Source: a virus
Virus record (IMG/VR): IMGVR_UViG_3300048839_000651
Coordinates: 1-25,387 of that record
Length of the DNA: 25,387 bases
Reading direction: 5' to 3' (one strand)
Shown: positions 1-25,387 of the stretch, piece after piece
Position numbering within the stretch: the first letter of the stretch is position 1
Layout: the number at the start of each line of letters is the position of its first letter
Translations under genes and position numbers: made by a program
Notes under the pieces: generated by a model
What the model was told of the DNA's origin: nothing
Database searches by the model: none
What the model saw: only the letters and a program-made list of their open reading frames with translations

Positions 1-513
1 GAGCTTGGCGTGCCAGTAGCGGAACGTCTCGCCGCGGCGGGCCGGGCAGGGCCGTCCATCGACGACCGGGCCCCAGGTCTCGAACTCCTCGACGTTCTCC
101 AGCACGATCACGCGCGGACGCACCGCCTGCGCCCACCGGATCACGACCCACGCGAGGCCGCGGATCTCCTTGCGCACGGGCGTCGTGCCCTTCGCGCGCG
201 AGAAGTGGCAGCAGTCCGGCGAGAACCACGCGAGCCCGACCGGACGCCCCTGGCACGCCTCCAGCGGGTCCACCTTCCAAACGTCCTCGACGTAGTGCCG
301 CGTCTCGGGATGGTTGATCGCGTGCTGCGCGATCGCTTCGGCGTCGTGGTTGATCGCGATGTCCACGGGGCGACCGATCGCGGCCTCGATGCCGGCCGAT
401 GCGCCACCGCCCCCCGCAAAGGAATCGATCACGAGCTCCTGATCGAAGCTCGCGCGGATCGCGGGCGGTCGGCTGCGGCGTCGCGGGCGACGGTCGAAGA
501 GGGAGGCAGTCAT
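1..513 (-). CDS. DNA (cytosine-5) methyltransferase, N-terminal part (runs off left edge)
   Basis: Transfers a methyl group from S-adenosylmethionine to C5 of cytosine in DNA; in phages this usually protects against host restriction. The visible 171 residues show motif I (FAGGGGASAGIE, residues 32-43, cofactor binding), a motif IV variant (FSPDCCHFSRAKG, 97-109; C101 is the likely catalytic cysteine, with SPDC replacing the usual PPC) and motif VI (ENVEEF, 139-144). The order and spacing fit the family. The target-recognition region and motifs VIII-X lie beyond the left edge. The ATG at 513 overlaps the stop of the upstream HNH-like gene (ATGA), so the two are translationally coupled. The SPDC version of motif IV is familiar from phage-borne enzymes. 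Specificity cannot be inferred. Identification is firm; completeness is unknown. Confidence 0.93.
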   Translation of the reverse strand, partial: MTASLFDRRPRRRSRPPAIRASFDQELVIDSFAGGGGASAGIEAAIGRPVDIAINHDAEAIAQHAINHPETRHYVEDVWKVDPLEACQGRPVGLAWFSPDCCHFSRAKGTTPVRKEIRGLAWVVIRWAQAVRPRVIVLENVEEFETWGPVVDGRPCPARRGETFRYWHAKL

Positions 514-962
514 CCTCCGAGAACTCCGCGGGTGATCCGCTGCGTCCTCTCGTCCTGATTGCACGCCCGACACGAAGCCTCGACGTCAGCCGGTGTCTCG
601 TGTCCCAGCGTGTCGTAGTGGCGGTGGTTCAACTCGGTCGCGACTCCAGTGCAGCCGGGCCCATCGCGCTCACATCGAGGCCTGGCGGTCAGCACCTGGT
701 CCCGGAGCTTCTTCCAGTGCGTCGAGTGCAGAGCGGCCTGATACGCGCGCTTCTTCGAGTTCGGCCGCTTCGTCGCCTTCCTGCGCAGCATGGGGAGATC
801 GCGCAGGAAGGCGCCGTCCATCTCGCGGAGCTCGCGCGGCGGGACTCTGAAGATGCGCCCGCAGCTCTGGGTCTGGCACTGACGAACGACGCGCCGCTGG
901 CCGAAGTCGATGCGCTGGCGCAGCTCGAGGGGGCCGCCGCAGCGGCAGACGGATTCGCTCAT
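510..962 (-). CDS. Zinc-ribbon / HNH-type nuclease-like protein
   Basis: A 150-aa protein with two cysteine clusters. The N-terminus has a zinc-ribbon-like arrangement (C6, C8, C29, C34). The C-terminal third has an HNH-like layout: C97 and C104, then ELNHRHYDTLGHE (110-122), then C131 and C134 (CRAC). This matches the C..C/NH.H/C..C pattern of HNH endonucleases, which cleave DNA using one metal ion. I chose the ATG at 962 because it overlaps the upstream stop by ATGA; the frame stays open to 1034 but that extension would overlap the upstream gene deeply. It directly precedes the cytosine methyltransferase, so a modification/cleavage pair is conceivable, but small HNH proteins are common in phages and no partnership is shown. 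The role is unproven. Confidence 0.8.
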   Translation of the reverse strand: MSESVCRCGGPLELRQRIDFGQRRVVRQCQTQSCGRIFRVPPRELREMDGAFLRDLPMLRRKATKRPNSKKRAYQAALHSTHWKKLRDQVLTARPRCERDGPGCTGVATELNHRHYDTLGHETPADVEASCRACNQDERTQRITRGVLGG

Positions 963-1390
963 GCAGCGCTCGGGCTTCGCGCGTCGCGTCGATCGAGCGC
1001 GGCACTGTAGTCGTGCCAGCGATCGCTCGACCATGGCGCGTCCCTCCGGTCGAGCTGCAGCACGGCGCAGCCGTGGAACGCTGCCATGAAGGCGCGCATG
1101 CCGTGCGCTCCGAACTTCCCGGCCTCGGCGAGCTGCCGCGCCCTACGGATCCAGTATGCGAAGTCGACCTCGTGCACATCGAAACCCCGAGGATCAGAGT
1201 GCACGCCGAGGCACATCTGCTGCCCGAGCGGCGAGTGCTTCTGGACGATGCGTGTCCCCTCGCGCAGGTAGAGGTGGCGGTCGGAAATGGTCCACCAGCA
1301 CGTCGTGCCGGGACGGGCAGAGCCCCAGGCGGTCTTCGGCTCCAGCCTCTCGATCGCTTCGAGGCTCCGCTCGACGACGATCTCCATCAT
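959..1390 (-). CDS. Hypothetical protein, 143 aa
   Basis: I do not recognise this gene. The product is rich in Trp and His (CWWTISDRHLYLREGTRI near residues 31-48; HEVDFAYWIRRARQLAE near 73-89) and looks like a small soluble globular protein with no signal peptide or membrane segment. Two adjacent ATG codons (1390 and 1387) are possible starts; the first overlaps the stop of the upstream 74-aa gene by ATGA. Its own stop overlaps the start of the HNH-like gene in the same way, so it is a coupled member of the leftward operon. Reading is supported by these overlaps at both ends rather than by homology. No function is proposed. Confidence 0.75.
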   Translation of the reverse strand: MMEIVVERSLEAIERLEPKTAWGSARPGTTCWWTISDRHLYLREGTRIVQKHSPLGQQMCLGVHSDPRGFDVHEVDFAYWIRRARQLAEAGKFGAHGMRAFMAAFHGCAVLQLDRRDAPWSSDRWHDYSAALDRRDARSPSAA

Positions 1391-1611
1391 CGAGCGGCCC
1401 GCCACAGGCGCCAGCGCTCGGCGACCGCGTGCAGCCAGCGCCGTACGCGCCGGCGCTCGAGGCGGGTCTGGTGCTTCATCTCCCGCAGCCTCCGGTTGGT
1501 CCTCTCTGCGGCAGGCGTCAGGTAGTCGAGCGCGAAGACGTAGGAGCGCCGCCGGCAGCGGACGAAGTGAAGAGGCTCGTACGGCAGGCGATGCAGGTAG
1601 ATCTCGCTCAC
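1387..1611 (-). CDS. Small basic hypothetical protein, 74 aa
   Basis: Begins with GTG at 1611, which overlaps the TGA of the upstream gene (GTGA), and ends overlapping the next ATG (ATGA). The product is strongly basic, with Arg-rich helical segments in the second half (TNRRLREMKHQTRLERRRVRR, of which the last 12 residues are the most charged) and aromatic residues near the start. Such a composition suits nucleic-acid contact, but no known fold is evident. It would be missed by a scan requiring ATG starts because a longer open frame on the same strand masks the true start. Identification as a gene rests on operon coupling. Confidence 0.65.
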   Translation of the reverse strand: MSEIYLHRLPYEPLHFVRCRRRSYVFALDYLTPAAERTNRRLREMKHQTRLERRRVRRWLHAVAERWRLWRAAR

Positions 1612-1877
1612 GGGATCTGAGCCTCCGCGCGATCCGCGAGGGCACGCCCCCGGTCGCGCTGCTTCGCCTTCGCGCGGATCGCCTCGTTCGCGACGACGAC
1701 GAGCGCGACGAGCGACGCGAGCACGCGGCGCCGCGCCACAGCGGGCACCACGCGAACGAGCTCGTAGGCGAAGGCGCGCGCCGCGGTGCCGAGATCCTCG
1801 ACGGGGCGGGTGTCCTCCATCTGCTCGTCTACGCAGGGATCGGAGGCGAAGAGGCGATCGATGTCGTCGAGGTCCAT
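1608..1877 (-). CDS. Small helical-hairpin protein, possible Acb2/Tad1-like
   Basis: An 89-aa, largely alpha-helical protein. An acidic N-terminus is followed by two helices (about residues 31-47 and 50-72) separated by the turn VVPAVARRR; the second ends in VVVANEAIRAKAK. The layout of helix, proline-containing turn, Arg, helix, then an AN.AI segment resembles small phage proteins annotated as Acb2/Tad1-domain hairpins. Members of that family act as sponges for cyclic nucleotide signals of CBASS and Thoeris defence. Resemblance is by eye only, and the characteristic ligand-binding residues were not verified, so this is a hypothesis. The ATG at 1877 overlaps the upstream stop (TGATG); its stop overlaps the next GTG. 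It has no signal peptide. Alternative: an unrelated short helical protein. Confidence 0.75.
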   Translation of the reverse strand: MDLDDIDRLFASDPCVDEQMEDTRPVEDLGTAARAFAYELVRVVPAVARRRVLASLVALVVVANEAIRAKAKQRDRGRALADRAEAQIP

Positions 1878-2350
1878 CAGCGCGCCGCCGGCATCGCGCC
1901 GTCGCGGTAGACCGACCCGCGCGGGATCTGGGAGCCTGCCGGCCAGAGCCGGACGTCTTCGCGCGGCGCCTTGGAGCGTGTGATCCAGAGCCGCTTCGCG
2001 AGATCGGCTGCGCGGCGGCCGACCAGGTGCCGGTCGAGGCCGAAGGCCTCCGCGAGTTCACGCGATGTGAGTCCCGGCCGCGCTAGCACCGCGTCGAGCG
2101 TCTGGCGGAGCTGGGCCTCGTGCGCGCCGCTGGCTTCGAGCGCGTCGATCGTCTCGTGGCTGCTCTCGGGATCCCGTCTCCGCGCGCGCGGCGGCTTCTG
2201 GCCCGGCGGCCAGTTGTCGAGCGACACGACCTCACCCGCGCGGCGCGGCCGCGAGCGCCACTGCTCGTCCGTCGGCTCCCAGAGGTCCAGGCGACCATTC
2301 ATCCGGGCGCGTCGCTCGATCACGTCGTCGAGCGAGAGCTGCGCCGTCAC
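1877..2350 (-). CDS. Winged-helix DNA-binding phage protein (DPESSH motif)
   Basis: A 157-aa protein. The central segment RRRDPESSHETI (57-68) is the conserved DPxTSHxAA-type motif found in many phage early proteins. A winged-helix domain follows at about 80-140, with the recognition helix region in LTSRELAEAFGLDRHLVGRR (94-113) and a wing near ITRSKAPREDVRLWP. Such proteins are thought to bind DNA, but their exact role is not established. GTG at 2350 was chosen because it overlaps the upstream TGA (GTGA); the open frame extends to 2419 but only by running into the upstream gene. It is the third gene of the leftward operon. Regulator, or accessory replication/recombination factor; not decidable here. 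Confidence 0.8.
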   Translation of the reverse strand: MTAQLSLDDVIERRARMNGRLDLWEPTDEQWRSRPRRAGEVVSLDNWPPGQKPPRARRRDPESSHETIDALEASGAHEAQLRQTLDAVLARPGLTSRELAEAFGLDRHLVGRRAADLAKRLWITRSKAPREDVRLWPAGSQIPRGSVYRDGAMPAAR

Positions 2351-2625
2351 AGCGAGACCTCGGAGCCGTTCGGCTCGGGATAGACGCACCAGAAGCCGCC
2401 GGTCTCGGCGTCGTGGCACTCCATTCCGTCGGCCTCGAGCTGTTGCCGCATCGCGTCGTAGTCGGTGAGATCGAGCACCTCCGAGGACCAGGCGACGGGA
2501 GCCGGCTCGAGCGAGCAGCGCCCGATCAGGAACATCGCGAGCGCCAGGCCGACGAAGGCGAGTACGACGTGGATCACGATCGTCGCCTCGCGATCCGCGA
2601 TCCCGATCAGGTCACGCGGCGACAC
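2347..2625 (-). CDS. Small single-pass membrane protein, 92 aa
   Basis: An unrecognised gene whose product has one clear hydrophobic segment (about residues 15-35, IVIHVVLAFVGLALAMFLI) preceded by a charged N-terminus. A 55-residue polar C-terminal part follows, ending near FWCVYPEPNG. It probably sits in the inner membrane. The GTG start at 2625 lies 14 nt inside the upstream gene and is preceded by a G-rich stretch that could serve as ribosome-binding site. The stop overlaps the next GTG. Early small phage membrane proteins often mediate superinfection exclusion or host takeover, but nothing here specifies which. Confidence 0.7.
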   Translation of the reverse strand: MSPRDLIGIADREATIVIHVVLAFVGLALAMFLIGRCSLEPAPVAWSSEVLDLTDYDAMRQQLEADGMECHDAETGGFWCVYPEPNGSEVSL

Positions 2626-2917
2626 GAGGACCCCCGATCAGGGACCGGAGCGCGCGAGCTCGCGCAGGGGCGCAGTCCTCACAAGCGACGTCGGTGGTGA
2701 CGACGATCAGGTCCGAGCGGATCGGCTGGAACTCGATCGACGCGACGCGGCCGCAGTAGGGCAGGCCTGCGACGGTCTCCCCACAGCGGCCCCGCAGGAT
2801 CCGCCCGTTCGAATCGATCGCGTGCTGGAGGATGTCGGCGCAGTCCGGGTGATAGACGCACCCGGCGATCGAGACGGCAGAGGCCTCGATCGGAGTCTCG
2901 CAGAGCGTGCAGTCCAT
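2612..2917 (-). CDS. Cys-rich, zinc-binding-like protein; first gene of leftward operon
   Basis: A 101-aa protein with cysteine/histidine pairs spaced as metal ligands: C3 and C6 (CTLC), C20-H23-C26 (CVYHPDC), C45 and C55, and C79 and C82 (CEDC). The first cluster resembles half of a LIM or treble-clef finger. No enzyme motif is visible, so protein or nucleic-acid binding is the simplest guess. It starts with ATG at 2917 behind a purine-rich GAGGGGG-type ribosome site and is the first gene after the leftward promoter at 2946-2974. Its expression should therefore be repressed by whatever binds the operators at 2936-2954 and 2983-2997. Function unknown. Confidence 0.78.
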   Translation of the reverse strand: MDCTLCETPIEASAVSIAGCVYHPDCADILQHAIDSNGRILRGRCGETVAGLPYCGRVASIEFQPIRSDLIVVTTDVACEDCAPARARALRSLIGGPRVAA

Positions 2918-2935
2918 TCTCTCGCCCCCTCAGCG

Positions 2936-2954
2936 AATTAGGGCAATCCTAATT
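2936..2954. promoter_or_regulatory. Operator 1, perfect inverted repeat
   Basis: AATTAGG-GCAAT-CCTAATT: 7-bp perfect arms around a 5-bp centre. It overlaps the -10 box of the leftward promoter. The core TTAGG-N5-CCTAA recurs, with small changes, at 2983, 3474 and 3518. The core at 3518 has the same 5-bp centre in reverse complement (ATTGC). Likely bound by the CI-like repressor, the Cro-like protein, or both. Confidence 0.8.
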
Positions 2955-2974
2955 TCGTAGAGTGGCGATTGCAA
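2946..2974 (-). promoter_or_regulatory. Leftward promoter (PL-like)
   Basis: Read on the minus strand: a -35 box TTGCAA (2974-2969), a 17-nt spacer and a -10 box TAGGAT (2951-2946). Transcription would start near 2939 and give a short leader with a strong ribosome site before the ATG at 2917. The -10 box lies inside operator 1. The same box pair and the same spacing recur for the rightward promoter at 3496-3524, which supports both calls. The start point is inferred. Confidence 0.65.
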
Positions 2975-2982
2975 GCGAAACT

Positions 2983-2997
2983 TTAGGGGAAACCGAA
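2983..2997. promoter_or_regulatory. Operator 2
   Basis: TTAGG-GGAAA-CCGAA, one base away from a perfect TTAGG-N5-CCTAA arm pair. It lies upstream of the leftward -35 box, 45 bp centre-to-centre from operator 1 and just after the repressor stop codon. The extended sequence TTTAGGGGA..CCGAAAAA is shared with operator 3, which shows a duplicated site rather than chance. Confidence 0.75.
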
Positions 2998-3003
2998 AAA
3001 CTT

Positions 3004-3501
3004 CTATGTCTCGGAGGCGACCTCGGCGTCGTGGGCGGCGATCGCGCGCCGGCGCGCCTCACGAGTGTGGGCCAGCTCGTGTGAGTCGATCATCCCTCGG
3101 AGTTCGGCGACGTCGAGGCTGTTCATGTAGTCGAGGCGGTCACGGCCGATCGCTTCGAAGAGCTGAAGGAACTTCGCGGTCAGGGAGCGGGGCATAGCGG
3201 TTTCGTCTTCCTGGGCAAACAGCCAGCCAACCTCCGCACCCACCACCCGAGCGAGTCGCTTCCACTTCTGCGGTCTGGGTGTGACACCCTTGGTCATCCA
3301 CTCGTGAACTGTTGGATTCGCCACTCCCATCGCCTTCGCGACGCCGTCTTGGTTGATCCCCGCGTTCTTCATCGACGCGCAGAGGCGGCGAGAGAACTCG
3401 AGACGATCCTCGGTGGTAGCGGCGAGTTTCTTTGCCACGCCGGAAAGGCTAACGGCGCGCGGCCTCTCGGCATTTAGGGGAGTCCGAAAAAACTCTTGCA
3501 T
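3004..3501 (-). CDS. CI-like XRE-family repressor
   Basis: A helix-turn-helix protein with its HTH at about residues 48-75 (INQDGVAKAMGVANPTVHEW). The segment RPQKWKRLARVVGAEVGWLF, characteristic of Cro/CI-type repressors, follows. The C-terminal 65 residues are helical and probably dimerise. There is no S24/LexA-type self-cleavage domain, so release by RecA would need another route. The longest frame starts with ATG at 3501, with GGAG 10 nt upstream. The first 21 residues look poorly protein-like and contain operator 3, so a GTG start at 3438 (144 aa, VAKKLAATTEDRLEF) is a serious alternative. The gene sits between two operator pairs and divergent to the Cro-like gene, the expected position for the lysogeny repressor. 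Confidence 0.87.
   Translation of the reverse strand: MQEFFRTPLNAERPRAVSLSGVAKKLAATTEDRLEFSRRLCASMKNAGINQDGVAKAMGVANPTVHEWMTKGVTPRPQKWKRLARVVGAEVGWLFAQEDETAMPRSLTAKFLQLFEAIGRDRLDYMNSLDVAELRGMIDSHELAHTREARRRAIAAHDAEVASET
3474..3488. promoter_or_regulatory. Operator 3
   Basis: TTAGG-GGAGT-CCGAA, nearly identical to operator 2. It lies upstream of the rightward -35 box and 44 bp centre-to-centre from operator 4. With the long repressor frame it falls within codons 5-10 of that gene. With the shorter GTG start it would be upstream of the gene and could control its transcription. Confidence 0.75.
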
Positions 3502-3524
3502 AGCTCGCGTGCTCCATTTAGGAT
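3496..3524 (+). promoter_or_regulatory. Rightward promoter (PR-like)
   Basis: TTGCAT (3496-3501), 17-nt spacer, TAGGAT (3519-3524); a mirror of the leftward promoter. The -10 box overlaps operator 4. The expected start near 3531 is within two bases of the Cro-like ATG at 3533, so the first gene may be translated from a leaderless message. Confidence 0.65.
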
Positions 3525-3532
3525 TGCCCTAC
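3518..3532. promoter_or_regulatory. Operator 4
   Basis: TTAGG-ATTGC-CCTAC, one base off the perfect arm pair, with the same centre as operator 1 in reverse complement. It overlaps the rightward -10 box and ends immediately before the ATG of the Cro-like gene. Its AGGA (3520-3523) could also act as a weak ribosome site. Confidence 0.78.
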
Positions 3533-3781
3533 ATGGAGCTGCATCCGTTGCGCGAGTTGCGGAAGTCGCTGGGTCTCAACCAGCGCCAGTTTGCCGGCGA
3601 GGTCGGTCTTCACCCGACCTATGTCAGCCAGCTCGAAACGGGTTCGGAGCCCGTTGGGAAGACCACCGCCTTGCGAATCGCCGACCGCTACCGCCTCGAG
3701 ATGGCGCGGCTCGGCATAACGATCGAGGACCTGATGCGCGGCTCGCGGGCGCGGCCCGATCCGGCCGGAGCTGCCGCATGA
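3533..3781 (+). CDS. Cro-like XRE-family regulator
   Basis: An 82-aa helix-turn-helix protein. The HTH spans about residues 16-37 (NQRQFAGEVGLHPTYVSQLE), the classic XRE pattern with the ET/SQLE turn. A helix with DRYRLEMARLGITIEDLM follows, then a short disordered Pro/Ala tail. It is the first gene of the rightward transcript and faces the CI-like repressor, so it most likely plays the Cro role and binds the same TTAGG-N5-CCTAA operators. The ATG at 3533 follows operator 4 directly. The frame is open further upstream to 3353, but that stretch is antisense to the repressor and contains the promoter, so the internal ATG is preferred. Confidence 0.85.
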   Translation: MELHPLRELRKSLGLNQRQFAGEVGLHPTYVSQLETGSEPVGKTTALRIADRYRLEMARLGITIEDLMRGSRARPDPAGAAA

Positions 3782-3939
3782 GCCAGCGCGCAGCGGCCTC
3801 TGTCGACTGGGTCCGCGGGCGGCTGTACGGCCCTGCGAAAAGGTCGCGCCTGCGCGCACCGTTGCCGCTGGTGTCGATCAAGGTCTACCGCAGCGGCCCG
3901 TGCCCACGGGTCCGGTCTCGACGAGGAGCCTCCTCGTGA
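3778..3939 (+). CDS. Small basic protein, 53 aa
   Basis: ATGA overlap with the Cro-like stop supports translation. The product is short and strongly basic (about one quarter Arg/Lys), with a central LYGPAKRSRLRAPLPLVSIKVY segment of which no part is recognisable as a known domain. The final codons overlap a perfect palindrome (3921-3937). It could be a genuine small phage protein or a fortuitous frame downstream of cro; the overlap is the only real evidence. Confidence 0.5.
   Translation: MSQRAAASVDWVRGRLYGPAKRSRLRAPLPLVSIKVYRSGPCPRVRSRRGASS
3921..3937. repeat. Perfect palindrome, 8-bp arms
   Basis: ACGAGGAG-C-CTCCTCGT. The one-base centre makes it unsuited to an RNA hairpin but good for a dimeric DNA-binding protein. 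It lies at the end of the 53-aa gene and opens the structured region that follows. Function unknown. Confidence 0.5.
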
Positions 3940-3944
3940 GGCGA

Positions 3945-4199
3945 ATGGCCCTGCCGCCCGCCCGCCCGAGAGCAACCAGAGAGAGGGCGGACGAACGGCA
4001 GGACGTCTTTACGCGCTGCGATACCGGAAGGGGGGCCGGATCGCAGGGCACGCGCGAAGGGCGCCGGGCGGGATGGTCCGGACCCTTTCCCGTCCGGCCG
4101 CTTCGCGCGCGCTCTCGCACAGGCACTGGTGTACCCGCGTTCCACGGGGAAGGTCATGGCAGAAAACCTTCCATGACCTGCCATCGAGGCGCGGCCTGA
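3945..4199 (+). CDS. Doubtful open frame, 84 aa
   Basis: The frame starts with ATG at 3945 and ends with TGATG coupling to the next gene, which is the only argument in its favour. The predicted product is Arg/Gly/Pro-rich, has no recognisable domain and no regular hydrophobic pattern. The stretch is crowded with inverted repeats (4017-4045, 4064-4097, 4152-4185), which fits untranslated regulatory sequence at least as well. No frame on the other strand is more convincing. Confidence 0.25.
   Translation: MALPPARPRATRERADERQDVFTRCDTGRGAGSQGTREGRRAGWSGPFPVRPLRARSRTGTGVPAFHGEGHGRKPSMTCHRGAA
4017..4045 (+). other. Stem-loop 1 in cro-cII-like interval
   Basis: TGCGAT-a-CCGG (4017-4027) pairs with CCGGATCGCA (4036-4045): ten base pairs with one bulged A and a G-rich 8-nt loop. 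It is the first of three successive hairpins. Confidence 0.55.
4064..4097 (+). other. Stem-loop 2, nested hairpins
   Basis: CCGGGCGGGA (4064-4073) pairs with TCCCGTCCGG (4088-4097), nine Watson-Crick pairs plus one G-U. The 14-nt loop itself contains the perfect palindrome GGTCCGGACC (4075-4084). There is no T-run downstream, so it is not a classical terminator. Confidence 0.55.
4152..4185 (+). other. Stem-loop 3 with alternative pairing
   Basis: AGGTCATGG (4152-4160) and CCATGACCT (4172-4180) form nine perfect pairs. ATGGCAG (4157-4163) can instead pair with CTGCCAT (4179-4185), excluding the first fold. It ends 14 nt before the ATG at 4199, so it could control translation of that gene or act as a protein-binding site. 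Confidence 0.5.
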
Positions 4200-4606
4200 T
4201 GGGGACGCTCCGCGGCGCGCTCTTCGCGACCTGTACGGGGAACCGGAAGGCGATCGCCTCCGAGGCCTTCCCGACTCTCGACGTCGAGCGCGGCGACAAC
4301 GAGATTACCCGGACGCTCGGGGAGAACGCCGACCGCCGGCCGACGCTGGCGCTGATCGAGACGGCCCTCGCGCTGGGTGATCGCGCTCCGTTCGAGGCCT
4401 GGTATGCGGAGCGCTTCGGCGTCGAGATCCGTCCGCGCCGCCGCGACGCCGGCGAGCTGCTCGACCTGGTCGAGACGCGCCTGGCCGCGCTCGACGAGGA
4501 GGTATCGGGCGTTCGTTCGGTGCTGGACGAGCTGCGCATGGCGCAGCGGGTCGGTCCGCATCGCGTGCCGGCGCCGAGCAGCGCCGAGGGGAGGAAGCGA
4601 GCGTGA
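4199..4606 (+). CDS. Putative CII-like phage regulatory protein
   Basis: A 135-aa protein in the position lambda uses for cII (after cro, before the replication gene). The N-terminal part contains NRKAIASEAF and NEITRTLGENADRRPTLALI (35-54), followed by ETALALGDRAPFEAWYAERF. This pattern (basic helix, then a LT/PTLALIE-type helix, then a GD...LA..FG-like segment) is loosely reminiscent of phage regulatory CII family proteins. The C-terminal part (86-113) is a probable coiled coil that would oligomerise. The start is the ATG at 4199, preceded by three hairpins; an in-frame upstream extension to 4073 is Arg-rich and unlikely. The family call is tentative; the gene itself is well supported by its composition and the GTGA overlap with the next gene. 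Confidence 0.6.
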   Translation: MGTLRGALFATCTGNRKAIASEAFPTLDVERGDNEITRTLGENADRRPTLALIETALALGDRAPFEAWYAERFGVEIRPRRRDAGELLDLVETRLAALDEEVSGVRSVLDELRMAQRVGPHRVPAPSSAEGRKRA

Positions 4607-5130
4607 GCGAGTCGGCTCTGCTGGTGAACGTCGAGAACGTGATCAACGACGTCGGTCTACTGATGCGAGTGCTCGGGGTGCCGCAGTCGGAGATCCTCGA
4701 ACGGGCGCTCGAGGCGGGCGTCGACGCGATCCTGGCCGATCCCGAGGTGGACGACCTCGTGCGGCGCCTTCACGCGCTCGACGCTCGAAGGAAGGGAGCG
4801 CCGATCCCCGCGCCGGCGCCGGAGCCGGTTCCTCAGGCGGTCCAGAGGCCGGCCTCACCCGCGAAGTCGGTGATGCCGCCGGTGTCGTCCGCGGAAGACG
4901 GTGGAGATCACGAGCCGGAGGCGACGCAGCGGCCGCTGACACTGCAGGAGAGGAAGAGCGCCGCGATCCTGGTCCGCGAGACGCGCATGAAGAAGAACCT
5001 CTCTCAGGTGCAGCTCGCGACCGAGCTCGGCACCAGCGGCGCCACGATCTCGAACGTCGAGCGAGCGGATACGGCCACGTCGTCCGCTGCTGTGCGAGCC
5101 GCGCTCGCGTGGGCGAAGAAGAACACATGA
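4603..5130 (+). CDS. XRE-type HTH protein with Pro-rich linker
   Basis: A 175-aa protein in three parts. Residues 1-65 are helical, with hydrophobic repeats (NVENVINDVGLLMRVLGVP). Residues 66-112 form a Pro/Ala-rich and acidic flexible linker. A C-terminal helix-turn-helix lies at about 120-160 (LSQVQLATELGTSGATISNV), a standard XRE pattern with DNA-recognition helix SGATISNVE. It begins with GTG at 4603 overlapping the previous stop (GTGA) and ends ATGA with the next gene. Its placement among the early regulators suggests a second transcription factor, perhaps for replication or late genes. The N-terminal domain is not recognised. Confidence 0.8.
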   Translation: MSESALLVNVENVINDVGLLMRVLGVPQSEILERALEAGVDAILADPEVDDLVRRLHALDARRKGAPIPAPAPEPVPQAVQRPASPAKSVMPPVSSAEDGGDHEPEATQRPLTLQERKSAAILVRETRMKKNLSQVQLATELGTSGATISNVERADTATSSAAVRAALAWAKKNT

Positions 5131-5330
5131 GCGAGGCGCTCTCGATCGAGATCCCTGCCGATGCGACCTACGAGAAGGCGCTCGACGTCGCGCGAGCAGC
5201 GATCGTGCGCGCAGCGCTTGCGAGATCACCGGGTCCGTCTGCTGCCGCGAGACAGCTCGGCATCTCACGAGAGGGCCTCCACAAGATCCGCCTGCGCCTC
5301 GGAATCTACGAGACCGCCGAACGCGAGTAG
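5127..5330 (+). CDS. Small Fis-type HTH protein, 67 aa
   Basis: The C-terminal half, SAAARQLGISREGLHKIRLR (38-57), matches the Fis/NtrC-type HTH pattern (AA..LG.sr..L..kl..lgi). A preceding helix (YEKALDVARAAIVRAALAR) would form the dimerising scaffold. The normal partner domain of such HTHs is missing; it is a stand-alone module. ATGA overlap with the upstream XRE gene suggests the two are made together. A role in transcription control is likely; targets unknown. Confidence 0.75.
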   Translation: MSEALSIEIPADATYEKALDVARAAIVRAALARSPGPSAAARQLGISREGLHKIRLRLGIYETAERE

Positions 5331-5365
5331 ACCAGTTCACGCAATCACCCGGGGGTGAGAGGGCG

Positions 5366-6502
5366 TTGACCGAGATCGAATCACATCTGCTGGAGCTGGT
5401 GGACCAGCTCGACCGCATCGGCACCGCGAACGCGCGCGCGGTCGCGCGGGGTGTCATCGCGGGCCTGCGCGACCTCGCCGCTGCGCGCGCACCGTCCGGC
5501 GACGTGGGTCGCTTCGGGGACCGCGTGATCGCACGCGCGGCCGGCTTCGAGGACGGAGACCCTGCCGCGCTGGTCGCCGCATTGATCGCCTCCGGTGTGC
5601 TGGTGAGACACACCGAGCACCGCCTGGTGCTGACCGGCTGGAGCGAGATCGCCGAGGACGCGGTGCACGCCGATCTCGCCCGTGCTCGCTCCTTCTTCGC
5701 CGACGGCACCGCACCGCGGACGCGGAAGCTGCCCGACGCCGAGCGCCGCGCCGCGGCGATCTGGTATGCCGAGCAGCTCGGCGCGCGCTCGGCGCAGGAG
5801 AGCGCCGAGGACGCGCCGAGCAAAATGCAGCTCTCTCTCTTCTCTGAGTCTTCTCCGGAGATCTCAGAAGCAGAAGCAGAGGAACAGAGGGAGGGAGAGC
5901 GCGAGAGGGAGGGAGCGGCGCCGCGCGCCGCGCCGACGCCGCGCCGAGCGTCGAAGTGGACCGACACAGACCAGCGCGCCTGGATCAGCGCCTGCGCTGC
6001 GTTCGCCGCCTACGGCATGCCGGTGATCGACCCGACCGTCGATCGCGCACGACAGCGCCTGCTGCGCCCGGTGCTGCGTGCCTACCCACACCGGCCCGAC
6101 GTGCTCGCCGAGCACGTTCACGGCTACATGGCGAAGAACCCGGAGACGACCCCGCGCTGGGATCCCCTGCAGCACCTGGTGCCGGAGACCGTCTTCGGCG
6201 CGAAGCGAGGGTCCTACCTCGACGCATTCGATCGCGCGCTCGCGCGCGGGCTCGCGCCTCCGTTCGTGCGGGCAGGACCTCGCCGTGCACCAGCCCCAGA
6301 CACGTCGTGGACAGCTGCGGCGAGAGCCGATCTCACGGCGGCGTGCGCGGCTCTCGGCGATCACGACCGCAAGGTGATCCGCGCGCAGGGCATCGCTGCG
6401 ATCGAGGCCCTCGAGCGGGAGCGGTTCGATCTGCTGATGCGCGACGCGCGCGAGTGTGCGCCGAGCAACGTCGTCCCGTGGCGTCGAGGAGCCAGAGCGT
6501 GA
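5366..6502 (+). CDS. Phage replication-initiation-type protein with clamp-binding motif
   Basis: A 378-aa protein. The N-terminal domain (about 45-115) has the winged-helix layout of phage replisome organisers: LVAALIASGVLVRHTEHRLV followed by LTGWSEIAED. The linker carries QLSLF at 155-159, an exact match to the bacterial sliding-clamp binding consensus QL(S/D)LF, followed by an acidic, charged stretch (165-190) encoded by purine-rich DNA. The C-terminal domain contains WDPLQHLVPETVFGAKRGSY, resembling the xxRPETLFGxKFxxYL block of phage replication proteins. It probably melts or marks the phage origin and recruits host replication factors. The start is TTG at 5366 behind a GGTGAGAGGG ribosome site; no better start is present nearby. 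It is positioned as lambda O is. No helicase partner is seen in the window. Confidence 0.78.
   Translation: MTEIESHLLELVDQLDRIGTANARAVARGVIAGLRDLAAARAPSGDVGRFGDRVIARAAGFEDGDPAALVAALIASGVLVRHTEHRLVLTGWSEIAEDAVHADLARARSFFADGTAPRTRKLPDAERRAAAIWYAEQLGARSAQESAEDAPSKMQLSLFSESSPEISEAEAEEQREGEREREGAAPRAAPTPRRASKWTDTDQRAWISACAAFAAYGMPVIDPTVDRARQRLLRPVLRAYPHRPDVLAEHVHGYMAKNPETTPRWDPLQHLVPETVFGAKRGSYLDAFDRALARGLAPPFVRAGPRRAPAPDTSWTAAARADLTAACAALGDHDRKVIRAQGIAAIEALERERFDLLMRDARECAPSNVVPWRRGARA
5828..5842 (+). other. Sliding-clamp binding motif QLSLF (in replication protein)
   Basis: Codons 155-159 of the replication protein encode QLSLF, the consensus pentapeptide by which many bacterial proteins bind the DnaN clamp. 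It sits in a linker predicted to be disordered, between the two folded parts, where such motifs are normally exposed. Confidence 0.65.
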
Positions 6503-6780
6503 GCGAGCAGGCACCGGAGTGGGGAAGCGACGGCCGTACGCCGTTCGTCTCTGGCAGAACCCACACGCCCGACTACTACCGGACCGTCGCGCCGAACCCT
6601 CGCGTCTCGGAAGACGCAGACGTCATCGACGTGATCCAGGCGTTCGGTCTCAGCTGGGAGCTCGGCTCGGCGCTGAAGTATCTCGTGCGCGCGGGCCGGA
6701 AGCCGGGCAGCTCACGCGATCGCGACCTGACGAAGGCGCTCGAGTGCATTCAGCGCGCGCAGATGGCGGGCTCGACGTGA
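6499..6780 (+). CDS. DUF3310-family protein
   Basis: A 93-aa protein. DVIDVIQAFGLSWELGSALK followed by YLVRAGRK and DRDLTKALECIQRA (residues 41-87) is the hallmark of the DUF3310 family, common in phages near replication and nucleotide-metabolism genes. The biochemical role is unknown to me; some members are annotated as nucleotide-kinase-like without proof. The GTG at 6499 overlaps the stop of the replication gene (GTGA), and the TGA overlaps the next GTG. The N-terminal 40 residues are polar and possibly disordered; a TPDYY segment stands where other members have their conserved HY motif. Confidence 0.85.
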   Translation: MSEQAPEWGSDGRTPFVSGRTHTPDYYRTVAPNPRVSEDADVIDVIQAFGLSWELGSALKYLVRAGRKPGSSRDRDLTKALECIQRAQMAGST

Positions 6781-7232
6781 GACTGCGGCCGCGCCTTGAG
6801 CGCAACGGCGTGGCGCGCGTTCGTACGCCGCGCGACGAGATGAACCGGATCGAGCGAACCTATGCGAACCAGGTGATCGCTCCGCTCTGCATGGCAGGCA
6901 AGGTCGTCTGGTGGGGCTTCCAGCCGATCAAGCTCCAGCTCGGGAAGGCCTGCTACTACGAACCCGACTTCCTCCTGCAGATGGCCGACCTATCGCTGGA
7001 GTGTCACGAGCTCAAGGCAACTTGGAGGGAGACGCGGAAGGGGAAGACCGCGAGCACCCGGGTCGGATGGGAGGAGGACGCGCGCGTGAAGATCAAGGCC
7101 GCTGCCTCTCGGTATCCGTTCCTGCGCTTCATAGCGATGGCGCATCGCAAGGAGTTCGGCGTCTCGCAGTGGGACGAGGAAGAGATCCAACCCGACGGCG
7201 TCGTCTACATTCCGACAGGGGTGCAGACCTGA
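6777..7232 (+). CDS. PD-(D/E)XK-type phage nuclease
   Basis: A 151-aa protein. The core reads YEPDFLLQMADLSLECHELK (61-80), i.e. the PD...E-x-K catalytic signature with D64, E78 and K80, plus an N-terminal helix with EMNRIERTYANQV. A downstream VKIKAAASRYPFLRFI segment is typical of phage DUF1064/VRR-like nucleases. It would cleave DNA with Mg2+; in phages this type commonly resolves branched intermediates during replication or packaging. The start is GTG at 6777 overlapping the previous TGA (GTGA). It lies between the DUF3310 and HNH genes. Substrate preference is not readable from sequence. Confidence 0.8.
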   Translation: MRLRPRLERNGVARVRTPRDEMNRIERTYANQVIAPLCMAGKVVWWGFQPIKLQLGKACYYEPDFLLQMADLSLECHELKATWRETRKGKTASTRVGWEEDARVKIKAAASRYPFLRFIAMAHRKEFGVSQWDEEEIQPDGVVYIPTGVQT

Positions 7233-7651
7233 TGGCACGCGCATCACTGCGACAGTGCGGAGCGAGAGGATGCCGCGCCCTCGTGCGCGGCGCGGGCCGC
7301 TGCCCTCCGCACGCAGCGGAGGCGAGGGCGGCATGGCAGGCGCGCTCGTCTCCGCGCGCGCGCGGCTACGACGCAGCCTGGGACAAGCTGAGCCGCGAGA
7401 TCCGCAAGCGCTTCCCGATCTGCTCTGTGTGTAACGAGAGACCGACACAGATCGTGGATCACATCATTCCGCGATCGGCAGGAGGAGCGAACGTGGCGGC
7501 GAACGCGCAGCCGCTCTGCAGGCCTTGCCACGGACGGAAGACGGCACGCGATCGCGCGCAGGGGGTGGGGGGGGTCGGATCCTCGCAGCCCCAAGGGGGC
7601 CCGGACCGGGTGGGGATTCTTCCTCACGCGCCGGCGAAAATGCCCCGATGA
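7232..7651 (+). CDS. HNH endonuclease adjacent to terminase
   Basis: A 139-aa protein. An N-terminal zinc-ribbon-like part (C9, C14, C24, H27) precedes a classical HNH module: CSVC (64-67), QIVDHIIPRSAGG (73-85), NAQPLCRPCHGRKT (91-104). H77, N91 and H100 are the expected active-site positions, and the four cysteines bind structural zinc. HNH proteins encoded immediately before the terminase genes, as in HK97-type phages, assist cos cleavage by the terminase, and this is the likely role here. The ATG at 7232 overlaps the upstream stop (TGATG). The C-terminal tail is Gly/Pro-rich because it is encoded by the G-run region at 7561-7615, so the tail may be constrained by DNA function rather than protein function. 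Confidence 0.92.
   Translation: MARASLRQCGARGCRALVRGAGRCPPHAAEARAAWQARSSPRARGYDAAWDKLSREIRKRFPICSVCNERPTQIVDHIIPRSAGGANVAANAQPLCRPCHGRKTARDRAQGVGGVGSSQPQGGPDRVGILPHAPAKMPR
7561..7647. other. Candidate cos / packaging-start region
   Basis: G5-T-G8 (7561-7574), then a GCCCC-AA-GGGGGC inverted repeat (7588-7600), then CCCGG-A-CCGGG (7600-7610) and another G4 run, all within the last codons of the HNH gene and just before terS. This placement between HNH and small terminase is where many HK97-type phages carry cos. The exact cut cannot be seen. Confidence 0.4.
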
Positions 7652-8154
7652 AACCGACCAGCGGCATGGGACGCGGTCGTCCGCCGAAACCGACCGCGCT
7701 GAAGATCCTTCAGGGCGGTGACACGCGGAAGAGTCGGCGGAAGAACGAGCCGAAGCCCGATGTCGGAATCCCCGAATGCCCGGAGTATCTCGACGGCTAC
7801 GCGCGCGCCGAGTGGGAGGCTGTCGCGCCGATCCTCGAGCGCCTCCGTGTCCTCACGACCGCCGACCGCGGAGCGCTCGAGCTGCTCTGCCGCGCATACG
7901 CAGAGTATCGAGAGGCGACCGAGACGGTCTCCGAGGACGGCGCGACCTACGAGAGCACGAACGCCGAGACCGGAGCGGTGATCATCAAGGCGCATCCGGC
8001 GGTCAACCAGCGCAACGACGCATGGCGCCGCTACCGCGCCGCGCTCGCCGACTTCGGTCTGACGCCGAGCTCGCGCGCGAAGATCGCAGTCGAGCCCGAG
8101 AAGCCGAAGGACCCGATCGCCGACTGGAAGGCGAAGCATGGCCGCACGGCGTAG
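7648..8154 (+). CDS. terS: Terminase small subunit, P27 family
   Basis: A 168-aa DNA-recognition subunit of the packaging motor. The start GRGRPPKPTALKILQGG (8-24), a basic stretch, EPKPDVGIPECPEYLDGYAR and the downstream LTTADRGALELLCRAYAEY are the recognisable P27-type pattern. The remainder is helical (oligomerisation) and ends with a Lys-rich tail that likely contacts the large subunit. The ATG at 7648 overlaps the HNH stop (ATGA) and the end overlaps terL by 17 nt. The frame is open upstream to 7525 without a stop, which matters for the slippage idea noted among the findings. Confidence 0.92.
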   Translation: MKPTSGMGRGRPPKPTALKILQGGDTRKSRRKNEPKPDVGIPECPEYLDGYARAEWEAVAPILERLRVLTTADRGALELLCRAYAEYREATETVSEDGATYESTNAETGAVIIKAHPAVNQRNDAWRRYRAALADFGLTPSSRAKIAVEPEKPKDPIADWKAKHGRTA

Positions 8155-10906
8155 GGCGAAGCAGTCCGTAGAGCAGAAGGTCGCCGGCTACATCAAGGCG
8201 GTGAAGACCGGCAAGCGGATCGCCGGCAAGCTCGAGAAGCTGGCGGTCGCGCGCTACGAGCGCGACCTGAAGCGCCGCGCCGAGACGGGATTCCACTTCG
8301 ACCGCGCGGCCGCGCTGCGCGTCTGCGAGTTCTTCCCGCTCTTGAAGCACTACAAGGGCCGCTGGGCCGGGCGTCCGATCGAGCTCGAGCCGTGGCAGCT
8401 CTTCATCCTCTGGAACGTGTTCGGCTGGAAGCGCGCCGATGGCACGCGCCGCTTCCGGACGGTCTACGAGGAGATCGCCAGGAAGAACGGGAAAGCGCTT
8501 TGGGTAGACACGCCGATTCCGACGCCGTCTGGCTGGTCGAAGATGGGCGTTCTGAAAGTCGGCGACGAGGTCTTCGACGAACGTGGGAAGGTCTGTCGCG
8601 TCACGTTCGCGACAGAGATTCAGCACCAGCGCGAGTGCTATCGCGTCACATTCTCCGATGGAACATCGATCGTCGCCGACGCTGATCACCTCTGGCAGGT
8701 GTCCGAGCGAAACGTCGTTGGACCGCGTCTCACTGATACCAGCACGCTCGCGCGGCGGTGTGAGATCGAGAGATCAGACGGAGGCATCGAGCGCCGCTAC
8801 TCGATTCCCGTGGCCGGTCCGCTGCGGACCGAAGGAGTCCTGCCGCTGCCGGTCCCGCCGTACACGCTCGGAGCATGGCTCGGAGATGGTCACGCGGCCT
8901 CCGCCCGAATCACCTGCTTTGACGTAGAGATCATCGAGCGCATCAGGAAAGACGGTGTTCCGGTGGAGGCTCGGAAGAGTTCGAACACCGGCCGCGCGAC
9001 GACCTACCAGCTCGGTCCGCATCGACCCGGCGCTGGCGGCCGATCGTTCCAATCGGCGCTCGTCAGACTCGGTGTTCTGAATGAGAAGCATCTTCCGCCC
9101 GCGTATCTCCGTGCACCGATCTGCGACCGCCTAGAGCTGTTGCGCGGGCTGATGGATACCGACGGTCACGCGACAAAGGCCGGTCAGTGCGAGTTCACGA
9201 CTACGAGCGAGGTGATCGCTCTGGGGGTCATGGAGCTGGTTCGCTCGCTCGGCTTCAAGCCTTCGATGACGAGCGGGAGGGCAACGCTCTACGGCCGCGA
9301 CTGCGGCCCGAAGTATCGCATCCAGTTCTGTGCCTACGCGGATCTGCCTGTGTTCCATGTGAGCCGGAAAGCAGAGAGGCTGAAGCCTGCTCCAGCGTTT
9401 GCGACGAGGGCCAGCACGCGCCAGGTCGTGTCGGTTGCGCGAACGCCTTCGGTCCCTGTGCGCTGCATCCAGGTGGACTCTCTGTCTCACCTGTATCTCG
9501 CTGGCGAGAGCATGGTTCCGACGCACAACACGACGAAGCTTGCCGGGATCGGACTCTACCTCGCCTTCTTCGACGACGAGCCGGGCGCCGACGTCTACGC
9601 CGCGGCGACAAAGCGCGACCAGGCGCGCATCTGCCACGGCGACGCCGTGAAGATGGTCGGAGCATCGCCGGGCCTCGGGATCGAGAAGCGCCGCGACAAT
9701 CTCCACATGCTGGCGACGGCCTCTAAGTTCGAGCCGCTGGGCGCCGACGCCGACACGATGGACGGCCTCAATGTTCACGGTGCGATCGTCGACGAGTTCC
9801 ACGCGCACAAGAACCGCGACGTCCTGGATCGCCTCGAGACCGGCGTCGGCGCGCGGACGCAGCCGCTGGTCTGGATGATCACGACCGCCGGTGACGACCA
9901 GCAGTCGCCGTGTTTCGCAGAGCGAGAGCGCGCGCGCTTCGTGCTCGAGGGGGTCACTGCGGACGACACGCTCTTCGCGTTCATCGCCTCTCCGGACGAG
10001 GGAGACGACTGGACCGACGAGCGCACCTGGTCGAAGGGGAACCCGAACCTCGGCGTCTCGGTCACGGTCGAGAGCCTCCGCGACGAGTGCAACTCGGCGC
10101 AGCAATCTCCGTCGAAGCAGAACGCATTCCGCCGCTTCCGCCTGAATGAGTGGACGCGCACGACGACGCGATTCCTGGACCTTGCGAAGTGGGACATCTG
10201 CTCGGGTCTGACACGCGATGCGCAGCCGATCGACATCCTTGAGACGCGCCAGGGTGCCGTCTGCTACGGCGGTCTGGACCTCTCGAGCAAGACGGACCTC
10301 ACTGCCTTCGCGCTGGTATTCCCGCCGTCCGAACCGAACGAAGGGACCTTCGACGTCGCGCTGCGCTTCTGGGTTCCGGAGGAAGGCATCTACGAGCGCG
10401 AGAAGAAGGACGGCGTGCCGTATGCGCGCTGGGTCGAGGAGGGGTGGATCGTCGCGACACCCGGGCCGGTCATCGACTACGCCTGGATCTTGAAGGAGCT
10501 GACGGACATCTCGAAGCGCGTGCAGCTCCAGGACGTCGCCTTCGACGGATGGGGATCGACCGCCATCCGGCCCCAACTCGAGGACGCCGGCCTCCTGATG
10601 GTCGAGTTCGGGCAGGGCTTCAAGTCGATGTCGGACCCGACGAAGGAACTCGAGCGACTCACGCTCAGCAAGCGGATTCGCCATGGCGGAAACCCGGTGC
10701 TGCGCTGGAACGCGGACTGCGTCGAGGTCCAGACGGATCCGGCGGGCAACATGAAACCGGTGAAGCCGGACATCCGGAAGAGCACCAAGAGGATCGACGG
10801 GATCGTCGCGATGATCATGGCGCTTTCGCGTGCCATCGAGATGGGAGCCGATCCCGAGCCCGACGACCGAAGCATCTACGAAGAGCAGGAGCTGTTGGTC
10901 CTATGA
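8138..10906 (+). CDS. terL: Terminase large subunit (intein-containing precursor)
   Basis: The ATPase/nuclease motor that translocates and cuts phage DNA. The 922-aa precursor holds a 345-aa intein at residues 120-464; spliced, it is 577 aa, normal for HK97-type enzymes. The P-loop is IARKNGK (113-119) continued after splicing by TTKLAGIGLY. Walker B is AIVDEFH (549-555) and the coupling motif is near LVWMITTAGDD. The nuclease domain supplies acidic residues D714 (GGLDLSSKTD), D803 (AFDGWGST) and D887 (RIDGIVAM). It works with the upstream small subunit and the portal downstream. The ATG at 8138 overlaps terS by 17 nt, with GGAAGG as ribosome site. Without splicing the ATP site would be split, so activity must wait for intein removal. 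Confidence 0.97.
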   Translation: MAARRRAKQSVEQKVAGYIKAVKTGKRIAGKLEKLAVARYERDLKRRAETGFHFDRAAALRVCEFFPLLKHYKGRWAGRPIELEPWQLFILWNVFGWKRADGTRRFRTVYEEIARKNGKALWVDTPIPTPSGWSKMGVLKVGDEVFDERGKVCRVTFATEIQHQRECYRVTFSDGTSIVADADHLWQVSERNVVGPRLTDTSTLARRCEIERSDGGIERRYSIPVAGPLRTEGVLPLPVPPYTLGAWLGDGHAASARITCFDVEIIERIRKDGVPVEARKSSNTGRATTYQLGPHRPGAGGRSFQSALVRLGVLNEKHLPPAYLRAPICDRLELLRGLMDTDGHATKAGQCEFTTTSEVIALGVMELVRSLGFKPSMTSGRATLYGRDCGPKYRIQFCAYADLPVFHVSRKAERLKPAPAFATRASTRQVVSVARTPSVPVRCIQVDSLSHLYLAGESMVPTHNTTKLAGIGLYLAFFDDEPGADVYAAATKRDQARICHGDAVKMVGASPGLGIEKRRDNLHMLATASKFEPLGADADTMDGLNVHGAIVDEFHAHKNRDVLDRLETGVGARTQPLVWMITTAGDDQQSPCFAERERARFVLEGVTADDTLFAFIASPDEGDDWTDERTWSKGNPNLGVSVTVESLRDECNSAQQSPSKQNAFRRFRLNEWTRTTTRFLDLAKWDICSGLTRDAQPIDILETRQGAVCYGGLDLSSKTDLTAFALVFPPSEPNEGTFDVALRFWVPEEGIYEREKKDGVPYARWVEEGWIVATPGPVIDYAWILKELTDISKRVQLQDVAFDGWGSTAIRPQLEDAGLLMVEFGQGFKSMSDPTKELERLTLSKRIRHGGNPVLRWNADCVEVQTDPAGNMKPVKPDIRKSTKRIDGIVAMIMALSRAIEMGADPEPDDRSIYEEQELLVL
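8495..9529 (+). mobile_element. Class 3 intein with LAGLIDADG homing endonuclease
   Basis: A self-splicing insert of 345 residues, starting with Ala1 (so no N-terminal Cys/Ser nucleophile) and ending VPTHN345, with Thr as the +1 extein residue. The class 3 signature is complete: W67 in block B (DADHLWQV), C324 in block F (VRCIQVDS) and T343 two residues before the terminal Asn. In this class the block-F Cys makes the first attack. A DOD homing endonuclease lies in the middle: LGAWLGDGH (125-133), KHLPPAYL (198-205) and LLRGLMDTDGH (215-225), the two acidic helices of LAGLIDADG enzymes. Both halves look intact, so it may still home. Boundaries were set by aligning the interrupted P-loop GK|TT. 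Confidence 0.95.
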
Positions 10907-11091
10907 AGCGAATCCTGGTGGAGATCTCGCGTGACCTGCTATGGATTGCAGGAGCCAGCTCGATCGCCTTCGGGGCGTTTCAAGCGTGGCCGCCGGCTGG
11001 CTGGATGGTGGGGGGGCTCGCCGCCATGGTGCTCGCGCGTGGACTTGCGCCGACCGATCGCAGTCCGTCTGGTGAGGTCGCGCCGGGATGA
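10903..11091 (+). CDS. Small membrane protein between terL and portal
   Basis: A 62-aa product with two hydrophobic segments (about 12-29, DLLWIAGASSIAFGAFQAW region, and 33-48, GWMVGGLAAMVLARGL) and a short polar C-terminal tail. It probably spans the inner membrane twice. It overlaps terL (ATGA) and the portal gene (ATGA), so it is fully embedded in the late operon. Small membrane proteins at this spot occur in other HK97-type phages; their role is not known to me. Confidence 0.72.
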   Translation: MKRILVEISRDLLWIAGASSIAFGAFQAWPPAGWMVGGLAAMVLARGLAPTDRSPSGEVAPG

Positions 11092-12695
11092 TCGCGGACG
11101 CCTTCTTCCGCGGTCTCGAGCGGCGTGCCGTGGTGCTCGATCCGAAGCACCCGAAGGATCCCGGCGTCGCGGCGCTCTTCGGCAGCCGCGCAGAGTCGAA
11201 CGCCGGCGTCATGGTGAGCGACGAGGTCGCGCTGACGTACTCAGCGGTCTTCGCGTGCGTGAAGGTGCTCGCCGAGACACTGGCTTCCGTCCCGCTGCAC
11301 GTCTTCGAGCGGCAGGACGGAGGGAAGGACCGCGCGCCGGATCACCCGCTCTATCGCGTGCTCCACACGCAACCGAACCCCTACATGAGCAGCGCGGAGT
11401 GGCGGGAGGCGATGATGCTCTCCGTCGGGCTGCGCGGAAACGGCGTCTCGACGCTGGAGTTCGATTCGCGCGGCAACGTGTCCACGCTCTGGCCCGTTCG
11501 TGGCGATCGGGTCAGGCCGCTGGTGAGAGATCGACGCCTCTACTACGCGGTCGATCGAGACGATCAGTCGACGCGGTACTACGAATCGACCGAGGTGATG
11601 CACGTCCGAGGTATGGGATGGGGTCTCTGGGGTCTATCCCCGATCGACTACGCGCGCGAGGCGATCGGCCTCGGGCTCGCTTCGGAGAAGTTCGGAGCGA
11701 AGTTCTACGCGAATGGGACGGCGATCAGCGGCCTCCTGTTCTCCAAGAAGCCGCTCAGCCCGGAAGCGCGCGAGCGGCTGTCGAAGGCATGGAAGGCGTC
11801 TCGCTCCGGTCTCGATAACGCGCACTCGGTCCCCGTCCTGGAGGACGAGATGGACTACAAGTCGATGGGCGTAGAACCCGAAGCCGCGCAGTTCCTGGAG
11901 ACGCGGAAGCATCAGATCGCCGAGGTCGCGAGCTGGTATCGCGTGCCGCTGCATCTGATCAATCAGCTCGAACGATCGACGAACAACAACATCGAGCACC
12001 AGTCGCTCGAGTTCGTGAAGTTCACGATGCTGCCCTGGTTCTTCAAGTGGGAACAGGCGATCGACCGCGATCTCTTCGGTCCGATCGAAGGACGCCGCTA
12101 CTTCGCGGAGTTCCAGCTCCAAGGCCTCGAGCGCGGCGACATGAAGTCGCGGGTCGAATACTACACAGGGATGACGAATGCTGGCGCGATCTCGCCGAAC
12201 GAGATCCGCGGCTTCGAAAACCTGAACCCGCGCGACGGCGGAGACGTCTACCTCGAGCCGATGAACATGCGGCCCGGCGGGAACCCGGCGCCGTCGCAGC
12301 AGCCTACGGCCGCCAGCGCGCGCCGGCGCATGCTGCCGATCGCCGGCGACGCTGCGCGCCGGATCGCGCGCGGCGCGAAGCGCGAGCTCGACAAGTTGGC
12401 GCGGAAGCACCTGCAGGACGGAGACGTCGACGCAGCGGCGTTCGCTTCGGAGGTCCGCGACCTATGGTCGGCGCAGGAGCGCCGCGCCGCCGAGATCCTG
12501 GCGCCGCTCGCAGCCGCCTGCGGCGTCGACCAAGACGGCGCGCGGCGCGGCGCGGCGGTCTGGTGCGAGTGGAGCGGCCTGGCGCTCGCCGAGGTGCGCG
12601 ACGCCGAGGGGCTCGCGCGCGTCACTGAACGATGGATGGCGGCAAGCGACGCGGCCGGTGCGGCGATGCTCGCGAGCCTGGAGGAAGCGGCATGA
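11088..12695 (+). CDS. Portal protein, HK97 family
   Basis: Forms the dodecameric ring at the unique capsid vertex through which DNA enters and leaves. The 535-aa product shows the family pattern: LTYSAVFACVKVLAETLASV near residues 45-64, HPLYRVLHTQPNPYMS near 86-101, the central EVMHVRGMGWGLWGLSPIDY (about 168-187), and FLETRKHQIAEVASWYRVPL with HLINQLERSTNNNIEHQSLE near 270-305. The last 130 residues are a helical Ala/Arg-rich extension (from about 400) beyond the conserved core, possibly the internal barrel or crown. It starts by ATGA overlap with the small membrane gene and ends by ATGA overlap with the protease. Confidence 0.96.
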   Translation: MIADAFFRGLERRAVVLDPKHPKDPGVAALFGSRAESNAGVMVSDEVALTYSAVFACVKVLAETLASVPLHVFERQDGGKDRAPDHPLYRVLHTQPNPYMSSAEWREAMMLSVGLRGNGVSTLEFDSRGNVSTLWPVRGDRVRPLVRDRRLYYAVDRDDQSTRYYESTEVMHVRGMGWGLWGLSPIDYAREAIGLGLASEKFGAKFYANGTAISGLLFSKKPLSPEARERLSKAWKASRSGLDNAHSVPVLEDEMDYKSMGVEPEAAQFLETRKHQIAEVASWYRVPLHLINQLERSTNNNIEHQSLEFVKFTMLPWFFKWEQAIDRDLFGPIEGRRYFAEFQLQGLERGDMKSRVEYYTGMTNAGAISPNEIRGFENLNPRDGGDVYLEPMNMRPGGNPAPSQQPTAASARRRMLPIAGDAARRIARGAKRELDKLARKHLQDGDVDAAAFASEVRDLWSAQERRAAEILAPLAAACGVDQDGARRGAAVWCEWSGLALAEVRDAEGLARVTERWMAASDAAGAAMLASLEEAA

Positions 12696-13384
12696 CGATC
12701 GAGAAGCGGTACTTCGGCGGCGGCGTCGAGCTTCGCGCAGAGGGCGACGCGATCCACATCGTCGGTCACGGCGCCGTCTTCGACACGGAGACCGAGATCT
12801 ACCGAGGCTTCTTCGAAGTCGTGCGCCCCGGTGCCTTCGCGGCGGCGATCGCATCCGACGACGTGCGCGGCCTCTTCAACCACGACGGGAACTTCGTCCT
12901 CGGGCGCACGCAGTCGAAGACGATGACGCTCCGGGAAGACGAGCAGGGCCTGCTGTACGACATCGTCGCGCCCGACACCGACCTCGTCCGAGACCTGGTG
13001 CTGGCTCCGATGAAACGCGGCGACGTCACCGGCTCGAGCTTCTCGTTCAGCATCGAGACGCAGCGATGGACGGAGCGCGAGGACAACGAGCTCCGCGAGA
13101 TCCTGAAGGTGCGCCGGCTCTACGACGTCGGGCCGGTCACGTTCCCGGCGTACCCGACGGCCGATTCGCAGGTCCGAACGCTGCTGCGCGAGTGCACGAG
13201 CGCAGACGAGCTCGACCTGTACGAACGCTTCCACGGAAAAGCCTTGACGCCGGAACAGCGTCAGGCGATGATCAGGCGAAAGTCGGAGTTGACCGGCGCC
13301 GCTGGTTCCCAGAGCGAATCGAGCGACCTGGCCCACGAAGACACGATGCGGCGAAAGCGCATGCTGCTCGCCGCCGGAGCGTGA
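12692..13384 (+). CDS. Prohead maturation protease, U35 (HK97) family
   Basis: A serine protease that cleaves the capsid N-terminal delta domain and itself during head maturation. The 230-aa product shows FEVVRPGAFAAAI (41-53), FNHDGNFVLGR (62-72) with probable catalytic H64, and GSSFSFS (114-120) with the nucleophilic serine, all in the usual order; LYDVGPVTFPAYPTA then follows. The C-terminal 60 residues are charged and likely act as the self-cleaved targeting tail. The ATG at 12692 overlaps the portal stop. A 149-nt structured gap separates it from the capsid gene. Confidence 0.95.
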   Translation: MTIEKRYFGGGVELRAEGDAIHIVGHGAVFDTETEIYRGFFEVVRPGAFAAAIASDDVRGLFNHDGNFVLGRTQSKTMTLREDEQGLLYDIVAPDTDLVRDLVLAPMKRGDVTGSSFSFSIETQRWTEREDNELREILKVRRLYDVGPVTFPAYPTADSQVRTLLRECTSADELDLYERFHGKALTPEQRQAMIRRKSELTGAAGSQSESSDLAHEDTMRRKRMLLAAGA

Positions 13385-13533
13385 AGGGCCCGCAAGCCCT
13401 CACAACCTGAAGTCGGGCACCAAACCCGAAGCCGGTCCCAGCGCGACCACTTCGCAGAGGCGCCTCGAGCGACCCACCGCAACGTGGGAGCGCCGAGGGC
13501 CACTGCGTCCCGGGCTCCCCAGGAGCACACCGG
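13385..13533 (+). other. Structured intergenic region before capsid gene
   Basis: The longest gap in the late operon. It contains three short inverted repeats: AGGGC/GCCCT (13385-13400), TCGGG/CCCGA (13413-13429) and CCCAC/GTGGG (13473-13488, inside a longer imperfect stem with CCTCG/CGAGG). No T-run follows any of them and no convincing promoter was found. AGGAG eight bases before the capsid ATG is a strong ribosome site. It may process or stabilise the capsid message. Confidence 0.5.
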
Positions 13534-14805
13534 ATGGACGCGAAGCTCAAGGGCCTCTACGACCAGAAGCAGACCGAGATCGACGCCAGTCGCGCGATCG
13601 CGAAGCGCGCCAAGGACGACGGCGACCGCGCCATGACCGCCGAAGAGCGGACCCAGGCCGACGCGCATCTCGACAAGGCGCTCGACCTCGACAAGCAGAT
13701 CCGCGAGTACCAGGCGGATCGCGAGCGCGAGCGGAAGCTGGTCGAGCTGGAGGACCGCGCGCAGCGCGGCGAGCCGTCGATCGACGACCCGTCGCCGCGC
13801 GACCCGAAGGAGCTGCGGCGCGACAGCCGCGGCCGGATCGTCGTCCCCCGCGAAGAGCGCGAGGCCTTCGACGCCTACGTCCGCGCGGGCCGCGAGGGCA
13901 ACCTCTCGGAGGTCCACCGCCGCGCGCTGCAGGCCGATGGTCTCTCCTCTGGCGGTGCCCTGATCCTGCCGCTCGCGCTCTCGGGCATCTTCACTCAGAA
14001 CGTCGACGACATGACCTTCATGCGCCGACTGGCGACGGTCGAGCGTGTCGAAGGCGCCGAGAGCCTCGGCGTGCCCGGTCTCGGGGCGGATCCGTCGGAT
14101 GCCGACTGGACCGGCGAGGTCGTGACCGTCAACGAAGACTCGCAGATGTCGTTCGTACGCCGCGAGCTCCAGCCGCGCCCGAACGCAAAGGCGCTCGTCG
14201 TCTCGAAGACGCTGCTCCGCCGCTCTCCGCGGGCCGGCAGCATCGTCCTCGAGCGGCTCGCCTACAAGCACGCGATCTCGCAGGAGAACGCCTTCCTGAA
14301 CGGGACCGGTGCGAATCAGCCGCTCGGCGTCTTCACGGCGAACGCGCAGGGCATCTCGACGGCGCGCGACGTCGCGACGGGCAACACCACGACCGCGATC
14401 AGCGCGACGGGGCTCGTGGCGGCGCTGATGTCGCTGAAGGAGCAACACCGCCGCATGGCGGACTGGGTCGTCGGACGCACCTTCGTGCAGCAGGCGATGC
14501 TGCTCGTCGGCAGCGACGGCCAGTTCCTCTGGCAGACGTCTCTCCGCGACGACACGCCGGACCGCATCCTCGGGCGCCCGGTGAACGTCTCGGAGTACGT
14601 GCCTTCGACCTTCACGACCGGCCTCTACGTCGGCGTCATCGGCGCCTTCAAGGCCGGCTACGTGATCGGGGAGGCACTCGCGGTGCAGATCCAGCGCCTC
14701 GTCGAACTCCGCGCCCTCAGCAACCAGGACGTGTTCGTCGGCCGCGGCGAAGTCGACGGCATGCCCGTCCTCGAAGAGGCGTTCGCTCGAGTGAAGCTCG
14801 GGTAA
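13534..14805 (+). CDS. Major capsid protein, HK97 fold
   Basis: A 423-aa shell protein. The first roughly 105 residues are highly charged and heptad-patterned (coiled-coil delta/scaffold domain, e.g. AHLDKALDLDKQIREYQADR), expected to be removed by the upstream protease. The mature part starts around 110-150 and contains SSGGALILPLALSGIFTQNV, a family-typical segment, then ELQPRPNAKALVVSKTLLRR and AFLNGTGANQPLGVFT. The closing RVELRALSNQDVFVG-like strand region (VELRALSNQDVFVGRGEVDG) is also typical of the fold. It is preceded by a strong AGGAG ribosome site, fitting the highest expression in the operon, and followed by a G+C-rich hairpin. Confidence 0.96.
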   Translation: MDAKLKGLYDQKQTEIDASRAIAKRAKDDGDRAMTAEERTQADAHLDKALDLDKQIREYQADRERERKLVELEDRAQRGEPSIDDPSPRDPKELRRDSRGRIVVPREEREAFDAYVRAGREGNLSEVHRRALQADGLSSGGALILPLALSGIFTQNVDDMTFMRRLATVERVEGAESLGVPGLGADPSDADWTGEVVTVNEDSQMSFVRRELQPRPNAKALVVSKTLLRRSPRAGSIVLERLAYKHAISQENAFLNGTGANQPLGVFTANAQGISTARDVATGNTTTAISATGLVAALMSLKEQHRRMADWVVGRTFVQQAMLLVGSDGQFLWQTSLRDDTPDRILGRPVNVSEYVPSTFTTGLYVGVIGAFKAGYVIGEALAVQIQRLVELRALSNQDVFVGRGEVDGMPVLEEAFARVKLG

Positions 14806-14820
14806 CCACCGTCCACGAAG

Positions 14821-14848
14821 GTCCTGGCGGCCGCGCGCCGCCTGGGAC
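14821..14848 (+). other. Strong stem-loop after capsid gene
   Basis: GTCC-T-GGCGGC / CGCGC / GCCGCC-T-G-GGAC: ten G+C-rich pairs interrupted by a T-T mismatch and one extra G. It lies 15 nt after the capsid stop and directly before the GGAGG ribosome site of the next gene, with no T-run. More likely a message stabiliser or attenuator than a full terminator. Confidence 0.55.
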
Positions 14849-14861
14849 TGGAGGCTTGAAG

Positions 14862-15326
14862 ATGAGTCAGGCGAATCTCTCGGATCGGGTGAAGACGGTG
14901 CGGCTCCGCCCGGATGGCTCGGGCTACACCGTCGCCGCTGGCTCGGCGGCCGTGAGCAGCGACATCATCGACACGGCGGGCTATCGAGGCGTCCGTTTCG
15001 TCGAGGGCTTCGGCGCGATCGTGAGCGGCGCCGCTACGTCGCTCAAGGTCCAGCAGAACACCGTGAACAGCGGCACCGGCATGGCCGACCTGGCCGGTTC
15101 GTCGATCACGGTGGCGGACGACGACGACAACCAGATCGCGGTGACGGACATCCTGCACCCGACGGAGCGCTATCTGCGCGTCGTCACCTCGCGCGCGACG
15201 CAGAACGCGACGATCGATTTCCTGATCGCCGAGCTCTACGACCCGTACGAGCTGCCGGCCGACACGAGCGACGCGATCGTCGTCGCGACCGAGAAGCACA
15301 TCTCGCCGACGGAAGGCACGGCCTGA
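14862..15326 (+). CDS. Putative capsid decoration / head protein
   Basis: A 154-aa, Ser/Thr/Ala/Val-rich beta-type protein (SDIIDTAGYRGVRFVEGFGA, then VSGAATSLKVQQNTVNSGTG, then ERYLRVVTSRATQNATIDFL). The pattern of a short beta sandwich that reports variance-like strands is common in phage head proteins encoded just after the capsid gene, but I know no defined family for it. GGAGG seven bases before the ATG at 14862 makes this start better than the TTG at 14856. It is likely virion-associated, by position. No enzymatic motif. Confidence 0.65.
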   Translation: MSQANLSDRVKTVRLRPDGSGYTVAAGSAAVSSDIIDTAGYRGVRFVEGFGAIVSGAATSLKVQQNTVNSGTGMADLAGSSITVADDDDNQIAVTDILHPTERYLRVVTSRATQNATIDFLIAELYDPYELPADTSDAIVVATEKHISPTEGTA

Positions 15327-15544
15327 TGAGGATCCGCGCACTGAAGATGCTCCGGGGCCCGGAGGTGTGCGCGAACCCGGGCACGGTGCTCGAGGTCGAG
15401 GCTGCGTTCGGCGCCGAGCTGGTGAAGCTAGGCGCCGCCGCGGCGCTCGACCCGGTGGTGGAGGCGGCGACCGAAGAGGCGCCGGAGACCGCCACGCAGC
15501 CGCGACCGCGCGGCGCGCGCGGAGGGCGCGGCGCGGAGGGCTAA
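15326..15544 (+). CDS. Small conserved-type head-region protein, 72 aa
   Basis: The first half, MRIRALKMLRGPEVCANPGT followed by VLEVEAAFGAELVKLGAAAAL, resembles short phage proteins of the 'kV..p..G.v.ev....A..Li..G.A' type that lie between capsid and connector genes. They look like a small SH3-like beta fold. The second half is a disordered Glu/Ala stretch ending in an Arg/Gly-rich tail (RPRGARGGRGAEG). The ATG at 15326 overlaps the upstream stop (TGATG). Role unknown, perhaps a head-completion accessory. Confidence 0.65.
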   Translation: MRIRALKMLRGPEVCANPGTVLEVEAAFGAELVKLGAAAALDPVVEAATEEAPETATQPRPRGARGGRGAEG

Positions 15545-15547
15545 CCG

Positions 15548-16129
15548 GTGCCCGCCGACTACACGACCCTCATCGGCGCGCTGACGAACGTCGACAACGT
15601 GAAGGAGTACCTCCGGATTACCGACTCCGGAGACGACTCCTTCATCGGTCGGCTGATCAGCGCCGCACAGGTCCAGGTCGCGCAGTATTGCCGGCGCCAG
15701 CTGATCTCCGGGACCGTCACGAGCGAGAAGCACGACGGCGACGGATCCAGCGACACGCTCCAGTTGCGCGAATGGCCGGCGGCTTCGATCACCACGATCA
15801 CGGTCGATGGCGTCGCGCTCAGCGGCTCCGACTACGAGCTCGACACCCGAACCGGTCAGCTCTTCTACAAGCCGGGCGGCGGTGACTTCTCGCCTTGGCC
15901 GGAGGGGCGCCGGAACATCGTGATCACCTACGTCGCGGGCTACACGCCGACCCCGGCCGACCTGGTGCTCGGCACGACGGTGCACGTCGCCTGGATCTTC
16001 AAGCGCACGAAGCGCCTCGGCGAGCGGCAGTACGCGGCCGGCGCAGACGTCTCGGGCGTCTTCATGGTCGACGCGATCGCGCCCGAGGTCATCGAGATCT
16101 TCGACCGCTACCGGAGGGTCGAGACATGA
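15548..16129 (+). CDS. Head-tail connector (gp6-like adaptor)
   Basis: A 193-aa protein of the HK97 gp6 type, which forms the ring below the portal. NVKEYLRITDSGDDSFIGRL followed by ISAAQVQVAQYCRRQL (about 17-53) is the diagnostic N-terminal helical block. A beta part with DYELDTRTGQLFYKPG follows, then IVITYVAGYTPTPADL (about 122-138) and a C-terminal helix VHVAWIFKRTKRLGERQYA. GTG at 15548 is the start, three bases after the preceding stop. It should contact the portal above and the neck protein encoded next. Confidence 0.9.
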   Translation: MPADYTTLIGALTNVDNVKEYLRITDSGDDSFIGRLISAAQVQVAQYCRRQLISGTVTSEKHDGDGSSDTLQLREWPAASITTITVDGVALSGSDYELDTRTGQLFYKPGGGDFSPWPEGRRNIVITYVAGYTPTPADLVLGTTVHVAWIFKRTKRLGERQYAAGADVSGVFMVDAIAPEVIEIFDRYRRVET

Positions 16130-16512
16130 AGACCCAGGTGCGCTTCGAAGGCATCAAGCCGGGCCTGAAGAAGATCCGGGGTCTCGATCCCGAGGCGAAT
16201 CCCGAGATCGCACGCGGCGCGCTCGTCGAGATGATGGATCTCGTGATCTCGACGTCCCGCCGAACGCAGCTCTCCGGCCCGCGTCCGCGCGAGCTCGACC
16301 GCGTCACTGGCGAGCTCGCGAGTTCGCTCGAGAGGAACGACACCGGTCTGCCGCGCGCGATCAGCGGCGGGACGCCGCTCACCTGGGCGCCCGTGCACGA
16401 GTTCGGGCGCGGCGGTCGGCTCTCCTTCTTCGGACCGGCCTTCGAGGCCGCGTTCCCGAGCTTCCCCGCGATCTACGAGCGGCACTGGCTGCGGAGCTTC
16501 GACCGGGCATGA
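16126..16512 (+). CDS. Neck / tail-completion protein, HK97 gp10-like
   Basis: A 128-aa protein. The C-terminal half, WAPVHEFGRGGRLSFFGPAF followed by EAAFPSFPAIYERHW, matches the VHEFG...RPFL.PA.....P.i...~ pattern of gp10-like minor tail/neck proteins. The N-terminal half is helical with basic residues (SRRTQLSGPRPRELDRVTGE). It starts by ATGA overlap with the connector and ends by ATGA overlap with the terminator-like gene, as expected in the standard connector-neck-terminator order. Confidence 0.82.
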   Translation: MKTQVRFEGIKPGLKKIRGLDPEANPEIARGALVEMMDLVISTSRRTQLSGPRPRELDRVTGELASSLERNDTGLPRAISGGTPLTWAPVHEFGRGGRLSFFGPAFEAAFPSFPAIYERHWLRSFDRA

Positions 16513-16934
16513 GCGAATGGGCCTCCATCATCGGTGCCCTCGAGGGCCTCGTGCGGACCGCGATTCCCGCGATCCCCGCGGCCGCGCTCGGCTTCGAGCA
16601 GGGCATCCGGCCGGGCACGGATCTCCGCGCCGCAGAGCTGCCGCACTGTTTCGCGCACGACCCGACGGAGACCGCGACGGAACTCGACTGGATGCAGCAG
16701 GAGGTGCAGTTCGCGGTGCAGCTCTCCTTCTGGGCGGCCGGGCCTGACACCGTGCAGGAGACGATGAACGGCTACCTGGACGCCGTGCGCGATGCCGTGC
16801 GCGGGGATCCGACGCTCGGCGGTCTCGTCGACTTCGCCTGGTGCGCGACGCGCGGGACGCTCGACCAGCCGATCCCGGGCCGGAACGAGAAGGCCGGCGT
16901 CGTGATCGTGCGCACGCGCACGGTGGTGCGCTGA
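16509..16934 (+). CDS. Tail terminator-like protein
   Basis: A 141-aa protein in the position of the tail terminator, which caps the growing tail tube and joins it to the head. VRDAVRGDPTLGGLVDFAW (about 95-113) is the typical segment, with strands on either side (VQFAVQLSFWA and AGVVIVRTRTVV). The order and length fit the family. The start overlaps the upstream stop by ATGA; the stop overlaps the next ATG (TGATG). Confidence 0.75.
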   Translation: MSEWASIIGALEGLVRTAIPAIPAAALGFEQGIRPGTDLRAAELPHCFAHDPTETATELDWMQQEVQFAVQLSFWAAGPDTVQETMNGYLDAVRDAVRGDPTLGGLVDFAWCATRGTLDQPIPGRNEKAGVVIVRTRTVVR

Positions 16935-17344
16935 TGGCGACCGCGGCCACGCTGCGCAGCGACCTCGGCACCGCGGTCGATCTGATCGCCGGATCCCGGA
17001 TCTCGGGCTCCGACTACTCGCGCCGGGTCGAGCTGCCGAGCGGCACGAACGACTTCCAGATCCGCGTCGACGCCGTCGGTCTCGACCGCGAGGACGCGAA
17101 CACCGCCTACGCGCTGGCGCAGGCGGAGATCACCGTCGCGCGCGACGTCGGCGCGACGGAGTCGGACGCCGAGGTGCAGGCCTTGCTGTCGCTGCAGGCG
17201 ACGCTGACGAGCCACGCATTCTGGCGCGCGCTCGCGGGCAGCGTCTTCGAGGTGAGCCAGGGCCCCGAGATCGTCGACACGATCGAGCGCGTGGGGAACG
17301 TGCTCGCGTTCACCGTTCGGTGCGAGGTGCGGCTGAAGCCGTAG
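16934..17344 (+). CDS. Neck/tail protein, 136 aa, second terminator-like
   Basis: An alpha/beta protein: an early helix (LRSDLGTAVDLIAGS), strands FQIRVDAVGLD and AEITVARDV, a long helix EVQALLSLQATLTSHAFWRA, and a closing strand pair FEVSQGPEIVDTIERVGNVL then AFTVRCEVRL. Overall topology looks like that of tail terminator or tail-completion proteins, which would make two in a row with the preceding gene. It precedes the tube gene, separated by a 13-nt gap with a good AAGGAG site. A member of the head-tail joining set; exact role not assigned. Confidence 0.65.
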   Translation: MATAATLRSDLGTAVDLIAGSRISGSDYSRRVELPSGTNDFQIRVDAVGLDREDANTAYALAQAEITVARDVGATESDAEVQALLSLQATLTSHAFWRALAGSVFEVSQGPEIVDTIERVGNVLAFTVRCEVRLKP

Positions 17345-17357
17345 AGAAGGAGCGACG

Positions 17358-18437
17358 ATGGCGAAGATCGCGTTCGGCATGGGGGTCGCCTTCGGCGTCC
17401 AGAGCGACTTCGGGTCGGTCAACACCACGATCCGGGACCTGACGGGATCGCTCACGACGGCGAGCGGCATCGTGCTCGGCGACGGCGAGACCGGCATCGG
17501 GAACACCGGCATCGACATCGGCTTCGGGAACGAGAAGCGCGCGACGCCGGACGTGTCGGGCAGCTTCACGAAGCAGTTCCACACGTTCCTCCGCGAGACG
17601 ATCGAGACCTTTGACTTCACGATGCAGCTGAAGGGTCTCGGGCCGGCGGGTCAGAGCGGCCTCGCGAGCGCGACGCCGACCGACACGGACGCCAACATCG
17701 CGACGAACTTCCCGGGCCTGAACGCGCTTTTCCGGGCCTGCGGCCTCTCGGGCTCGGCGTGGGGCAGCGGCGTCGGTCACCAGCTGATTCCGGCTGCGGT
17801 GCTGCCGATCACCGCGAAGCTCTGGTTCGGCACGTCGACGACGACCGTCGCCGTGGTGCTGCGCGATCTGGTCGCAGACCTCGACCTCGTCTTCACGCCC
17901 GGAGAGGTGTGCCTCGCGACCTTCAAGATGCGCGGCAACTTCCACTCGCGGAGCAAGTCCGAGACGTTCCCGACCTTCACCTACGGCCTGCAGACATCGA
18001 TCAGCGCGCCGACGATCGAGAGCGTCGCGCACAGCTGGGGCATCGGCGCCGCTGCGCGTGGCTTCTCGGAAGGCACGATCGCGATCACGAACGGGCTCGA
18101 CGACGTGCCCGACTCGAACCAGGCGACGGGGAAGATCCCGGACCAGACCGAGCGCGAGATCACGGCGGACTGGTCTCTCTACCTCGACGACGGCGACGAG
18201 TCGTACGACTTCGACCGCGTCGGCGCCTCGACTGCGACGACCGACGACATGGGCTTCACGGTCGGCACGCCGATGGTCGACAACACCAGCGAGGTCAAGG
18301 CGTTCCGGATCGGCTTCTCGAACCCGGACCACCTCTCGGCGGAGCCGATCAAGATCGGCGGCCGCGCCGGCGCGAAGGTCTCCGCTCGCGCGACGGGCAC
18401 CAGCGTCAACTCCGAGTTCACCCTGACCTTCCTGTAG
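17358..18437 (+). CDS. Major tail (tube) protein
   Basis: A 359-aa protein, beta-rich, encoded immediately before the tape measure, the standard place of the tube protein. It begins MAKIAFGMGVAFGVQSDFGS, a start pattern shared with many tail tube proteins. It contains long strands with Thr/Ser (GSFTKQFHTFLRETIETFDF and VLRDLVADLDLVFTPGEVCL). The length exceeds the roughly 200-250 aa of minimal tube proteins, leaving room for an extra C-terminal domain (about 240-359). AAGGAG lies six bases before the ATG. No tail-assembly chaperone follows; the next gene starts eight bases after the stop. Confidence 0.8.
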   Translation: MAKIAFGMGVAFGVQSDFGSVNTTIRDLTGSLTTASGIVLGDGETGIGNTGIDIGFGNEKRATPDVSGSFTKQFHTFLRETIETFDFTMQLKGLGPAGQSGLASATPTDTDANIATNFPGLNALFRACGLSGSAWGSGVGHQLIPAAVLPITAKLWFGTSTTTVAVVLRDLVADLDLVFTPGEVCLATFKMRGNFHSRSKSETFPTFTYGLQTSISAPTIESVAHSWGIGAAARGFSEGTIAITNGLDDVPDSNQATGKIPDQTEREITADWSLYLDDGDESYDFDRVGASTATTDDMGFTVGTPMVDNTSEVKAFRIGFSNPDHLSAEPIKIGGRAGAKVSARATGTSVNSEFTLTFL

Positions 18438-18444
18438 GAGTCCG

Positions 18445-19995
18445 ATGGCGGGCCGCGAGTTCACGGTCAAAGGCACGATCACGACCGACACGAAGTCGGC
18501 CGAACGGAACACCCGTGCCCTGACCAAGGCCCAGGAAGAGCTTGCGACGAAGCTCGAGGATCTGCGTGCGAAGTTCGACGCCGGAACGATCACGGCGTTG
18601 CGGTTCGCGCAGGGCCAGGCACGCCTTGAGCGCCAGTCGCAGGCCGTCGCGAAGGCGCTCTCGAGCACGGGAGACGGTGCCGACGCAGCCACAGGCCGGA
18701 TCACGCGCTTCGCGAACTTCCTGAGCTCGCGCCTGGTCGTCACGTTCGGCGACGTCGCGAACGCCGCGCAGCGCGCCTACACGGCGATCATCGAAGGCGC
18801 GCAGCGGGTGTCCCAGGAGAGCGCTCTCCGGACGCAGATCGACGACCTCGACGCCTTCCTGGCGAAGCTGGACGAGGTCGCGCAGGGCACGGTCTCGCGC
18901 GCATCGCTGATCGCAAGCTCGTCGAAGGCGGTCCTCCTCGGGATCCCGGCGGACGAGATCGCATCGCTGCTCGAGATCGCGCGCGGCGCCGCGGTCGCGA
19001 CCGGGCAGTCGATCGAGCAGGCCTTCAACGACATCGTGACTGGCATCGGCCGCGCATCACCGCTGATCCTCGACAACCTCGGCATTGTCGTGAAGCTCGA
19101 GGAAGCGTACAGCCGCGCCGCAGAGCAGCTCGGGAAGACGACCGACGAACTCACCGGCCAGGAGCGCGCGCAGGCACTGCTCGGCGAGGTGCTCGACAAC
19201 AACCTCGAGAAGTATCGCGAGTTCACGGCGGCGCAGGACCAGCTCTCCTCGACGCTGCAGCGCGGCGCCGCCGCGATGACGAACGCGAAGAACGAGGCGA
19301 TCGCGCTCGGCACCGGCCTCGTGCAGGGCATCCTCGGCGGCGCCTCGGCGACGGTGGTCGGAATCCAGATCCTCGTCGAGGGCGTGCTGAAGCTGCTGCG
19401 CGTCCAAGTGGAACTCGCCGAGCGTCTTCCGATCGTGGGAGGTCTCTTCACCGGCCTCGGCGATGCGATCCGCTCCGCAGATGACGCGATCGATGTCTCA
19501 CAGCGGAAGTTCGCGCAGTACGCGATCGACCTCGCGAACGCAGCGGCCGTGAACCTCGGGCTCGTCGAGTCGCAGGACCAGGTGCGTCGCTCGACGCTCG
19601 ACCTGAGCGCTGCGCAGGCGAGCGCCGGGCCGGTGCTCACGTCCTACCGAAACGCGACATCTGCCGCCTCGGATGCGCTCGACGACCTTTCAGGGTCCGA
19701 ACAGGTAGCCACTACACGGGCGGCGGAGCTCTCGGCGTCTTCGCTGCGCGTCGTTCCATCGCTCTCCGCGATGGAGCGCCAGGCGATCGCGAGTGCCCGA
19801 GCCTTCGATGCGATGGCGGCCGCCGGCGGGCGCGCGCTCGCCGTCCAGCAGGCGCTCGAGGGTGGCGCCACGCTGACGAACGGAGGCACCCGGATCCGCT
19901 TCCCGAACGGCGGCTCGCGCCTCACCCGCGAAGCAGGCCTCGGCGCCTCGCGCCGTGAGTCCCGCTTCGTTGCGGGCCTGGACACGATCGCATGA
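18445..19995 (+). CDS. Tail tape measure protein (short)
   Basis: A 516-aa protein. Helical throughout, with VKGTITTDTKSAERNTRALT at the start and the family-typical block IVTGIGRASPLILDNLGIVV then KLEEAYSRAAEQLGKTTDEL and TGQERAQALLGEVLDNN (about 195-255). A hydrophobic stretch near 290-318 (IALGTGLVQGILGGASATVV) is expected to insert in the membrane during DNA entry. The last 50 residues are Arg/Gly-rich. Tape measures set tail length at roughly 0.15 nm per residue, so a tail of about 75-80 nm is expected. ATGA overlap with the next gene. Confidence 0.85.
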   Translation: MAGREFTVKGTITTDTKSAERNTRALTKAQEELATKLEDLRAKFDAGTITALRFAQGQARLERQSQAVAKALSSTGDGADAATGRITRFANFLSSRLVVTFGDVANAAQRAYTAIIEGAQRVSQESALRTQIDDLDAFLAKLDEVAQGTVSRASLIASSSKAVLLGIPADEIASLLEIARGAAVATGQSIEQAFNDIVTGIGRASPLILDNLGIVVKLEEAYSRAAEQLGKTTDELTGQERAQALLGEVLDNNLEKYREFTAAQDQLSSTLQRGAAAMTNAKNEAIALGTGLVQGILGGASATVVGIQILVEGVLKLLRVQVELAERLPIVGGLFTGLGDAIRSADDAIDVSQRKFAQYAIDLANAAAVNLGLVESQDQVRRSTLDLSAAQASAGPVLTSYRNATSAASDALDDLSGSEQVATTRAAELSASSLRVVPSLSAMERQAIASARAFDAMAAAGGRALAVQQALEGGATLTNGGTRIRFPNGGSRLTREAGLGASRRESRFVAGLDTIA

Positions 19996-21323
19996 GCGGC
20001 GACCTATACCAGTATCCCAGCGTCTCCCACCTGAACGCGCTCGCGCGCGCCGGGAGCGCCGCCGTCACGGTCGCCGGCCTGACGGGCGCGACGCCGAAGA
20101 CGCGCCTCTTCGACGGCCGGCAGGGTGATCGCTGCGTTTGGTCTGCGTCGGGAGACAAGACGGTCCTCGTCAACCGCGGATTGGCGGCGCGCGAGCCGGT
20201 GAACCGTCTCGTGATCGCGGGACACAACCTCGCCGGCCACCGGGTGCGGATCATCAGCGACGACAACCAGGACGGCGTATGGAGCGGTGGGATCACGGCG
20301 TACTCCCCCTACAGCCGGCTCCGGGGGACGACGACGTCGGGTCATAAGACGCTGCATTCCGGCCTGAACGTGATCGACTTCCCGAATCTCGGACTCCGCC
20401 ACATCGGCGTCGAGATCAAGGGTCGCGCGGCGAACGTGCCCGAGCTCGGCGAGCTCATGTTGACGCGCAACCGGATGCCGAGCCGCGGTCTGGTGCCGCC
20501 TTACGCGCATTCCCCGATCGCGAACGTCGCCGTGCAGCGGCTACTAAGCGGCGTCGCGACCTACCGCGAGCGCGGCTCTGCGCGCCGATCCTGGCGCCTC
20601 GAGGCGGAGCGGCTCTACGGCTCCGACTGGCGGCTCTTCAGGCAGCTCATGGAAGAGACCGGCTACGGCCGGGACACGCTGCTGTTCGAGGGCACGCAGG
20701 GCGGCTACGAAACGACCGTCGAGGACTTCGAGGCCTTCGCCGCCGGCGCGGCGATCTCCACCTGGGCGGTGAGTAACGCGACCCGCATCGCGCGCGCCTA
20801 TGCCGCCTTCACAGGCTCGGTCGGGTGCGAGATGCTGACGACTGGGACGTCGCCCGCCGCGATGTCGATCGCGTTGTCGACGCCCCTCGATCTTCGCGGC
20901 GCGATCTTCCGCGTCGCCGTCCAGGCGCTCTCGACGCTCTCCTACGCCACGGCGACGTCAGGCTGGTCGATCACACTCGGGACCGACGGATCGAACGCCG
21001 CGGCCTGGTCGTTCGGCACGAACCACGTCGGCGCGACGGCGACCTTCTACCAGCTCGCGATCGACCTCGACCTCGACGCGCCGAACGCCGTCGTTGGCAC
21101 CGGATGCGACCCGAGCGCGGTCTCCTACCTCGCACTCAGCGCGACGACGAACATAATCGACGCGGTGTACTGGGACGATCTGCACTACGTGCGGAAGGAT
21201 CTCGCTCCTTTTCTAGCGCACATCGTGCCCGACTCGATCGAAGTCTCGCAGTCGCACCCGAACCCGGCCGCGATCGGTGAGAAGCGCTCGATCCAGCTTC
21301 AGATCGTCGAGGAGACGGCCTGA
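19992..21323 (+). CDS. Distal tail-type structural protein
   Basis: A 443-aa protein. The N-terminal part (about 60-135) resembles a galactose-binding-type beta sandwich: EPVNRLVIAGHNLAGHRVRI followed by SDDNQDGVWSG and NLGLRHIGVEIKGRA. A central block, RRSWRLEAERLYGSDWRLFR (about 198-217), is of the type seen in distal-tail and tail-tip proteins. The C-terminal part is Ser/Thr/Ala-rich beta structure, possibly a carbohydrate-binding module. The gene follows the tape measure (ATGA overlap) and precedes the hub, as distal tail genes do. Adsorption role likely; fold not proven. Confidence 0.7.
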   Translation: MSGDLYQYPSVSHLNALARAGSAAVTVAGLTGATPKTRLFDGRQGDRCVWSASGDKTVLVNRGLAAREPVNRLVIAGHNLAGHRVRIISDDNQDGVWSGGITAYSPYSRLRGTTTSGHKTLHSGLNVIDFPNLGLRHIGVEIKGRAANVPELGELMLTRNRMPSRGLVPPYAHSPIANVAVQRLLSGVATYRERGSARRSWRLEAERLYGSDWRLFRQLMEETGYGRDTLLFEGTQGGYETTVEDFEAFAAGAAISTWAVSNATRIARAYAAFTGSVGCEMLTTGTSPAAMSIALSTPLDLRGAIFRVAVQALSTLSYATATSGWSITLGTDGSNAAAWSFGTNHVGATATFYQLAIDLDLDAPNAVVGTGCDPSAVSYLALSATTNIIDAVYWDDLHYVRKDLAPFLAHIVPDSIEVSQSHPNPAAIGEKRSIQLQIVEETA

Positions 21324-21324
21324 G

Positions 21325-23706
21325 ATGGCGAAGACGCTGACCGCGCGCCAGCAGGAGCTCGTCGGCAGGGTGGGGCGCTCGGTCGTGCCGCTGATCCGGA
21401 TCCGCACCTACTCGGACAAGGGCGCCGGCACGGTCGACACGGACTTCTACGTGAGCGACCGCGACGTGATCTACGACTACGGGAACACCGGCACGCTCCG
21501 CTACTTCCGGAAGGGGCTCGTCTCGGTCGATCGGCTCGTCTCGTCGATGACGCACATCCCGCCGGCGCTCGATGGAGCCTCTCCCCTGGCGCGGACGATC
21601 AACCTCGTGCTGGCACAGGAGCCGCTCGAGCTCGCCGGCACGCCATTCCTCGCGGAACTCCGCGCGAAGCACCTCGAGCTGGCGACTGTGGAGATTGCCG
21701 AGCTCGACCTGAATCCAGCCGCCGGTGAGGCCGCACCTGATCTCCGGGCCTTGGTCGGCGACGAGCACCTGGTCCTCGGACGCTTCGAGGTCGGCCAGGT
21801 CGTGCGCGCCGACGATGAGACCTTCACGCTCACGCTGCGGAGCGTCGAGCCGGAGATCCCCTCGCAGATCCTGGCCGACATCCCGAACAACGATCCCCGC
21901 GACGTCGGCAAGCGCAAGAACGTGCTCTACGGCGCCTTCTACCGGCAGCCGTGTCTCGGAGTGGACGTCGGGCTGAAGATGACGCTCGCGCAGGCTCTGA
22001 CGCCGTACACGATCGGAAACATCTTCGTGGACGACGCATCCAGCCTGCCGCACAGCGGGACGGTGAACTTCCGTGTCGGCGGCGAGGAGATCGCGATCTC
22101 CTGGGTCGACGACACGACGATCAACATCGCCGACGACTCGGCGCGTGCGCTGAACTACTCCAGCCGATCGAGTCACCTCCTCGGGTCCGTAATGCTCGAG
22201 ATGGTCTCGTCTGCGACGTGGTCGATCTGCGATCACCCGATCAAGTCGGTGACGAAGATCGAGGCGCGGAACGTCTTCAACGGCGAGATCTTCCCTCTCC
22301 CGCCCGAGAGCTGGGCGGCGTACACCGACCTAGACGGCGAGGCGTTCGTCGGCATCGGGGCCGGCTGGTTGCGCGAGCTCTACCGGCAGATGCACATCAG
22401 CACCGCCGTGACGAATTCTCCGACGACCACCGTTGACGTCGAAGTCGTGCTCTCAGCGCAGTACGCCAGCAGCGGCTCCGCTCCGAGTGCGATGCGGGAC
22501 GGGAGCCAGGGGAGCGGCGCCGACATCGACCCGTCGGAGGAGTTCACGTTCATCTTCGCGGACCCCGGCCCGATCGTCTCTCAGATCTGGTACATCGCCT
22601 GCGAAGCTGGAGCGGAGCTGCGGCTCACGCGCAACGGCGACGCCAGCATCATCGCCGAGTTCACGGCCCCCGCGACCGGGTGGTATGCGTTCGCCGATGC
22701 TGTCGATCACCACGAGGTGAAGCTCAAGAACACGGGCGGCGGCGACAAGGTGATCTACGAGGTCTGGCGGTCGGTCACGTACACCGAGTCTCTGACCGTC
22801 TTCGACACCGACGTCGTGGGTGCGGAGATCGGCTACGGCCTCGAGCTCTTCGCGACCGGCGAGGGCTACGTGGCGCCCGACGGCACGAACTACAGCGTCG
22901 GCAGCGGCGTGCTGCTCGAGCACCCCGCGGACATCCTGCGCCACCTGATCGCGGTCCGTTGCGGGCAGGGCCACGGCGCGGTCTCGGATGCGAGCTTCGA
23001 CGCAGCCGTGACGTCGCTCGGCACGGCCTACAAGCACGCCAACGTCAACCTCTGGCAGTTGGGCGCCACATTCCCGGAGATCGCCGGCCGGATCGCCTTC
23101 GAGGCCTGCTGCAACCTCGTGCAGGAGGAGACCTCGACGGGGACGGTCTGGCGGCTCCTCCCTCCGATCTACGACGGCACAAACAAGTGGTTCGAGTTCT
23201 CGACGAGCACCGCGGTGACGCTCGAGGCTCTGAACTGGCGTGACGCGCAGGAGATCGGCCAGGAAGCCGAGACGATCTTCACGCGCTTCCGCGTGCACTA
23301 CGACCGCGACCCGAGCATCGAGGATCCGGAGGAGGCATTCCGGAAGGTGTTGCGGATCGACCGCGTGCAGAACGACGTCAGCGCGATCTTCAACACCAGC
23401 GAGTTCACGACTGCAGAGCAGAAGTTCGGGCGGCGCGAGCATGCGGGATTCCGACTCTGGTGCGTCTCGGACGACGACACGGCTCGATTCCTCGCGTCCT
23501 ACTACGCGCAGGAGCACCTCCGCGCTGCGCGGACCTTCGAGATCTCCGGGCTGCCGTGGTGGCGCGTCTACCAGCTCGAGCGCGGTGACATCGTGCTGGT
23601 GACTCCGAGCTGGGTCGGAGCGCAGATTGCGCTGCGCGTCGTCGAGCACTCTCACGAGCTTGCGACCTCGGACCTCGGTCTGGTCGCGGTGGAGGTCCGA
23701 ACATGA
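21325..23706 (+). CDS. Tail hub / tip protein, 793 aa
   Basis: A large mainly-beta protein, positioned as the baseplate hub or central tail-tip protein. The N-terminal 200 residues include IRIRTYSDKGAGTVDTDFYV and FEVGQVVRADDETFTLTLRS, like hub domains. Around 390-500 there is an inserted beta module (EFTFIFADPGPIVSQIWYIA). The end, LPWWRVYQLERGDIVLVTPS then RVVEHSHELATSDL (about 750-785), resembles the terminal beta domain of gpJ/hub-type proteins, where the pattern LxxGDxVxVT is common. The start is ATG at 21325, one base after the preceding stop. No peptidase or lysozyme motif was found. Confidence 0.75.
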   Translation: MAKTLTARQQELVGRVGRSVVPLIRIRTYSDKGAGTVDTDFYVSDRDVIYDYGNTGTLRYFRKGLVSVDRLVSSMTHIPPALDGASPLARTINLVLAQEPLELAGTPFLAELRAKHLELATVEIAELDLNPAAGEAAPDLRALVGDEHLVLGRFEVGQVVRADDETFTLTLRSVEPEIPSQILADIPNNDPRDVGKRKNVLYGAFYRQPCLGVDVGLKMTLAQALTPYTIGNIFVDDASSLPHSGTVNFRVGGEEIAISWVDDTTINIADDSARALNYSSRSSHLLGSVMLEMVSSATWSICDHPIKSVTKIEARNVFNGEIFPLPPESWAAYTDLDGEAFVGIGAGWLRELYRQMHISTAVTNSPTTTVDVEVVLSAQYASSGSAPSAMRDGSQGSGADIDPSEEFTFIFADPGPIVSQIWYIACEAGAELRLTRNGDASIIAEFTAPATGWYAFADAVDHHEVKLKNTGGGDKVIYEVWRSVTYTESLTVFDTDVVGAEIGYGLELFATGEGYVAPDGTNYSVGSGVLLEHPADILRHLIAVRCGQGHGAVSDASFDAAVTSLGTAYKHANVNLWQLGATFPEIAGRIAFEACCNLVQEETSTGTVWRLLPPIYDGTNKWFEFSTSTAVTLEALNWRDAQEIGQEAETIFTRFRVHYDRDPSIEDPEEAFRKVLRIDRVQNDVSAIFNTSEFTTAEQKFGRREHAGFRLWCVSDDDTARFLASYYAQEHLRAARTFEISGLPWWRVYQLERGDIVLVTPSWVGAQIALRVVEHSHELATSDLGLVAVEVRT

Positions 23707-24119
23707 AATGGATCGTACTCGTCGGCCTGGTCGTGCTGGCGCTCTCGCTCGCGAGTGAGGCCCAGGCGATCGACTGGAAGGACGGGATCGACTGCACGGC
23801 AACGACCGTCGCGAAGGCGTTCCCGCCGAAGGACGGGCACGTCTCCTGGTGTCCTTCGGATGGCGCGAACTCGCCGCAGATCGAGATCGGCACGCCTGGG
23901 ATGCTCTTCACCTGGAAGGGCGCCAGCGTCACGCTCGACGTCTACCGCTGTACGGGCCGCACGATCGGGACCTGCGTCGGGCACCACACCGTCCCGGCCG
24001 CGACCTCGTGCGCCGGTGGCACGACGCCGTGCAGCTCGTTCTTCCTTCCGCCCGGTCTCTACATCATCGACCCGAGCGGATCGACGACGGACCAGCTGAC
24101 CGGCAACCGCTCGAACTGA
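23703..24119 (+). CDS. Secreted Cys-rich protein at tail-tip locus
   Basis: A 138-aa protein with a clear Sec-type signal peptide: MKWIVLVGLVVLALSLASEAQA, cleavage expected after AQA at 22. The mature part has about six cysteines (e.g. IDCTATTV, VSWCPSD, VYRCTGRTIGTCVGHH, TSCAGGTTPCSS) and beta-type sequence ending with LYIIDPSG. Disulphides would form in the periplasm. ATGA overlap with the hub gene shows it belongs to the late operon. A signal peptide on a protein of a tail locus is unusual. It might be a secreted or surface factor rather than a virion part. Family not recognised. Confidence 0.75.
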   Translation: MKWIVLVGLVVLALSLASEAQAIDWKDGIDCTATTVAKAFPPKDGHVSWCPSDGANSPQIEIGTPGMLFTWKGASVTLDVYRCTGRTIGTCVGHHTVPAATSCAGGTTPCSSFFLPPGLYIIDPSGSTTDQLTGNRSN

Positions 24120-24129
24120 GGTGCACGCG

Positions 24130-25387
24130 ATGCGACAACTCATTCTTCTCGCGACCGCGACTTTCGCCTTTCTGTCGCCCACGGTGCAGGCGGGGCAGCT
24201 CGGTCCGGACCTCGGGCCCGGCTGGGGCGGCGGAGGCGGCGGTGGCAGTGCGGCGCCGCCGTATGAGGGCAGCTTCACGGCGGCCGCGTCGCTGACCGTC
24301 ACGGCTGCGACTCACGGCATGGGCACGAACCCGGTTCCGCTCGGCTGCTGGAACAACGCCACGCCGCGCGTCCCGATCGCGCAGGACGCGGGCTTCCCGA
24401 CGATCGCGGCGAACGGAGACGTCGTCTTCGACTGGACCGGCAGCGCGACGGGCATCTGCAAGATCATCTCGGGCAGCGCGAGCGGCGCGGCTGGCGGCGA
24501 TCTCGCGGGCACCTACCCGAACCCGACGATCGCGAGCAACGCAGTCGGCACCGCGGAGGTGACGAACGGCACGCTCCTCGCGGAGGACCTCGCTACCGCT
24601 GCGAAGGAAGGCAACGGCACCACACTCGCTACGACGAGCGGCGCCTTCACGAGCGGGAACTGCGTCGAGACGGATGCCGGCGGGAACCTGGTCGACGCGG
24701 GCGCAGCGTGCGGGACCGGCGGAGGGGGTAGCTCTGCCTTCAACGACGTGACCTCTGGCACGAACACCACGGCCGCGATGGTGGTCGGAACGGGCGCCTC
24801 GCTCGCCGTCTCGGGCAGCGGAACGATCGCCGCGACCACCGCAGCCGCGCTCGCGGCCAACGGCGCGAACTGCTCCGCGGGCAGCTACCCGCTGGGCGTC
24901 AGCGCTGCCGGTGCCGCCGAATCCTGCACGGTGGCCACGACCGGCACCGTGACCTCGGTCTACTCGTCGGACGGATTCGTGGCGGTCGCCGACGGCTCGA
25001 CCGATCCCGACATCACCCTGAGCCCGGTGCTCGGGTCGATCAGCGGTGGCACTGACAACACGTTCATCGCGGCGCCGGGCTCGAGCTGGAACTTCACGCT
25101 CTCGGCGTTCGGTCCTCCCGTCTCGTCTACCTGTGCGCCGACCAGCGGGAACATGTGCTTCGACAACACCGGGATCACGGGCGCGTCGTCTCCGCTGCTC
25201 GTGCTGGACGTGTCGGGCACCGACTACTACGCGCCGATGCTGACGAGCGTCGGGACGGCCGGTACGAAGCGGGCCATCGGCATCGGCGCCGGCAACGCGG
25301 CCGAAGTGACGCCCCTCACGACGACGCCGACTGCGAACGCGATCCCGCTCGCCGACGGGGCGGGCAAGCTCGCCGACGGCTGGCTCT
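24130..25387 (+). CDS. Tail-fibre-like protein with signal peptide (runs off right edge)
   Basis: The frame is open from ATG 24130 to the right edge (419 codons). It begins with MRQLILLATATFAFLSPTVQ then A, another Sec-type signal, followed by a Gly-rich segment. The GDLAGTYPNPTIASNAVGTA block is the G(D/N)LxGTYPNPTV repeat unit common in phage fibres and neck appendages. Two Cys-bracketed repeats, NCVETDAGGNLVDAGAAC and NCSAGSYPLGVSAAGAAESC, recall 'aNG.nC.aG.yplGvda.G.ae.C' repeats found in environmental-phage fibres. The rest is Thr/Ser/Ala/Gly-rich and suits a trimeric beta fibre. It lies 10 nt downstream of the preceding stop. The C-terminus (receptor-binding end) lies outside the window. 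Confidence 0.8.
   Translation, partial: MRQLILLATATFAFLSPTVQAGQLGPDLGPGWGGGGGGGSAAPPYEGSFTAAASLTVTAATHGMGTNPVPLGCWNNATPRVPIAQDAGFPTIAANGDVVFDWTGSATGICKIISGSASGAAGGDLAGTYPNPTIASNAVGTAEVTNGTLLAEDLATAAKEGNGTTLATTSGAFTSGNCVETDAGGNLVDAGAACGTGGGGSSAFNDVTSGTNTTAAMVVGTGASLAVSGSGTIAATTAAALAANGANCSAGSYPLGVSAAGAAESCTVATTGTVTSVYSSDGFVAVADGSTDPDITLSPVLGSISGGTDNTFIAAPGSSWNFTLSAFGPPVSSTCAPTSGNMCFDNTGITGASSPLLVLDVSGTDYYAPMLTSVGTAGTKRAIGIGAGNAAEVTPLTTTPTANAIPLADGAGKLADGWL

Follow-up and report, generated by a model that had tools for sequence, protein, structure and literature searches.

In the 25,387-base virus record analysed here (IMG/VR record IMGVR_UViG_3300048839_000651, hereafter the window), a phage terminase large subunit (TerL) is almost certainly interrupted by a class 3 intein that includes a LAGLIDADG homing endonuclease and lies at the site TerL1-a, with the Walker A Lys on one side and the Thr on the other. 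The class 3 assignment, the Walker A insertion and the intact-looking homing endonuclease are supported by sequence, tree and predicted fold, and the intein is real, complete and probably active. The features of the gene were delimited as follows:

8138..10906, + strand: terminase large subunit precursor (922 aa, 577 aa once the intein is removed)
8138..8494, + strand: N-extein (119 aa; final motif ARKNGK with the Walker A lysine; placed by intein-free relatives, which align over the junction with no gap)
8495..9529, + strand: class 3 intein (345 aa, in frame within TerL)
8495..8710, + strand: N-terminal splicing domain (blocks A to B, with His65 and Trp67; placed by alignment to the class 3 DnaB inteins 6bs8, 6rix and 6riy and by invariant columns)
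8852..9406, + strand: LAGLIDADG endonuclease domain (residues 120-304; PF14528, E 7e-06, and alignment to PI-SceI)
9407..9529, + strand: C-terminal splicing domain (blocks F and G, with Cys324, Thr343, His344 and Asn345)
9530..10906, + strand: C-extein (begins with Thr+1, TTKLAG; remaining ATPase part and nuclease domain)

Host gene and intein class

The precursor ORF matched the Pfam families PF20441 (E 4e-46) and PF03354 (TerL_ATPase, E 2e-27), with both outer parts matching the terminase large subunit, and phrog_9 (terminase large subunit, E 1e-164). The surrounding genes encode a small terminase subunit, portal, head protease, major head protein, head-tail adaptor and tape measure, so the record derives from a tailed phage or prophage. 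Reading the translations by eye also revealed, ahead of the terminase genes (window 3004-3781 and 6911-7651), two divergent helix-turn-helix-like frames and an HNH-like frame, which would fit a temperate phage.

An earlier note, made from the sequence alone, had placed the intein at 8495-9529 (345 aa), with Ala1, W67, C324, T343 and N345, and had given 577 residues for the predicted spliced product; all of these values were exact. The intein begins with Ala-Leu-Trp and ends with Thr-His-Asn, followed by the extein Thr (+1). Class 3 inteins do not require Ser, Thr or Cys at residue 1 and are marked by the WCT motif: Trp at B:12, Cys at F:4 and Thr at G:5 (PMC3196547). In the window intein, residue 1 is Ala and the motif is complete (W67, C324, T343). 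The further class 3 residues, His at B:10, penultimate His, terminal Asn and Ser/Thr/Cys at +1 (PMC5222942), correspond to H65, H344, N345 and Thr+1, which completes the signature set. His65, Trp67, Cys324, Thr343, His344 and Asn345 were invariant in 12 aligned inteins. The spacing (Trp at 67, Cys 21 and Thr 2 residues before the last Asn) is identical in the TerL intein of mycobacteriophage Fenn, and the solved M. chimaera DnaB1 intein has His65, Trp67, Cys124 and Thr143 at the equivalent positions (PMC7664689), with the same spacing.

Alignment with class 3 inteins, suggested in the earlier note as a check of its class 3 reading, bore that reading out. The top phmmer matches among solved structures were the class 3 DnaB inteins of M. 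smegmatis and M. chimaera (E 8e-30 to 3e-28), spanning intein residues 1-71 and 305-345, and tblastn matched the full intein length to mycobacteriophage inteins (E 3e-68). A chance match is excluded by these values (E 8e-30 to a solved class 3 DnaB intein; E 3e-68). The note had also named a phylogeny as one way to overturn class 3 identity. A tree built on 108 columns of the splicing domain (71 + 37) included nine class 1 references and none of class 2. The branch dividing class 1 from the other inteins (SH-aLRT 92.7, bootstrap 87) left the window intein on the class 3 side; with 108 columns only, this bootstrap lends the split moderate support. An AlphaFold2 model of the intein, built on a 12-row alignment, had a mean pLDDT of 89 and a pTM of 0.88. 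Foldseek matched its splicing domain to the class 3 DnaB intein 6bs8 (TM 0.90, by target length) and the whole model to PI-SceI (E 1e-18).

It is exceedingly improbable that the element is instead a class 1 intein, in which splicing starts at residue 1, or a class 2 intein, in which Thr+1 directly attacks the N-terminal junction, with Cys324 incidental. Ala1 is compatible with class 2, where residue 1 need not be a nucleophile, and Thr+1 could serve as one. In class 1 inteins, however, the first nucleophile is the Cys, Ser or Thr that opens the intein, and Ala1 is none of these; Trp67, Cys324 and Thr343 were co-conserved in 102 of 103 sampled relatives, the class 1 references have no block F Cys, and the tree grouped the window intein with class 3. 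By motif and tree, class 1 or 2 identity was rejected.

Decay of a class 3 intein to a non-splicing form, leaving the terminase dead, has a precedent in the Arthrobacter Arth_1007 pseudogene (PMC3196547). For the window this is very improbable: the frame is open, the terminase domains on either side match their families strongly, and the catalytic residues are complete, whereas Arth_1007 lacks the block B His and the block F Cys (PMC3196547).

Insertion site and endonuclease

The intein interrupts the Walker A motif between Lys and Thr (ARKNGK/TTKLAG, the slash marking the insertion), as the earlier note had it. When the joined extein was aligned with about 80 intein-free terminases, no gap was found at the junction (GK/S or GK/T): Gly-Lys preceded it in 79 of 81 rows, and it was followed by Ser in 64 and by Thr in 16. 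The odd row, L080, is out of register and has its start at a contig edge. Among the relatives retrieved with the C-extein, the closest was L010, which has a single mismatch to the window over the 24 bases that precede the junction. The site TerL1-a, between the invariant Lys and Thr, was described in mycobacteriophages (Kelley et al., 2016, PMC5050341); the window has both the Terminase_1 extein (PF03354) and the insertion between Walker A Lys and Thr (GK/T) that define it. In the same study, five terminase inteins, all at sites other than TerL1-a, spliced in a reporter, and both inteins tested for endonuclease activity (TerL1-b and TerL1-c, 2/2) cut intein-free targets (Kelley et al., 2016, PMC5050341).

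Both LAGLIDADG motifs reported earlier are present and intact: LGAWLGDGH at residues 125-133 and LRGLMDTDGH at 216-225. In PI-SceI, Asp218, Asp326, Lys301 and Lys403 have established catalytic roles. Asp131 and Asp223 of the window intein align with Asp218 and Asp326, and Lys198 with Lys301, but Arg295 stands at the Lys403 position, leaving one endonuclease residue uncertain. With both motifs and both catalytic Asp (131 and 223) retained, homing is plausible, in line with the earlier view of the endonuclease as intact; the endonuclease is predicted to be active. The L002 and L090 inteins carry, in the endonuclease domain, an inserted C-x-RGH ... C-x2-C stretch that resembles a small zinc-binding element and is absent from the window intein in the alignment.

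Relatives and history

Phage and virome collections contain many class 3 type inteins. The earlier note had called class 3 inteins rare, which is wrong for phages. An alignment query of IMG/VR returned at least 578 confirmed stretches, and the Trp-Cys-Thr motif was found in all but one of the 103 relatives sampled. The junction was K/T or K/S in 92 of the 103; as these inteins were picked for similarity to the window intein, the fractions are no census. Among their exteins were terminases of several families, Toprim/AAA replication proteins and one portal protein. The Walker A junction thus hosts most of the sampled virome relatives, in terminases of several families; this is consistent with class 3 having a phage setting. 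The window intein adds one more instance to a type that has been described before and is common in phages, and alone it raises no new question. A scan of genome contigs for relatives found only three, all distant, and 42 other genomes of the same order as that of the Oligoflexales relative gave no match.

Several sampled inteins departed from the common pattern. That of the Vibrio phage 12VC501 terminase (L102), the sole exception among the 103, has Ala1, the block F Cys and the Thr, but Asn in place of the class 3 Trp. L205 (2498-3529) and L206 carry class 3 type inteins (Trp, block F Cys, Thr) with Cys1 instead of Ala1, and the host protein matches Pfam only in the endonuclease. Three terminase inteins (L165, L185, L195) are inserted three residues further upstream, in front of the P-loop Ser-Gly-Lys, and in L165 and L185 the penultimate His is replaced by Cys or Gly. 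In L188 (1250-4600), a class 3 type intein interrupts a P22-like portal protein, which is not an ATPase.

In the intein tree, the window grouped within a set of 15 (SH-aLRT 93), all from the same terminase family, with L002 nearest. Inteins clustered by extein family more than under shuffled labels (12 changes for family F00, against 34), with changes still repeated. In the terminase tree, intein-bearing rows were interspersed with intein-free ones (9 changes, at least 6 of them forced by well-supported branches); several long branches converge in this tree, so placements of single rows are unsure. Most of the nearest inteins were more alike than their C-exteins (L002 versus the window: intein 55%, C-extein 44%). 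The intein had a GC3 of 0.74, whereas values for the extein and for the portal, head and tape genes were 0.86-0.94; the codon log-odds of the intein were 0.08, against 0.39-0.57 in the surrounding genes. Taken together, foreign codon use, patchy distribution, the closer likeness of the inteins than of the C-exteins and the repeated changes suggest that the intein was gained by horizontal transfer.

Alternatively, the intein may still splice while its endonuclease no longer homes, so that inheritance is now mainly vertical. The grouping by terminase family and the Arg295 at the Lys403 position speak for this reading, which we consider rather doubtful: both catalytic Asp residues are retained, the intein is patchily present on the terminase tree, and its codon use is foreign.

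Proposed mechanism and comparison with known systems

We infer splicing, each of its chemical steps, DNA cleavage and mobility as follows. Judging from published class 3 intein work, His65, Cys324 and Thr343 would form a cysteine-protease-like triad. Attack of Cys324 on the Lys-Ala1 peptide bond would yield the block F branched intermediate. The acyl group would then be transferred to Thr+1, cyclisation of Asn345 would release the intein, and an O-N shift would link Lys to Thr, restoring the GKT P-loop. Mobility would come from the endonuclease: cleavage of intein-free terminase genes at the junction, followed by repair with the intein-bearing copy as template, would let the element spread. 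That the intein is retained as a packaging regulator, with splicing, hence formation of the terminase P-loop, set by the redox state of Cys324, is a very unlikely conjecture, along the lines of a proposal made for a mycobacterial DnaB intein (PMC6195587).

The window supplies one clean, apparently intact class 3 intein at the phage terminase Walker A site. PI-SceI (the yeast VMA1 intein) is likewise an intein with a LAGLIDADG endonuclease, but it splices by the class 1 route, unlike the window intein. The class 3 DnaB inteins of M. smegmatis and M. chimaera (6bs8, 6rix, 6riy) share splicing-domain sequence, fold and catalytic positions with the window intein; they are 139-146 residues long, have no endonuclease and lie in a helicase, whereas the window intein has 345 residues and an endonuclease and lies in a terminase. 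L002 and 13 other IMG/VR stretches belong to the terminase family of the window and share the Walker A junction where both sides are known, with C-exteins 33-48% identical to that of the window. The mycobacteriophage protein NelitzaMV gp9 (TerL1-a) has in common with the window the insertion point ARKNGK/T, the Trp-Cys-Thr motif and a LAGLIDADG intein; the two inteins are 42% identical over their full length, whereas the C-exteins of mycobacteriophage TerL1-a terminases are only 31-33% identical to that of the window.
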